Part shown: piece after piece, positions 1-52,144 of the stretch
Layout of the letters: every line of letters begins with the position of its first letter
How positions within the stretch are numbered: the stretch's first letter is position 1
From: a virus
IMG/VR virus record: IMGVR_UViG_3300027721_000021
Location: 1 to 52,144 of that record
Length of the DNA: 52,144 nucleotides
Reading direction: 5' to 3' (one strand)
The notes under the pieces: generated by a model
The model's input: only the letters and a program-made list of their open reading frames with translations
The model's database searches: none
What the model was told of the DNA's origin: nothing
Position numbers and translations under genes: made by a program

Positions 1-1124
1 CTATCAACTTCCTCTACTTGGACGAATTCGCGTTCGTTCCAAACAACATTGCCGAAGAGTTCTTCACCTCGGTCTACCCGACCATCACCTCGGGTGAAAC
101 CGCGAAGATCCTCATTTCCTCCACCCCGAATGGCATGAACCACTACTACAAGATGTGGATCGACGCTATCGAAGGGCGCAACGGATTCAAGACCATCGAC
201 GCGAACTGGCGTTCGGTTCCCGGTCGCACGGCAGAGTGGGCAGAGCGGCAAAAGAAAGCCCTCGGTGACGAAAAGTACATGCAGGAAATGGAGTGCGAAT
301 TCCACGGATCGTCTGGAACTCTAATTTCAGGTCGCGTCCTCAAGACTTTGGCGTTTGTCAAGCCTGAAACCTTTGAGTCGATTGTCGGACTTTGCTTCTA
401 CGAGCGACCACAACCGGGACGGAAATACGTACTGGTCGCGGACACTTCGCGTGGAAAGGGGCTTGACTATTCCGCATTCGTGGTCATAGATGTAACCGAG
501 ATTCCATATAGGGTCGTCTGTACCTACAAGGACAACGATATTAGCCCTATCCTCTACCCATCCATTATCGCTAAGATGGCTAAGTGGTACAACGAAGCCT
601 ATGCTCTGGTCGAAATCAACGACAACGGGCAGCAAGTGGTGGATTCCCTGTTCGATGACTATGAGTACGAGAACATCCTCTCGACTCAGACCTCCAAGAA
701 CAAGGTCGTCCTCTCTTGGGCAATGGGCGGCACCGGATCCAACCGGGGTATCATCACCACAAAGAGCGTCAAGCGGCTCGGCTGCTCCCTCATGAAGTCC
801 CTGATTGAGTCCTACCAGTTGACCTTCCAAGACTTCCAGATCATATCGGAACTCTCGACTTTCATAAATAAGCGGAATAGCTACGAAGCGGATGAAGGGT
901 CGAACGATGACCTTGTAATGTGCCTAGTCCTGTTCTCATGGATGACCAACCAACCGTTCTTTTCGGACCTTTGCAATACCAATATCAAGGAAAAGCTCTA
1001 CCGAGAACAGATGGCACAGATTGACAACCAGATGCTCCCCTCACCCCTATACAACGACGGACAAGGCACTGCCGATTCTCGGTATGTCGAAGAAGGTAGT
1101 GTATGGGAAATAGTGAGCCACTAG
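1..1124 (+). CDS. gp17: Terminase large subunit gp17, C-terminal part (5' truncated)
   Basis: Packaging motor ATPase/nuclease that pumps DNA into the prohead through the portal and cuts concatemers. The gene is already open at the window edge (first whole codon at 3). The visible part begins at the Walker B strand (FLYLDEF, with its Asp-Glu pair), followed by the ATPase coupling motif STPNG. The RNase H-like nuclease acids follow in T4 order: VADTSRG and DYSAF, then VEINDNG, then DEGSNDDLVM near the C-terminus. The Walker A half lies outside the window. The stop at 1122-1124 is followed at once by a late promoter and the sheath gene, as in the T4 17-18-19-20 cluster. Identification is very secure; only the start is missing. 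Confidence 0.97.
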   Translation, partial: INFLYLDEFAFVPNNIAEEFFTSVYPTITSGETAKILISSTPNGMNHYYKMWIDAIEGRNGFKTIDANWRSVPGRTAEWAERQKKALGDEKYMQEMECEFHGSSGTLISGRVLKTLAFVKPETFESIVGLCFYERPQPGRKYVLVADTSRGKGLDYSAFVVIDVTEIPYRVVCTYKDNDISPILYPSIIAKMAKWYNEAYALVEINDNGQQVVDSLFDDYEYENILSTQTSKNKVVLSWAMGGTGSNRGIITTKSVKRLGCSLMKSLIESYQLTFQDFQIISELSTFINKRNSYEADEGSNDDLVMCLVLFSWMTNQPFFSDLCNTNIKEKLYREQMAQIDNQMLPSPLYNDGQGTADSRYVEEGSVWEIVSH

Positions 1125-1129
1125 ATTTC

Positions 1130-1137
1130 CTAAATAA
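1130..1137 (+). promoter_or_regulatory. Late promoter (CTAAATAA) for gp18
   Basis: The octamer CTAAATAA lies 38 bases before the gp18 start and matches the T4-type late promoter (TATAAATA in T4, CTAAATA in T4-like cyanophages), which is read by gp55-RNA polymerase. The downstream leader carries CCTAACAGGAG, shared with other late leaders here. Assignment rests on sequence and position. Confidence 0.75.
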
Positions 1138-1174
1138 TCAGCAATTCAGAATTCCCTAACAGGAGTAGACCCAA

Positions 1175-2908
1175 ATGACATTCCAAGTATCTCCCGGCGT
1201 AAACACTTCCGAAATTGATCTAACGACAGTTATCCCTGCCGTTTCGACCTCTTCCGGTGCAGTAGCGGGTCCGTTTGAGTGGGGTCCGGTGAACTCCGTG
1301 CGCCAAGTTTCTAACGAAAACGAGCTAGTCTCGCTGTTCGGGAAGCCATCCACGAATACCGCACAGACCTTCTTCACCGCAGCAAGCTTCCTTGCCTATG
1401 CAAGTGACCTTCGCGTTATCCGCGCAGCACACGGCAGCAGCAACAACGCAATCGGCGGTATTGGTGTCTTCACACCTGTTCACTGCCCTAACGAAGAAGC
1501 GTTCGATGCGAACAACAGCCTGAACACCATCACCAACTCGGTTGCGATGGCACGTTATCCCGGCACCCTCGGCAACTCGCTAAAGGTTTCGGTATGGGCA
1601 AACACCACTGTCGCACTATCGACTTGGACCTACGGTTCGCTCTTCGACAAGAAGCCGGGAACGAGCTACTTTGTGTCTAGCTCCTTCAACAACACAAAGG
1701 CAAACGACGAAATCCACATTGTTGTCGTTGACGAAGACGGCGCAATCACTGGTGTCGCAAACACGGTACTTGAGAAGTTCGCAAATCTCTCCAAGGCAAC
1801 CAATGCCAAGAACGAGTCGGGCGAGTCGATCTACTGGCGCGATGTGATTCGTCGCAAGTCCAAGTACGTCTACATCACCGGTACTCCATACAAGTCTGAC
1901 GGCACTGCGGTCAGCAATGGAAATTGGGACGTTGCAGCAAACGCAACTCATGAGTTCGAAGAAACTCAGGGTACTAACGTTGTGGACGGTAACACGTTCT
2001 CGCTAGACGACGGTTCTTCTGTCGCCCTAGTAGACGCAAACACCATCGTAGCATATGGCGAAGTCGCAAATGCTGAAAAGGTTGACGTTCAGTTGATCAT
2101 GACAGCAGATCACAGTGCAACGGTTGTGCTTGATGTTCTCAGCAAGGTTGAGACTCGTAGAGACTGCGTAGCATTCGTTTCGCCAACACTGGCAAACGTG
2201 CAGGCTGCGGATATCACCACCGCAGTCATCAACTACCGTAACAACGCACTGAACAACGTGTCCACTTCCTACGCAGTCCTAGACTCGGGTTGGAAGTACA
2301 TGTACGACAAGTACAATGACAAGTACCGTTGGGTGCCATTGAACGGTGACATTGCCGGTCTATGCGCACGCACCGACACGGATCGTGACCCTTGGTTCTC
2401 GCCTGCCGGTCTAATCCGTGGTCAGATCAAGAACGTCATCAAGTTGGCATACAACCCAACGAAGGCTAACCGTGACGAGCTTTACAAGAATGGTGTCAAC
2501 CCTGTCGTTTCGTTCACCGGAGAAGGCACGATGCTCTTCGGAGACAAGACGCTACTCGGTCGCCCATCCGCATTTGACCGCATCAACGTTCGCCGCCTCT
2601 TCATCGTCCTTGAAAAGTCGATTGCTAAGGCAGCACGTTCCTCGCTGTTTGAGTTCAACGATGAATTCACTCGCGCACAGTTCGTCAACCTAGTTGAGCC
2701 GTTCCTCAGAACAGTTCAGGGTCGCCGTGGTATCTACGACTATCGCGTAGTCTGCGACGAAACCAACAACACTGCCGATATCATTGATCGCAATGAGTTC
2801 GTGGGTGATATCTACGTCAAGCCTGCTAAGAGCATCAACTTCATCCAGTTGAACTTCGTCGCAGTCCGGACTGGTGTTTCCTTCGAAGAAGTCGTCGGCA
2901 AGTTCTGA
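1175..2908 (+). CDS. gp18: Tail sheath protein gp18
   Basis: Contractile tail sheath subunit that surrounds the tube and shortens on infection. The protein has 577 residues (T4 gp18 has 659). The N-terminus (VNTSEIDLTTVIPAVSTSSG, residues 9-28) and the C-terminal core (RRLFIVLEKSIAKAA, then FEFNDEFTRAQF and a GRRGIYDYRVVCDETNNT-type region) are the conserved sheath domains that form the inner layer. The middle of the protein is variable, as usual. The ATG at 1175 follows an AGGAG ribosome site and a CTAAATA promoter. Neighbours are terminase upstream and tube downstream, the T4 order. Confidence 0.96.
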   Translation: MTFQVSPGVNTSEIDLTTVIPAVSTSSGAVAGPFEWGPVNSVRQVSNENELVSLFGKPSTNTAQTFFTAASFLAYASDLRVIRAAHGSSNNAIGGIGVFTPVHCPNEEAFDANNSLNTITNSVAMARYPGTLGNSLKVSVWANTTVALSTWTYGSLFDKKPGTSYFVSSSFNNTKANDEIHIVVVDEDGAITGVANTVLEKFANLSKATNAKNESGESIYWRDVIRRKSKYVYITGTPYKSDGTAVSNGNWDVAANATHEFEETQGTNVVDGNTFSLDDGSSVALVDANTIVAYGEVANAEKVDVQLIMTADHSATVVLDVLSKVETRRDCVAFVSPTLANVQAADITTAVINYRNNALNNVSTSYAVLDSGWKYMYDKYNDKYRWVPLNGDIAGLCARTDTDRDPWFSPAGLIRGQIKNVIKLAYNPTKANRDELYKNGVNPVVSFTGEGTMLFGDKTLLGRPSAFDRINVRRLFIVLEKSIAKAARSSLFEFNDEFTRAQFVNLVEPFLRTVQGRRGIYDYRVVCDETNNTADIIDRNEFVGDIYVKPAKSINFIQLNFVAVRTGVSFEEVVGKF

Positions 2909-2914
2909 TAAATA
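2907..2914 (+). promoter_or_regulatory. Late promoter (GATAAATA) for gp19
   Basis: GATAAATA overlaps the gp18 stop codon (TGA at 2906-2908) and lies 29 bases before the gp19 ATG. The leader contains ACAGGAG. It fits the gp55-dependent late promoter pattern seen before the other structural genes. Confidence 0.7.
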
Positions 2915-2942
2915 GCAATACAGGCTCACAGGAGTATAACAG

Positions 2943-3527
2943 ATGTTCAACGTAGATAGTTTCAGAACAGCCATGCAGTTTGACGGCGCACGCCCTAATC
3001 TGTTTGAGGTTGTGTTGCAGTTTCCTGCATTCGTGCAGCTAGCAGGACAGGCTACCTCGCTTTCACGATTCTTCGTGAAGACGGCGCAGCTTCCCGGCAG
3101 CACGATTGGCGCGGTCACTGTTCCATACTTCGGCAGAGAAGTCAAGGTCGCAGGCAACCGTACATTCGCAGACTGGACAGTAACAGTCCTTAACGACGAA
3201 GACTTCACGATTCGCAACGCATTCGAACGTTGGCACCGTGGTATCAATGGCAACCAGACCAACCTCCGCGAGCCGGGTGCAGTCAGCACTTCGCCTCTCG
3301 CACCGGGAACGTCTTACGCTGTCGATGCCGAAGTGTATCAGTATTCGAAGGCAGGCGGATCGCCAATCAAGAAGTACCGTTTCGTCGGTATGTTCCCTAA
3401 CGACCTCGCACCAATCGACCTAGATTGGGGTAGCAACGATACGGTCGAAGAGTTCTCAGTAACTCTATCGTACCAGTATTGGCTATCCGAAGATACGAAG
3501 TCTGCTGTTCCGCAGGCATCGGCGTAA
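2943..3527 (+). CDS. gp19: Tail tube protein gp19
   Basis: Subunit of the inner tail tube through which DNA passes. The protein has 194 residues (T4 gp19 has 163). The motifs ARPNLFEV near the N-terminus, VAGNRTFADWTVTVLNDED in the middle and IDLDWGSNDTVEEFSVTLSY at the C-terminus line up with T4 gp19 (RPNLFQVEI, VAGDRTFDDWTVTVMNDE, LQLDWDSNNEIQTFEVTL). It sits between sheath and portal. A second, more divergent tube-like protein is encoded at 10346-10891 in this window. Confidence 0.95.
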   Translation: MFNVDSFRTAMQFDGARPNLFEVVLQFPAFVQLAGQATSLSRFFVKTAQLPGSTIGAVTVPYFGREVKVAGNRTFADWTVTVLNDEDFTIRNAFERWHRGINGNQTNLREPGAVSTSPLAPGTSYAVDAEVYQYSKAGGSPIKKYRFVGMFPNDLAPIDLDWGSNDTVEEFSVTLSYQYWLSEDTKSAVPQASA

Positions 3528-3535
3528 CTTGAAAT

Positions 3536-3572
3536 GGGGGCGTTGATCCCAAGGTCAACGCTCCCTTCCTTT
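3536..3572 (+). terminator. Hairpin between gp19 and gp20, possible weak terminator
   Basis: Bases 3536-3546 and 3555-3565 form an 11-bp stem (GCGTTGA pairs with TCAACGC, extended by GGGG/TCCC with one G-U pair) around an 8-base loop. The following tract TTCCTTT is only partly T-rich, so this may attenuate or process the late transcript rather than end it. Confidence 0.5.
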
Positions 3573-3591
3573 GATATGGAGTTCAGAACTA

Positions 3592-5202
3592 ATGGCTATT
3601 AACCTATTCGGTTGGCAGATCACTCGGGCAACGGAAAACGACACCGTTGAATCCCAAGCACCCGCAATTGCCGCACCGCAGACCGACGATGGCGCATACG
3701 TCATCAATGCCGGTGCGCTCGGTGGTTATTACGGCACTTACCTCAATCTAGAATCCGCATTCAAGAACGAGAACGAGCTAATCTCTCGTTATCGCACAAT
3801 GGCTATGCAGCCCGAAGTGGAAAGCGCAATTGATGAAATCGTCAATGAAGCAATCGTCCACGATGAAAAGGGTATGTCTGTCGAAATCATGACAGACGAA
3901 TTGCAGCAACCAGAAAACATCAAGGAAATGCTGCGCCAAGAGTTCAAGGCACTCTTGCGTATGCTAGACTTCGACAACAATGGTGCGGATATCTTCCGCC
4001 GTTGGTACGTTGACGGTCGCCTGTTCTATCAGGTTCAGATTGATGAGAGTCAGCCGAAGAACGGTATCATCGGTCTAGTATACCTAGACCCACGCAAGAT
4101 CCGTAAGATTCGTACCATCATCAAGCAGAAGGATCCGCGCACTGGCGTAGAGTTTGTGTCTGGCTATGCCGACTTCTACGTGTACAATGACAAGAGCATG
4201 ACGAGTGGCAACATGGTCATGTCCTCGCCTGTCGATGCTTCCATGAAGATCGCAGAAGACGCAGTTGTGAACATCAACTCAGGTCTGATGGATGTGAGCC
4301 GTAACATGGTTCTGTCCTATCTTCACAAGGCTATCAAGCCACTAAATCAACTTAGAATGATCGAAGACGCGGTGGTTATCTACCGTCTGTCTCGCGCACC
4401 AGAACGCCGTGTATTCTACATCGACGTTGGCAACCTTCCTAAGATGAAGGCTGACCAGTACATGAACGATATCATGACGAAGTTCCGCAACAAGATCGTC
4501 TATGATGCCGCAACCGGCGAAGTCAAGGACGACCGTAAGTTCACATCCATGATCGAAGACTTCTGGATTCCGCGCCGTGGTGAAGGTAAGTCTACTGAAA
4601 TTACCACACTTCCTGCGGGTCAGTCGCTCGGACAGTTGGATGACGTAAAGTATTTCCAAGAGGTACTCTACAAGTCGCTCAACGTTCCGGTGTCTCGTTT
4701 GATTCCGCAGCAGGGTTTCTCGCTCGGTCGCTCCAACGAAATCACTCGCGAAGAGTTGAAGTTCCACAAGTTTGTCGAACGTCTGCGTGCCAAGTTCTCG
4801 ACGTTGTTCGATGAACTCATGAAGCGTCAGCTAGCTCTAAAGGGCATTGCGACCTACGAAGAGTGGGACCAGATCAAGGAATTCGTCTACTATGACTACC
4901 TAGAAGACAACAACTTCTCGGAACTCAAGGACGCAGAACTCCTCAACAACCGCATCATGACGCTCAATGCCGTCACCCCATACGTCGGTCTGTACTACTC
5001 TATGGCATGGGTCAAGAAGAACGTACTGCATCTGACCGAGGAAGAGATTGAGGAAATCAATGCCGAGATTGAGGAAGAGCAGGAAATGCAGATGGCGATT
5101 GCTGCTGCCGAAGCTGCAAAACAACAGGTAATGACCTCTACTCAGCTTCCAACTAATCTAAATACATCAGGGCTTCCACCACCTTCCGGAGCAGGACAAT
5201 AA
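3592..5202 (+). CDS. gp20: Portal vertex protein gp20
   Basis: Dodecameric portal at the packaging vertex, through which terminase pumps DNA and to which the tail neck attaches. From the ATG at 3592 the protein has 536 residues (T4 gp20 has 524). This start is preferred over in-frame codons further upstream because TATGGAG lies 12-18 bases before it. Conserved portal stretches include YRTMAMQPEVESAIDEIVNE near residue 65, RIFY-type core residues, and VSRLIPQQGFSLGRSNEITR followed by EELKFHKFVERLR. The C-terminus has a Glu-rich coiled segment. The stop overlaps the next ATG (TAATG). Confidence 0.96.
   Translation: MAINLFGWQITRATENDTVESQAPAIAAPQTDDGAYVINAGALGGYYGTYLNLESAFKNENELISRYRTMAMQPEVESAIDEIVNEAIVHDEKGMSVEIMTDELQQPENIKEMLRQEFKALLRMLDFDNNGADIFRRWYVDGRLFYQVQIDESQPKNGIIGLVYLDPRKIRKIRTIIKQKDPRTGVEFVSGYADFYVYNDKSMTSGNMVMSSPVDASMKIAEDAVVNINSGLMDVSRNMVLSYLHKAIKPLNQLRMIEDAVVIYRLSRAPERRVFYIDVGNLPKMKADQYMNDIMTKFRNKIVYDAATGEVKDDRKFTSMIEDFWIPRRGEGKSTEITTLPAGQSLGQLDDVKYFQEVLYKSLNVPVSRLIPQQGFSLGRSNEITREELKFHKFVERLRAKFSTLFDELMKRQLALKGIATYEEWDQIKEFVYYDYLEDNNFSELKDAELLNNRIMTLNAVTPYVGLYYSMAWVKKNVLHLTEEEIEEINAEIEEEQEMQMAIAAAEAAKQQVMTSTQLPTNLNTSGLPPPSGAGQ
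5157..5164 (+). promoter_or_regulatory. Candidate late promoter (TCTAAATA) inside the gp20 3' end
   Basis: TCTAAATA lies within the last codons of gp20, 38 bases before the ATG at 5202, the same distance as for gp18. The leader carries CGGAG and CAGGA ribosome-site sequences. The first base differs from most copies and the site is inside coding sequence, so support is weaker than for the intergenic copies. Confidence 0.45.
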
Positions 5203-6332
5203 TGACAACCGCAAACCATCTAATCAATGCCCTCGCAGGCGAAGACAAGGATCAGGCAAAGATTGCCTTTGAATCCATGATTCAGGATCGTATTGCTGAC
5301 CATCTGGAAGTCCGCAAGGTTGAACTCGCTTCGACCATCATGGACGATCTACAGGAAGGCTATCACGACAACGTGCCAGAACTTGCCGGAAAGAAGGTTG
5401 CGCACGATGTTGAGTATACCAAGAAGGGAAAGACTCACACTGGCGTAGTCCATGCGGCGCGTTCGGATGGACACCGCAAGGCGCATGGCGTTGCTGCGGT
5501 AAAGTTCGGCATCAAGACCTCCGATATCACCAGCATGAGCCTCAAGGAAGGGCAGGGCATGGACGCGCAGCGTCGGTGGACTCGCCACGTTTCGGCTATC
5601 GGCAAGGGTTACGAGGGTGGACTAGGACATAAGGTTTCCGTTCACCGTCAGGAACTCAAGGGTGCCGCACGCAAGTATTTTCAGAAGATGGGTGGTGTCG
5701 AAGGTGGAGTAGGAGCAGAGTACGTTGACCGTGGTGCGAAGTTCGTCAAGGACGCTCGCGCCGCAAAACCAAATCGCGCACCATGGAAGGGTCCACGTAA
5801 GCTACAGGGCGAAGAAGCCATCGTAGAAGGTGGTCCTACCCGCAAGCACTTTCAGCAAGTCGCAGACCTGTTGAAGAACATTCCAGACGAGACTAAGCGC
5901 AAGGAACTCGCACAGCATCACGCAGGCTTGTTCAAGGCTCAGAACCCACGTTTTGACCACAAGCGTTTCTTTGCCGCAGCCGGTGTCAACGAAGACACGC
6001 AGCTAGACGAAGTTCTTTCCGGTGGCTCCAAGCCTGCCGTTGCTTCTAATCAGCAGCTAGGCAGAAACGTCATGGCAAACATCCGCAAGGCTACTCAGTC
6101 GCTCGGATTGAAGGTGAATGCTAATCTTGCTGCGCAGGGTCACAAGGACTTCGCAAAGCTCGTAGCAAAGAATCCAAAGGCTCCCGGCTATGCACTTCTC
6201 CGTAAGCTCGCTCCTGCAAAGGCGCAGGCTGTACAGAGTTTGAGTCAAGCAGGCGTGCCACTCGGCAGCGCACTCGACGCTCACCCATCTGAGTTCAATC
6301 AGGTCGTTCAGAAGATTAAGCGGTTCAAGTAA
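5202..6332 (+). CDS. Prohead core/structural protein at the gp67 position
   Basis: A 376-residue protein in the slot where T4 has the small core protein gp67, between portal and gp68/gp21. The N-terminal 50 residues (MTTANHLINALAGEDKD, then FESMIQDRIADHLE) look like a short helical core peptide, and the rest is basic and Gly/Lys-rich. Around residues 210-265 is a GGPTRKHF..VADLLKNIPD segment followed by FKAQNPRFD..RFFAAAGV, a pattern often seen in tailed-phage virion proteins. Role in prohead assembly is inferred from position. It could be a fusion of a gp67-like peptide to an internal or decoration protein. Its start overlaps the portal stop (TAATG), implying coupled translation. Confidence 0.65.
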   Translation: MTTANHLINALAGEDKDQAKIAFESMIQDRIADHLEVRKVELASTIMDDLQEGYHDNVPELAGKKVAHDVEYTKKGKTHTGVVHAARSDGHRKAHGVAAVKFGIKTSDITSMSLKEGQGMDAQRRWTRHVSAIGKGYEGGLGHKVSVHRQELKGAARKYFQKMGGVEGGVGAEYVDRGAKFVKDARAAKPNRAPWKGPRKLQGEEAIVEGGPTRKHFQQVADLLKNIPDETKRKELAQHHAGLFKAQNPRFDHKRFFAAAGVNEDTQLDEVLSGGSKPAVASNQQLGRNVMANIRKATQSLGLKVNANLAAQGHKDFAKLVAKNPKAPGYALLRKLAPAKAQAVQSLSQAGVPLGSALDAHPSEFNQVVQKIKRFK

Positions 6333-6333
6333 C

Positions 6334-6561
6334 ATGAAATTCAAGGATCTACGCTCTAAGTTGAATGAGGATAAGGCACTCAGGAATGAAGTGATTCCTG
6401 CGCCTATGCTCGTTCTGCGTAGAAAGGGTATCCGTATCTTCCCTGATGGAAAGCATGTTGCACTTTACACAAATGATAAATATAACCTAGTCTTCACGAT
6501 TCCCTACGGTGGAAGCGCAGATGAAGAGCCAGTTGTAACGGGGACACCTGACAATGGATAA
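6334..6561 (+). CDS. Small conserved-type protein in the prohead core cluster
   Basis: A 75-residue protein starting one base after the upstream stop and overlapping the next gene by 8 bases, so it is part of the prohead operon. It opens with MKFKDLRSKLNEDKALRNEV, a charged helix like those that start small virion proteins. The rest (VLRRKGIRIFPDGKHVALYT) is predicted beta-rich. The family is not recognised. Position suggests a prohead or internal protein. Confidence 0.7.
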   Translation: MKFKDLRSKLNEDKALRNEVIPAPMLVLRRKGIRIFPDGKHVALYTNDKYNLVFTIPYGGSADEEPVVTGTPDNG

Positions 6562-6880
6562 CCTATTAGAACTGTTGAACCAAATCACGGAAGCCAAGCT
6601 AGAAGCCCTGAAAGCGGCAGTAGCATTGGAACTGAGCGAAGGTAACTTCAAGATCGTCAGGGCGCGTGTGCGCGGCGGCAAGATTCAGAGAAAGAAGAAA
6701 GTCTCGACTCGCCCCGGCTACACGATTCGTGGCGGTAAGCTTGTGCGCATGTCCACCAAAGAACGCCAGAAGCGTAAGATGGGTGCACGCAAGGGCAAGG
6801 TCAAGCGTAAGGCAAAAGCGGCACGTTCGCTGATCAAGCGCAAGCGTTCGATGAGAAAGAGACAATCCCTAGGGGTATAA
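6554..6880 (+). CDS. gp68: Prohead core protein, gp68-like
   Basis: A 108-residue protein with a short acidic helical N-terminus (residues 1-30) and a strongly basic remainder full of Lys/Arg (RARVRGGKIQRKKKVS, then KRKMGARKGKVKRKAKAARS). It sits just upstream of the gp21 protease, the position of T4 gene 68, which encodes a minor prohead core protein cleaved by gp21. The basic tail probably contacts scaffold or DNA. The assignment rests on position and composition rather than on a diagnostic motif. Confidence 0.65.
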   Translation: MDNLLELLNQITEAKLEALKAAVALELSEGNFKIVRARVRGGKIQRKKKVSTRPGYTIRGGKLVRMSTKERQKRKMGARKGKVKRKAKAARSLIKRKRSMRKRQSLGV

Positions 6881-6885
6881 CGAGA

Positions 6886-7530
6886 ATGAAACTCATAGTA
6901 GAAACAATTCAGGACGTACAGGTACTGACCGAAGACAAGAACGGTGTCAAGAGCCTTTTCATCACTGGTCCGTTCCTCGTAGGCGAGCAGAAGAACCGTA
7001 ACGGTCGCGTCTACTCTCGCTCCATCCTAGAGCGCGAAGTCAAGCGTTACAACGAAGAGTATATCTCTAAGAACAGAGCATTCGGTGAGTTGGGTCATCC
7101 TGACTCTCCATCAATCAATCTGGACCGTGTTTCACACCTGATCGTCAATATGCGACAGGAAGGTGCACAGTTCATTGGCAAGGCTAAGATCCTTGAGACT
7201 CCTATGGGCAAGATTGCCAAGAGTCTTCTGGAAGGCGGCGCGAGCCTAGGCGTGTCCTCACGCGGCATGGGTTCCCTCAAGGAAGTCAATGGCGTGAACA
7301 TGGTTCAAGATGACTATTATCTTGCTACAGCAGCAGATATCGTGGCTGACCCATCGGCTCCCGGTGCCTTTGTCCAAGGCATTATGGAGGGTAAGGAATG
7401 GGTGTGGGACAACGGAATCGTCCGTGAGGTCGATGTTGTCCAGATGTATGATGAGATCCGCAACGCAAAGTCCCGACAGATCGAAGATATCTCTTTGAGA
7501 ATCTTTGAGAATTTCTTGTCAAAACTTTGA
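6886..7530 (+). CDS. gp21: Prohead core protease gp21
   Basis: Maturation protease that digests the scaffold and trims capsid proteins after prohead assembly. It has 214 residues (T4 gp21 has 212). Catalytic His in ELGHPDSP (about H71) and Ser in LGVSSRGMGS (about S124/S125) match the herpesvirus-like protease fold of T4 gp21. GPFLVGEQKNRNGRVYSRSI near the N-terminus is also typical. The gene lies between gp68-like and scaffold genes, as in T4. The stop is followed by a late promoter for gp22. Confidence 0.95.
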   Translation: MKLIVETIQDVQVLTEDKNGVKSLFITGPFLVGEQKNRNGRVYSRSILEREVKRYNEEYISKNRAFGELGHPDSPSINLDRVSHLIVNMRQEGAQFIGKAKILETPMGKIAKSLLEGGASLGVSSRGMGSLKEVNGVNMVQDDYYLATAADIVADPSAPGAFVQGIMEGKEWVWDNGIVREVDVVQMYDEIRNAKSRQIEDISLRIFENFLSKL

Positions 7531-7534
7531 GTTT

Positions 7535-7542
7535 ACTAAATA
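7535..7542 (+). promoter_or_regulatory. Late promoter (ACTAAATA) for gp22
   Basis: ACTAAATA lies 26 bases before the gp22 ATG. The leader CAATACCCTAACAGGAG carries the strong ribosome site shared with the gp18 leader and the leader at 38991. It fits gp55-dependent late transcription. Confidence 0.75.
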
Positions 7543-7567
7543 GCAATACCCTAACAGGAGTTAGAAC

Positions 7568-8806
7568 ATGAGCAAGTCCCTATCTGAATCTGCTGCCGAA
7601 ATCCTAGCAACGTCCCTTGGCTCTGCCAAGAAAGACCCTATGGTTGCCGGTCCCGGCGCAGGAGCCGAAGACCTAGGTGGTCAAACACCTACCACTGAGC
7701 CAGAAACTCAGGGTCCAAAGGTTTCCGCAAAGGCAAAAGAAGCCGTCACTCCGAAGGAAGGACAGCCCCTATCTGCTAAGGCAGTTAAGGAAGAAGAGTC
7801 TTCTGAGGAAGACCTCCCTGAACTGACCGAAGAAGAAATCGACGCATACCTCGACTCGCTATCCGAAGAAGAGCTAGCAGAACTTGCTGCCCTTTCGGAA
7901 GGCGAAGAATCGTCCGAAGAAGTCGTTGCCGAAGAAAAGAAGTGCAGCGATGAAGAAGACGAAGATGAAGACGAGGATGAAGACGAAGACAAGGAAGACA
8001 AGAAGGAAGTGAAGGAAGAGGCTGAACTGACGGCAGAAGAAGTCGCAGCAGCACGTACCGAAGCTCTCAAGGCTCTAGTCTCCGAGAACATGGGTTCTTG
8101 CGCACAGGATATCGACGCACTATTCAGTGGCGAGAACCTTTCCGAAGAATTCAAGACCAAGGCTACGACCATTTTCGAAGCTGCTGTGCGCTCCCGCGTA
8201 GAAGCAATTGTCGAGAAGGTTTCGGCTGAGAACGAAGCAATCATGGAATCCACTGTCGGTGAGCTAGAAGCTCAGATGACCTCACAGGTAGATGAGTATC
8301 TCAACTACGTGGTCGAGCAGTGGATGGAAGACAACAAACTAGCCGTTGAAACCGGTCTGCGTACTGAAATCGCAGAAGACTTCATGGCAGGACTCAAGAA
8401 CCTGTTCACGGAACACTACATCGAAGTTCCAGAAGACAAGGCAAATCTTGTTGAAGAGCTAGCAGCACAGGTTGCAGCCGCACAGGAAGCTTTGACTGAA
8501 CAGGTCAAGAAGTCCGAAGAATTGACCAAGGCTCTTAACGAGTCTAAGTCTCAGGAAATCCTACGCGCAACATGCGCAGGACTTTCTGAAGTACAGGTCG
8601 CAAAGATCAAGTCGCTCGCAGAGGGCGTTGAGTTCACCACAGAGGGTGAGTATTCGCAAAAGCTCGCAGTGATTCGCGAGAATTACTTCCCATCGGGTAA
8701 GAAGGTAAGTGAAGCACCTAGCACTCTCGTAGAGACTGCTGCCCAAGAAGTAAGCCCTGTAATGGATCGCTATGTATCAGCAATCAGCAAGCAGCTTCCA
8801 AAATAA
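7568..8806 (+). CDS. gp22: Prohead scaffolding core protein gp22
   Basis: Major internal scaffold of the prohead, destroyed by gp21 during maturation. With 412 residues it is much longer than T4 gp22 (269). Residues 70-165 form an extremely acidic stretch, including a run of alternating Asp/Glu near residues 137-150. The C-terminal half is helical and charged, as expected of a scaffold. Its place between protease and capsid and its own late promoter support the call. The acidic insertion is the main difference from T4 and may set head length or act as a cleavable spacer. Confidence 0.9.
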   Translation: MSKSLSESAAEILATSLGSAKKDPMVAGPGAGAEDLGGQTPTTEPETQGPKVSAKAKEAVTPKEGQPLSAKAVKEEESSEEDLPELTEEEIDAYLDSLSEEELAELAALSEGEESSEEVVAEEKKCSDEEDEDEDEDEDEDKEDKKEVKEEAELTAEEVAAARTEALKALVSENMGSCAQDIDALFSGENLSEEFKTKATTIFEAAVRSRVEAIVEKVSAENEAIMESTVGELEAQMTSQVDEYLNYVVEQWMEDNKLAVETGLRTEIAEDFMAGLKNLFTEHYIEVPEDKANLVEELAAQVAAAQEALTEQVKKSEELTKALNESKSQEILRATCAGLSEVQVAKIKSLAEGVEFTTEGEYSQKLAVIRENYFPSGKKVSEAPSTLVETAAQEVSPVMDRYVSAISKQLPK

Positions 8807-8813
8807 GCGATTT

Positions 8814-8821
8814 GCTAAATA
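8814..8821 (+). promoter_or_regulatory. Late promoter (GCTAAATA) for gp23
   Basis: GCTAAATA lies 26 bases before the gp23 ATG, with CTAACGGAG as the ribosome site in the leader. It has the same spacing as at gp22 and fits the late promoter set of this window. Confidence 0.75.
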
Positions 8822-8846
8822 ACAACACCTCTAACGGAGAAATCAA

Positions 8847-10223
8847 ATGTATCTATCAGAAACTTTCGTTACTAAGTGGGCACCGGTCCTAGACCACCCT
8901 GAACTTAGTGCCATCAAAGACCCATACAAGAAGGCTGTCACGGCTGTCATCCTTGAGAACCAAGAGAAGGCAATGCGTGAAGAAGCATCGGCGTTTGGCA
9001 ACATGTTCGAAGCCGTGCCTAACAGCGTTGGCGACGGCTTGGGCGGCGTTAACGGCGCAGGCAACATCAAGGGCTTCGACCCAATCCTAATCGGTTTGGT
9101 CCGTCGCGCACTTCCTAACCTAATGGCGTATGACGTTTGCGGCGTTCAGCCAATGACGGGTCCAACCGGACTGATCTTCGCTATGCAGGCTAAGTACGCT
9201 AACACCGGCAACGGTTGGCTCAACAATGCACCAGAAGCTTTCTTCAACGAAGCTAACACTGCATGGTCGGGCAACGGCGCACACGGCGCAGGCTTCCTAA
9301 CCACGACTGGTATGGGTAATGCCAACACCAACTCGGCTAACTTGACTGCATACGCAAACACCACGCTCGCAAACACCGGTAACGGTATGTCCACGGCGTA
9401 TGGTGAAGACCTCGGCACCGGCATGGCACAGATGGGCTTCTCCATCGAACGTGTCAGCGTTGTTGCTAAGACTCGCGCACTCAAGGCTGAATACACGCTT
9501 GAACTCGCACAGGACTTGAAGGCAATTCACGGTCTTGACGCAGAAGCAGAACTCAGCAACATCCTGTCCACCGAAATCCTTGCAGAAATCAACCGCGAAG
9601 TCATTCGCTCGATCTACGCAGTGGCAAACATCGGCTACACTGGCATCACGACTCCTACCTTCAACCTTGCATCGACTTCGGATACGTCCGGTCGTTGGTC
9701 GGTTGAAAAGTTCAAGGGTCTGTTGTTCGCCATTGAGCGTGGTTGCAACAAGATTGCGAAGGACACGCGCCGTGGTAAGGGTAACATCCTGATCGTATCG
9801 TCTGACGTTGCTTCGGCACTGTCGATGACCGGTCTGTTGGACTACAACAGTGGTCTAGTCAATAACACCAACCTAGCGGTTGACGACACTGGCAACACCT
9901 TCGCAGGTACGCTATTCGGTCGCCTCAAGGTCTACGTAGACCCATATTCGATCACTGGATCGGACTACGTGGTTATCGGCTATAAGGGTCCAACCCCTTA
10001 TGACGCAGGACTGTTCTACTGCCCATACGTTCCGCTACAGATGGTTCGCGCTATCAACCCTGATACGTTCCAGCCTAAGATTGGTTTCAAGACCCGTTAC
10101 GGTCTAGTCTCCAACCCATTCGGCACCTCGCAGCAGGGCGCAGAAACGACCGTCGCAGGCACGTTGACTGCCCACACGAACACCTACTACCGGAAATTCT
10201 CGGTCGTCAACCTAATCGGTTGA
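8847..10223 (+). CDS. gp23: Major capsid protein gp23
   Basis: Hexameric capsid subunit with the HK97 fold. It has 458 residues (T4 gp23 has 521). The N-terminal segment before about residue 50 would be the gp21-cleaved delta region. Recognisable conserved stretches are FDPILIGLVRRALPNLMAYD followed by VCGVQPMTGPTGLIF, and further on FSIERVSVVAKTRALKAEYT and LAQDLKAIHGLDAEAEL. The C-terminal region contains YVPLQMVRAINPDTFQPKIG and FKTRYGLVSNPF, all typical of gp23. A strong terminator follows. No gp24 vertex paralogue follows it; a tube-like gene takes that place. Confidence 0.97.
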   Translation: MYLSETFVTKWAPVLDHPELSAIKDPYKKAVTAVILENQEKAMREEASAFGNMFEAVPNSVGDGLGGVNGAGNIKGFDPILIGLVRRALPNLMAYDVCGVQPMTGPTGLIFAMQAKYANTGNGWLNNAPEAFFNEANTAWSGNGAHGAGFLTTTGMGNANTNSANLTAYANTTLANTGNGMSTAYGEDLGTGMAQMGFSIERVSVVAKTRALKAEYTLELAQDLKAIHGLDAEAELSNILSTEILAEINREVIRSIYAVANIGYTGITTPTFNLASTSDTSGRWSVEKFKGLLFAIERGCNKIAKDTRRGKGNILIVSSDVASALSMTGLLDYNSGLVNNTNLAVDDTGNTFAGTLFGRLKVYVDPYSITGSDYVVIGYKGPTPYDAGLFYCPYVPLQMVRAINPDTFQPKIGFKTRYGLVSNPFGTSQQGAETTVAGTLTAHTNTYYRKFSVVNLIG

Positions 10224-10269
10224 TCGTAGGTGAGACAAAAATAACGAGGGAGCAATCCCAAGTGACTCA

Positions 10270-10298
10270 GGGGCGGATGGAAACATCCGCCCCTTTTT
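10270..10298 (+). terminator. Strong intrinsic terminator after gp23
   Basis: A perfect 10-bp GC-rich stem (10270-10279 with 10284-10293) closed by a GAAA tetraloop is followed by five T residues. It would end the late capsid transcript before the next late promoter at 10305. Confidence 0.93.
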
Positions 10299-10304
10299 GT
10301 TGTG

Positions 10305-10312
10305 CCTAAATA
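10305..10312 (+). promoter_or_regulatory. Late promoter (CCTAAATA) for the tube-like gene
   Basis: CCTAAATA starts 7 bases after the gp23 terminator T tract and 34 bases before the ATG at 10346, placing the second tube-like gene under its own late control. Confidence 0.7.
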
Positions 10313-10345
10313 GGGTATGACTCTACCCAAACAAGGTATGCATCC

Positions 10346-10891
10346 ATGGGCGCACTAGAACGCAATCCCTCTAATCGTGATATCCTGCAAAGCACGAAGT
10401 TTAAGCTCAACTTCACGCGCCTGCCGGGACTCACGTTCTTCTGCCAGACCGCGAACCTTCCCGGTATCTCGCTGTCGGAAGTCATGCGCAATACGCCATT
10501 CGTAGACCTGTACGTTCCCGGCGAGAAAGCCATTTATGACACTCTGAACGTGACCATGCTCGTAGACGAGGATCTGCGCGATTGGGAAGCCATTCATGAC
10601 TGGATTAGAGCTATGACGTTCCCCAAGGAATTCGAAGAGTATGCGGCAATGAAGACTCAGTTCCGCGATGTGGTCGCTCGCGGTGCTGCCGGTAAGCTGC
10701 CACCACAGTACACCGACGCATCCATGACGGTATTCACTAATAAGAATAACCCTAACTTCCGCATTCACTACAAAGACTTATTCCCCACAACTCTAGGTGG
10801 AATTCAATTTAGCGCACTCGACTCGGCTGAGAACATCATTACCTGTGACGCAACGTTCAGATATTCGTATTACAACCTAGAAAGAATTTGA
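10346..10891 (+). CDS. Second gp19-like tail tube-fold protein
   Basis: A 181-residue protein with the gp19 tube-fold layout. It has an N-terminal strand pair (STKFKLNFTRLPGLTFF), then a CQTANLPGISLSE turn like CKATALPAGI in T4 gp19. The mid region has YDTLNVTMLVDEDLRDWEAI, matching the gp19 WTVTVLNDE region. The C-terminal strands contain CDATFRYSYY. It is therefore a paralogue of the gene at 2943. It may be a tube-terminator, tube-initiator or neck component; similar second tube-like genes occur in other T4-superfamily phages. Late promoter and terminator flank it upstream, and its stop overlaps the early promoter of uvsY. Confidence 0.8.
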   Translation: MGALERNPSNRDILQSTKFKLNFTRLPGLTFFCQTANLPGISLSEVMRNTPFVDLYVPGEKAIYDTLNVTMLVDEDLRDWEAIHDWIRAMTFPKEFEEYAAMKTQFRDVVARGAAGKLPPQYTDASMTVFTNKNNPNFRIHYKDLFPTTLGGIQFSALDSAENIITCDATFRYSYYNLERI

Positions 10892-10916
10892 CAATCTAAT
10901 CAAAATATGGTAAGAT
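10888..10916 (+). promoter_or_regulatory. Sigma70-like promoter for uvsY
   Basis: TTGACA at 10888-10893 and TAAGAT at 10911-10916 are separated by exactly 17 bases. The uvsY ATG is 32 bases further on, after TGGAG. The -35 box overlaps the stop codon of the upstream late gene, marking a switch from late to early/middle control. Confidence 0.8.
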
Positions 10917-10947
10917 AACCATATGCTTTTGATGGAGTTTCTTTGCT

Positions 10948-11400
10948 ATGGCTAATATGGTTGCACCCAACGTCGAACAGTTGATCACGGAATGGGAAAC
11001 AGACTCGCACATTGACACGACAGATGCGGGTGGACAGATGATCAAGATTCCTGTCCTTCACAGTAAGTACAATAAGTATCTCACGCTGCACAAGCTTGCG
11101 GAAGCCCGTCGCGAGGCTGAATTGAACAAGCTGCGCAAGACCAAATGGATGTACTACAACGGCAAGCTAGACCAACAGCAGTTGGCGGCACTCGGTTGGG
11201 ATCCATTCCCGTTCACGCTCAAGGCTGACCTGAACGTGTACATGGATGCCGACGAGGACGTTGCCAAGATCAAGAGCCAGATTGCGTTTCACGAAGAGTG
11301 CGTGTCATTCTGCACCTACGTCATGAAGGAACTCAACAACCGCACATGGCAGATGAAGGAATGGATGGCATGGGAGAGGTTTGAACGCGGTGGACATTAG
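10948..11400 (+). CDS. uvsY: Recombination mediator UvsY
   Basis: Loads the UvsX recombinase onto gp32-coated single-stranded DNA during recombination-dependent replication. It has 150 residues (T4 UvsY has 137). The core LHSKYNKYLTLHKLAEARRE followed by KTKWMYYNGKLD aligns with T4 UvsY (MLYSKWLNKHSSIKKEMLRI, KARLDYYSGRGD). The helical C-terminus (FHEECVSFCTYVMKELNNRT) matches as well. It is followed by a small gene and uvsW, an arrangement known from T4-like phages. It has its own sigma70-like promoter. Confidence 0.88.
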   Translation: MANMVAPNVEQLITEWETDSHIDTTDAGGQMIKIPVLHSKYNKYLTLHKLAEARREAELNKLRKTKWMYYNGKLDQQQLAALGWDPFPFTLKADLNVYMDADEDVAKIKSQIAFHEECVSFCTYVMKELNNRTWQMKEWMAWERFERGGH

Positions 11401-11557
11401 AGACTGCATCATTGCCGCGCCTCCGAAGATGGTGGGCGGCTATCGCTTGGGTAAGGGCGCATACAGTTGGAAGCTACAACTCCAAGACAAGCCGCTTTGG
11501 TTCCATCGTACCTGTATGAGAATCTTTCTAGGCATCACATGGGAAGATAATGAGTGA
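11390..11557 (+). CDS. Small conserved protein between uvsY and uvsW (UvsY.-2-like)
   Basis: A 55-residue reading frame with a GTG start, overlapping the end of uvsY by 11 bases and the start of uvsW by 8. The motif WKLQLQDKPLWFHRTCMRIF followed by LGITWED resembles the tiny proteins encoded beside uvsY/uvsW in T4-superfamily phages. Function is unknown. The Trp/Phe/His-rich centre suggests a small helical protein. The start is uncertain because the purine-rich GAGAGG lies 13 bases upstream of the GTG. Confidence 0.7.
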   Translation: MDIRDCIIAAPPKMVGGYRLGKGAYSWKLQLQDKPLWFHRTCMRIFLGITWEDNE

Positions 11558-13004
11558 TATCCATTTTGAACAAACAGATAACGTATGGGCGAGGATAAGA
11601 TGCGAAGATAGCACTGCACAGGAGCTATCAGAATTCTTCTCATTCACGGTCCCCACGGCTAAGTTTCGCAAGAAAGAAGCCAAGAAGTATTGGGACGGCA
11701 AGATACGGCTATTTCATCTTAGAACTCACAAGATCTACGCGGGTCTTGAGGGTTACGTGCGTAAATTTGCCAAGGATAACGGCTACTCCTATACTTGCAC
11801 TCTTGTCAAGAGCAACATAGCGGAACTCCCACAGAAAGAACACGTTGCCAAGTGGCTTCCCACTCATACGCCGCGTGACTATCAGTGGGTGGCGTATCTC
11901 TATGCGCTACACCGCAAGCGTGGTGTCGTACTATCGCCCACCGCATCCGGTAAGTCGATGATCATCTATATGATATCGCGGTGGCTGATCGAACGCGGTA
12001 AGAAGCGTGGGCTGTTGATCGTGCCTACCACCTCCCTAGTCGAGCAGATGTACTCCGACTTCCGTGAGTATGGATGGGACGTAGAGAAGAACTGTCAGCG
12101 CATCTATCAGGGATTCACTACGGATGCCTACGCACCGTTGGTTATCTCTACGTGGCAGTCAGTCTACGATCTGCCGAAGAAATACTTCGCGCAGTTCGAC
12201 TACGTGATTGGCGACGAGGCTCACCAGTTCAAGGCTGAGTCGCTCAAGCACATCATGGAGCAGTTAGTCAATTGTGACTATCGCATTGGAACTACCGGCA
12301 CCCTAGATGGGTCTAAGGTTCACAAGCTAGTTCTTGAGGGGCTGTTCGGTCCTGTTCAGAGGGTGGCTTCGACAAAGGAACTACAGGACAAGGGATACCT
12401 TGCGACACTGGAAATCAAGTGTCTCGTGCTTCGCTATCCCGAAGAGGTTACGAAGGTGGTGAAGGGACAGTCCTATCCGGACGAGATTTCCTTCCTGTGT
12501 GCGAACGAAGCACGTAACAAATTCATAGTAAAATTAGCAGAAAGCCTTGACGGGAACACGCTGATCCTGTATAATTACGTGGACAAGCACGGAAGAATCC
12601 TGCACCAGATGATCAAAGACCGCTTGCCGAATCGAAAGGTGCACTTCATTCATGGTGACGTAGAGACTCTGGACCGAGAAGAGGTTCGGCGTATCACGGA
12701 AGATGAAACCGATTCGGTGATTGTTGCTTCCTATGGAACATTCTCCACAGGCATCAATATCAAACACCTACATAATGTAGTCTTCGCTTCACCAACGAAG
12801 AGTCAGATTAGAACATTGCAGTCCATCGGCAGAGGGCTACGCCTCGGTGAGAACAAGAGAAAGGCAGTCCTTTATGACATAGTTGACGATCTACGCTACG
12901 GAGCATACGTCAACTTCGCGTTGAAACACTATGAGGAACGAGTTCGGATATACAACGAAGAGAAGTTTCCCATCAAATCAATCAACATAGGACTACGCCC
13001 ATGA
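11550..13004 (+). CDS. uvsW: RNA-DNA/DNA helicase UvsW
   Basis: SF2 helicase that removes R-loops at origins and remodels branched DNA, helping the change from origin-dependent to recombination-dependent replication. It has 484 residues (T4 UvsW has 503 or so). The N-terminal domain (FFSFTVPTAKFRKKEAKKYW) is the UvsW-specific DNA-binding part. Motif I is SPTASGKS, motif II GDEAHQF, motif III TTGTLDG and motif VI QSIGRGLRLG. Its start overlaps the preceding small gene and its stop overlaps the next ATG (ATGA). Confidence 0.95.
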   Translation: MSDIHFEQTDNVWARIRCEDSTAQELSEFFSFTVPTAKFRKKEAKKYWDGKIRLFHLRTHKIYAGLEGYVRKFAKDNGYSYTCTLVKSNIAELPQKEHVAKWLPTHTPRDYQWVAYLYALHRKRGVVLSPTASGKSMIIYMISRWLIERGKKRGLLIVPTTSLVEQMYSDFREYGWDVEKNCQRIYQGFTTDAYAPLVISTWQSVYDLPKKYFAQFDYVIGDEAHQFKAESLKHIMEQLVNCDYRIGTTGTLDGSKVHKLVLEGLFGPVQRVASTKELQDKGYLATLEIKCLVLRYPEEVTKVVKGQSYPDEISFLCANEARNKFIVKLAESLDGNTLILYNYVDKHGRILHQMIKDRLPNRKVHFIHGDVETLDREEVRRITEDETDSVIVASYGTFSTGINIKHLHNVVFASPTKSQIRTLQSIGRGLRLGENKRKAVLYDIVDDLRYGAYVNFALKHYEERVRIYNEEKFPIKSINIGLRP

Positions 13005-13378
13005 ACACGCCACACCCTATCAAGTTCTACAAGCTAAAGACCAATGAGGATATTGTCGCATACGAGGTTCAAGTCTGCAAGGGACACATCCATATCAAAC
13101 GCCCACTGGCGTTCACCGTAGAGAATGAAGTCCTCGCAGGAAAGCAGATGCTCAATGTCCGTGAATGGGTTCCACCCATCGTCTGTGCCAATGACTCCAT
13201 CTTTCTCCCGAAGGAGTTCATCATGTTCTCGACTGATGTAAGGGATTCCTTCAAGGAAGAGTTCATGTCTGCTACTGAGTTTCTGTATGCCGTGGAGCCT
13301 AGAAAGCCTCCTAAGAGGTCTAAAGAGGATAAGGTTGTTCCTTTTCTTCTCAAGGATCCGTCTGTTAAACCCAATTGA
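13001..13378 (+). CDS. LSm-like small conserved phage protein (paralogue of 45227)
   Basis: A 125-residue protein of a family widespread in T4-like cyanophages. It has KFYKLKTNEDIVAYEVQVC at residues 8-26, then HIKRPLAF, and a later LPKEFIMFSTDVRDSFKEEF. The strand pattern (residue/epitope KLxTxEDIVAxV, then KxPLxF) resembles an Sm/LSm-type beta barrel, and the second copy at 45227 in this window shares it. RNA binding is only an inference from the fold. The C-terminus is Lys/Pro-rich. The gene is translationally coupled to uvsW by an ATGA overlap. Confidence 0.7.
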   Translation: MNTPHPIKFYKLKTNEDIVAYEVQVCKGHIHIKRPLAFTVENEVLAGKQMLNVREWVPPIVCANDSIFLPKEFIMFSTDVRDSFKEEFMSATEFLYAVEPRKPPKRSKEDKVVPFLLKDPSVKPN

Positions 13379-13463
13379 GTTCTCATCCTTCTTATTAAAT
13401 CAACCCTTCAAAGAGCCACACGCTCATTATACACACCATTTGAGGTTCTGTCAAATCTAAATC

Positions 13464-13994
13464 ATGGCAAAAACTAATTACGTTGACAACAAGCTCTTTC
13501 TAAAAGAGATTACTGCTTACCGCAAGGCTGTACGCAAAGCCAAGCGGGAGAAGGTGGACAAGCCTCGCATTCCTGAGTATATCGGGCAGTGCTTCATGCT
13601 CATTGCCGAGAACATGAGTCATAAGTACAATTTCCTTTCGTACACATTCAGGGATGAAATGGTGTCCGACGCTATCGAAAACTGCGTCATGTACGTCGAT
13701 AACTTTAATCCTGCGAAGTCGAAGAATCCATTTGCTTATTTCACGCAGATATGCTATTATGCATTCTTGAGGCGCATTCAACGCGAGAAAAAGCAGTTGT
13801 ATGTGAAGTATAAGTCTACTGAGATGCACGGCATCCTAGACGACTTTGATCAGATGGAATCCGAAGACGGCATGACGCGGCAGTTCGAAATGTATGACAA
13901 CATCAGTGAGTTCATTGCAAAGTACGAAGATGCCAAGGCGAAGAAGAAAGCCAAAGTCGCTGCTGCTAAAGGGTTAGAGAAATTTATCGAATGA
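13464..13994 (+). CDS. gp55: Late-transcription sigma factor gp55
   Basis: Sigma-family protein that directs host RNA polymerase to TATAAATA-type late promoters, linked to replication through the gp45 clamp. It has 176 residues (T4 gp55 has 185). NYVDNKLFLKEI at the N-terminus, MLIAENMSHKYNF and FNPAKSKNPFAYFTQICYYA with FLRRIQREKK match T4 gp55 regions. The last residues GLEKFIE may be the clamp-binding tail, in place of T4 SLDFLYE. The 85-base gap upstream has no clear terminator; a weak TATACA box near 13431 lacks a good -35. The stop overlaps gp47 (ATGA). Confidence 0.92.
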   Translation: MAKTNYVDNKLFLKEITAYRKAVRKAKREKVDKPRIPEYIGQCFMLIAENMSHKYNFLSYTFRDEMVSDAIENCVMYVDNFNPAKSKNPFAYFTQICYYAFLRRIQREKKQLYVKYKSTEMHGILDDFDQMESEDGMTRQFEMYDNISEFIAKYEDAKAKKKAKVAAAKGLEKFIE

Positions 13995-15061
13995 AAATCG
14001 CGATTCTTGGGGATACCCATTTCGGCATGAGAAACGACTCGGCTGTGTTCAATGAGCTTGCTCGCAAGTTCTACACAGAGGTCTTCTTCCCGTATCTTGA
14101 GCAACATGGCATTGGCAACGTGATTCAGTTGGGCGACCTGTTCGACCGGCGCAAGTTCATCAACTTCAACATCCTTGCCAGTGCGAAGGAATACTTCTTC
14201 AATCCTCTGGATCGGAATGGTATCACCCTGTATGCCCTGCTAGGCAATCACGATATCTTCTATCGGAACACGCTGCGAGTCAACTCGCCATCACTGGTGC
14301 TGCCTGAGTACAGCCGCGTGTGCCTGATCGACAAGCCATCCACCATCGTCTTCGGTGGCAACCCCGTAGACCTGATTCCGTGGATCTGCGAAGAGAATGA
14401 GAAAGAGATTGGGGAGTTCATCAAGAACTCCAAGTCCGACTTCTGCTTCGGGCATTTTGAGCTTGCCGGATTCGAAATGGATCGTGGCAACTTCTGCCAT
14501 GAGGGTATGGACGTTGGATTACTCTCCAAGTACGAACAGGTAATCTCTGGTCACTTCCACCACAAGTCTTCCAAGGGTAACATCCTGTATACCGGCGTGC
14601 CGTATCAGATGACATGGGCAGACTGGAATGATCCGAAAGGCTTCCATGTGTTCGACACCGAGACTCGCGAGCTAGAGTTCATCCGTAACCCGAATGAAAT
14701 CTACGTGAAGATCAACTACAACGATGACAACCTGTTCTTCGATGAAGTGGCTAACGGCGACTACTCGGCATTCACCGGCAAGTATGTGAAGGTCATCGTG
14801 GAGAAGAAGTCCAATTCGTTCCTGTTTGAGACATTGATCGAAACTCTCACAAAGGCAAATCCGATAGACGTATCCATTGTCGAAGACTTCACCGATATCT
14901 CCATCATCGACGCGAATGGCGACGGTGTAATTGATCAAGCGGATGACACGCTCGCTATCATCGACAAGGTGGTTGAGGGTATGGAAATCGACTTGCAAAA
15001 GCCGCGACTTAAGAGTATACTGAGAGAAGTATACAACGAGGCGTTGGCTTCCGAATCATGA
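13991..15061 (+). CDS. gp47: Recombination nuclease subunit gp47 (Mre11/SbcD-like)
   Basis: Calcineurin-like metallophosphoesterase subunit of the gp46/gp47 complex, which resects DNA ends for UvsX-mediated recombination and degrades host DNA. It has 356 residues (T4 gp47 has 339). Metal-binding motifs occur in order: LGDTHFG (residues 6-12), QLGDLFDRR, LLGNHDIFYRN, FCFGHFE and SGHFHHKS. It overlaps gp55 upstream and gp46 downstream by 4 bases each, so the three are translated as one operon. Confidence 0.96.
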   Translation: MKIAILGDTHFGMRNDSAVFNELARKFYTEVFFPYLEQHGIGNVIQLGDLFDRRKFINFNILASAKEYFFNPLDRNGITLYALLGNHDIFYRNTLRVNSPSLVLPEYSRVCLIDKPSTIVFGGNPVDLIPWICEENEKEIGEFIKNSKSDFCFGHFELAGFEMDRGNFCHEGMDVGLLSKYEQVISGHFHHKSSKGNILYTGVPYQMTWADWNDPKGFHVFDTETRELEFIRNPNEIYVKINYNDDNLFFDEVANGDYSAFTGKYVKVIVEKKSNSFLFETLIETLTKANPIDVSIVEDFTDISIIDANGDGVIDQADDTLAIIDKVVEGMEIDLQKPRLKSILREVYNEALASES

Positions 15062-16770
15062 TTACATTTCACACGATCCGTTGGAAGAATTTCCTTTCGA
15101 CGGGTAACGTCTTCACCGAAATCAAATTAGACACTCACCAGAACACCCTGATCGTGGGTGAGAATGGTGCGGGTAAGTCTACCATTCTGGATGCCCTGAC
15201 GTTCGCGTTGTTTGGCAAGCCGTACCGTAATATCAATAAGCCCCTGATCGTCAACTCTATCAACGGCAAGGAGTGCTTAGTCGAGTTAGAGTTCTCAGCA
15301 AACGCGAAGCGATATACCGTGAAGCGCGGCATCAAGCCTAATACGTTTGAGATTTGGTTCAACGGCACGATGCTCCATCAGGACGCACGCGCAAAGGACT
15401 ATCAGGACATGCTTGAGCGCATGATCCTCAAGATGAACTACAAGTCCTTCACGCAGATCGTGATCTTGGGAACTGCGAGCTTCACTCCGTTCATGCAGTT
15501 GAAAGCTTCTGACCGTCGCGAGGTCATCGAAGACCTTCTCGACATTCAGATCTTCTCCAACATGAATGCGGTGGTCAAGGATCGGCTCGCTACGATCAAG
15601 ACGCAGATGACGGAGTACAAGATCCGCCTTGAAGCTATCAAGGAAAAGATCGAACTCCACAAGAAGCACCTTGAGGAACTCAAGCGCAACAATCAGGAAA
15701 TGATCGCTGCGAAGAAGGTGGAGATATCCAATGCCAAGCACTCGCTCATTGAGTTTGAGCAGGCGCAGCGTGAGCATCAGGTGCAGATCGACGCACTGCT
15801 GATGCAGATTGGCGACGAGTCTATGTTCAAGTCCAAGCACGCGAAGCTGAATACTCTCGGCACGCGCATTGAGTCCAACAAGACCAAGTTAGAGAAAGAA
15901 GTCCAGTTCTTCGTGACCAACGATGCCTGCCCGACTTGTAAGCAGTCAATTTCCGAAGATTGGAAAGACAGGATGGTGGGTGATGGTAATGAGAAAGTCA
16001 AAGAACTTGAAGCAGGACTCGACAAACTCCGAGAAGAGCAAGATGCCGTTGTCAGACGACTTAGAGACATTGCGGAAGTCAATTCGCGAATTCAGTCCAT
16101 CGGACGCGACATTGCTAATACCACTACTTCTATTAGCCATACCCGACGTTATATTGGTGTACTTGAACAGGAAGTTGAACGACTTACAGGACAGCACGGT
16201 GGGTCTAGTGAGTCGCATGATCAGTCCAAGGAACTCTTCGAAGAACTTACCGGCTACATCGAAAAGCGCAAGAAAGCCACGGAAGACAAGCAGTACCTCG
16301 ACGTTGCCGCGCATCTCCTCAAAGACGGCGGCATCAAGACGAAAATCATCAAGCAATACCTCCCCATCATCAACAAGCTAGTCAACAAGTACCTCGCAGC
16401 GATGGAGTTCTTCGTGAACTTCACGATTGACGAGGAGTTCAACGAGGTCATCAAGTCCCGCCACCGGGATGACTTCTCCTATGAGAACTTCTCCGAAGGT
16501 GAGAAGCAGAAGATCGACCTTGCGCTGCTGTTGACTTGGCGTAGTATCGCTCGCATGAAGAACAGTGTCAACACTAACCTGTTGGTACTGGACGAGACTT
16601 TCGATTCTTCACTCGACACAAAGGGAACGGATGCTCTGTTGGAGATTCTCCACCAGATGCCCGACAACACCAACATCTTCGTAATCTCCCACAAGGATCA
16701 GTTGCACGACAAGTTCAACTACTCCCTGCGGTTTGAGAAGAAGCAGAACTTCAGTAGGATAGCAGCATGA
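15058..16770 (+). CDS. gp46: Recombination nuclease ATPase subunit gp46 (Rad50/SbcC-like)
   Basis: ABC-type ATPase that controls the gp47 nuclease. It has 570 residues (T4 gp46 has 560). Walker A is GENGAGKST at residues 34-42. A long coiled coil follows, interrupted by the zinc hook CPTC at residues 291-294. The signature FSEGEKQK and Walker B LLVLDETFDSSLD lie near the C-terminus, followed by the H-loop region VISHKDQ. The start overlaps the gp47 stop and the stop overlaps the deformylase ATG. Confidence 0.96.
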   Translation: MITFHTIRWKNFLSTGNVFTEIKLDTHQNTLIVGENGAGKSTILDALTFALFGKPYRNINKPLIVNSINGKECLVELEFSANAKRYTVKRGIKPNTFEIWFNGTMLHQDARAKDYQDMLERMILKMNYKSFTQIVILGTASFTPFMQLKASDRREVIEDLLDIQIFSNMNAVVKDRLATIKTQMTEYKIRLEAIKEKIELHKKHLEELKRNNQEMIAAKKVEISNAKHSLIEFEQAQREHQVQIDALLMQIGDESMFKSKHAKLNTLGTRIESNKTKLEKEVQFFVTNDACPTCKQSISEDWKDRMVGDGNEKVKELEAGLDKLREEQDAVVRRLRDIAEVNSRIQSIGRDIANTTTSISHTRRYIGVLEQEVERLTGQHGGSSESHDQSKELFEELTGYIEKRKKATEDKQYLDVAAHLLKDGGIKTKIIKQYLPIINKLVNKYLAAMEFFVNFTIDEEFNEVIKSRHRDDFSYENFSEGEKQKIDLALLLTWRSIARMKNSVNTNLLVLDETFDSSLDTKGTDALLEILHQMPDNTNIFVISHKDQLHDKFNYSLRFEKKQNFSRIAA

Positions 16771-17339
16771 GCAACAAGAAAATTCGATTCATTGACAATC
16801 AGATGGTAGAGTACGAGATTCTTCCACTGGTGGATTCCTATGCTTCAATCCTGCGTCAGCCGACACAGGTGATAGATTTCGACGCGCCGCAGATCGGAAT
16901 TCCATATCTCTCATTGAGCCTCATGGAATCCCTCAAGCACTACAAGGGTTTGGGACTCTCCGCGAATCAGGTGGGTCTACCCTATCGTGCGTGCGCTCTC
17001 GACATGATCGAAGAGAATGAGATCTTCTGCCTGATCAATCCAGTCATCGTGGAGAAGGCACCGACTCCTTCCACGTACAAGGAAGGATGCCTTTCGTTCC
17101 CCGGTCTGTTCCTAGAGATTGGACGACCTGAGTGGTGCGTGGTGGAATTCCAAGCAGGCAACGGTGAGAAGATCACGAAAAAGTTCGAAGGCATTTGGGC
17201 AACGTGCGTACAGCATGAGTTGGATCACCTTGACGGCATCTGTTATACGGATCTTGTCTCACCCATCAAGCTAGATATTGCTAAGAGGAAGGTCAAGGCG
17301 AACCTCCGGAAGATCCGTCGCGCCACCACAGGCGCGTAA
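16767..17339 (+). CDS. def: Peptide deformylase
   Basis: Removes the formyl group from the N-terminal methionine of new proteins. It has 190 residues with all three family motifs: GLGLSANQVG (residues 61-70), EGCLSFPG with the metal-ligand Cys108, and QHELDHLDG with metal ligands His150 and His154 and catalytic Glu151. Phage deformylases are known from cyanophages, where they help process phage or photosynthesis proteins. Here the gene is the last of the gp55-gp47-gp46 operon. Activity is likely because no catalytic residue is missing. Confidence 0.95.
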   Translation: MSNKKIRFIDNQMVEYEILPLVDSYASILRQPTQVIDFDAPQIGIPYLSLSLMESLKHYKGLGLSANQVGLPYRACALDMIEENEIFCLINPVIVEKAPTPSTYKEGCLSFPGLFLEIGRPEWCVVEFQAGNGEKITKKFEGIWATCVQHELDHLDGICYTDLVSPIKLDIAKRKVKANLRKIRRATTGA

Positions 17340-17396
17340 GTCATTGATTCTAAACGGGTTATATGGCTTGCTTTTCACTGGAAAACCTGTCAAACT
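17337..17396 (+). promoter_or_regulatory. Promoter with upstream element, for the CobT-like gene
   Basis: TTGCTT (17368-17373) and CAAACT (17391-17396) are 17 bases apart. Upstream, TAAGTCATTGATT (17337-17349) ends exactly 18 bases before the -35 box. The same element at the same distance precedes the promoters at 20383 and 34472. Its first three bases are the deformylase stop codon. The -10 box is weak, so an activator acting at the upstream element is an inference. Confidence 0.6.
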
Positions 17397-17418
17397 GGTG
17401 GCATAGTAGAGGTTTTAC

Positions 17419-19800
17419 ATGTCAGCCACCAATCTCAATGTCACTAAGTCGATCCTCGCGAAATTGCTCGCGGGTGAGAATATCAACGTAGTGCATCAAC
17501 GTGTAAGCACTGCGGCATTCGAACTCAAGACTCGCACTCTGTATCTTCCGATTTGGGAAGACATGGACGGCGAGCTTTATGACTTGCTCTGCGGTCATGA
17601 AGTCGGACATGCTCTCTATACACCGGCTGACGGTTGGCACAATGCCATTCACGATGAAAACGGCAAGCTGATCGGCACGTTCAAGAATGTGCTGAACATC
17701 GTGGAAGATGCGCGTATTGAGAAAATGATCAAGCGCACGTATCCCGGTCTGTCTCGGTCATTCGTTTCTGGCTACAAGTCGCTCTTCGAACGCGACTTCT
17801 TCGGCATCAAGAAACTCAAGGATTACAACAAACTCAACATCCTCGACCGCATCAATCTGTATGCGAAGTGCGGCTCGTTCCTGATCGTGCCTTTCAATGA
17901 TGAAGAGCGCGAACTCATGCGCGAAGTCGAAACTACCGAGACTTGGGAACAGGTTGTCGTAGTCGCTCGCAAACTCTTCGAACGTGCGAAGCAGGAACAG
18001 GACGACAAGATGAACGATCTTGAAGACCTGACCGAAGAACTTCTGCGCCAGTTCGAAGAGAATTGCGAGACTGGCAACTTCGAAGAGCAGGAACTTGACC
18101 TGTCGGATGACGACGGGCAGGAACTCCCCATTCCGCAGCGTGCGGGTGAAGAGGAAGAGGAAGGCGAAAAGACTCCGACCGATGCCGATGCGTCTACCGA
18201 TGAAGAATCGGAAGAGGAAGAATCGGCTGACGGTAAGGGTGCGGATAGCGACTCTGAGCCGGAAGAGGAAACGGATGAAGATGCGAATGCGTCTGGCGAC
18301 TCCGATGAAGGTGAAGAGGAAGACTCTACCGAAGAGCCGTTGTCTGGCGCAGATGGCGCAGGCGAGGAAGGTAAGACTGAGGACAAGGATCCGGAGTCTA
18401 TCACCGACAAGATTTTCCGTGACCGTGAACGCGAACTGATCGCGGACGGCGTGGAAATCTACACGTACAATCTGCCTAAGCCGATGCTCGACAAGATCAT
18501 CGTGCCGAACAAGATTTTCATTGACAACTTCTACGAACAGTTGGCGACTGCGCAAAAGCTTGCCGGTAAGAACGATCCTATCGTGGCTACGGCAGCGAAG
18601 CGTTTCTCTGAGAAGAACAACCGGTACATCAACCTGTTGGTCAAGGAATTCGAAATGCGGAAGAATGCGCGGCAGTATGCTCGCACTACCGTAGCGAAGA
18701 CTGGCGAACTAGACATGGGCAAGCTGCATACCTACAAGTACAGCAATGACCTGTTCAAGAAAATCTCTGTTGTCGAAAAGGGCAAGAGCCACGGCATGAT
18801 CATGTATGTGGACATGTCCGGTTCGATGGGCGATTGCTTCGGCGCGACCATGGAACAGACGCTTATCCTGACTGCGTTCTGCCGTCGCGTCGGCATCCCG
18901 TTCGACGTTTACGGTTTCTCGGATCGTCGCGACTTCCTGACTTCCATGATCGCGAAGCGCAAGCTGAACTCTGGCTTTGTCGGCAAGAAGTTCCAGAAGT
19001 TGAACAACGATGCGTATGAAGTTACAAGCGATGCGTTCCACCTGATTCACTTTGTCTCTTCGCAGATGCAGGGCAATCACTATCGCCGTGCGGTTGACGC
19101 AATGGCAATGATCGCAATGAACTGGAAGAGCCGCATGTACCCGCGCACGTACCTGTCATGGGAATCCATGGGTCTTGCGCTCGGCGGCACTCCGTTCACT
19201 CAGACGGTCATGGCTTCGCGCCCGATGATCGAAAAGTTCAAGATCGACAACAAGGTTGATATCACCAACGTCATTTACCTGACTGATGGTGACGGCACCG
19301 GTTGCTTCAACTTCACGGATATCAAGCCGTCAGCCTACACTGCGGAAGGCAAGCCGAAGATCGAACAGCATATCTACCTGATCGACCAGAAGACCCGTCG
19401 CCGCATCGAACTGATCAACGGCTACACTTCGGCTGCGCAGCACCAGAAGGCTCTGACCGAGTTTGTGCGTCAGGCAACCGGTTGCAAGCATATCGGCTTC
19501 TACATTGGCGACTCGCGCACGATCAAGGGCTACATCCGTACTAACACTAAGATGGATGAAGTCGCTGAGAAGGAAATGGACAAGCAGTGGCGCAAGGATG
19601 GTTACTACTCTGCGCCGATGATCGGCTATGACATGTACTACTTTGTCAAGCAGTCTGACCTCAACGTTTCGGACGACGATTACAACATCACCGAAGACAT
19701 GAACAGCAAGAAAATTGCCAAGGTCTTCACCGATGCGCAGGATGACAAGCGTAAGCACCGCGTCCTCGTTTCGAAGTTCGCGCAGGATATCGCAGCGTAA
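17419..19800 (+). CDS. CobT-like VWA protein with HExxH metalloprotease motif
   Basis: A 793-residue protein. Residues 58-101 hold a zinc-protease-type motif, CGHEVGHALYT (His60, Glu61, His64), and a downstream NIVEDARIE whose Glu96 or Glu101 could be the third ligand. Residues 197-325 are an extremely acidic linker. Residues 455 onward form a von Willebrand factor A domain with the MIDAS motif DMSGSM (465-470). This layout resembles the CobT subunit family of cobalt chelatase and its VWA relatives, which act with a MoxR/CobS-type AAA+ ATPase. Such an ATPase is encoded at 20430. Cobalamin synthesis is unlikely in a phage; protein or metal remodelling is an inference. It has its own promoter. 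Confidence 0.8.
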   Translation: MSATNLNVTKSILAKLLAGENINVVHQRVSTAAFELKTRTLYLPIWEDMDGELYDLLCGHEVGHALYTPADGWHNAIHDENGKLIGTFKNVLNIVEDARIEKMIKRTYPGLSRSFVSGYKSLFERDFFGIKKLKDYNKLNILDRINLYAKCGSFLIVPFNDEERELMREVETTETWEQVVVVARKLFERAKQEQDDKMNDLEDLTEELLRQFEENCETGNFEEQELDLSDDDGQELPIPQRAGEEEEEGEKTPTDADASTDEESEEEESADGKGADSDSEPEEETDEDANASGDSDEGEEEDSTEEPLSGADGAGEEGKTEDKDPESITDKIFRDRERELIADGVEIYTYNLPKPMLDKIIVPNKIFIDNFYEQLATAQKLAGKNDPIVATAAKRFSEKNNRYINLLVKEFEMRKNARQYARTTVAKTGELDMGKLHTYKYSNDLFKKISVVEKGKSHGMIMYVDMSGSMGDCFGATMEQTLILTAFCRRVGIPFDVYGFSDRRDFLTSMIAKRKLNSGFVGKKFQKLNNDAYEVTSDAFHLIHFVSSQMQGNHYRRAVDAMAMIAMNWKSRMYPRTYLSWESMGLALGGTPFTQTVMASRPMIEKFKIDNKVDITNVIYLTDGDGTGCFNFTDIKPSAYTAEGKPKIEQHIYLIDQKTRRRIELINGYTSAAQHQKALTEFVRQATGCKHIGFYIGDSRTIKGYIRTNTKMDEVAEKEMDKQWRKDGYYSAPMIGYDMYYFVKQSDLNVSDDDYNITEDMNSKKIAKVFTDAQDDKRKHRVLVSKFAQDIAA

Positions 19801-20354
19801 TGGCAATCTCCACCTTCATAGAACGTCCGCGCAGAGGCGACGGCACCATCTATGGGGTGCCGTACACCTTTCGCTATGAGTCTTATGAGTATGAGTTGAT
19901 CGACGGCACGCGATTCGAAGAACACAAGTTCGATGACATGGTGGACTACGTAAAGCGCAATCACAAGTCATTCAGTGGGATGATGGATGCGAAGTTAGGA
20001 AGTCGGCGGATGACTCCGGACGATCTGAACGCACGCCGACTGTTCATCGTAACAGAGAACAAGAAAAGACAGTTGAAGTGGGATAAGGAATTCAACCACA
20101 AGGTTGTGAATCTTGTTCACAAGGCAATTGAGCAGGGCATGGTGAGTCTGAAAGTCGCAACGATACAGCCGTTCGAACTTCGCACGGTTGACGATAAGGT
20201 GAGTACGATGGTGACACCGAATTACGATTCCTTCGATATCTGGTATGATCGGAGTCTTGTTTCTGAGTCTGAGGCATACACTCGCTGCCGCGAACAAGCC
20301 GAGAATGCGATAAGAAAGTCCATGCCGCCGCCTGATTTACTGCCGATGGTGTAA
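19800..20354 (+). CDS. Unknown protein between CobT-like and CobS-like genes
   Basis: A 184-residue protein whose ATG overlaps the CobT-like stop (TAATG), so it is translationally coupled to it. No family is recognised. It is mixed charged, with IYGVPYTFRYESYEYELI near the N-terminus and a Lys-rich centre (ENKKRQLKWDKEFNHKVV). It ends MPPPDLLPMV. No membrane segment or signal peptide is seen. Its place between a VWA protein and an AAA+ ATPase suggests an adaptor or substrate of that pair, which is only inference. Confidence 0.75.
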   Translation: MAISTFIERPRRGDGTIYGVPYTFRYESYEYELIDGTRFEEHKFDDMVDYVKRNHKSFSGMMDAKLGSRRMTPDDLNARRLFIVTENKKRQLKWDKEFNHKVVNLVHKAIEQGMVSLKVATIQPFELRTVDDKVSTMVTPNYDSFDIWYDRSLVSESEAYTRCREQAENAIRKSMPPPDLLPMV

Positions 20355-20411
20355 GTCATTGATTTCAAAAGGCTTTCAATCCTTGCCTTTTACCCCGATA
20401 ACCCGCATAAT
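20352..20411 (+). promoter_or_regulatory. Promoter with upstream element, for the CobS-like gene
   Basis: TTGCCT (20383-20388) and CATAAT (20406-20411) are 17 bases apart. TAAGTCATTGATT at 20352-20364 ends 18 bases before the -35, as at 17337. The first three bases are the stop codon of the upstream gene. The start codon at 20430 is only 18 bases past the -10 box, giving a leader of roughly a dozen bases with no clear ribosome site. Confidence 0.65.
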
Positions 20412-20429
20412 GGGACATAGATAGTACAC

Positions 20430-21848
20430 ATGGCATCCTCCGATATGGCACGCACCCCGAACTACACCGTGGAACAGCAAAAGCAATTCCTTGAAGACCT
20501 GATTGCCGAATTTGGCGATACGGCAACGTCCAAGCAAATTCTTGACTTCGCAGAAGGCAAGGGTCTGCCCGTTCCGCATTTCATTCTGCGCGACGACAAG
20601 CGCAAGTTCGCTCGCGGCAAGTATCGACTTTGCTCGCGCTCCGCACTCCTGAAAAAGAACACCGTGTCGCACGCAATCGCGAAGGCACTGGAAAAGGCGG
20701 ATGCAGAAGAGGCACCCGCAATGCTGCCGAATGCGACTGTGACACAGATCGCGTCAAAGCGTGCGCTCAACATCACCGAGTCATTCGTACCTGACCGTTT
20801 GGATACTTACGTACCCTTCGGATTCTTCGATGACCTTCGGGACATTATCAATTCCAAGATTTTCTACCCTGTTTTTATTCAGGGTCACTCAGGCAACGGT
20901 AAGACGTTGATGGTGGAACAGGTTTGCGCTTCGCTCGGTCGCGAAATGATCCGAGTGAACATTACGAAGCGAACCGATGAAACGGACCTGATCGGTTCGT
21001 ATGAACTGATCGACGGTAACACAATTCGCCGCGAAGGTCCGGTTCTCACCGCAATGCGCCGTGGCGCGATTCTGCTTCTGGATGAAGTTGACCTCGGCAC
21101 CGAAGACTTGCTTTGCTTGCAGCCGGTGCTAGAGGGGAAACCGTACTTCGATAAGAAGACCGGTGAAGTCATACATCCCTGCTACGGTTTCAACGTCATT
21201 GCGACTGCCAACACTAAGGGCAAGGGTGACGCGGACGGTCGCTATCTCGGTGCGAACGTCATGAACGAAGCTATGCTTGAGCGTTTCGCTCTTACGGAAG
21301 AGCAGGACTATCCGGACGCGAAGACTGAGCGCAACATTCTGCGCAAGAACTTCGAAGCGTTGGAAGTGTCGGATGACGACTTCATTGATCGTCTAGTCAC
21401 TTGGGCAGAAGTCATTCGCAAGTCCTTCAAGGATGGTGCGGTGGATGAAATCATTTCCACCCGTCGCCTTGTCCACATTACGAAGGCTTTCAAGATCTTC
21501 AAGCGCAACCGCATGAAGGCAATCGAAAAGTGCCTCAACCGGTTCGATGCTGAGACTAAGACCGCATTCCTCGACCTGTATACGAAGGTTGACGTTGAAG
21601 CGTTCAAGGTGGAAGCCGAAGGCAGAATGCCGGAAGCGACCGAGTTCGAAGACATGGTTACAATGCTCACCACAAAGTACAAGACTCCGGTTTCGATCTA
21701 CAAGGATGAAGCGAAGGCTTGCTACGTTGTCGATGCGTTCGACCGCAAGACCTCGGTGACTTACGCGCAGATCAAGGCTTCGAAGTCTGCGACCGCAATC
21801 TTCGACCAGACGATTGCTGACCATCAGTTCCTCGTACCGGAAGCCTAA
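20430..21848 (+). CDS. CobS/MoxR-like AAA+ ATPase
   Basis: A 472-residue AAA+ ATPase. Residues 1-110 form a variable, partly helical N-terminus. Walker A is GHSGNGKT (152-159), Walker B ILLLDEVD (214-221), and sensor 1 lies in FNVIATANTKGKG. This resembles the CobS annotated in many T4-like cyanophages and the MoxR group of ATPases, which work as chaperones with a VWA partner. That partner is probably the CobT-like protein two genes upstream. The second ATG at 20445 is an alternative start; neither has a good ribosome site. Confidence 0.85.
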   Translation: MASSDMARTPNYTVEQQKQFLEDLIAEFGDTATSKQILDFAEGKGLPVPHFILRDDKRKFARGKYRLCSRSALLKKNTVSHAIAKALEKADAEEAPAMLPNATVTQIASKRALNITESFVPDRLDTYVPFGFFDDLRDIINSKIFYPVFIQGHSGNGKTLMVEQVCASLGREMIRVNITKRTDETDLIGSYELIDGNTIRREGPVLTAMRRGAILLLDEVDLGTEDLLCLQPVLEGKPYFDKKTGEVIHPCYGFNVIATANTKGKGDADGRYLGANVMNEAMLERFALTEEQDYPDAKTERNILRKNFEALEVSDDDFIDRLVTWAEVIRKSFKDGAVDEIISTRRLVHITKAFKIFKRNRMKAIEKCLNRFDAETKTAFLDLYTKVDVEAFKVEAEGRMPEATEFEDMVTMLTTKYKTPVSIYKDEAKACYVVDAFDRKTSVTYAQIKASKSATAIFDQTIADHQFLVPEA

Positions 21849-21849
21849 T

Positions 21850-22017
21850 ATGGCACTTCAAAAGATAATGGAAGATCATGCTGCCGCATTAGAGATAGTG
21901 CGGCGCGTACAGCAAAACGCACGGTGGAGCGACTTACTCGACTCTTACGTGATTGACGCGGATACTGTCGCGATGGCAGATATCCTTGTGCGCGAAATCG
22001 AAGAGTCTGACAAATGA
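21850..22017 (+). CDS. Small hypothetical protein
   Basis: A 55-residue protein starting one base after the CobS-like stop and overlapping the next gene by 4 bases (ATGA). It looks like two helices (MALQKIMEDHAAALEIVRRV and ADTVAMADILVREIEESDK). No family is recognised. The tight spacing puts it in the same transcript as the ATPase. Confidence 0.65.
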   Translation: MALQKIMEDHAAALEIVRRVQQNARWSDLLDSYVIDADTVAMADILVREIEESDK

Positions 22018-22448
22018 AAGAGCGTCACATTGGATTCACCGGCACCCGCGAGGGTATGTCGGACCATCAAAAGGAAACCTTCGCGGGTATCCTCAAGACG
22101 GCGAAACTTCTCTCCGAACTTGAAGATGAAGTGATCGTGTTTCACCATGGCGACTGTAAGGGTGCCGATGCCGACGCGCACGCAATCGCATTAGAGTTAG
22201 GATGCAGCGTCATCATCCATCCGCCAGTCAAGCGCATCATGCGTGCATACTGTCAGGGTGCGCGGGAAATCCTGCCACCCGAAGACTACTTAGAACGTGA
22301 TCGCTGCATCGTGGATTCTGTTAGCGGCATGATCGCTGCTCCTAAGTCAGATAAGGAAGAAGTCCGAAGCGGCACATGGTACACTGTGCGATATGCTCGT
22401 AAGACTAATAAGAGAGTTATCCTGCTAAACCGGGAATCTCAAGTCTAA
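22014..22448 (+). CDS. SLOG/DprA-like Rossmann-fold protein
   Basis: A 144-residue protein with the layout of SLOG-superfamily nucleotide-binding proteins. It has GFTGTREGM at residues 7-15, then FHHGDCKGADADAHAIA (about 43-59) with the Gly/Asp-rich phosphate loop, and CSVIIHPP. The later stretch RDRCIVDSVSGMIAAP and RSGTWYTVRYARK are also typical of this group. Relatives sense or process nucleotide derivatives or bind single-stranded DNA, as DprA does. The specific ligand cannot be read from sequence. It overlaps the previous gene by 4 bases and is the last gene before a new promoter. Confidence 0.75.
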   Translation: MKERHIGFTGTREGMSDHQKETFAGILKTAKLLSELEDEVIVFHHGDCKGADADAHAIALELGCSVIIHPPVKRIMRAYCQGAREILPPEDYLERDRCIVDSVSGMIAAPKSDKEEVRSGTWYTVRYARKTNKRVILLNRESQV

Positions 22449-22457
22449 TTCATAGGT

Positions 22458-22486
22458 TTGATTAGAATTAAGAATTCTGCTATAAT
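22458..22486 (+). promoter_or_regulatory. Sigma70-like promoter upstream of 22513
   Basis: TTGATT (22458-22463), a 17-base spacer and a perfect TATAAT (22481-22486). It sits in the 64-base gap after the SLOG-fold gene and would drive the small IIQFP-motif gene and the helicase that follows. Confidence 0.8.
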
Positions 22487-22512
22487 AGTAGCATGACTAA
22501 GATAATGAGGCT

Positions 22513-22701
22513 GTGACTGAAATGACTGATATGGATACAGATGAAATTTTCGGTGGTATTAAGCGTATCACTCCTGTCTACACTGACAACATCATTCAAT
22601 TCCCGAAGATGCCGGTGAATGCGGCGACTGATATTGAGCATAGTGACATGGACAATATCATCCAGTTTCCGGATAAGCTATTTGTCCTAATAGGCTCTTA
22701 A
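22513..22701 (+). CDS. Small acidic protein with duplicated DNIIQFP motif
   Basis: A protein of 62 residues from GTG 22513, or 59 from ATG 22522; TGAGG just upstream does not settle which. The heptapeptide DNIIQFP occurs twice, about 21 residues apart, separated by acidic residues. Nothing else is recognised. Such short conserved motifs in an otherwise disordered acidic peptide suggest a docking peptide for a partner protein, which is inference. It is the first gene after a strong promoter and lies 4 bases before the helicase gene. Confidence 0.6.
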   Translation: MTEMTDMDTDEIFGGIKRITPVYTDNIIQFPKMPVNAATDIEHSDMDNIIQFPDKLFVLIGS

Positions 22702-22705
22702 TATC

Positions 22706-24793
22706 ATGACAACCAAACATACAGGCGCACGCGAGCTAATCAAGCTAGGCGTATTCGACAACCTCTCAAGCTTCAAGCAATTCGAAGAGCGCAGCAAGAA
22801 ACTGCCGAATACGAAGCTTGTCGGTGACTATCTGGAAATTCTCGTTGAGGGGTTGCTGTACACGCATCCGTATTTCAACGCAAAGAATGTCTGGCAAGTC
22901 GGCAGCATCCCGTCGCGGATCGTCAAAAAGTACAACTTCCCGAAGCACAAGACGATGGGACTCGACGGCGCATACGAAGACCAATTTGGTCAGATCATTC
23001 CGTATCAGGTCAAGAACTACTCTTGCGATGTTCTCTCCGTAGAACACGTTGCGACCTTCCTCGGCGTTACTGAAAAGTCGCTGCGGGATCGCGTCATCTT
23101 TACGAACGTTCCCCGCTTCGCGACGGAAATCGACCGGCGTATCGGTCTGCGCGGCGTGAAAGCCGGATTCTTCCAGACTCTCACAAAGCATGACTTCATC
23201 AACTTCTACAATTGGCTTATGGACAAGCCGCTCCTGCCAGTTCAGCAGCGCACACCTAAGCCGCACCAGAAGGAATTCGTTGCTGCCGGTATTGATCACT
23301 TCGCGACCAATGATCGCGGACAGGCTGTAGCGGCGTGCGGATCGGGCAAGACCCTTTCTGGACTCTGGATCATCGAAGGTCTGTGGCGTGCGGGTAGGTT
23401 GCCTAACAACACCGCAATCGTCTTCCTGCCGTCCATTTCGCTTGTCTCGCAGACTCGTAAGGAATGGAACGCGCAGCTTCCGAATGATCTTCTGGAAATC
23501 TGCGTATGCTCCGACGAGACTGCCGGTAAGCAGGACGACACGATTCAGTACAACGTCAAGGACATGATGTTCCCGGCAACTACGGATGCCAAGACCATTC
23601 GCAAGTTCCTCAAGCACAAGACTCGCAAGCTTAAGGTCATCTTCTCGACGTATCACTCTGCGGCAGTAGTGGCGAATGCCATGAACTCGCGTGGCATCCC
23701 GGCAATCGACTTCGGCGCATTCGATGAAGCGCACCGCACGGCATCGACTGGCGCGATGTTCTCGTTCGCACTGTCCAACAGCAACATTCGCATCAACAAG
23801 CGCATGTTCATGACTGCGACTCCGAAGCACTACAAGATCAGCGCAGACAAGCTCAAGAAACTTGGTGACGATATCAAGATCGTTTCCATGGACAACGAAA
23901 AGCTATATGGCAAGGTCTTCTATCGGCTCACCTTCAAGGAAGCCGTTGCGCGTGGCATCATCGTTCCGCTCAAGGTCATCGTTTCGATGGTGACGCGGCA
24001 GGACGTTGCCGAGTGGGTTGAAGACAAGCAAGCGACCACCAACGTCAAGGGTGAGGATATCAACGTCAAGTGGGTTGCGGGTCAAATCTCGCACGCGCAG
24101 GCACGCAAGAAGTACGGTATCACTAAGTCGATTTCTTACCTGTCGCGTATCGCACAAGCCGAAGACTACGCGAGCGATTCGCCGCGTGGACTCAAGAACT
24201 ACGTGAAGGGTCTGGAAACCTTCGCGGCTTCCTCTAATCAGAATTCGACCGAACGCGAGAATGTCCTGAAAGACTTCCGCGAAGCACCGTATGCCGATAT
24301 CGCGAACTCGCGCTGCCTGACCGAAGGCGTAGACCTTCCCTCGGTGGACATGGTTCACTTCTTCCACCCGCGCAAGAGCCACATTGATATCGTGCAGGCA
24401 ATCGGTCGCCCAATGCGTATCGCTCCCGGCAAGGAATGTGGTTACGTTCTAGTGACGCTTTACATCGACCAACAGAAGGGTGAATCCTTTGAGGAAGCGG
24501 TTGAGCGCACTTCGCAGGACGGTCTGGTGGATATCATCAACGCAGTCCGCGAACACGATGAAGACCTCACGGCACTCATTCAGCAGCTTCGGCGCGAACG
24601 TGGCGAAGGTCGCCCATACAATCCACGCATTCTCAAGGACAAGATCGAAGTGATTGGTCCGCGAGTGCGTCTGGAAACGCTTGAGAAGTCAATCTCAACG
24701 ATCATCATTGACCGACTCAGCACGGCATTCGATGAAACGTATGGCGAGTTCATGGCATTCGTAAAGAAGCACGGCAGGCTCCCGCAGGGTTAA
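22706..24793 (+). CDS. SF2 helicase with N-terminal nuclease-like region and partial HA repeat
   Basis: A 695-residue protein. The N-terminal 150 residues resemble a Mrr/PD-(D/E)XK restriction fold: Glu44 or Glu48 in GDYLEILVEGL, Asp87 in GLDGAYED, and QVKNY with Gln101 and Lys103. The helicase core follows: motif I AACGSGKT (209-216), motif II FDEAHR (about 339-344), motif III TATPKHY, and motif VI QAIGRPMRIAPG. The last 25 residues (YGEFMAFVKKHGRLPQG) are the first half of a helicase-associated (HA) repeat, cut by the stop codon. The two following genes begin with the second half of that repeat. Likely a DNA-processing or restriction-type helicase of phage origin. Confidence 0.82.
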   Translation: MTTKHTGARELIKLGVFDNLSSFKQFEERSKKLPNTKLVGDYLEILVEGLLYTHPYFNAKNVWQVGSIPSRIVKKYNFPKHKTMGLDGAYEDQFGQIIPYQVKNYSCDVLSVEHVATFLGVTEKSLRDRVIFTNVPRFATEIDRRIGLRGVKAGFFQTLTKHDFINFYNWLMDKPLLPVQQRTPKPHQKEFVAAGIDHFATNDRGQAVAACGSGKTLSGLWIIEGLWRAGRLPNNTAIVFLPSISLVSQTRKEWNAQLPNDLLEICVCSDETAGKQDDTIQYNVKDMMFPATTDAKTIRKFLKHKTRKLKVIFSTYHSAAVVANAMNSRGIPAIDFGAFDEAHRTASTGAMFSFALSNSNIRINKRMFMTATPKHYKISADKLKKLGDDIKIVSMDNEKLYGKVFYRLTFKEAVARGIIVPLKVIVSMVTRQDVAEWVEDKQATTNVKGEDINVKWVAGQISHAQARKKYGITKSISYLSRIAQAEDYASDSPRGLKNYVKGLETFAASSNQNSTERENVLKDFREAPYADIANSRCLTEGVDLPSVDMVHFFHPRKSHIDIVQAIGRPMRIAPGKECGYVLVTLYIDQQKGESFEEAVERTSQDGLVDIINAVREHDEDLTALIQQLRRERGEGRPYNPRILKDKIEVIGPRVRLETLEKSISTIIIDRLSTAFDETYGEFMAFVKKHGRLPQG

Positions 24794-24797
24794 TGAT

Positions 24798-25187
24798 ATG
24801 ATGACCGAAGCACAACTGTATCAGTGGATGAGGGCACAACGCACCTATAACAATCAGGGGCGACTTGAGCCGCGCCGCGTGAAACTTCTAGAGAAGATTC
24901 CCGGTTGGACTTGGACACCAGAAGATGATTCTTGGAATCAGAAGTATGAACTCTCTAAGAAGCACGGTACTCTATCCCGTACCTTCATTACAGCCGATGG
25001 AATCAAGTTAGGATGCTGGCAAGAAAACATGCGTAAGAATGGTGGTAACAACAAGCACATGACACCAGAGCGCAAGAAACTTCTAGAGAAGATTCCCGGT
25101 TGGTATTGGAAAATGACACCAGAAATGTTCTCCGAGAAGCAGAGAAAGTGTTCTTCTGGAAGAAAGACAAAGGCTCGCCGCAAATGA
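24798..25187 (+). CDS. HA-repeat protein 1
   Basis: A 129-residue protein starting 4 bases after the helicase stop in a +1 frame. It carries one half and one complete helicase-associated repeat, each ending in a IPGWTW/IPGWYW box (residues 34-39 and 99-104). HA repeats are DNA-binding modules usually fused to SF2 helicases. It opens MMTEAQLYQWMRAQR, continuing the repeat that the helicase leaves unfinished. The C-terminal tail after residue 105 departs from the repeat and becomes basic, as expected of a frame-shifted end. The stop overlaps the next ATG. Confidence 0.72.
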   Translation: MMTEAQLYQWMRAQRTYNNQGRLEPRRVKLLEKIPGWTWTPEDDSWNQKYELSKKHGTLSRTFITADGIKLGCWQENMRKNGGNNKHMTPERKKLLEKIPGWYWKMTPEMFSEKQRKCSSGRKTKARRK

Positions 25188-25909
25188 TGACCGAAGCAGA
25201 ATTATTTCGTTGGATGGGTACGCAGCGCAGATCGTGTACGGACCCACGCCGTCGCGAATTGCTTGAGGCGATTCCCGGTTGGACATGGGAGAGTCCCAAC
25301 GACATACGTTGGAATGCCAACTTCAAAGTGTTCAAGAAACACGGAAAGATGGTCAACAACCAACATTTCAAAACGCCCGATGGTGTCTCCCTCGGTAAGT
25401 GGGTGAAGAACCAACAACAGTTCTGTAAGGAACCCGCGAAACGCGCATTGCTAGAATCTATTCCCGGTTGGGTCTGGCTCACACCACAAACCGATAGATG
25501 GGATCGTGCATTTGAGTATCTCAAGACGCATGGTGTAGTGACGCACGGTTTCAAAACGCCGGATGGATTTAGACTTGGACACTGGATTAACACTCAGAGA
25601 CAAGCTTGTAAAGATCCAGAGAGGCGCAAACTATTAGAGTCAATTCCCGGTTGGACATGGGTGGTGGTAGAGAGAAAACCCAACTCAAAGAATATCGCAT
25701 TGTGGGAAAAGGGATACGATCACCTTAAGCAATATGGCAGTGGTGCGGTGACTCAGAAGTACCGTATGGAAGACGGCTTTGCTCTCGGGCATTGGGTTAT
25801 GATGCAGCGACGTATTTGTAAGGATTCAGAACGCCGCCGACGATTAGAGTTAATTCCTGACTGGACATGGAAATCCCCTCGCGGTCCAAAAGTTAAGAGC
25901 AGGATTTAG
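25184..25909 (+). CDS. HA-repeat protein 2
   Basis: A 241-residue protein made almost entirely of helicase-associated repeats: a half repeat, then three full ones, with end boxes IPGWTW (29-34), IPGWVW (93-98), IPGWTW (153-158) and IPDWTW (224-229). Each full repeat holds W...F..LK.HG, FKTPDG..LG.W...QR and P..R..LLESIP. The ATG at 25184 is chosen because it overlaps the upstream stop (ATGA) and begins MMTEAEL like the previous protein. The same frame stays open upstream to 25100 and reads FFWKKDKGSPQ just before the ATG, similar to the helicase C-terminus, which points to a frameshifted ancestor. Confidence 0.75.
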   Translation: MMTEAELFRWMGTQRRSCTDPRRRELLEAIPGWTWESPNDIRWNANFKVFKKHGKMVNNQHFKTPDGVSLGKWVKNQQQFCKEPAKRALLESIPGWVWLTPQTDRWDRAFEYLKTHGVVTHGFKTPDGFRLGHWINTQRQACKDPERRKLLESIPGWTWVVVERKPNSKNIALWEKGYDHLKQYGSGAVTQKYRMEDGFALGHWVMMQRRICKDSERRRRLELIPDWTWKSPRGPKVKSRI

Positions 25910-25911
25910 GC

Positions 25912-25940
25912 TAGACTTTCTCTAGCGACTCTGCTATAAT
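25912..25940 (+). promoter_or_regulatory. Sigma70-like promoter for the small HTH gene
   Basis: TAGACT (25912-25917), 17 bases, and a perfect TATAAT (25935-25940). The 78-base leader before the ATG at 26018 can form a CCCG/CGGG plus TTCA/TGAA hairpin and ends in TGAGG. The spacer ends in CTGC like the spacer at 22458. Confidence 0.78.
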
Positions 25941-26017
25941 GATTGTGTAATGGGTAATACCGCAGCCCGTTCATATCTCTAATGTGAATTGCGGGATTTG
26001 TTTGAGGTTCTAGAACT

Positions 26018-26299
26018 ATGAAGCTATCGTTACGTGAGAAGGTGCTGCGCACTTTCGATAATCCGGTGTACAACACCTTTACGACCGCACAGGCTGCGGC
26101 TCGTTTCGGCGTGTCGCCTGCCACCGTCACTAAGACGGTCAACGCACTGCGTCTAGATGGTCATCCCATCTATCGCAACCGCAAGACCTATGAAGGTCGC
26201 ACGATCAACGTCTATCGTTACGGCACGCCGTCGAAGCGTTTCCTGCGCAACCTCCGTGCGGGTCGCACTCAGATCGCTATCGAAGCCCTCAACGGCTAA
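26018..26299 (+). CDS. Small winged-helix/HTH DNA-binding protein
   Basis: A 93-residue basic protein with a clear helix-turn-helix at about residues 22-48 (FTTAQAAARFGVSPATVTKT followed by VNALRLDG), and a wing-like strand pair (HPIYRNRKTYEGRTINVYRY). It is likely a transcriptional regulator or DNA-binding accessory protein. It is monocistronic, with its own promoter at 25912 and a strong terminator at 26322, which fits an autonomously expressed early regulator. Confidence 0.8.
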   Translation: MKLSLREKVLRTFDNPVYNTFTTAQAAARFGVSPATVTKTVNALRLDGHPIYRNRKTYEGRTINVYRYGTPSKRFLRNLRAGRTQIAIEALNG

Positions 26300-26321
26300 C
26301 CCTAGCGTCAAGTGACGAAAC

Positions 26322-26350
26322 AAAGAGCCGGAAGAAATTCCGGCTCTTTT
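26322..26350 (+). terminator. Intrinsic terminator after the HTH gene
   Basis: A perfect 12-bp stem (26322-26333 with 26338-26349) closed by a GAAA tetraloop and ending in a TTTT tract. It has the same tetraloop and design as the terminator after gp23. The stem A/T ends make it nearly bidirectional. Confidence 0.93.
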
Positions 26351-26353
26351 CGT

Positions 26354-26382
26354 TTGACTTTCCCATACCGATGATGTAAACT
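26354..26382 (+). promoter_or_regulatory. Sigma70-like promoter for the glycosyltransferase gene
   Basis: TTGACT (26354-26359), 17 bases, TAAACT (26377-26382), starting 4 bases after the previous terminator. A further TATATT nearby could be a second -10 element. The ATG follows at 26428 after TGGAG. Confidence 0.7.
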
Positions 26383-26427
26383 GTGCTATATATTGGGTCA
26401 TCATCATTTCTGAGTGGAGTCTTTCTT

Positions 26428-27243
26428 ATGCAACTTGAAATTAGCGTAGACGAACTGAAAAAGGTCAAGCTATTCGTAGCGACACCGATGTACGGTGGAA
26501 TGTGCCACGGCATGTATGCCAAATCAGCATTAGACCTACAAGCCTGTTGTGCCGCCTATGGCATCGAAGTGAAGTTCTCATTCATCTTCAACGAATCTCT
26601 AATCACACGCGCACGAAACTATCTGGTAGACGAATTCCTTCGCTCCGGTTTCACGCATCTTCTATTCATCGACGCGGACATTCACTACGATCCTCGCGAT
26701 GTTGTTGCTCTTATCGCTCTTAAGAAAGACGTTATCGGTGGACCCTACCCGAAGAAGAGCATCAAGTGGGCTTCGGTTGTCGAAGCCGTCAAGAAGAATC
26801 CAAACATTGCGGCTGCGGAACTTGAAAAGGTCGCGGGTGACTTTGTGTTCAATCCAGTTCCCGGCACCGAGAAGTTCTCTATCGGTGATCCAATCTCCGT
26901 TCTGGAAATCGGCACCGGCTACATGCTAGTCAAGCGCGAAGTCTTCGACAAGCTCAAGGATGCATTCCCCGGCATCGAATATCGTCCGGACCATGTGGGT
27001 CAGGTCAACTTCGACGGCTCGCGTATGATTCACGCTTACTTCGACACCGTGATCGACACGCCAGAATCTTACACTGGCGGCGGCACGATGCGCTACCTGT
27101 CGGAAGACTACATGTTCTGCCAGTTGTGGCGGAAGATTCAGGGTGAAATCTGGCTATGCCCATGGATGAAGACTCACCACATTGGCACCTACGCATTCGT
27201 AGGCGACATGGCAGCAGTGGCAAACTACGTGGGAACTCTGTAA
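26428..27243 (+). CDS. Glycosyltransferase-like protein (GT-A fold)
   Basis: A 271-residue protein with the start of a GT-A nucleotide-sugar transferase. KLFVATPMYGG (14-24) is the first strand, SLITRARNYLVDEFL follows, and LLFIDADIHY (78-87) contains the DXD metal/sugar-nucleotide site (Asp82, Asp84). VIGGPYPKK and a late LSEDYMFCQLWR (with the possible catalytic Glu-Asp) match small phage and bacterial relatives. It could glycosylate phage DNA or virion proteins, or modify host surface sugars; the substrate cannot be told. The ATG at 26428 is chosen for its TGGAG. It lies two bases before the dNMP kinase gene. Confidence 0.8.
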   Translation: MQLEISVDELKKVKLFVATPMYGGMCHGMYAKSALDLQACCAAYGIEVKFSFIFNESLITRARNYLVDEFLRSGFTHLLFIDADIHYDPRDVVALIALKKDVIGGPYPKKSIKWASVVEAVKKNPNIAAAELEKVAGDFVFNPVPGTEKFSIGDPISVLEIGTGYMLVKREVFDKLKDAFPGIEYRPDHVGQVNFDGSRMIHAYFDTVIDTPESYTGGGTMRYLSEDYMFCQLWRKIQGEIWLCPWMKTHHIGTYAFVGDMAAVANYVGTL

Positions 27244-27244
27244 T

Positions 27245-27865
27245 ATGATCATTGGTTTCGTTGGGTTTATCAATAGTGGTAAGGGAACTGTCTCTGACAT
27301 TCTCACCCACAAGTACGGGTTCAACAAGGAAAGTTTTGCGAACGCAGTGAAGGACGCGGTTTCTCCTATCTTCGGTTGGGATAGGAAAATGTTGGAAGGT
27401 GATACGAAGGAGTCTCGGGAATGGCGTGAGACTCCTGATCCATGGTGGTCTGAGAAGTTGGGCAAGCCTTTCTCTCCTAGGCTTGCTCTTCAACTTATGG
27501 GAACAGAGAGTGGGCGCAATGTGTTCCACACAGACGTATGGGTTCTGTCTTTTCTAAGACGCACTGATCCGGCTAAGAACTACGTCCTCGCTGACGTTCG
27601 CTTCCCCAACGAAATCGACCTGATCCGTAACAACGGTGGCAAGGTCATCCGTGTCAAGCGCGGTCCCGAACCCGAATGGTACGACACTGCGGAAGCCTAC
27701 AACGTGTCTACGAATTGGGACGGCTCCATGCAGTACATGAAGCGGTTCCCTAATGTCCATTACTCCGAGTGGGCGTGGATCGGAAAGTCTTTCGATGATG
27801 AAATCACTAATTCGACTACGCTAGAAGACCTTGAGAAAAAGGTTGTGAAACTGATTCAGCCGTGA
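27245..27865 (+). CDS. gp1: Deoxynucleoside monophosphate kinase gp1
   Basis: Phosphorylates deoxynucleotide monophosphates for phage DNA synthesis. It has 206 residues (T4 gp1 has 241). The P-loop is GFINSGKGT (7-15), followed by SFANAVKDAVSPIFGW and the lid-like region with LADVRFPNEIDLIRNNGGKV (about 118-137) typical of gp1. The gene is packed one base after the glycosyltransferase stop. The gp45 promoter begins inside its last codons. Confidence 0.88.
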   Translation: MIIGFVGFINSGKGTVSDILTHKYGFNKESFANAVKDAVSPIFGWDRKMLEGDTKESREWRETPDPWWSEKLGKPFSPRLALQLMGTESGRNVFHTDVWVLSFLRRTDPAKNYVLADVRFPNEIDLIRNNGGKVIRVKRGPEPEWYDTAEAYNVSTNWDGSMQYMKRFPNVHYSEWAWIGKSFDDEITNSTTLEDLEKKVVKLIQP

Positions 27866-27871
27866 TATAAT
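27843..27871 (+). promoter_or_regulatory. Sigma70-like promoter for gp45
   Basis: TTGTGA (27843-27848), 17 bases, perfect TATAAT (27866-27871), directly after the dNMP kinase stop. The gp45 ATG at 27893 follows with TTGGAG. Confidence 0.78.
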
Positions 27872-27892
27872 ACGGTATACTTTGGAGTGATT

Positions 27893-28561
27893 ATGAAGCT
27901 AAGTGAACTGACAATTGAAATCCTCAAGAATTTCGCGACACTAAACCAGTCGCTCATGTTTCGGAAGGGGAGCGAACTCGCGACCATTACAACAGGAAAG
28001 ACTATCCTCGCAAACGCTAGAGTGGTAGAGTCCTTCCCTTCCGATTTCGCCCTATACGATCTGAACAAGCTCTTGGCTAAGTTGTCTCTGTACAGGGATG
28101 CCGAGATTGAACTGGAAACGGATCGTCTTACCCTCAAGTCTCCGGACTCCCGCCGCAAGGACTACATCAAGTTTTCCTCGCCCAAGATCATCACTGCGAT
28201 TCCACCTGACAAGAAGTTGTCGATGGATTCCCCGGAGCATGAGTTTGAACTGAGCGCAGAAGACCTACAGTGGCAGCGCAAGTCTGCCGGTATCTCTGGC
28301 TCGCCATTCCTGATCTTCCGTGGCGATGGCAAGAAGATTCACATTCAGTCGAACGATCCGAAGGATGATTCTTCCGACATGTCTTCTACCGAGATTGGTA
28401 AGACCAACAAGAGTTTCGTCTACGTAATCAAGGTCGAGAACTGGAAGATGCTCGACGGCAACTATCGCGTCAAGCTTTGCAAGGGTCTTACGAAGTTCGA
28501 ACACACCGAGAAGCCCGTAGAGTATTACGTGGCAGCAGAAAAAGACCTCTCCACCTTCTAA
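27893..28561 (+). CDS. gp45: DNA polymerase sliding clamp gp45
   Basis: Trimeric ring that tethers gp43 to DNA and also activates late transcription through gp55. It has 222 residues from ATG 27893 (T4 gp45 has 228). The start is chosen because MKLSELTIEILKNFATLNQS matches T4 (MKLSKDTTALLKNFATINSG) and TTGGAG precedes it. The C-terminal part (IKVENWKMLDGNYRVKLCKG) aligns with T4 (INMANMKMQPGNYKLLLWAK). It heads a replication operon with DsbA-like, gp44, gp62 and RegA genes downstream. Confidence 0.93.
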   Translation: MKLSELTIEILKNFATLNQSLMFRKGSELATITTGKTILANARVVESFPSDFALYDLNKLLAKLSLYRDAEIELETDRLTLKSPDSRRKDYIKFSSPKIITAIPPDKKLSMDSPEHEFELSAEDLQWQRKSAGISGSPFLIFRGDGKKIHIQSNDPKDDSSDMSSTEIGKTNKSFVYVIKVENWKMLDGNYRVKLCKGLTKFEHTEKPVEYYVAAEKDLSTF

Positions 28562-28570
28562 GGAATGACC

Positions 28571-28819
28571 ATGGCTAATTTCACACAACAGCAAAAGATT
28601 GCTATCAAGTCCTGCTTGCAGGAGATTTCCAACTCGCTCACCCGCATGGAAGCGGAGCGCGACAACATCAAGGAAATCGTCAACCGGTGTGCGACCGAGT
28701 TCGAAATGAACAAGCGTATCACTCGCAAGCTAGCTCGCATCTTCCACAAGCGCAACATTGAAGAAGAGCGTGCGGAACAGGAAGAAATCAACACCACCTA
28801 TGATCTGGTGACAAAATGA
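28571..28819 (+). CDS. dsbA: DsbA-like double-stranded DNA-binding protein
   Basis: An 82-residue protein resembling T4 DsbA, a small DNA-binding protein linked to late promoters. The C-terminal half (FEMNKRITRKLARIFHKRNI followed by EEERAEQEEINTTYDLV) aligns with the T4 LGVDGKMFNRLLALYHKDN and ETEEVVELYDTV stretch. The N-terminus is helical. The ATG at 28571 is preferred over 28565 because AAGGA lies at normal distance from it. The stop overlaps the next ATG (ATGA). Confidence 0.72.
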   Translation: MANFTQQQKIAIKSCLQEISNSLTRMEAERDNIKEIVNRCATEFEMNKRITRKLARIFHKRNIEEERAEQEEINTTYDLVTK

Positions 28820-29154
28820 ACGGATACAGACAGCAGGCGTATGCGGCTCCCGGTCACGACTACGATGAACGCAACTATGCGTCGGAATGTGTGGCAGTAG
28901 AGGAACCTCTCACGACACAGATTACCAATCGACTTGATCAAGCGTTGAAGAACAGTGAGCAGTTGATCGCTACCGTCGCAATGAGAGCAGACAGCCTCTT
29001 TGGTCCCGAACCAAAGAACACGCTTGGCAACGAAAAGGCTCCACCCGCCACACTAGATCGTGGTGTGATGGATCGTATCTCTCGCCAGTCAAGAGAAATG
29101 CTTCGCACTCTAGAGTCTCTAGAGTATCAGATTCGCCGCTTCAATCAGCTTTGA
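28816..29154 (+). CDS. Hypothetical protein in the clamp operon
   Basis: A 112-residue protein overlapping the DsbA-like gene by 4 bases. The N-terminal 35 residues are Tyr/acidic and probably flexible; the rest is helical (TNRLDQALKNSEQLIATVAM, then the C-terminal REMLRTLESLEYQIRRFNQL). Small proteins of this type occur near DNA replication genes in many T4-like phages, but no function is known to me. A coiled coil is plausible. Confidence 0.72.
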   Translation: MNGYRQQAYAAPGHDYDERNYASECVAVEEPLTTQITNRLDQALKNSEQLIATVAMRADSLFGPEPKNTLGNEKAPPATLDRGVMDRISRQSREMLRTLESLEYQIRRFNQL

Positions 29155-29160
29155 TAACGG

Positions 29161-29188
29161 CACCCTAGGTTAAGTAGGGTTAAGGGTG
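29161..29188 (+). other. Two competing hairpins before the gene at 29197
   Basis: ACCCTA (29162-29167) can pair with TAGGGT (29175-29180), or CACCCT (29161-29166) can pair with AGGGTG (29183-29188), but not both. The gap precedes a start codon with no clear ribosome site. A regulatory switch is possible but untested. Confidence 0.35.
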
Positions 29189-29196
29189 TTCCTCTC

Positions 29197-29388
29197 ATGG
29201 AGAACCGGCATGACGACACCCCCGTTATCAATGACTATACGTACTACGTCTTCGAACAGATAGAAGCGCGTGGTTTAATGTTCGCAATCCCTCCCGCGTG
29301 GCGACCGCTCTACCGTGAATACCTCAAGATCAAAAAGCGCAAAGCGAAAGAAGGCTCCTACCGGGACGACTTCGGGAAATCACCTTGA
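29197..29388 (+). CDS. Small hypothetical protein
   Basis: A 63-residue protein: an acidic/aromatic N-terminus (DYTYYVFEQIEARG) and a basic C-terminal half (LYREYLKIKKRKAKEG). Aromatic and charged composition is coding-like, and a promoter begins at its stop codon. No family is recognised. No strong ribosome site lies before the ATG, but a paired hairpin region does. Confidence 0.6.
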   Translation: MENRHDDTPVINDYTYYVFEQIEARGLMFAIPPAWRPLYREYLKIKKRKAKEGSYRDDFGKSP

Positions 29389-29569
29389 CTATGAGCAGTC
29401 AAGAGAGTATTATGGTGTAGTCCGCAAGGGTAGAATTGAAGAGTACGAGCCGGGAAATCCTGTCATCTATAAGTTGAATGAAATTGAATCCTTGCGCCGC
29501 GACTATCCGCGTGCCAAGATTGTGAAGATGCGAATGACCATTAGGGTCATTTCTGAGGTTATACTATGA
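29315..29569 (+). CDS. Small hypothetical protein before gp44 (start uncertain)
   Basis: The frame is open from GTG 29315 to the TGA that overlaps the gp44 ATG (ATGA), 84 residues. The C-terminal 50 residues (YYGVVRKGRIEEYEPGNPV, then RAKIVKMRMTIRVISEV) look genuinely coding. The N-terminal part overlaps the previous gene by 74 bases, and no in-frame ATG lies after the promoter at 29385, so the true start is unclear. Confidence 0.5.
   Translation: MNTSRSKSAKRKKAPTGTTSGNHLDYEQSREYYGVVRKGRIEEYEPGNPVIYKLNEIESLRRDYPRAKIVKMRMTIRVISEVIL
29385..29413 (+). promoter_or_regulatory. Sigma70-like promoter upstream of gp44
   Basis: TTGACT (29385-29390), 17 bases, TATTAT (29408-29413). It overlaps the stop of the gene at 29197 and would start transcripts about 145 bases before gp44. 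Confidence 0.7.
29533..29568 (+). promoter_or_regulatory. Hairpin and initiation region of gp44, candidate translational operator
   Basis: AATGACC (29533-29539) pairs with GGTCATT (29545-29551) around a 5-base loop, ending 4 bases before the gp44 ribosome site GAGG. The site GAGGTTATACTATGAGCA is nearly repeated at the dUTPase start (31325-31342). In T4, RegA represses gp44 at its initiation region, so this is a possible RegA target. Confidence 0.4.
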
Positions 29570-30501
29570 GCAGTTTGTGGGTTGAGAAGTATCGTCCTAA
29601 GACTATTGAGGATTGCGTCCTGCCGGATCGCCTCAAGGTTGTGTTTCAGGAGTTCGTGAACAAGGGTGAAATCCCGCATCTGATTCTCGCAGGCACCGCA
29701 GGCACCGGTAAGACGACGGTGGCTCGCGCCCTATGTGAGCAGTTGGGTATGGACTACCTGTTCCTCAACGGCTCCGATGAAAACGGCATTGACACCTTCC
29801 GCATGAAGATCAAAGGCTACGCATCGTCCATGTCTCTGACAGGCGATAAGAAAGCCATCATCATTGACGAGGCGGATTACCTGAATCCTAATTCGGTGCA
29901 GCCTGCGCTCCGTGGTGCCATGGAAGAGTTCGAAGACAACTGCCGTTTCATCTTCACCTGTAACTACAAGAACCGCATCATCGAACCGCTTCACTCGCGC
30001 TCGACTGTAATCGACTACAGACTCAAGGCAGAAGAGAAGCCGAAGATGGCTCGCGACTTCATGCGCCGCATCGAAGACATGCTCAAGACTGAGGCTGTGT
30101 CGTACAACGGCAAGGCTGTCGGGCAGTTCATCATGAAGCACTTCCCCGACTTCCGCAAGACGATCAACGAGCTACAGACCTATGCGGTCGCGCATGGTGA
30201 AGTCAACGAAGGTATCTTGTCTGCGTCGGCTGACGTATCACTCACGGATCTAGTGCGCTCTCTTAAGGATCGCAACTTCCGTGACATGCGCCAGTGGGTT
30301 GCGCAGCATGGTAATGATGACCCGTCGCGCCTGTACCGCAAGATCTACGATTCACTGTATGAGATTCTCAAGAAGGAAGCGATTCCTCCTGCGGTCATCA
30401 TCCTTGCGAAGTACCAGTATCAGGCAGCGTTCGTTGCGGATCAGGAACTCAATCTCACCGCATGTCTCACGGAACTCATGGCAGAGTGTGAGTTTGCCTG
30501 A
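29566..30501 (+). CDS. gp44: Clamp loader large subunit gp44
   Basis: AAA+ subunit of the gp44/gp62 clamp loader that opens gp45 and places it on DNA. It has 311 residues (T4 gp44 has 319). Walker A is GTAGTGKTT (about 45-53), Walker B AIIIDEADYL (97-106), and sensor/SRC residues lie in FIFTCNYKNRIIEPLHSRST. The start LWVEKYRPKTIEDCVLPDRL is standard for the family. The stop overlaps the gp62 ATG. Confidence 0.95.
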   Translation: MSSLWVEKYRPKTIEDCVLPDRLKVVFQEFVNKGEIPHLILAGTAGTGKTTVARALCEQLGMDYLFLNGSDENGIDTFRMKIKGYASSMSLTGDKKAIIIDEADYLNPNSVQPALRGAMEEFEDNCRFIFTCNYKNRIIEPLHSRSTVIDYRLKAEEKPKMARDFMRRIEDMLKTEAVSYNGKAVGQFIMKHFPDFRKTINELQTYAVAHGEVNEGILSASADVSLTDLVRSLKDRNFRDMRQWVAQHGNDDPSRLYRKIYDSLYEILKKEAIPPAVIILAKYQYQAAFVADQELNLTACLTELMAECEFA

Positions 30502-30881
30502 TGGCTGACCTGTTCAAAGAAATTCTGCCGTCGATCCTGTCCACCAAAAAGAGCGTCATGCTCACGGAACAGGACGAGAAATCGTACCCTGCGTTCGTAG
30601 TGAACCGCGCCCTGTCGCAGTTCGCAGACACGGTATTCTTTGCCAATGCCATCAACTACTACCCTAATCTGGATAACAAACTCAAATACGACTTTCTACT
30701 AAATACTGTCAAGCCTTACCGTCGCCCCTTCTCTAAGTGGGCTAAGAAGGTGGAGACAGTTGATTTGGCGGTTGTAAAAGAATACTATGGATACTCAGAT
30801 GCAAAGGCTCTGGAAGCCCTTCGAATTCTGACTCCCGACCAGATTGACTCACTGAAAAAAGAATTAGACAAAGGTGAGTAA
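30501..30881 (+). CDS. gp62: Clamp loader small subunit gp62
   Basis: Non-ATPase subunit of the clamp loader. It has 126 residues, shorter than T4 gp62 (187). FVVNRALSQFADTVFFANAI at about residues 31-50, and LLNTVKPYRRPFSKWAKKVE, align with T4 (FMVENALSQFPECMPAVYAM and LMAAVPRGKRYGKWAKLVED). The T4 N-terminal extension is lacking. It overlaps gp44 by one base and is followed by RegA, as in T4. Confidence 0.88.
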   Translation: MADLFKEILPSILSTKKSVMLTEQDEKSYPAFVVNRALSQFADTVFFANAINYYPNLDNKLKYDFLLNTVKPYRRPFSKWAKKVETVDLAVVKEYYGYSDAKALEALRILTPDQIDSLKKELDKGE

Positions 30882-30883
30882 TC

Positions 30884-31321
30884 ATGAGCCTAGAAAAGCT
30901 AGTTGAAGTCCTTCTCGCAGAAAAGAACGACTTTCTCAAAGTCCGCGAAACCCTGACCCGTATTGGGGTGGCGGCAAAGAACCAAAACGTCCTGTACCAG
31001 TCCTGCCACATCCTTCACAAGCAGGGGCGGTACTACATCGTCCACTTCAAGGAACTCTTCGAACTGGACGGCAAGCCTGCGTCTATTTCCGAGAACGACA
31101 TTGCCCGTCGCAACACGATTGCGAACCTGATGGCAGAGTGGGGATTGGTCAAGCTAGTCGATGCGCCGAAGTCGGCTGAACCTGTTGCGCCTCTTAGCCA
31201 GATCAAGATCCTTCCTCACAAGGATAAGAACGACTGGCAGCTAGTGGCGAAGTACAATATCGGCAAGAAGCGTGCCGATGATTCCCGTCCGCAATATCTG
31301 GACAACCCAACTCACGAATGA
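30884..31321 (+). CDS. regA: Translational repressor RegA
   Basis: Binds initiation regions of early mRNAs (gp44, gp45, its own and others in T4) and shuts off their translation. It has 145 residues (T4 RegA has 122). DFLKVRETLTRIGVAAKNQN and LYQSCHILHKQGRYYIVHFK at 16-65 match T4 RegA almost residue for residue, and the C-terminus has DWQLVAKYNIGKK. A short C-terminal extension differs from T4. It lies 2 bases after gp62, the T4 order. Confidence 0.95.
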   Translation: MSLEKLVEVLLAEKNDFLKVRETLTRIGVAAKNQNVLYQSCHILHKQGRYYIVHFKELFELDGKPASISENDIARRNTIANLMAEWGLVKLVDAPKSAEPVAPLSQIKILPHKDKNDWQLVAKYNIGKKRADDSRPQYLDNPTHE

Positions 31322-31336
31322 ACGAGAGGCTATACT

Positions 31337-31873
31337 ATGAACAATGCGATTATCCAACTTCACCTCTTTAAGCTCCACCCCGACGCTCAGATTCCTAGAT
31401 ATGGAACGTCGATGGCTGCGTGCTTTGATCTTCACTTCGCGCCTTGCGGACGCTTCTCCATTCAGGGATATAACAACCAGAACGATCCAATCGACGCGAT
31501 GGTGTATGCGGGTGTCTGTGACATTCATCCCGGCGACCGTCTGCTAGTGCCGACCGGACTGGTAGCAAAGATTGTTGGCACGCCCGACAACATTGCGAAC
31601 TACTCCATTCGCATTCATGCGCGGTCTGGAATGTCGCTCAAGCAGGGATTAGTCTTAGCCAATGCCGAAGGCGTGGTGGACGTAGACTACCAGAAAGAGA
31701 TATTCGTAATGCTAACTAACATTAGCAATAAGACCGCACAGATTAGAACTGGCGACCGAATCGCACAGGCTGAAATTGTCAAGAATGTAATCGCGTCATT
31801 CTTCACGGTGGCTGATTATCCCGTAGCCTATTCGGAGCGCGACGGCGGGTTTGGTTCGACTGGACATTCCTGA
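31337..31873 (+). CDS. dut: dUTPase
   Basis: Hydrolyses dUTP to dUMP, keeping uracil out of DNA and feeding dTMP synthesis. It has 178 residues with the five trimeric dUTPase motifs: MAACFDLHF (near 26-34), IHARSGMSLKQG, GVVDVDYQKE, GDRIAQAEI and the C-terminal RDGGFGSTGHS. An extra loop sits between motifs 1 and 2. It starts GAGGCTATACTATGAACA, almost the gp44 initiation sequence, and is the first gene after RegA. Confidence 0.92.
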   Translation: MNNAIIQLHLFKLHPDAQIPRYGTSMAACFDLHFAPCGRFSIQGYNNQNDPIDAMVYAGVCDIHPGDRLLVPTGLVAKIVGTPDNIANYSIRIHARSGMSLKQGLVLANAEGVVDVDYQKEIFVMLTNISNKTAQIRTGDRIAQAEIVKNVIASFFTVADYPVAYSERDGGFGSTGHS

Positions 31874-31920
31874 TTTAGTGTGTTATCATATACTCTGTGA
31901 ATTTGTTGGGTAACTCTAAT

Positions 31921-32370
31921 ATGGATTGGGACGAGTATTTCATGAAGCAGGCGGAACTCGTAGCCTCTAAGTCTAAGGACACTTCGACTAAGGTTGGCGC
32001 GGTCCTGACCCGACACAACAATGGATTCTCTACCGGCTATAACGGTTTCCCTCGCGGCGTGAACGATAACATTCCGGAGCGTCATGAGCGTCCTGCGAAG
32101 TACGATTGGACGGTTCACTCCGAGTTGAACTGCCTGCTCAATGCCGGTCGCGAAGGATTCTCCACCTACGGCACGACGATGTACGTCACACTCCATCCCT
32201 GTAAGGAATGCGCGAAAGCCATTGTACAGGCGGGAGTGAAGCGAGTGGTGTATCTGTCCGACGACAATCCGCGCTTTGACTTTGCGCTCGCGAAGATCAT
32301 CCTCAATGAAGGTAAGGTCATCTGCGAGAAGTATGGCGAACCCTACGAACCAATGTGGCATCCAGTATGA
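31921..32370 (+). CDS. cd: dCMP deaminase
   Basis: Converts dCMP to dUMP for thymidylate synthesis. It has 149 residues from ATG 31921. The zinc site is HSE (His66, Glu68) and PCKEC (Cys94, Cys97), and SKSKDTSTKVGAVLT near the N-terminus is typical. The in-frame GTG at 31897 is less likely because conservation begins at MDWDEYF. With dUTPase and the dNMP kinase it forms a pyrimidine nucleotide set. The stop overlaps the next ATG. Confidence 0.93.
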   Translation: MDWDEYFMKQAELVASKSKDTSTKVGAVLTRHNNGFSTGYNGFPRGVNDNIPERHERPAKYDWTVHSELNCLLNAGREGFSTYGTTMYVTLHPCKECAKAIVQAGVKRVVYLSDDNPRFDFALAKIILNEGKVICEKYGEPYEPMWHPV

Positions 32371-32546
32371 GCATCGAAGACGGCAAGGTAACTCCCGCGA
32401 CTCTCAATCTGCTAATCTCCACCTACGAGGGACAGCAGAAGAACAGCATTCACAACACGGACCTGTATGCCGCCCTTGTGGAGTTGAAGATTCTTCGCAA
32501 TGAATACGCGGAACTGCGATTCCGCATGGACGGACTAGAGAAATGA
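32367..32546 (+). CDS. Small hypothetical protein
   Basis: A 59-residue protein coupled to the deaminase by an ATGA overlap and to the next gene by another. It is helical and charged (LYAALVELKILRNEYAELRF). No family is recognised. Confidence 0.65.
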   Translation: MSIEDGKVTPATLNLLISTYEGQQKNSIHNTDLYAALVELKILRNEYAELRFRMDGLEK

Positions 32547-33073
32547 TTACAACGATCTACCTCGACATGGACGATGTTCTGACGGACTTCTCCAACACCT
32601 ATCACAATGTCATTAAAATAGACCCGCGCACCATTCAGCCCGACCAATGGGAAGAGAATTGGGAGAAGTGGGTCAAGGGTAGAAACTTTGTCACTCAGCC
32701 GATGCTTCCCGGTGCGAACCTGCTATTGGGTTATATCGGCGCATTAGGTGTGAAGACCGAGATTCTGTCTTCGACCGGTGGACCGGACTTCTATGATGAA
32801 ATCGTCGCACAGAAGCGCGAGTGGCTTGAGCGATGGGGCATCAACTATCATGCGAACTTCTGCCCCGGCAAGAAGTTCAAGAGCGAATTTGCGACACCGC
32901 ACCGACTCCTGATTGACGACCAGAAAGGCATCATTCAGAAGTTTTGCGATGCCGGTGGCTACGGTGTGTGCCATGACGGTAACACGGTAGATGCCATGAA
33001 CAACACCATTGAACGAATTCATGTATTGGTCAACCTATTAGGATACCAGAAGTATGTCGCACCCAAAGTATAG
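32543..33073 (+). CDS. HAD-family phosphatase, possible 5'-nucleotidase
   Basis: A 176-residue protein with HAD motif I DMDDVLTDF (8-16; Asp8 nucleophile, Asp10), motif II in EILSSTGG (about 73-80), and motif III/IV around RLLIDDQKGII (about 119-129). Small HAD proteins of this kind with a DxDDV start resemble 5'(3')-deoxyribonucleotidases. In a nucleotide-metabolism cluster this role is plausible, but the substrate is inferred. It overlaps the next gene by 20 bases. Confidence 0.8.
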   Translation: MITTIYLDMDDVLTDFSNTYHNVIKIDPRTIQPDQWEENWEKWVKGRNFVTQPMLPGANLLLGYIGALGVKTEILSSTGGPDFYDEIVAQKREWLERWGINYHANFCPGKKFKSEFATPHRLLIDDQKGIIQKFCDAGGYGVCHDGNTVDAMNNTIERIHVLVNLLGYQKYVAPKV

Positions 33074-33431
33074 ACTGCGCGGATACCTGTACCAGATTGT
33101 TGAGGTCTTCCCTTGCGAGGAAGCGGACCTAGGCGTTCGCGAGCTAACCACTCATGACCGTCTGGAAGACGCAGAGACAGTCATGGCAGCATTGGAGTCG
33201 GTGAACTACAACTTCACTTGCTATGCCATCATTCTGCGTCCGGTGTGGGAAGACACCTTCGCACCGAAGACTAAGCTGATGGAAGAAATGTTCAAGGATG
33301 GTTGGGATGCCAACGGCAGTCCTGTCTTTACTCCCTGTGACCACAACGGCTCGACAGCAAGCCTCTCTACGGATGGCAAGTACACTTTCCACTGCCACAA
33401 GTGCGGCGTGAAATACGGGAACACCCCATGA
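33054..33431 (+). CDS. Hypothetical protein with a C-terminal CXXC
   Basis: A 125-residue protein beginning inside the end of the HAD gene. The central helix covers RLEDAETVMAALESVNYNF. The C-terminus has CDHNGS and HCHKCG, a possible Cys/His zinc site of four ligands. The family is not recognised. Confidence 0.7.
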   Translation: MSHPKYRLRGYLYQIVEVFPCEEADLGVRELTTHDRLEDAETVMAALESVNYNFTCYAIILRPVWEDTFAPKTKLMEEMFKDGWDANGSPVFTPCDHNGSTASLSTDGKYTFHCHKCGVKYGNTP

Positions 33432-33592
33432 AGATCAGAATCGAAGATCATGCGGATGCGTTTGCCATTGCCATCGAAGGTGATGACGGCGGCGAACAAT
33501 ACTATTACTTCAATCAGGAAGATAACCGCGAAGAGTTGGTTGACCTGTTCAAGTCGCTAGGCTTCGATGCCTATTACGAGGAAGTGTGCTAA
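33428..33592 (+). CDS. Small acidic hypothetical protein
   Basis: A 54-residue acidic protein (MKIRIEDHADAFAIAIEGDD, then FNQEDNREELVDLFKSLGF). The strand-strand-helix pattern is compact and coding-like. It overlaps the previous gene by 4 bases (ATGA). Function unknown. Confidence 0.65.
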   Translation: MKIRIEDHADAFAIAIEGDDGGEQYYYFNQEDNREELVDLFKSLGFDAYYEEVC

Positions 33593-33593
33593 G

Positions 33594-34322
33594 ATGCTAG
33601 TCTGGATTGGAAACTATCGCTATCACTGGAACACGCAGCGCATGGATCGGCTGTGGTACCGGACCCGTTACGATAAGTACGATTGGGAAATCGAACGCAA
33701 GGATCGTGACGCATGGGATCGCGCCTACGAGAAGTTCGCGGAACTCTGTCAGGACTATATCTGTCAGCCGGTCAACTGGATCAAGAACAAGATCCCGCGC
33801 ATTCACTACATCAAGATTCACTCTTACGATACGTGGAGCGCGGACTCGACGCTCGCACCTATCATCCTGCCGATGCTCAAGATGCTGAACGAGAAAAAGC
33901 ATGGCGCACCGTTTACTGAGGACGTTGACGTTCCGGAGCATCTGCGCTCGACTGCCGCGCCACCCAAGGAAAACGAATACGATACCGATGCGCTTCACTT
34001 CGAACGTTGGGATTGGATCATGGGTGAAATGATTTGGGCATTCGAACAAATCGTGAAAGACGATGAAGGTGAGGAACAGTTCCGTTCCGGATTCTCTGAT
34101 ATCATGTTTCAGGGCATGGACGCGGACGGCAAGGATGTAGGCGAGCCGCACCACCTAGGCGAGAAACCCACAATTGAGAATGATTCCGTTTTGACCTATC
34201 GGTTGGTAGACGGTCCACGGCATACGATGGTCACGGATTACGAAGGTCTGAAATCCCACCATGAACGCATTAAGAACGGTTTAAGGCTCTTCGGAACCTA
34301 TTACAGAGCATTATGGGACTGA
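33594..34322 (+). CDS. Conserved-type phage protein rich in Trp/Tyr
   Basis: A 242-residue protein starting one base after the previous stop. It has an aromatic N-terminus (WIGNYRYHWNTQRMDRLWYR), then KIHSYDTWSADSTLAPIILP around residue 78, GAPFTEDVDVPEHLRST, and HFERWDWIMGEMIWAFEQIV. I recall similar proteins in other T4-superfamily phages without known function. There is no signal peptide or catalytic motif. It is the last gene before a repeat-rich gap. Confidence 0.75.
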   Translation: MLVWIGNYRYHWNTQRMDRLWYRTRYDKYDWEIERKDRDAWDRAYEKFAELCQDYICQPVNWIKNKIPRIHYIKIHSYDTWSADSTLAPIILPMLKMLNEKKHGAPFTEDVDVPEHLRSTAAPPKENEYDTDALHFERWDWIMGEMIWAFEQIVKDDEGEEQFRSGFSDIMFQGMDADGKDVGEPHHLGEKPTIENDSVLTYRLVDGPRHTMVTDYEGLKSHHERIKNGLRLFGTYYRALWD

Positions 34323-34440
34323 CCCTAGGCTACCCTACCGGCTACCCTGTAATACGCTCAGAAACGATCCTAGGCGGTCCTAGGCACCCCTCCTAAGTCC
34401 TTGATTCTAAAGGACTTTTAGCCTGAAATTAGGCTTATCG
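34323..34440 (+). repeat. Repeat-rich intergenic segment
   Basis: CCTAGGC occurs three times (34324-34330, 34369-34375, 34379-34385), GGCTACCCT twice with a 12-base period (34328-34336, 34340-34348), and TAAGTCCTTGATT at 34394 and again at 34441. AAGTCCTT (34395-34402) and AAGGACTT (34410-34417) form an 8-bp hairpin. The segment holds no gene. It could be a replication or regulatory site. Confidence 0.6.
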
Positions 34441-34499
34441 TAAGTCCTTGATTTCATTAGAGTTTTCAATATTGCACTTTTCGACGGTTTTGCTATACT
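34441..34499 (+). promoter_or_regulatory. Promoter with upstream element, for the Lys/Ala-rich gene
   Basis: TTGCAC (34472-34477), 16 bases, TATACT (34494-34499). TAAGTCCTTGATT (34441-34453) ends exactly 18 bases before the -35 box, as at 17337 and 20352. A further copy of the element at 34394 has no promoter core behind it. Confidence 0.7.
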
Positions 34500-34554
34500 G
34501 GTATTACAGGGTGAGGGAATGGTTCCCCACCCGGATCTGAAACCCGAAAGGTAC

Positions 34555-34884
34555 ATGAATATGACGACTCTCTCCCCGCTCGCGACGGCTCGCGAAACCC
34601 TGAAAACCGCGAAGGCGGCTGTTGTTCTTGCTCGCGCCGAAGTGACGCGCCTCCGCGAAGAGGCGAAGACCGAGAAGGCTGCGAAGGTTGCCGAGCGTGC
34701 GGCTCGCAAGGTCGCGAAGGTTGCCGAACTCAAGGCGAAGCGCACTGCGCGTATCGCGAAGTTGGAAGCCAAGCTCGCTGCGCTCAAGGCGAAGCAGTCT
34801 TCGCCCAAGGCTCGCAAGCGTGCGAATCGCAAGGCTTCGAAGGTTACGACCATCGTTGCCAACGGCAAGCCGGTCACTGCGTAA
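34555..34884 (+). CDS. Lys/Ala-rich basic protein (histone H1-like composition)
   Basis: A 109-residue protein, over half Ala, Lys, Arg and Glu. Residues 15-80 read as a long charged helix (ETLKTAKAAVVLARAEVTRL, REEAKTEKAAKVAERAARKV), and the end is strongly basic (KARKRANRKASKV). Composition is like histone H1-type bacterial nucleoid proteins, so DNA or RNA binding is plausible. The start at 34555 follows AAAGG; ATG 34561 is an alternative. It has its own promoter and terminator, so it is probably highly expressed early. Confidence 0.75.
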   Translation: MNMTTLSPLATARETLKTAKAAVVLARAEVTRLREEAKTEKAAKVAERAARKVAKVAELKAKRTARIAKLEAKLAALKAKQSSPKARKRANRKASKVTTIVANGKPVTA

Positions 34885-34891
34885 GTGATTG

Positions 34892-34920
34892 AAGGGCAAG
34901 GGGATTTTCCCCTTGCCTTT
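34892..34920 (+). terminator. Terminator after the Lys/Ala-rich gene
   Basis: GGCAAGGGG (34895-34903) pairs with CCCCTTGCC (34909-34917), extendable by an A/T end, with a 5-base loop and a TTT tail. The 3' arm doubles as the -35 box of the next promoter. Confidence 0.82.
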
Positions 34921-34941
34921 CTCCCCGACACACGGTATACT
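34913..34941 (+). promoter_or_regulatory. Sigma70-like promoter for the small-gene cluster
   Basis: TTGCCT (34913-34918), 17 bases, TATACT (34936-34941). The -35 box lies inside the terminator stem. Transcripts would begin just before the gene at 34970. Confidence 0.72.
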
Positions 34942-34969
34942 GGTTATACAAGGTCAGGAAACGGAACAA

Positions 34970-35275
34970 ATGCCTAACACGTTCATCATCGTCTATGCCG
35001 AATCCATGGTTCGCCCGTATTTTACGAAGTCTTACAAGTTCCGTAAGACCGCGCAGAATGCGTGCGACAAGCTGAATGCCCGATACGCCAAGTCGCGTGG
35101 TCATTCGAAGGACCGTGATGTTGTGTTCGCCGTCTACTCGCACGAAGAGTATCGTGCTGCCACCGAAGGCAAGGGTGAGTGGAAGGTGTCTCCGTTCACC
35201 GGCAACAAGGTTTGGGTTGCTCTCGGCACGCCTGCGTGCTGCGACCCGACCACCGAAACTTACATGAGCATGTAA
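34970..35275 (+). CDS. Small hypothetical protein
   Basis: A 101-residue protein with a strand-rich start (NTFIIVYAESMVRPYFTKSY) and a basic centre (NARYAKSRGHSKDRDVVFAV). No family is recognised. It is the first gene after the promoter at 34913, with CAGGAAACGGA before the ATG. Confidence 0.72.
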   Translation: MPNTFIIVYAESMVRPYFTKSYKFRKTAQNACDKLNARYAKSRGHSKDRDVVFAVYSHEEYRAATEGKGEWKVSPFTGNKVWVALGTPACCDPTTETYMSM

Positions 35276-35277
35276 TC

Positions 35278-35496
35278 ATGGGTCGCATGTCCGAACTTGA
35301 TATCGAAATCCGCGAGCGCACTGCCGCACGGCAGGCTCCTGCGGAAATCGCAAAGGCTCTTAACATTCCCGCCCATTGGGTTGTGGAAATGATCGAAGAG
35401 AACGCTTACAACGATTATCTCAATCGTCGCGCCTCTGATGAATTCTTTGCCGAACAATCGGCTGACGCTGACGCGGAAATCTACGGCACCCGCTAA
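35278..35496 (+). CDS. Small protein with HTH-like segment
   Basis: A 72-residue protein. ERTAARQAPAEIAKALNIPA and HWVVEMIEENA (about residues 10-42) look like a helix-turn-helix (a sigma- or resolvase-like fold). The C-terminus is acidic. A DNA-binding role is inferred from this pattern alone. Confidence 0.65.
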   Translation: MGRMSELDIEIRERTAARQAPAEIAKALNIPAHWVVEMIEENAYNDYLNRRASDEFFAEQSADADAEIYGTR

Positions 35497-35497
35497 T

Positions 35498-35848
35498 ATG
35501 AACAAGTACATGGATCAATCGCATCCTGACGCTTTTGTGGATCATCCTGTGATGCAACCGCATGGCGACCTGACCAAAATCTGCCCGACCTGTCACGGTC
35601 ACGGTGGATGGAATCTCCTGCTGAATCAGTATCCGCTGCCTGACGGCATGGCGAACACTCCGGAGAACCGTTCGAAGTTTTCGCACTTTCGCTGCCACTG
35701 TATGCATTGCAACGGTTGGGGCTACGTGCGCGAGACTGAGAATTGCCCCGGTCATGAGTGGGTGCACGTTCGCAACACCGGTCGCTGCCTGAACCTTTAC
35801 CGTTGCTCTGTCTGCGGTAAGGAATGGGAAATCGACTCTTCGGATTGA
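35498..35848 (+). CDS. Zinc-finger protein with DnaJ-type CXXCXGXG motifs
   Basis: A 116-residue protein with CPTCHGHGG (about 28-36), CHCMHCNGWGY (about 67-77) and CSVCGKEW near the end. These are DnaJ-type CXXCXGXG and rubredoxin-like CXXC zinc ligands, which would bind two metal ions. Such phage proteins may act as chaperone adaptors or bind nucleic acids; which is not known. It starts 1 base after the previous stop. Confidence 0.75.
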   Translation: MNKYMDQSHPDAFVDHPVMQPHGDLTKICPTCHGHGGWNLLLNQYPLPDGMANTPENRSKFSHFRCHCMHCNGWGYVRETENCPGHEWVHVRNTGRCLNLYRCSVCGKEWEIDSSD

Positions 35849-35850
35849 TC

Positions 35851-35994
35851 ATGAAACTCTTCGCTTATTACCTCGGCTTCCTTGTCGGTATCTACCGTCG
35901 CAACATGCGCCGCCTCGCGTATCACTACGAAGATGGGATTGGCGCGGCTGACGCGGAAACCCGACTCAACACTCTCATGCGTAGGAGCATGTAA
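35851..35994 (+). CDS. Very small protein (47 residues)
   Basis: MKLFAYYLGFLVGIYRR at the start is a short hydrophobic/aromatic helix, followed by a basic and acidic tail. ATG 35851 lies 2 bases after the previous stop; its own stop overlaps the next ATG (TAATG). It may sit at the membrane. Confidence 0.6.
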   Translation: MKLFAYYLGFLVGIYRRNMRRLAYHYEDGIGAADAETRLNTLMRRSM

Positions 35995-36200
35995 TGTCTT
36001 TTGCACCGATGGTTCGCACTACGGAATTTGGTCCGTTTGCCGGTAACGGCTTGCGGTTTGCCACTCCTGCCGAAGCGCAGATGTGGCTTGATGATTTGAT
36101 GTGCCGTTGGTTTGCGGTCACGGATACTCGCGTGGATGAATCCACGGACCCTGTGAACTACCGCACGGTTGACGGTCGAACTCTGGAAGAGGTATCGTGA
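35994..36200 (+). CDS. Small conserved-type protein
   Basis: A 68-residue protein with FATPAEAQMWLDDLMCRWFA (about 22-41) then DTRVDESTDPVNYR. This motif recurs in small proteins of large phages that I recall, without a known function. It overlaps both neighbours by one base. Confidence 0.72.
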   Translation: MSFAPMVRTTEFGPFAGNGLRFATPAEAQMWLDDLMCRWFAVTDTRVDESTDPVNYRTVDGRTLEEVS

Positions 36201-36286
36201 TGGGTTGGCTTATTGGTATCGCGGTCTATATCGCGGTTGTTGTTCTTATCTGCCGTTTTGTGGGGTTCAATCGTTATGAAGACTAA
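36200..36286 (+). CDS. 28-residue single-pass membrane peptide
   Basis: Begins at the last base of the previous stop (TGATG) and is almost entirely one hydrophobic helix (MGWLIGIAVYIAVVVLICRF) with a short polar tail. It overlaps the next gene by 11 bases. No ribosome site other than coupling is visible. Confidence 0.55.
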   Translation: MGWLIGIAVYIAVVVLICRFVGFNRYED

Positions 36287-36518
36287 TGATCTTCGCAAGG
36301 GTGTGCGTGTCCAGTTGCGCAACGGATGGTTCGCCACCGTCGCGGACAACGCTCGTGGCAACATCCGCATGTGTGACGTAGAAGGCGTGTACCGTGAAAT
36401 CGGTTCTGTCTACTCGCACGATATCATCCGTGCGCAGTATGAAGGTGTCTGGCAGGACGTAGAGCATACGCCTGCACAGGTCAAGCTGCGCGAACAGGTC
36501 GAAGGTTTCTTCGCATGA
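36276..36518 (+). CDS. Small hypothetical protein, beta-rich
   Basis: An 80-residue protein (MKTNDLRKGVRVQLRNGWFA, then ADNARGNIRMCDVEGVYREI) with a pattern of short strands like an SH3/KOW-type barrel, found in small RNA or DNA binding proteins. That fold call is an inference. The C-terminus is helical. Confidence 0.68.
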   Translation: MKTNDLRKGVRVQLRNGWFATVADNARGNIRMCDVEGVYREIGSVYSHDIIRAQYEGVWQDVEHTPAQVKLREQVEGFFA

Positions 36519-36607
36519 TCGCAAAGATTTGGGATTCAATCGTCGGGCATTTCTACATCCTTCTGGTGTGGGTGCTTGACATGGTGTGTGGACCGGCAGA
36601 TGAATAA
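36515..36607 (+). CDS. 30-residue membrane peptide
   Basis: ATGA overlap with the previous gene. The sequence has one hydrophobic helix (IVGHFYILLVWVLDMVCG) and an acidic end. The next ATG lies inside its last codons, so it may serve mainly in coupling. Confidence 0.5.
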   Translation: MIAKIWDSIVGHFYILLVWVLDMVCGPADE

Positions 36608-36839
36608 CACTCGCGAATACGTTCCAGACGACGGCGGCGATTCCCTGATTCCGATTAAGGAATGGGAAGAGTGCTGCGCCAATGGAATGTTCATCGACTA
36701 CGATGGTTTCGGCTACTTTGTCAATCTGGACAACGTGACCGAACTCTACGGCTTCGACGTTTACCCGTCCATGATTGGCAGCGCAGCCTACGAGCAGCGC
36801 AAGGTCAACTGGACTCATATCAACTGGTTCAATCGCTGA
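36600..36839 (+). CDS. Small acidic hypothetical protein
   Basis: A 79-residue protein rich in aromatic and acidic residues (VPDDGGDSLIPIKEWEECCA, then IDYDGFGYFVNLDNV). It overlaps the membrane peptide by 8 bases. Family unknown. Confidence 0.68.
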   Translation: MNNTREYVPDDGGDSLIPIKEWEECCANGMFIDYDGFGYFVNLDNVTELYGFDVYPSMIGSAAYEQRKVNWTHINWFNR

Positions 36840-36853
36840 GTTGACTAGATATT

Positions 36854-37039
36854 ATGGATTCGGAAGAAATGAGCCTTGATGCCGTCTACCGTCTTAACAA
36901 GACGTATTACGCGATGGGCATCGTGATCGAAGTGGAGAAGGTCTACTTTCCGAATACGCATACGATGTTGGAATCTATCGTCATGTCGTCCGCACCAAAG
37001 GTTCCGCAATATCATTTTGAGGACGACTACAATGCGTAA
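36854..37039 (+). CDS. Small hypothetical protein
   Basis: A 61-residue protein (MDSEEMSLDAVYRLNKTYYA, then VIEVEKVYFPNTHTM). There is no clear ribosome site before the ATG, but codon pattern and the overlap with the next start support it. Function unknown. Confidence 0.58.
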   Translation: MDSEEMSLDAVYRLNKTYYAMGIVIEVEKVYFPNTHTMLESIVMSSAPKVPQYHFEDDYNA

Positions 37040-37364
37040 ATTTCTAATTGGATTGGTGGCTCTACTCTTCACTTCCCCGGCATTCGCATCCCTCGACCAT
37101 TGGACATGCTCCAACGATACGACCGTCATGTTCATGGTGCTGAATACCGACGAGGGTAGCTTCCACCTGTGGGATGACAAGGGTGCATTCCTCGCGAGCG
37201 CAAAGTTCACCGAAAGGTCTGAGACTAAGGACGGTATTCCATTCGCTGCCGCAGAGTTGGAGAATGGTGTTATGATCGGCATTGCGAAGACCAGTGACAA
37301 CAAAATGATTCTCGCGATTGCCGGTAGCGACACTAAGAAGGCAGCAAGGTTCCTCTGTCAGTAA
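37032..37364 (+). CDS. Exported small protein with signal peptide
   Basis: A 110-residue protein. Residues 1-20 (MRKFLIGLVALLFTSPAFAS) form a typical Sec signal peptide with an AFA cleavage site. The mature part has Cys residues near both ends, which could form a disulphide in the periplasm. Phage proteins of this type can alter the host envelope or exclude other phages, which is inference. It overlaps the previous gene by 8 bases. Confidence 0.72.
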   Translation: MRKFLIGLVALLFTSPAFASLDHWTCSNDTTVMFMVLNTDEGSFHLWDDKGAFLASAKFTERSETKDGIPFAAAELENGVMIGIAKTSDNKMILAIAGSDTKKAARFLCQ

Positions 37365-37374
37365 CAGGATTAGT

Positions 37375-37722
37375 ATGACTCCCAAGAAAGTGAAAACGGT
37401 CTGCATTCCGCTAGACCCTGACGATTGCGGCAGTGTGATCCACGGCTACGTCCGGTTCCCTGAGTTGTATCAGAGGAACCACGGACAAAAGCTATGGGAC
37501 ATTGAATTCAGTGCGTCCGTTTCACTTTCGGATTGCAACCGGGTGATTCAATGGGCAATGACCGAGAGCGACGAATTCAACCTCGCGAAACTCGACACGG
37601 CAATCGCTGCGCTCACCGACCTTCGCAAGTACATGGCAGAAGCCAACGCCGAAATCAAGAAAATGGAAAAGGAACGGCGCAAGCTCAACAAAGCCATTGA
37701 CCCGAACTGGAACGAAGACTAA
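37375..37722 (+). CDS. Small protein with C-terminal coiled coil
   Basis: A 115-residue protein: N-terminal strands (VKTVCIPLDPDDCGSVIHGY) and a C-terminal charged helix (DLRKYMAEANAEIKKMEKER) likely to be a coiled coil. Function unknown. The next gene follows after a GGAG ribosome site. Confidence 0.68.
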   Translation: MTPKKVKTVCIPLDPDDCGSVIHGYVRFPELYQRNHGQKLWDIEFSASVSLSDCNRVIQWAMTESDEFNLAKLDTAIAALTDLRKYMAEANAEIKKMEKERRKLNKAIDPNWNED

Positions 37723-37734
37723 TTGGAGTTAGTC

Positions 37735-37947
37735 ATGTATCATGTGAAAAGCTACAACCCGCAACCCCGGATCATCTTCGATCCGGCATCCCATCAACAT
37801 CGACTTGCTTATTCTCTCTTTTTGAAGTATAATGGATGGAAAGGTGGATGCCCGTTTCTCTTAGAAGAGCCGTATGGGGATATCCCTGCGATGATCAACG
37901 CTAAGATCGCGGAGCATTCACTAAGACCTCTTATGGATTTGGTATGA
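37735..37947 (+). CDS. Small hypothetical protein
   Basis: A 70-residue protein (MYHVKSYNPQPRIIFDPASH, then FLKYNGWKGGCPFLLEEPYG). TTGGAG precedes the ATG at 37735. It overlaps the next gene by 4 bases (ATGA). No family recognised. Confidence 0.65.
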   Translation: MYHVKSYNPQPRIIFDPASHQHRLAYSLFLKYNGWKGGCPFLLEEPYGDIPAMINAKIAEHSLRPLMDLV

Positions 37948-38183
37948 CTACTGAATTTGAACACAAGACCGGACAAGAGTTTCAGTCCATCTATGAACTG
38001 ATTCGCGAACTCTCGGAGCGCGTGGACTTCCTTGAGCGGGAACTGGACGATGCGCAGGAAACGATTCGCGAGCATGAAGTCACCATTGGGCAGCATCAGG
38101 AAGAACTGAATGCGTTCCGCATGGAGATTGACGAACTCGCTGCCGAAGTTGAAACTGTTTTGAGTGACCCTGCACATGAATAA
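37944..38183 (+). CDS. Small coiled-coil protein
   Basis: A 79-residue acidic protein; residues 12-75 are a continuous charged helix with hydrophobic heptad spacing (ELIRELSERVDFLERELDDA, QETIREHEVTIGQHQEELNA). It is probably a dimeric or trimeric coiled coil, a structural or scaffolding peptide. It overlaps both neighbours. Confidence 0.7.
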   Translation: MTTEFEHKTGQEFQSIYELIRELSERVDFLERELDDAQETIREHEVTIGQHQEELNAFRMEIDELAAEVETVLSDPAHE

Positions 38184-38694
38184 AAATCCCTGCGGCGAAA
38201 TCACCCTAGGTCAAACGACCGTGTGTACTCTTCCTTATCCGGAAGAACTGCGCTGCTACACGTTCACGCTAGTCCAACTGAACACGATGCAGCAGGGCAT
38301 TCAGGCTGCGCACGCGGCTATTGAACTAGGCATGAAGGCTTACAAGCGGCAGATGCGCGAGAATAACCTTGCGGACTTCCGGCTGTATCATGAGTGGGCA
38401 ACCGAATGGAAGACCCTAATCATGCTCAATGGTGGCGATGCCACGGAACTTCAACTTCTGGAAGACTTCTTCTACGATTCTCAGAACACGCTGCCTTGGG
38501 CAGCATTCTATGAAGACGGCTCGTTCTACAATGCGCTGACTTCGGTAGCCATCATCATCCCGGCACGTATCTTCATTTCGGCAGAAGAACTCCGTAAGGG
38601 CAAGCCGGTCATGTCGCTCGACTACCCCGACTCCTACTCGGATTGGGAACTGGAACTCATTAACCGACTGTCTAACGCAAGGCGAGCAGTATGA
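38176..38694 (+). CDS. Hypothetical protein with Pth2-like motif
   Basis: A 172-residue protein. Residues 29-52 (FTLVQLNTMQQGIQAAHAAI then ELGMKA) resemble the start of Pth2-type peptidyl-tRNA hydrolase (V..DL..GQ..AQ.AHA), and similar proteins occur in T4-like cyanophages as I recall. Catalytic Lys/Asp residues of Pth2 cannot be confirmed, so the activity is only a suggestion. It overlaps neighbours by 8 and 4 bases. Confidence 0.6.
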   Translation: MNKNPCGEITLGQTTVCTLPYPEELRCYTFTLVQLNTMQQGIQAAHAAIELGMKAYKRQMRENNLADFRLYHEWATEWKTLIMLNGGDATELQLLEDFFYDSQNTLPWAAFYEDGSFYNALTSVAIIIPARIFISAEELRKGKPVMSLDYPDSYSDWELELINRLSNARRAV

Positions 38695-38963
38695 GCATCA
38701 AAGAAACTAAATGGTCTGGTGGTGGACGCTTCCACCTAGTCGAACACTCAAGCGACAAGCTTGTGGATGCGCTAGGCAAGCCGCTCAGTGTGGGCGACCT
38801 AGTGCTACGTGCTGTGACCTTCGGCAGAAGCGCGGGACTGGAATTCACCAGTATTCGCGAAATCAAGAATGGGCGGGTGTACCTCGCCACAAGCAAGGTG
38901 CCGGTGAACTATCCGTCACGGCTTCTAATTGTCAACGACATGTTCCCTGACGGGTATAAATAA
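38691..38963 (+). CDS. Small hypothetical protein
   Basis: A 90-residue protein (KETKWSGGGRFHLVEHSSDK, then KPLSVGDLVLRAVTFGRSAG). The strand-rich pattern resembles a small barrel. A late promoter overlaps its stop codon. Confidence 0.65.
   Translation: MSIKETKWSGGGRFHLVEHSSDKLVDALGKPLSVGDLVLRAVTFGRSAGLEFTSIREIKNGRVYLATSKVPVNYPSRLLIVNDMFPDGYK
38955..38962 (+). promoter_or_regulatory. Late promoter (TATAAATA) before 38991
   Basis: An exact match to the T4 late promoter octamer, overlapping the stop of the previous gene and 29 bases before the ATG at 38991. The leader has CCCTAACAGGAA, like the gp18 and gp22 leaders. It marks the following genes as late-expressed amid early-type small genes. 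Confidence 0.75.
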
Positions 38964-38990
38964 GGCACCAACCCTAACAGGAACAGAACC

Positions 38991-39188
38991 ATGCTACCAG
39001 AATCACGCAAAGCACTAGAATATCTCCATGGGCTGAAAAAGGCACCTACGGTCGATACCTTCAAGAAGGAATTTGAGCCGAACGGAGACTTCATTCTCAA
39101 CAGCATTCTTGAATCTCATGTTGACGTAGTGAAGGGTAAGGTAGTCCTAAACGAGAACGGTGTGAGATTCGCAACAGGAGTGAATTGA
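38991..39188 (+). CDS. Small late-expressed protein
   Basis: A 65-residue protein (ESRKALEYLHGLKKAPTVDT, then DFILNSILESHVDVVKGKVV). It resembles a small DNA-binding-like helix plus strand, but no family is recognised. Its position under a T4-type late promoter suggests a virion or assembly role. Confidence 0.65.
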   Translation: MLPESRKALEYLHGLKKAPTVDTFKKEFEPNGDFILNSILESHVDVVKGKVVLNENGVRFATGVN

Positions 39189-39190
39189 TT

Positions 39191-39631
39191 ATGGCTGACC
39201 AATTTGATCTAGAACAGGGCATCATGGGATGTTGGCATGTTACCGACGACCTTGACGTACTCTTTGAAGAACTGGTGGAGAATGATCACTTCACGAAGGA
39301 TCAGGCTTCCAACTTTGTCCTAGGTCTATCCACGATATATCAGGCTAAGTTCGACAAACTGTTCCGCACGTTCGAAGACTTCCTCAAGCAGTATTACACG
39401 ATTAGCAAGGAACTCAAGCGCACGCAGGCTCAGTTGTTCGATGCCAACGAAGAACTCGCTGCGATGGAAGAGGCGAATGAACTCGCAGCCGATGCTTCCC
39501 TCTCTTCGAAGTCTCTGGAAGAACTCTTTCTGGAAGAAGAGGAAAAGTCCTACGAAGATATGATGGAAGAGAACAACCGTCTTGACTTCATGATGGAAGA
39601 CGAGAACGGCTACTTCATCTTCCCGAAGTAA
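39191..39631 (+). CDS. Conserved-type acidic helical protein
   Basis: A 146-residue acidic protein. The N-terminus DLEQGIMGCWHVTDDLDVLF (7-26) recurs in T4-like cyanophage proteins I remember; the middle is a long coiled coil (FDANEELAAMEEANELAADA). Function unknown. ATG 39191 follows CAGGAG. Confidence 0.7.
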   Translation: MADQFDLEQGIMGCWHVTDDLDVLFEELVENDHFTKDQASNFVLGLSTIYQAKFDKLFRTFEDFLKQYYTISKELKRTQAQLFDANEELAAMEEANELAADASLSSKSLEELFLEEEEKSYEDMMEENNRLDFMMEDENGYFIFPK

Positions 39632-39635
39632 TACC

Positions 39636-39890
39636 ATGAACGAGAAATTCCGAGAAATGATCCACAAGCTCGCAGCCGACTGCGGGATGACGGACATGGA
39701 AGCAGCCGAGAAATTTGCTGTAACTCTCGGACAGCGATGGATGGGAATCAACACCCCATTCATCTGCGGCGGCAGCGAAGAGGTAGACGCGATGGGTCTT
39801 CCTAAGATGATAACAGTCTGCCCCGCATACGGACTAGACGGATTCGCAATCTACCACAAGACTTCGGAGTACAGTGCGCCAAGTTACTAA
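39636..39890 (+). CDS. Small hypothetical protein
   Basis: An 84-residue protein with helices (MIHKLAADCGMTDMEAAEKF) and a C-terminal CPAYGLDGFAIYHK. It overlaps the next gene by 17 bases. No family recognised. Confidence 0.65.
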   Translation: MNEKFREMIHKLAADCGMTDMEAAEKFAVTLGQRWMGINTPFICGGSEEVDAMGLPKMITVCPAYGLDGFAIYHKTSEYSAPSY

Positions 39891-40089
39891 CGGAACAGGG
39901 ACTCCCTGTGTAAGAATCTGTAAGATGGACAGCCAGAGCAACCTTTGCTCTGGCTGTTTTCGCACGCTTGGGGAAATTGGAAACTGGCTCAGATACACCG
40001 AAGAACAGAGAGCCTACATATGTAAAATGGTCGAACTAAGAAGGGAATTGCTATGTCAGACAAACGAGGATTCGATTACGGGAAGCTAA
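39874..40089 (+). CDS. DUF1289-family small protein
   Basis: A 71-residue protein with the DUF1289 Cys pattern (Cys12, Cys16, Cys25, Cys28 in PCVRICKMD and LCSGCFRTL followed by IGNW). Four Cys suggest a metal or Fe-S site. DUF1289 is mainly found in proteobacteria, which gives a hint about the host lineage. It uses a GTG start with CGGAG upstream and overlaps both neighbours. Confidence 0.82.
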   Translation: MRQVTNGTGTPCVRICKMDSQSNLCSGCFRTLGEIGNWLRYTEEQRAYICKMVELRRELLCQTNEDSITGS

Positions 40090-40730
40090 TGATGGCTGTG
40101 ATCATCGTGATCATTGCTTACTTCGCTTTCGCTATCTCAGACGCATTCGCTGCCGGTGAAAATTGGGCAGACCTATCATGGGTTGCGCCAACTCAATCGC
40201 TTACGGGCGAACGCAACGCTCAAGGGCAGTGTATCACTGTTCCAATACCCGCGACGGGACCAGAAGCCCTCGCGGGTTTTCGCATTGTGTACAACACTAG
40301 CCTCGCAGCACTAAATCTCCCGCCGCCAGACCTCGACTGCGGTAAGACGAAGTATCCTGACCCGACCGGCGTGGTCATCAACATCAATGACCCTGCGGCG
40401 CGAGCAGCCCGTATCTCACCCCTGACCAACGGCACATACTACTTCATGATCGCTGCGGTCAATCAAGCCGGTGCCATTAGTTTCTTCACCGGTCCCGGCG
40501 AGAAGACCATCAGCGTCACGACTTCTTTCTCTACTATCGCAGCCCCGGTCTACAACGTGGTCAAGAAGAACAACGGATTCGTTCTGGTTCAGATGGGAAC
40601 CGTTCCACTAAATACTCCATGCGATAAGAATCACAGTACGAATGGACATTATGCCGTTCCTACTTCGCTTGTCGCATGGTCCGGAACGGCACGATCTATC
40701 GTAGTGGTGGCACAATGTACGGAACACTAA
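40053..40730 (+). CDS. Exported or anchored fibronectin III-like protein
   Basis: A 225-residue protein. Residues 11-34 (KLMMAVIIVIIAYFAFAISD) form a membrane anchor or signal peptide with AFAAG as a possible cleavage site. The rest is beta-rich: WVAPTQSLTG, then AGFRIVYNTS, and SPLTNGTYYFMIAAVNQAGA as in fibronectin III folds. Four Cys may form disulphides. It may act at the host surface or as an adhesion protein. The neighbouring gene at 40837 looks like a related domain without anchor. Confidence 0.72.
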   Translation: MSDKRGFDYGKLMMAVIIVIIAYFAFAISDAFAAGENWADLSWVAPTQSLTGERNAQGQCITVPIPATGPEALAGFRIVYNTSLAALNLPPPDLDCGKTKYPDPTGVVININDPAARAARISPLTNGTYYFMIAAVNQAGAISFFTGPGEKTISVTTSFSTIAAPVYNVVKKNNGFVLVQMGTVPLNTPCDKNHSTNGHYAVPTSLVAWSGTARSIVVVAQCTEH

Positions 40731-40852
40731 TCACAATTTCAGTCATCGTATTACTCATTCTGGCAGCTATTTGGTGGAAGCGCAGAAACGGGAAGGGTAA
40801 AGCAGATCCACCTTCACAACTAAAGGAACTAAACACATGGCACGAAACCTAA
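40715..40852 (+). CDS. 45-residue membrane protein
   Basis: ATG 40715 overlaps the end of the FN3-like gene by 16 bases. Residues 5-21 (LITISVIVLLILAAIWW) form a membrane helix, followed by a basic and polar tail (KRRNGKGKAD). It overlaps the next gene by 16 bases. It could tether or export its neighbours, an inference. Confidence 0.65.
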   Translation: MYGTLITISVIVLLILAAIWWKRRNGKGKADPPSQLKELNTWHET

Positions 40853-41142
40853 ACGTCAGTTGGGTACTCCCAACGACCCGCGAAAGCACTAAGCCTCTTG
40901 ACCCTGCGGATATCGCAAGCGTCGAGATTTCCCTGTCCGTAGACAACGTGAACTGGTCACTTTACGACACATTCCCAAAGGAAGTCCTATCCACCGTCAT
41001 TCCAGAACTGGAAATCGGTGAGTGGTTCGTTCAGGGCGTGGTTGTGGACACCGCAGGCAAGCGCAGCAAGCCGAAGGTTGGTTCCAAGGTTGTTCCTGAC
41101 GACACCGCACCGGGAACTTTGGAGTTGACTCTTTCGTTCTGA
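40837..41142 (+). CDS. Fibronectin III-like small protein
   Basis: A 101-residue beta-rich protein: LNVSWVLPTTRESTKPLDPA, then SVEISLSVDNVNWSLYDTF and EWFVQGVVVDTAGKRSKP, the pattern of a single FN3/Ig-like domain. No signal peptide. It may be part of a surface complex with the protein at 40053. A promoter begins at its last codons. Confidence 0.7.
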   Translation: MARNLNVSWVLPTTRESTKPLDPADIASVEISLSVDNVNWSLYDTFPKEVLSTVIPELEIGEWFVQGVVVDTAGKRSKPKVGSKVVPDDTAPGTLELTLSF

Positions 41143-41153
41143 TCATGTATAAT
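41125..41153 (+). promoter_or_regulatory. Strong sigma70-like promoter
   Basis: TTGACT (41125-41130), 17 bases, perfect TATAAT (41148-41153), overlapping the end of the FN3-like gene. It is the closest to consensus of the promoters here and drives the small basic peptide and the glycan island. Confidence 0.85.
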
Positions 41154-41187
41154 GGGGTGGGTGTGCAATGCGCCCACCCCGTTTGTT
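41154..41187 (+). terminator. Hairpin at the start of the glycan-island transcript
   Basis: GGGGTGGG (41154-41161) pairs with CCCACCCC (41173-41180), with one more G-C pair, and GTTTGTT follows. It may end the upstream transcript. Because it begins right after the -10 box, it also lies partly in the leader of the new transcript. Confidence 0.6.
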
Positions 41188-41200
41188 ATGGAGAATCATC

Positions 41201-41290
41201 ATGCCTGCAAAAGTTGGATTGAAGAGAAACGGAAAAGGACGAGCAAAGCTCGGTTCTAAGAAGCGTAAGTCCCGCAACAAAAAGAAGTAA
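41201..41290 (+). CDS. 29-residue highly basic peptide
   Basis: ATG 41201 follows a GGAG site. Of 29 residues, 15 are Lys or Arg (MPAKVGLKRNGKGRAKLG, then KKRKSRNKKK). Nucleic-acid binding is likely but untested. The next gene starts immediately after its stop. It is the first gene after the strong promoter at 41125. Confidence 0.62.
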   Translation: MPAKVGLKRNGKGRAKLGSKKRKSRNKKK

Positions 41291-41824
41291 ATGCTTCCTT
41301 CTCACCGGTATGTCATTGACACCTATCAATGTGTCAAGAAGATAGACCTTTCCCCACTTTTATGTTTTGTGGGTGGAGAGGTCGCTGACCATTTCAAGAA
41401 GTCATATTTTCCGACGCAATATAGGCTCTTGGCTCTGCTTTCGTATGAGTCTAAAAAGTCTATCCTCGACCTCGGAGGAAATATCGGCGCGACTGTCGCA
41501 CTTGCTCACAATACCAAAGGTAAGGTTGTTACGGGCAATAGGACAAATACTCCACTACCAGAGAACGTGGTTTTGGGTGTGGGCGATTGGTGGGATGGAT
41601 TAGCTAATACGGATTTCATTTATCTGTCTACCATCGACGCAAAGACTGCGGAAAAAGTAGATACGCACTTGCGCAAAGTCTCTTTCTGTGGTATCATGGT
41701 GTATGATAACATCCACGCGAATCAGGAAATGGAAGCGTGGTGGGTGACTTTGCCGTTTGAAGATAAGTACGATTTGACAATCATTGGAAATTATTATGGA
41801 ACAGGCTTGGTGAAGTATGAGTAA
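41291..41824 (+). CDS. Class I SAM-dependent methyltransferase-like protein
   Basis: A 177-residue protein with SILDLGGNIGATVALA (57-72), the SAM-binding glycine-rich loop. A later acidic residue in VLGVGDWWDG and an aromatic C-terminus fit a small methyltransferase. It lacks a separate substrate domain. It may modify sugars made by the neighbouring enzymes, an inference from position. It overlaps the next gene by 8 bases. Confidence 0.72.
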   Translation: MLPSHRYVIDTYQCVKKIDLSPLLCFVGGEVADHFKKSYFPTQYRLLALLSYESKKSILDLGGNIGATVALAHNTKGKVVTGNRTNTPLPENVVLGVGDWWDGLANTDFIYLSTIDAKTAEKVDTHLRKVSFCGIMVYDNIHANQEMEAWWVTLPFEDKYDLTIIGNYYGTGLVKYE

Positions 41825-42581
41825 AGTAACTGTGATTACAGCCACGGTAGGCAATCCGTTGCTGCCGCATACCATCCGCTCTATCGCTAATCAGACTCAC
41901 AAAGACGTTCAGCACCTTCTGGTGGTGGATGGTGAAGATCATTGGCAGAAGGTCAGTGATATCGTCTATCAATTAGAACTAGAGAGTGTGGATCTTTCAA
42001 ACCTAGACGTTATCGCCATGCCGTACTCCATTGGCAAAGACCGATGGAACGGACACCGCATCTACGCAGCAGGCGCATTCCAAGCCGAAGGGCAGTTCAT
42101 CATCTATCTGGATGACGACAACTCCCTCGCACCGACACACATCGAAGACTGCCTCAAGGTCATCGAAGCAGGCAACGATTGGGCGTATTCATTCCGCAAC
42201 ATCGTAGACAAGGAGCATAAGTTCCTTTGCCGCGACGATTGCGAGAGCCTTGGCAAGTGGGCATCCGTCATGAGTCCGCAGGACTTCTTCATCGACGTAA
42301 ACTGCTACTTCATTCCGACTGCCATTGCCATCCATCTAGGACCGGCATGGTATCGCAAGTTCCGTGAGCCGGGAATGCCAGAAGTGGATCGCGTCCTCGC
42401 GCACACGCTCATGAACAACAATCTGAAATTCGATACCACTTATGGATACACAGTCAACTACACGGTGGGCAACACGCAGAATTCGGTACAGCCTGAGTTC
42501 TTTGAGCAGGGCAATGCAGAAATGCGCCGCCGCTTCCCCGATGGGCTACCTTGGAAAGTACAGGAGTTACCTCTTGAGTAA
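41817..42581 (+). CDS. Family 2 glycosyltransferase
   Basis: A 254-residue protein with the GT2 start VTVITATVGNPLLPHTIRSI, NQTHKDVQHLLVVDGEDHW, and the metal motif FIIYLDDDNSLAP (about 98-110, DXD). A conserved segment near HIEDCLKVIEAGNDWA follows. The protein probably transfers a sugar from a nucleotide-sugar donor to a glycan or protein. It is the first clear glycosyltransferase of the island. Confidence 0.88.
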   Translation: MSKVTVITATVGNPLLPHTIRSIANQTHKDVQHLLVVDGEDHWQKVSDIVYQLELESVDLSNLDVIAMPYSIGKDRWNGHRIYAAGAFQAEGQFIIYLDDDNSLAPTHIEDCLKVIEAGNDWAYSFRNIVDKEHKFLCRDDCESLGKWASVMSPQDFFIDVNCYFIPTAIAIHLGPAWYRKFREPGMPEVDRVLAHTLMNNNLKFDTTYGYTVNYTVGNTQNSVQPEFFEQGNAEMRRRFPDGLPWKVQELPLE

Positions 42582-43221
42582 TCGGTACATTGAACGAGTC
42601 GAAAAGGCTCTAGAAGCCGCTAATACCGGCACCACCAAACTGACCGATGCCGAGTTCGCTCTTGAGGGAATGTCTTCCCGCAAGAACCGTATCCTTATGA
42701 ACGAATTGGTAAAGGACGGCGACAGATACCTTGAGATTGGTGTGTGGCGAGGATCTACCTTTGTCGCAGCCCTCCATGGAAACAAGCCCGAATACGCAGT
42801 CGCAATCGACAACTTCTCACAGTTCGATAATGATGGGAAGAACTCCGAAAGGTTCAAGCGAGTGACGACCGAGAGGAACATCACCGACTTCACCCTACTG
42901 AATGCCGACTGTTTCAACGTCCCACCGAACCTAGAGAACTTGTTGTTAGGGCAAAACTTCAACGTCTACTTCTATGATGGTGGACACACAGAGCGGGATC
43001 AGTATCTCGCCCTTACCTATTACTACCCTACTCTGGCTGATCAATTCATCTTCATCGTAGATGATTGGAATTGGGAGCCGTCGAGGGTTGGAACCCGCCG
43101 TGCGATTGCCGACCTAAGCTTGAAGATTCACAAGGAATGGGAACTCTTCAACGAAGGTGGCGGCAACAAGGAACACTGGTGGAATGGACTTTACCTAGCA
43201 GTATGTGAGAAAGCAAAATGA
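42574..43221 (+). CDS. SAM-dependent methyltransferase (Methyltransf_24-like)
   Basis: A 215-residue protein using a TTG start preceded by ACAGGAG, overlapping the glycosyltransferase end by 8 bases. It has YLEIGVWRGSTFVAALHG (50-67), the SAM-binding loop, AIDNFSQFD, and the YDGGHTERDQ and VDDWNWEPSR motifs of this sugar-methyltransferase group. It probably methylates a sugar of the product made by its neighbours. Confidence 0.85.
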   Translation: MSNRYIERVEKALEAANTGTTKLTDAEFALEGMSSRKNRILMNELVKDGDRYLEIGVWRGSTFVAALHGNKPEYAVAIDNFSQFDNDGKNSERFKRVTTERNITDFTLLNADCFNVPPNLENLLLGQNFNVYFYDGGHTERDQYLALTYYYPTLADQFIFIVDDWNWEPSRVGTRRAIADLSLKIHKEWELFNEGGGNKEHWWNGLYLAVCEKAK

Positions 43222-43931
43222 ACCCATGTATCGTATCATTCTTCATGAACAACATCGACATGAAGACCGTAGGACTCCAACGCTCAGTGGTGGAGAAGTT
43301 CAATCGCAGTGGCGTGAAGCACTACCAGATTCAGGTAGATCTTCCGCACGGTGTTGCGATGGATTACTTTTGGGCATTGAACGGTTCATCCGTCGAGGCA
43401 TTTGAAGGTAAGATCGAACAGCAGATGGAACATGATGCCGTCCTCTTCCTTGACATTGACGCAATCCCGGTCATGGATCGTTCCATCGACACTTATCTGG
43501 CTTACGCTTATGAGGGACACCTCGCAGGCAACGCGCAAAGTTCTAATCACATTGGCGATGGGCAGCACATGTTTGCCGCGCCGAGTGCCGTCGCTATCTC
43601 TAAGGAGACTTACGACAAGATTGGAAGACCTTCCGCATACGAAAACCCTAATTCAGATGTAGGTGAAGAGTGGACTCGCGCTGCCCGAATTCACAAGGTT
43701 CCGGTTGACTTAGCCCTGCCAGTGTGCTACAATGAACCACCAGTTAGATATGATTGGGAACCAAAGGACGCGCCGCCTTACTGGACTCTCGCAAAGGGAT
43801 TCCCCAACTACGGACAAGGCACAACCTTCGGGGATTCAATCGGAAATCTCTTCTACCACCAGTTCCAAATTCGGATGCCGGGAGTCGAAGAGAAGTTCTG
43901 GAAGAAGTGTGAGAAGTTTTTAACGGAGTGA
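43218..43931 (+). CDS. Glycosyltransferase-like protein
   Basis: A 237-residue protein (237 aa from ATG 43218, overlapping the methyltransferase stop by 4 bases). The motif VLFLDIDAIPVMDRSIDTYL (around 74-93) is a DXD-like site, and MFAAPSAVAISKETYDKIGR follows. It resembles small glycosyltransferases but is not a standard family I recognise. It probably completes the sugar chain or acts on a rare donor. Confidence 0.68.
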   Translation: MNPCIVSFFMNNIDMKTVGLQRSVVEKFNRSGVKHYQIQVDLPHGVAMDYFWALNGSSVEAFEGKIEQQMEHDAVLFLDIDAIPVMDRSIDTYLAYAYEGHLAGNAQSSNHIGDGQHMFAAPSAVAISKETYDKIGRPSAYENPNSDVGEEWTRAARIHKVPVDLALPVCYNEPPVRYDWEPKDAPPYWTLAKGFPNYGQGTTFGDSIGNLFYHQFQIRMPGVEEKFWKKCEKFLTE

Positions 43932-43933
43932 TA

Positions 43934-44128
43934 ATGTCTAAGAATAGTGACTTTTTCAAGACCTCGGCAAAGGTGCCGCGAGTCCCGCAGTACCTCAAGA
44001 AGATGCTTGCCCTGAATGGCGGCACTCCTGAGATTCGCCGCCTGTTCGCGCAGGCGCACCTTGCCCACGTTACTCACAAGCTCAAGCGCGGCAACGAAGA
44101 CGCGGTTGACACCACTGAGGCAGAGTGA
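43934..44128 (+). CDS. Small basic protein in the glycan island
   Basis: A 64-residue basic protein (FFKTSAKVPRVPQYLKKMLA, then LFAQAHLAHVTHKLKRG). ATG 43934 follows ACGGAG. Its acidic C-terminal tail overlaps the next gene by one base. Function unknown. Confidence 0.65.
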   Translation: MSKNSDFFKTSAKVPRVPQYLKKMLALNGGTPEIRRLFAQAHLAHVTHKLKRGNEDAVDTTEAE

Positions 44129-44400
44129 TGGAATCCAATCCAACAAAGTTCGAAATCGTCAATGACGCAGGACCGGTCATCAAGGTTGTCGGTGAGACTG
44201 GCGAAGTCTCCAACCTGACCGAAGAAGTTGTGAATCCACGGTACAAGCACGTTGGCGAGTACAACAAGTCCACACATCCGAACTACAAACCGTCGCCAAT
44301 CTTTCGCGACATGAAGTGGCTGTTGGCTTACGACAAGCAGGCTGCGAAGTACCCGAAGCGTTTCAAGCCTCGCAATGCTACAGCACTGGCGCACAACTAA
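44128..44400 (+). CDS. Small hypothetical protein in the glycan island
   Basis: A 90-residue protein (GPVIKVVGETGEVSNLTEEV, then PSPIFRDMKWLLAYDKQAAK). No family is recognised. It overlaps the radical SAM gene by 26 bases, which suggests coupled translation and perhaps a joint function, as a substrate peptide or partner of the radical SAM enzyme. Confidence 0.65.
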   Translation: MESNPTKFEIVNDAGPVIKVVGETGEVSNLTEEVVNPRYKHVGEYNKSTHPNYKPSPIFRDMKWLLAYDKQAAKYPKRFKPRNATALAHN

Positions 44401-45214
44401 CTATCCGACGTTAGAAATCACAACCAACATTGCAGCGAAAGGCTGCGTGGTGGATTGTGCTTTCTGTCCACAACGGACGCTTGAGAAGTCCTATCAGAGT
44501 GACGTTCGCGTACTCTCATTGGATGACTACAAACGTCTGGTGGACAAGGTGCCGAAGGAAGTTCGCATCACGTTCGCGGGATTCACAGAACCGTTCCTGA
44601 ACAAGCATTGCACCGACATGGTGCTGTATGCTCATGAGCAGGGTCACACGGTTTCCGTGTTCACTACCGGCGTGGGCATGAAGCCCGATGACGTATACCG
44701 TCTTGCGCATGTTCCATACGCAGGCAATCCCAACGGCGGATTCTGTCTACACCTTCCCGACAACGAGGGTATAGCGAACCATCCGGTGAACTACAACTAC
44801 ATCCGCGTGGTAGAAGCATTCCACGATCTACAACGTCAGATCAAGAACTTCTACGTTATGTGCATGAGTGAGAACGTTCACGAATCCGTCAGCCACTACT
44901 TTCCGCGAGCATCCGTGCCGCAGTTCTGGAATCGTGCCGGGAATCTCACAAAGGAACTCCACACAAAGCCACCGGAAGTCCAGAGGCGCACGCTTCATGC
45001 GGCTGTCAAGGACAAGCCACAGACTTGCGGTTGCGTCGAAGGACTCTACCATAACGTACTCCTGCCGAACGGTGACGTATCACTGTGCTGCATGGACTAC
45101 TCACTAGAGAACATTCTCGGCAACCTGTACGAGCAATCGTTTGATGACGTTGTACCAAAGTACAAGTCTTGTTTTGATATTTGCCGCCGTTGCGAAAACG
45201 GCATTGACCCATAA
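44375..45214 (+). CDS. Radical SAM/SPASM protein
   Basis: A 279-residue protein with the radical SAM cluster CVVDCAFCPQ (Cys24, Cys28, Cys31) and the SAM-contact region VRITFAGFTEPFLN. A C-terminal Cys set (Cys218, Cys220, Cys238, Cys239, Cys266, Cys270, Cys273), with LPNGDVSLCCMDYSLENILG between, is a SPASM auxiliary-cluster domain. Such enzymes modify peptides or sugars by radical chemistry. In this island it may alter a sugar or the neighbouring small protein at 44128. Well supported as a family; substrate unknown. Confidence 0.88.
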   Translation: MLQHWRTTNYPTLEITTNIAAKGCVVDCAFCPQRTLEKSYQSDVRVLSLDDYKRLVDKVPKEVRITFAGFTEPFLNKHCTDMVLYAHEQGHTVSVFTTGVGMKPDDVYRLAHVPYAGNPNGGFCLHLPDNEGIANHPVNYNYIRVVEAFHDLQRQIKNFYVMCMSENVHESVSHYFPRASVPQFWNRAGNLTKELHTKPPEVQRRTLHAAVKDKPQTCGCVEGLYHNVLLPNGDVSLCCMDYSLENILGNLYEQSFDDVVPKYKSCFDICRRCENGIDP

Positions 45215-45226
45215 GAGGATATGACC

Positions 45227-45544
45227 ATGACAGTGAAAGCAGTGAAATTGATTAGTGGCGAGGAACTCGTCGGTGAAGTTGTTCATGAGGAACGTGGCAA
45301 TGACGGTTTCATTGAGGAAATCTCCCTCAAGAACGTAATGCTAATTCTGATTCAGCGTGATCAGCAGGGCAACCTCGGCGTTGGCTTTGTGCCGTTCGCA
45401 CCGTATCTCGGCAAGAACACCACCTTCGACTTTAAGCACGATAAGCTCTTTTTCGTGAAAGAGGTTGACGATCAGATGGCAAACCAGTATAATAGTATCT
45501 TCGGTGGCATCGTAACTCCACCTAAGAGCATTCTGCTAGGCTAA
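45227..45544 (+). CDS. LSm-like small conserved phage protein
   Basis: A 105-residue protein. ATG 45227 is preferred over 45221 because AGAGG lies at proper distance. VKAVKLISGEELVGEVVHEE at the N-terminus, then KNVMLILIQRD and NLGVGFVPFAPYLGKNTTFD, and a final NQYNSIFGGIVTPPK are the conserved pattern of a family widespread in T4-like cyanophages. The gene at 13001 is a paralogue. An Sm-like barrel is the likely fold; function unknown. Confidence 0.75.
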   Translation: MTVKAVKLISGEELVGEVVHEERGNDGFIEEISLKNVMLILIQRDQQGNLGVGFVPFAPYLGKNTTFDFKHDKLFFVKEVDDQMANQYNSIFGGIVTPPKSILLG

Positions 45545-45554
45545 TGGTGATTAC

Positions 45555-48104
45555 TTGGACTTCTACACTAATGTCCGTCAATACGGCAAGTACATACTCT
45601 ATCGCGGCGTGGAGAACGGGAAGAAGGTTGCCCGTCGCGTAGAGTATCGCCCGACGTTCTTCGTTCCTTCGAAGAAGAAGTCCAAATACAAGACACTGGA
45701 TGGTCACTATGTCGAACCCATCGAACCGGGAAACATCAACGATGCACGCGACTTCCTTGAGCGATATAGCGGTGTTGAAACTTTCCCCATCTATGGTAAT
45801 AATCGCTACGAGTATACCTTCATTGCGGACGCTCATTCCGACGATGTACTTTGGGACGCAAAGTACCTTACTATTGCGTACATCGACATAGAGGTTGGCT
45901 CTGACAACGGGTTCCCCGAACCTCGCGAAGCCAACGAACCTGTCACCGCAATCACAATCCTGATCGACGGCAAGTACACCACCTTCGGCTGTGGTGACTA
46001 TACGCCGCATCGTGAAGACGTTACGTACATCAAGTGCCGTGACGAGATTGAGCTACTGCGCAAGTTCCTTGGGCATTGGTCTTGCAACTATCCTGATATC
46101 GTCACCGGTTGGAACGTCAAGTTCTTCGATATCCCATACCTGATCAACCGTATGCTTCGCGTCCTAGATGACGGTGAGGCTAATCTCATTTCGCCTTGGA
46201 AGAAGTTCCGCGAGAAGAACACGATGATCAAGGACCGCGAGCAGCAGTCCTACATGGTCTTCGGTATTGCCATCCTCGACTACATGGAGTTGTACAAGAA
46301 ATACTCTCCGGTAGCTTCGCAGGAATCCTATGCGTTGAACCATATCGCAGGCGTGGAGCTAGGGCGCAAGAAACTCGACTACTCCGAGTACGAGAGCCTG
46401 TACGACCTGTACAAGCGCGACCATCAGAAGTTCATTGAGTACAACATTCTCGACACCGAACTGGTGTACGAGATTGAAGTCAACGGTATCAAGTCGAGCA
46501 AGCTGCTTGAGTTGGCTCTTACTCTGGCTTACGACAACAAGTGCAACTACGAAGACGTATTCCAACAGGTCCGCATGTGGGACTCTATCATCTTCAATCA
46601 CTTGAAGAAGAAGAACATCGTCATCCCGATGCAGAAGTTGGGCAAGAAAGACGACCAGTATGCCGGTGCGCATGTCAAGGAACCCAAGCCGGGACTCTAC
46701 AATTGGGTAGTGTCGTTCGACTTGAACTCCCTGTATCCACACTTGATCATGCAGTACAACCTGTCGCCTGAGACTCTAATCAAGGTGGACGATTACACCG
46801 ACGAAATGCGTGCGGTGCGCCCATCCGTATCCGTTGACTCTCTCTTGAACAGGGAACCAGACCTGTCGTTCCTCAAGGGTACGAAGGTCACGGTCACTCC
46901 TAATCAGCAGTTCTTCTACACCGGCAAGCGTGGCTTCCTCGGTGAGATTATGGACGACATGTACAAGGGACGTTCCCGCTACAAGAAGATGGCAATCGAA
47001 GCCAAGAAAAAGCTTGAGACTGTGAAAGAGGATCCGAATCAGTATGCGTATGTTCAGCGTGAAGTGGCTCGTTACAACAATCTACAGATGGCTAAGAAGG
47101 TTTCGCTCAACTCAGCCTACGGTGCAATCGGAAACCAATACTTCCGATTCTTTGATATTAGAATTGCCGAAGCTATCACACTTGGAGGTCAGTTATCTTA
47201 CAAGTGGATTGAGCAGCACATCAATGCCTACCTTAACAAGCTCGTCGGCACCGAAGGTGTGGACTACGTAATCGCGGGTGACACCGACTCCATGTATCTC
47301 AACCTTGAGGCACTGGTGCAGAAGTTCATCAAGAACACTTCTGACAAGCACAAGGTCATCGACTTGCTCGACAAGATCTGCGAAGAGAAGATTCAGCCGT
47401 TCATCGACAAGACCTATCAGGAACTCGCAGACTACACTAATGCCTATGAGCAGAAGATGCAGATGAAGCGCGAGTCCCTGTGTGACCGTGCAATCTGGAA
47501 GGCTAAGAAGCATTACATCCTCAACGTCTACGACGAGGAAGGTGTGAAGTACAAGGAACCGAAGGTCAAGACCGTTGGCATTGAAACCAACAAGACCTCC
47601 GCGTATCCTGCGGCAACCCGCGCAGCAATGCGTGAGTGCATCAAGGTCATTCTGGACAAGGACGAGGCTGCGGCAATTCAGTTCATCGAAGACTTCCGTG
47701 TGAAGTTCCGAACACTGCCGATTGAGGATATCGCGTTCCCGCGTGGTGTCAACGGTATCGAAAAGAATGCGTCTGAGGCTGACATGTGGATCAAGGGTAC
47801 GCCGATGCACACGAAGGCGGCAATTCTCTACAACCATATCCTGCGCGAGAAGAAACTCACTAAGAGATATCAGAGCATCAAGGACGGCGAAAAGATCAAG
47901 TTCGTTCACTTGAAGCTGCCTAATCCTTATCGCAATAACACAATCGGATTCATCAATCGTCTGCCGAAGGAATTCGAATTAGAGGAATACATCGACTACG
48001 ACGAGCAGTTCGATGGCACCTTCCTTGAGCCGATGCGCGGCATCCTAAGTGTAATTGGTTGGAAAGCGGAAGAGGTATCTTCCCTTGAATCGTTCTTTAC
48101 TTGA
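45555..48104 (+). CDS. gp43: DNA polymerase gp43
   Basis: Family B replicative polymerase with 3'-5' exonuclease. It has 849 residues (T4 gp43 has 898). Exo I is IDIEVGS (about 112-118), Exo II GWNVKFFD, Exo III YNILDTELVYE. Polymerase motif A is SFDLNSLYPHL (near 390), B KVSLNSAYGAIGN, and C AGDTDSMYL. The end SSLESFFT matches the T4 clamp-binding tail ASLDFLFG. The start is TTG 45555; an in-frame TAG at 45537 rules out more upstream codons and no in-frame ATG lies before conserved sequence (DFYTNV). Confidence 0.95.
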   Translation: MDFYTNVRQYGKYILYRGVENGKKVARRVEYRPTFFVPSKKKSKYKTLDGHYVEPIEPGNINDARDFLERYSGVETFPIYGNNRYEYTFIADAHSDDVLWDAKYLTIAYIDIEVGSDNGFPEPREANEPVTAITILIDGKYTTFGCGDYTPHREDVTYIKCRDEIELLRKFLGHWSCNYPDIVTGWNVKFFDIPYLINRMLRVLDDGEANLISPWKKFREKNTMIKDREQQSYMVFGIAILDYMELYKKYSPVASQESYALNHIAGVELGRKKLDYSEYESLYDLYKRDHQKFIEYNILDTELVYEIEVNGIKSSKLLELALTLAYDNKCNYEDVFQQVRMWDSIIFNHLKKKNIVIPMQKLGKKDDQYAGAHVKEPKPGLYNWVVSFDLNSLYPHLIMQYNLSPETLIKVDDYTDEMRAVRPSVSVDSLLNREPDLSFLKGTKVTVTPNQQFFYTGKRGFLGEIMDDMYKGRSRYKKMAIEAKKKLETVKEDPNQYAYVQREVARYNNLQMAKKVSLNSAYGAIGNQYFRFFDIRIAEAITLGGQLSYKWIEQHINAYLNKLVGTEGVDYVIAGDTDSMYLNLEALVQKFIKNTSDKHKVIDLLDKICEEKIQPFIDKTYQELADYTNAYEQKMQMKRESLCDRAIWKAKKHYILNVYDEEGVKYKEPKVKTVGIETNKTSAYPAATRAAMRECIKVILDKDEAAAIQFIEDFRVKFRTLPIEDIAFPRGVNGIEKNASEADMWIKGTPMHTKAAILYNHILREKKLTKRYQSIKDGEKIKFVHLKLPNPYRNNTIGFINRLPKEFELEEYIDYDEQFDGTFLEPMRGILSVIGWKAEEVSSLESFFT

Positions 48105-48124
48105 CGCGCCGATTGTGCTACAAT
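48096..48124 (+). promoter_or_regulatory. Sigma70-like promoter for uvsX
   Basis: TTTACT (48096-48101), 17 bases, TACAAT (48119-48124), overlapping the gp43 stop. It gives an own promoter to uvsX, gp40-position gene and gp41. Confidence 0.65.
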
Positions 48125-48195
48125 GATACATCATGACCAAACACTTCAACACTGATTACGATGAAGACCCGTATTACCATCGAAAGGAAATTACT

Positions 48196-49248
48196 ATGAG
48201 TTTGCTAGACAAGATTAAGAAGAATTCGACAATCAAGGATACTGCTATCCTAGAGAAGTCCAAGTTCTTCCAAGACAAGGACATGATCAGCACGGACATT
48301 CCGGTGCTGAACGTTGCCCTCGGTGGATCACTGAATGGTGGATTCACTCCCGGTCTGACCATGTGGGCAGGACCGTCGAAGAACTTCAAGACCGCATTCT
48401 GCTTGATCATGGTCAAGGCATATCAGGAAAAGTATCCGGAAGGCGTGGTTCTGTTCTATGACTCCGAATTCGGTACACCGCAGGGCTACTTCGACACCTT
48501 CGGCATCGACACTTCGCGAGTGCTGCATACGCCGGTCACGGACGTAGAGCAGTTGAAGTTCGATATCATGACTCAGTTGAACGACATTGCGCGTGGTGAA
48601 CGTGTGATGATCGTCATCGACTCTATCGGCAACCTCGCTTCCAAGAAGGAAGTCGAAGACGCACTGGAAGGCAAGAGCGTGGCTGACATGACTCGCGCCA
48701 AGCAGATTAAGTCCCTGTTCCGCATGGTAACGCCGCACCTCACACTCAAGGATATTCCTATGGTAGTGGTCAACCACACCTATAAGGAAATTGGGTTATA
48801 TCCGAAAGATATTGTCGGCGGCGGAACAGGGTCTTATTATTCGGCTGACAACATCTACATTCTCGGCAGGCAGCAGGAGAAGGAAGGCACGGAAGTCATT
48901 GGCTACTCGTTCATCATCAACGTGGAGAAGTCCCGTTACGTGCGCGAGAAGAGCAAGATTCCTGTCACGGTCACGTTTGAAGGTGGTGTGAACAAGTATT
49001 CCGGTCTGATGGATATCGCTCTGGAAACTGGTCATGTGACTAAGCCTAACGTCGGTTGGTATGCCAAGGTTGACGTAGAAACGGGCGAAGTCGAAGACAA
49101 GAAGTGGCGACTCGCGGACACCCAAACGGCAGAGTTTTGGGATCCGATTCTTGAGTCCGAATCTTTCCAGAATGCGGTCGAGGCTAAATACAAGTTCGCA
49201 TCCGTATTCCATACGAAGGACGAGGAACAAGTCGATGAAGAAGTATAA
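48196..49248 (+). CDS. uvsX: Recombinase UvsX (RecA-like)
   Basis: Strand-exchange protein acting with UvsY in recombination-dependent replication. It has 350 residues from ATG 48196 (T4 UvsX has 391 or so). The start is chosen because MSLLDKIKKNSTIKDTAILE matches the T4 beginning and AAAGGA precedes it; an upstream in-frame ATG at 48133 would add 21 residues. Walker A is AGPSKNFKT, matching T4 GPSKSFKS; VLFYDSEFGTPQ, VIDSIGNLASKKE and DMTRAKQIKSLFR follow. The acidic C-terminus is typical. Confidence 0.95.
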   Translation: MSLLDKIKKNSTIKDTAILEKSKFFQDKDMISTDIPVLNVALGGSLNGGFTPGLTMWAGPSKNFKTAFCLIMVKAYQEKYPEGVVLFYDSEFGTPQGYFDTFGIDTSRVLHTPVTDVEQLKFDIMTQLNDIARGERVMIVIDSIGNLASKKEVEDALEGKSVADMTRAKQIKSLFRMVTPHLTLKDIPMVVVNHTYKEIGLYPKDIVGGGTGSYYSADNIYILGRQQEKEGTEVIGYSFIINVEKSRYVREKSKIPVTVTFEGGVNKYSGLMDIALETGHVTKPNVGWYAKVDVETGEVEDKKWRLADTQTAEFWDPILESESFQNAVEAKYKFASVFHTKDEEQVDEEV

Positions 49249-49780
49249 AGAGAAACTACAGTTCTGGTGGGCTAAGACGACTATCAAGGACGGACGAGAT
49301 TTCGATATCCTGATGGACGACCGTGGGATGCTCGTAACCATCCTTAGTGGTAAGTTCAAAGGTGTCTCATTCCGGTACTCCCCACTAACCGTACTAGACG
49401 ATGAAGGACTGGTTGACTTTAGCACGCATGTAGCGTATAATCCAAAGGGTCTAGACGTATCTGACCCGAAGTTTGCGAAGCTGACAACCAACATTCTGCG
49501 CATCCTCCTAGCCGATGCGATTCCAGAAACAGCCGCACAGAAGCATGAAGAAATACAGGTGATTGATGAGAACCGAGACACTGATACTGACAAGCTTGAT
49601 CAAGAACGAGTCTTTCATGAGGAAAGCACTCCCCTTCTTGAAAAGCGAGTATCTAAGCGAAAGCCCCGAAAGAAAACTGTTTCAGCAGATTCAGGAGTAC
49701 ATCCTAAAGTACAACAGCCTGCCAAGCCAAAGCGCACTCGCGCTCGGACTACAGGAAAGAAACGACCTCACGGAAAGTGA
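49235..49780 (+). CDS. Protein at the gp40 position, overlapping gp41
   Basis: A 181-residue frame from ATG 49235, overlapping the end of uvsX by 14 bases. Residues 1-110 have strands (FDILMDDRGMLVTILSGKFK then GVSFRYSPLTVLDDEGLVDF) like small proteins near gp41 in other T4-like phages, where T4 has gp40. The C-terminal 70 residues are strongly basic (KRVSKRKPRKKTVSADSGV, KPKRTRARTTGKKRPHGK) and are read out of frame over the start of gp41. The 215-base overlap is unusual and may be overprinting. Confidence 0.6.
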   Translation: MKKYKEKLQFWWAKTTIKDGRDFDILMDDRGMLVTILSGKFKGVSFRYSPLTVLDDEGLVDFSTHVAYNPKGLDVSDPKFAKLTTNILRILLADAIPETAAQKHEEIQVIDENRDTDTDKLDQERVFHEESTPLLEKRVSKRKPRKKTVSADSGVHPKVQQPAKPKRTRARTTGKKRPHGK

Positions 49781-50936
49781 GTTCAAAGCATGTAAAGAAA
49801 TTCTGAGCGAAATCTCGGAAGGTGATACTGCCGACAAAGATACACAATGGATACTTGATACCACCGAAAAGTTCTGTCAAGAGAAGGCTATCTACAATGC
49901 CATCATGGAATCCATTCAAATCATTGACGGCAAGGATGAAAAGCATCACAAGGGAGCTATTCCTAGCATTCTTAGTGATGCTCTTGGTGTTAGTTTTGAT
50001 CCCAACGTTGGTCATGATTATCTCGATATGTCTGCTTCTCGCTATGATTTCTATCATCGAATCGAAAAGCGGATCCCCTTCGACCTTACGTATTTCAATA
50101 AGATCACGAATGGAGGGGTCTGCCGGAAAACGCTCAACATCATCCTCGCGGGAACCGGAGTAGGTAAGTCCCTTGCGATGTGCCACTTTGCTGCGGCAGC
50201 AATGCAGCAGCAGTTCAATGTCCTGTACATCACGATGGAAATGGCAGAAGAGCGCATTGCAGAACGCATCGACGCTAATCTATTGAACCTGACCATGGAC
50301 GATGTGAAGTGCCTGTCGAAAGACATGTACGAGACTCGCATGGACAAGATCAAAGCCAACGTCAAGGGCAAGTTGATCATCAAGGAATACCCTACAGCAT
50401 CCGCGAATGCTTCGCATTTCCGTGCGTTGCTCCAAGACCTCAGACTCAAGCGTAACTTCAAGCCTGATATCATCTTCATCGACTACCTGAATATCTGTGC
50501 ATCCTCGCGCATCAAGCCGGGAGCGAACATCAACTCCTACACCTACGTCAAGGCAATCGCGGAAGAACTGCGTGGTCTTGCGGTGGAGTTCGACGTACCC
50601 GTATTCTCGGCAACGCAGACTACCCGTTCTGGCTTCTCTTCCTCCGATCCCGGTCTGGAAGATACGTCTGAATCCTTCGGTCTGCCTGCGACGGCTGACC
50701 TCATGTTTGCTCTAATCAGCACAGAGGAACTGGAAGCCCTCAATCAGATTATGGTCAAGCAACTCAAGAACCGGTACAATGATCCGACGCTAAATAAGAG
50801 GTTCACCGTGGGTATTGACAGGGCTAAGATGCGCCTGTATGATCTAGACCCTACGGCACAACAAGGTCTGGTGGATGCCGGTCATCAAGGCAACTCACCT
50901 AGCGGCGGCAACAAGTTCAAAGGGTTCAAGGTATAA
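49566..50936 (+). CDS. gp41: Replicative DNA helicase gp41
   Basis: DnaB-type hexameric helicase that moves on the lagging strand and binds the primase. It has 456 residues from ATG 49566 (T4 gp41 has 475). The start is supported by the N-terminus TLILTSLIKNESFMRKALPF, matching T4 (EIILSHLIFDQAYFSKVWPY). Walker A is LAGTGVGKS (about 197-205), Walker B IIFIDYLNICAS, and LPATADLMFALISTEEL follows. The C-terminus SGGNKFKGFKV is short. It overlaps the upstream gene by 215 bases. Confidence 0.95.
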   Translation: MRTETLILTSLIKNESFMRKALPFLKSEYLSESPERKLFQQIQEYILKYNSLPSQSALALGLQERNDLTESEFKACKEILSEISEGDTADKDTQWILDTTEKFCQEKAIYNAIMESIQIIDGKDEKHHKGAIPSILSDALGVSFDPNVGHDYLDMSASRYDFYHRIEKRIPFDLTYFNKITNGGVCRKTLNIILAGTGVGKSLAMCHFAAAAMQQQFNVLYITMEMAEERIAERIDANLLNLTMDDVKCLSKDMYETRMDKIKANVKGKLIIKEYPTASANASHFRALLQDLRLKRNFKPDIIFIDYLNICASSRIKPGANINSYTYVKAIAEELRGLAVEFDVPVFSATQTTRSGFSSSDPGLEDTSESFGLPATADLMFALISTEELEALNQIMVKQLKNRYNDPTLNKRFTVGIDRAKMRLYDLDPTAQQGLVDAGHQGNSPSGGNKFKGFKV

Positions 50937-51709
50937 TGGCACAGGAAGGGTTTGTCTACGAACAGAACGCATGGAAAGCCTTGAAGCCTTACGGCATCAC
51001 AGGTCGCCCTCCTGCGGGTGCTGCGCACGATAGACCCGACCTAGAACTCAAGGTTGGCAAGATCACAACCGGCGTGGAATTGAAGAATGCTCCTACCACT
51101 GCCGGTTCTCTTGTCATGCAGTATTTCGACGGTGAGTGGCACTTCGGTCCTACCGGTGGCGACGATGAAAAGGAATTCATGAAGGCTGTCGGCATGAAAG
51201 TCGATATCCTTGACACCATGAACAGCAAGTGGAAGAAGCCAGTCCTGCAATACAAGGGCGCACAGAAGGTCTACGTGGGTGCGGATGATTCTCGCAAGGC
51301 ATACGATCTTGACCTCGCCAAGTTTGGTGGCAAGGGTGCCGGTGATATCTACGTCACGGTTCCTAACAAGACCATTTCAGGTTACTACAACACGAAGAAG
51401 ACCTACTACCTGAACGTCGGCACGCATGGTTTGTTCCTCTTCGGAACCAAAGACCCACTCGACCTCAATGATCGCTTGAAGAAAGCAAAACAGAAGCCGG
51501 TTCCAGACTTCTCCACCCCGGCATCCGCAGTCACACAGATTCGCGTGCGTTGTCAGTACAAGGGTGGCGGCAGCTATCAGTTCTCGTTCACATTACAGTT
51601 TGGTAAGGTGATCAAGTCGCCTTACAACATTGCGCCTATCAGACTAGGCAGCAGTTCTCTTATAGATACTACAAGACTCAAGAAGGACGCAGTGCTAGGC
51701 GTACTTTAG
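50936..51709 (+). CDS. PD-(D/E)XK nuclease-like protein
   Basis: A 257-residue protein starting at the gp41 stop (TAATG). HDRPDLELKV (31-40) and GVELKNAP (46-53) contain the Asp35, Glu48 and Lys50 expected of a PD-(D/E)XK nuclease core. The rest is beta-rich and basic (IRVRCQYKGGGSYQFSFTLQ). The T4 order would place primase gp61 here, but no primase motif is seen. A role in recombination or DNA repair is an inference. Confidence 0.62.
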   Translation: MAQEGFVYEQNAWKALKPYGITGRPPAGAAHDRPDLELKVGKITTGVELKNAPTTAGSLVMQYFDGEWHFGPTGGDDEKEFMKAVGMKVDILDTMNSKWKKPVLQYKGAQKVYVGADDSRKAYDLDLAKFGGKGAGDIYVTVPNKTISGYYNTKKTYYLNVGTHGLFLFGTKDPLDLNDRLKKAKQKPVPDFSTPASAVTQIRVRCQYKGGGSYQFSFTLQFGKVIKSPYNIAPIRLGSSSLIDTTRLKKDAVLGVL

Positions 51710-51727
51710 TGACAAAGGTGACTCGTT

Positions 51728-52144
51728 ATGACTATTCTAGTGACAGGTGGATTGGGATTCATTGGTAGCGCATTCGTGCGCCGTTGGTCTATGATCAACA
51801 ACGAACCCCTGATTATTCTCGACCGGTTGGCTTACTCAGCCAATCCCCTCAACATCAAGCCGCAGCGTGATACCGTGACCGTTCATATCGGTGACGTTGC
51901 GGATCCGCGTGACGTAAAGAGTCTCCTGTTGGAGTACATGCCTCGCGCAATTTTCCACTTCGCAGCCGAGTCGCACGTAGACAACTCCATCAACGACACT
52001 ACTCCGTTCCTGCACTCCAATGTGTACGGCACGGTGAACCTGTTGGATCAAATCAAGAACCATAGACCACAGTGCCACTTCATTCATGTCTCTACGGATG
52101 AAGTCTTCGGTTCGCTAGGTCTGAAAGACCCTGCATTCAACGAA
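51728..52144 (+). CDS. rmlB: dTDP-glucose 4,6-dehydratase (3' truncated by window end)
   Basis: The first 139 residues of a short-chain dehydrogenase/reductase-like nucleotide-sugar enzyme. The NAD-binding GGLGFIGS (residues 7-14) follows MTILVT. FHFAAESHVDNSINDTTPFL and HVSTDEVFGSLG (later) are the RmlB signature, including Thr-Asp-Glu near the active site. It would make the dTDP-4-keto-6-deoxyglucose donor used in sugar chains such as rhamnose. It is probably linked to the glycosyltransferase island. The ATG follows AAAGGTGA. Confidence 0.92.
   Translation, partial: MTILVTGGLGFIGSAFVRRWSMINNEPLIILDRLAYSANPLNIKPQRDTVTVHIGDVADPRDVKSLLLEYMPRAIFHFAAESHVDNSINDTTPFLHSNVYGTVNLLDQIKNHRPQCHFIHVSTDEVFGSLGLKDPAFNE

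Follow-up and report, generated by a model that had tools for sequence, protein, structure and literature searches.

Phage genes that encode a VWA protein beside an AAA+ ATPase have been described in conflicting ways. In cyanophages, the two genes were named cobST and assigned to the core cluster, and cobT was considered to be 'mistakenly annotated as a peptidase' (PMC8651126); cobS is likewise listed as a cyanophage core gene and called a cobalamin biosynthesis protein (PMC3037559). In jumbo phages of group 2.2, a MoxR AAA+ ATPase lies beside a vWA protein fused to a metallopeptidase, for which a function in virion assembly was proposed (PMC7824862). A cellular VWA/AAA+ pair provides a structural reference: PMC13036017 shows how the VWA domain of NorD docks on the NorQ ring and places a finger inside its pore. 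The phage pair itself is therefore already known, published twice as either a cobaltochelatase CobST or a MoxR/vWA-metallopeptidase, although a preliminary description of the present locus had regarded the CobT-like partner as less familiar. New here are the conservation of HExxH and N-x-x-E-D in the viral and plasmid type, their absence in cellular CobT, and the separation of the two types along one branch. Literature searches on MoxR/VWA/CobT in phage, on DUF3150 with VWA and on phage-encoded cobNST found nothing, and the main text of the papers searched does not mention the expression timing of cobS or the peptidase gene.

The window, which is the whole stretch of 52,144 bases analysed here, is an IMG/VR virus record and a fragment of a T4-like phage. 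Genes for the tail sheath, portal, scaffold, major head protein, UvsY, UvsW, gp55, gp47, gp46 and peptide deformylase precede the VWA/AAA+ pair, and genes for the sliding clamp, clamp loader subunits, DNA polymerase and UvsX follow it. The pair thus occupies the syntenic position of T4-like PHROG 459, after gp46 and before gp45/44/62, with cobS following the peptidase gene. Three open reading frames, the HExxH motif, the acidic linker and the MIDAS were all found where the preliminary description had placed them (Table 1). The first frame overlaps the second by one base, start on stop (TAATG), and a 75-bp gap lies between the second and the ATPase frame.

Table 1. Positions of the genes and motifs of the locus in the window.
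Feature	Position	Strand	Details and basis
VWA protein, N-terminal predicted zinc metallopeptidase domain	17419..19800	+	793 aa; PHROG 459 'peptidase', T4-GC 146 in cyanophages; synteny
HExxH, H60 E61 V62 G63 H64 (CGHEVGHAL)	17596..17610	+	predicted helix 51-67
N93-I-V-E96-D97-A-R-I-E101 motif, candidate third zinc ligand	17695..17721	+	predicted helix 88-107; N93, E96, D97 invariant
Acidic linker, residues 201-320	18019..18378	+	predicted disordered, pLDDT <50
MIDAS DxSxS, DMSGSM residues 465-470 (D465-M470)	18811..18828	+	invariant residues; VWA fold match
T591 and D623	19189-19191 and 19285-19287	+	complete MIDAS set
184-aa ORF, lineage-restricted insertion	19800..20354	+	no Pfam/PHROG family; 3 IMG/VR contigs
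MoxR/CobS-like AAA+ ATPase, 472 aa	20430..21848	+	PHROG 249 'porphyrin biosynthesis', T4-GC 150
Walker A GHSGNGKT (152-159)	20883..20906	+	sequence motif
Walker B ILLLDE (214-219)	21069..21086	+	sequence motif
ATPase C-terminal extension, about residues 400-472	21627..21845	+	mostly present in only about 22% of viral homologues

Several further features were observed around these genes. A 43-nt direct repeat (17336-17378 and 20351-20393, 74% identical) lies immediately 5' of the VWA gene and of the ATPase gene; it contains a 13-base exact core, TAAGTCATTGATT, which begins at the preceding stop codon and of which two one-mismatch copies are located at 34394 and 34441. This repeat is possibly a shared regulatory element. 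Downstream of the pair, a 144-aa protein (22014-22448) exhibits weak DprA/SLOG-like matches. A 695-aa helicase (22706-24793) strongly matches PADLOC models of type IIG/type I restriction-methyltransferases across its helicase part; this phage helicase could derive from a restriction system or be defence-like. Directly after a ResIII-type helicase, two ORFs (24798-25187 and 25100-25909) are composed of repeated helicase-associated (HA, PF03457) domains, and the repeats are also seen in the DNA.

The VWA protein matches the PHROG 459 profile over its full length (residues 8-792 of 793, E 1e-181). In 77 viral homologues that are 29-84% identical to the window protein, H60, E61, H64, N93, E96 and D97 are invariant, as is the full MIDAS set (D465, S467, S469, T591 and D623); the motifs are thus not there by chance. 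HExxH is present in 92 of the 92 viral sequences that include the N-terminus (88 distinct contigs), and all of them carry N-x-x-E-D downstream of it. Both motifs are also found in plasmid and phage-plasmid relatives, with the exception of one outlier on a Paraburkholderia plasmid that lacks HExxH. An alignment of 16 phage and plasmid proteins, with identities as low as 14%, retains just 11 invariant columns, among them H60, E61, H64, D97 and the MIDAS. Profile comparison of the phage and plasmid N-terminal domains (probability 98.8, E 1e-16) places HExxH on HExxH. A single-protein scan of genome contigs yielded one relative.

The AlphaFold model (pLDDT 77, pTM 0.66) comprises an N-terminal domain with short strands and the two motif-bearing helices, a disordered linker, a long helical section and the VWA domain. 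HExxH and NxxED lie on consecutive helices that follow the short strands, an arrangement compatible with a zincin core, and the zincin-like assignment of this domain is a prediction from motif and secondary structure. The VWA domain of the model matches that of NorD solved with NorQ (9qh6_G, Foldseek probability 1.0); the Foldseek PDB matches listed are dominated by this domain and contain no solved zincin, and a search of solved structures with the VWA profile gave no match. The apparent zinc-protease site of the preliminary description is thus borne out as a predicted zinc-metallopeptidase domain with conserved motifs, and on this sequence basis the site is real and DISCRIMINATING. Its fusion to a vWA domain with an intact MIDAS, and the adjacent MoxR-class AAA+ ATPase, correspond to the phage MoxR/vWA-metallopeptidase pair.

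The ATPase belongs to the MoxR class by its Walker A, Walker B and sensor motifs (sensor-1 ATANT, residues 258-262) and by its match to AAA_5 (E 4e-20). The closest solved structures are Midasin, CobS, NorQ and CbbQ. The two genes are retained together across viruses, in support of the preliminary reading that they belong together: both were found in 72 viral loci with a median gap of about 90 bp, and a cobS-like gene lies no more than 130 bp downstream in 48 of these. The same gene order occurs in S-SSM5, P-SSM2, Pelagibacter phage HTVC008M and Ochrobactrum phage vB_OspM_OC, and in Stenotrophomonas phage DLP6 the pair has been relocated but kept together. The tblastn matches of the VWA protein come from 463 phage records and those of the ATPase from 757, and the counts for cyanophages are equal for the two proteins (365 Synechococcus, 61 Cyanophage and 24 Prochlorococcus records), which contradicts the earlier statement that T4-like phages often carry CobS alone. 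Thirteen viral loci have a metallopeptidase-VWA gene and no detected cobS-like gene in the sequenced DNA around each, about 6 kb on both sides in loci L096 and L117, so the two genes can separate.

The middle gene does not share this conservation. Its reading frame is conserved in two relatives, so it is a genuine coding sequence, with relatives in only three IMG/VR contigs, one of them identical to the window. It belongs to no PHROG family, lacks a significant Pfam match and gives no match in phage records, and its fold model (pLDDT 76, pTM 0.46) has no PDB match at E<=0.001. It is absent from the other viral relatives of the pair. A role as third subunit was rejected, as the gene is confined to near relatives and missing between the pair elsewhere. 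The three-gene module with a third coupled gene that was first described is therefore really one of two genes, and the 184-aa ORF is, judged by its distribution, a passenger inserted locally.

The neighbourhood of the pair differs among elements. In T4-like phages, it sits between gp46/47 and the clamp and clamp loader genes; in phage-plasmids and their relatives, the order is vwa-AAA-dnaE; and in IncC and related elements, AAA, ssb, bet, exo, DUF3150, VWA and toprim genes occur in varying order. The T4-like neighbourhood is conserved as a block, and the closeness to replication genes may be historical. A metalloprotease-remodeller in phage and plasmid DNA metabolism would fit better than a cobaltochelatase. 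We propose that the AAA+ ATPase would form a hexamer, on which the VWA domain would dock as NorD does on NorQ; this step is transferred to the phage pair by analogy with the NorD VWA domain on the NorQ ring (PMC13036017). The MIDAS would grip a target protein, which ATP-driven movement would present to the linker-tethered zinc metallopeptidase. This target would most likely be a phage or host protein that takes part in replicating, recombining or repairing DNA, such as a DNA-bound protein that has stalled or become crosslinked, rather than a corrin-ring enzyme. We consider it an evenly balanced proposition, mechanism and target included, that the two outer genes represent, in T4-like phages, a mobile-element AAA+/VWA-metallopeptidase pair that acts on a DNA-metabolism protein, with the middle gene as a passenger.

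T4-like phages process many head proteins, which counts for a role of the pair in virion assembly. A chaperone and co-chaperone pair with a protease would then process phage structural proteins, as was proposed for the jumbo phages with the same MoxR and metallopeptidase-vWA architecture (PMC7824862). However, the same HExxH protein and AAA+ ATPase lie beside bet and exo in conjugative IncC plasmids and related elements, which make no virions, and the T4-like copies are located in the replication block, away from the head genes of the window; we regard virion assembly as rather unlikely. Alternatively, the pair could serve counter-defence or host takeover: the ATPase would unfold, and the metallopeptidase cleave, a host protein such as a nucleoid protein, a sigma factor or a defence factor, and early expression would account for the linkage to DNA genes. 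The early-gene neighbourhood is consistent with this alternative, as is the presence of the pair in both phages and plasmids, which encounter the same host defences. Its very high conservation in phages of unrelated hosts suggests a conserved target instead of a variable host one, and among PADLOC families none matches the VWA protein and only TRIP13 weakly matches the ATPase, so that counter-defence also appears unlikely.

A DNA-metabolism role for the pair is at odds with its published cobaltochelatase label, which was compared with cellular CobT and CobS. The ATPase matches TIGR01650 CobS with 88.7 bits, far under the equivalog cut-off of 558.55. The earlier term 'CobT-like' holds for the VWA protein only as a distant similarity: the profile match to cellular CobT is weak (22%) and in the same register, but the window protein has no match to Pfam CobT or CobT_C (PF06213, PF11775) at E<=1, and a PF06213 search of the whole record was negative at E<=10. 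Some plasmid relatives do match CobT/CobT_C, and profile comparison links the plasmid and cellular CobT VWA domains. None of the 20 cellular CobT proteins found with PF06213 in Pseudomonadota has HExxH at the aligned place, where the sequence is GHADSIALKLACHD-like, and EQ (or ES, ET) replaces ED; one of the 20 has an unrelated HExxH within a read-through upstream stretch. The motif is also missing at this place in five chromosomal CobT-like proteins from Enterobacterales and three more from Pseudomonadota.

Eight chromosomal loci carry pairs of an AAA+ and a CobT-like gene lacking HExxH, and several of them adjoin a gene that presumably resembles that for sulfoacetaldehyde acetyltransferase (xsc). 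The CobST-like pair in this setting may serve another enzyme.

In a tree of 38 sequences (IQ-TREE, PMSF, 200 bootstrap trees), unrooted and with long branches, all proteins lacking HExxH fall on one side of a single branch (100/100 support, 200 of the 200 bootstrap trees). Within this tree, the T4-like proteins group by themselves (100/100), the window protein lies in the HExxH group outside the cellular CobT clade, and the group lacking HExxH adjoins the dnaE-linked phage-plasmid proteins. Clustering by type is expected, since the labels follow sequence similarity; the informative part is the single change, and loss of HExxH in the CobT line would be the simplest reading of the unrooted tree. 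Homologues lacking the motif, which the preliminary description had named as potential evidence against a metal site, thus do exist as cellular CobT, but they group in a single clade of their own, and no T4-like viral homologue that includes the N-terminus has lost HExxH.

Cellular CobT co-occurs with CobN, which is present in 44 of the 54 genomes with CobT compared with 15 of the 146 without it, as expected for a true chelatase subunit. In Enterobacterales, PF06213 was found in 19 of 248 genomes and the CobN family in 29, both in only two, and nine of the 10 HExxH-type carriers inspected have no CobN family member (one has CobN). No CobN was found in the window, which is a fragment of a phage genome. 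The HExxH type is separate from CobT, accompanies replication or recombination genes and, in Enterobacterales, mostly occurs in carriers lacking CobN, and the 'cobaltochelatase' label, which fails by Pfam CobT, by the CobT clade and by the CobS cut-off, is therefore probably wrong for the phage pair. Despite the CobS matches in profile and solved structure, the Pfam matches of plasmid relatives and the strong cellular CobT-CobN association, it is very unlikely that the phage proteins replace host CobS/CobT to drive cobalt insertion by host CobN and raise the B12 supply (PMC8651126).

With the pair read as a mobile-element metalloprotease and its ATPase, the direction of borrowing could be the reverse of the published view. 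Somewhat below an even chance, we tentatively suggest that cobaltochelatase CobT arose as a zinc-dead branch of an ancient AAA+/VWA metalloprotease that mobile elements use in phage and plasmid DNA metabolism; it would then be wrong to regard the cyanophage core 'cobS' as an auxiliary vitamin B12 gene. Phage 'cobS' is currently classed among the auxiliary metabolic genes for vitamin B12. Should its fixed partner prove to be a metalloprotease in DNA metabolism, viral ecology surveys would be misled by the B12 label, and abundant marine phages would have a core gene whose true function is still to be found. Resistance plasmids (IncC) carry this machine as well, and no described role was found for it there.

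The pair shares features with several known systems and differs from each. NorQ/NorD shares a MoxR AAA+ ATPase with a VWA partner (9qh6; VWA fold match probability 1.0), and differs in inserting the iron cofactor into nitric oxide reductase, with no protease role described in the available part of PMC13036017. Cellular CobT/CobS (solved as 9uka and 9ujv) shares an AAA+ partner of a VWA protein with an acidic linker and a remote N-domain similarity in the same register; in contrast, cellular CobT lacks HExxH, has EQ or another pair for ED, and works with CobN. The IncC/ICE-type AAA, DUF3150 and VWA cluster shares HExxH, NxxED and VWA with an AAA+ ATPase, but is linked to ssb/bet/exo, has the additional DUF3150 protein, and its AAA and VWA genes are not adjacent. 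The group 2.2 jumbo-phage pair, likened here by its description, has the same AAA+ MoxR beside a vWA protein with an N-terminal metallopeptidase, and its proposed role is virion assembly (PMC7824862). The viral CobST cluster names the same cyanophage gene pair (PMC8651126); the conservation of HExxH and NxxED argues against its view that the peptidase label is a mistake, and this label probably deserves reinstatement. The T4-like pair of 'peptidase' PHROG 459/T4-GC 146 and PHROG 249/T4-GC 150 provides a full-length homologue with the same domain order and the same position between gp46 and gp45/44/62. The window VWA protein shares only some 31-34% identity with the best GenBank cyanophage copies, and the window differs from the T4-like cyanophage pair in the inserted 184-aa gene and the longer C-terminus of the ATPase.
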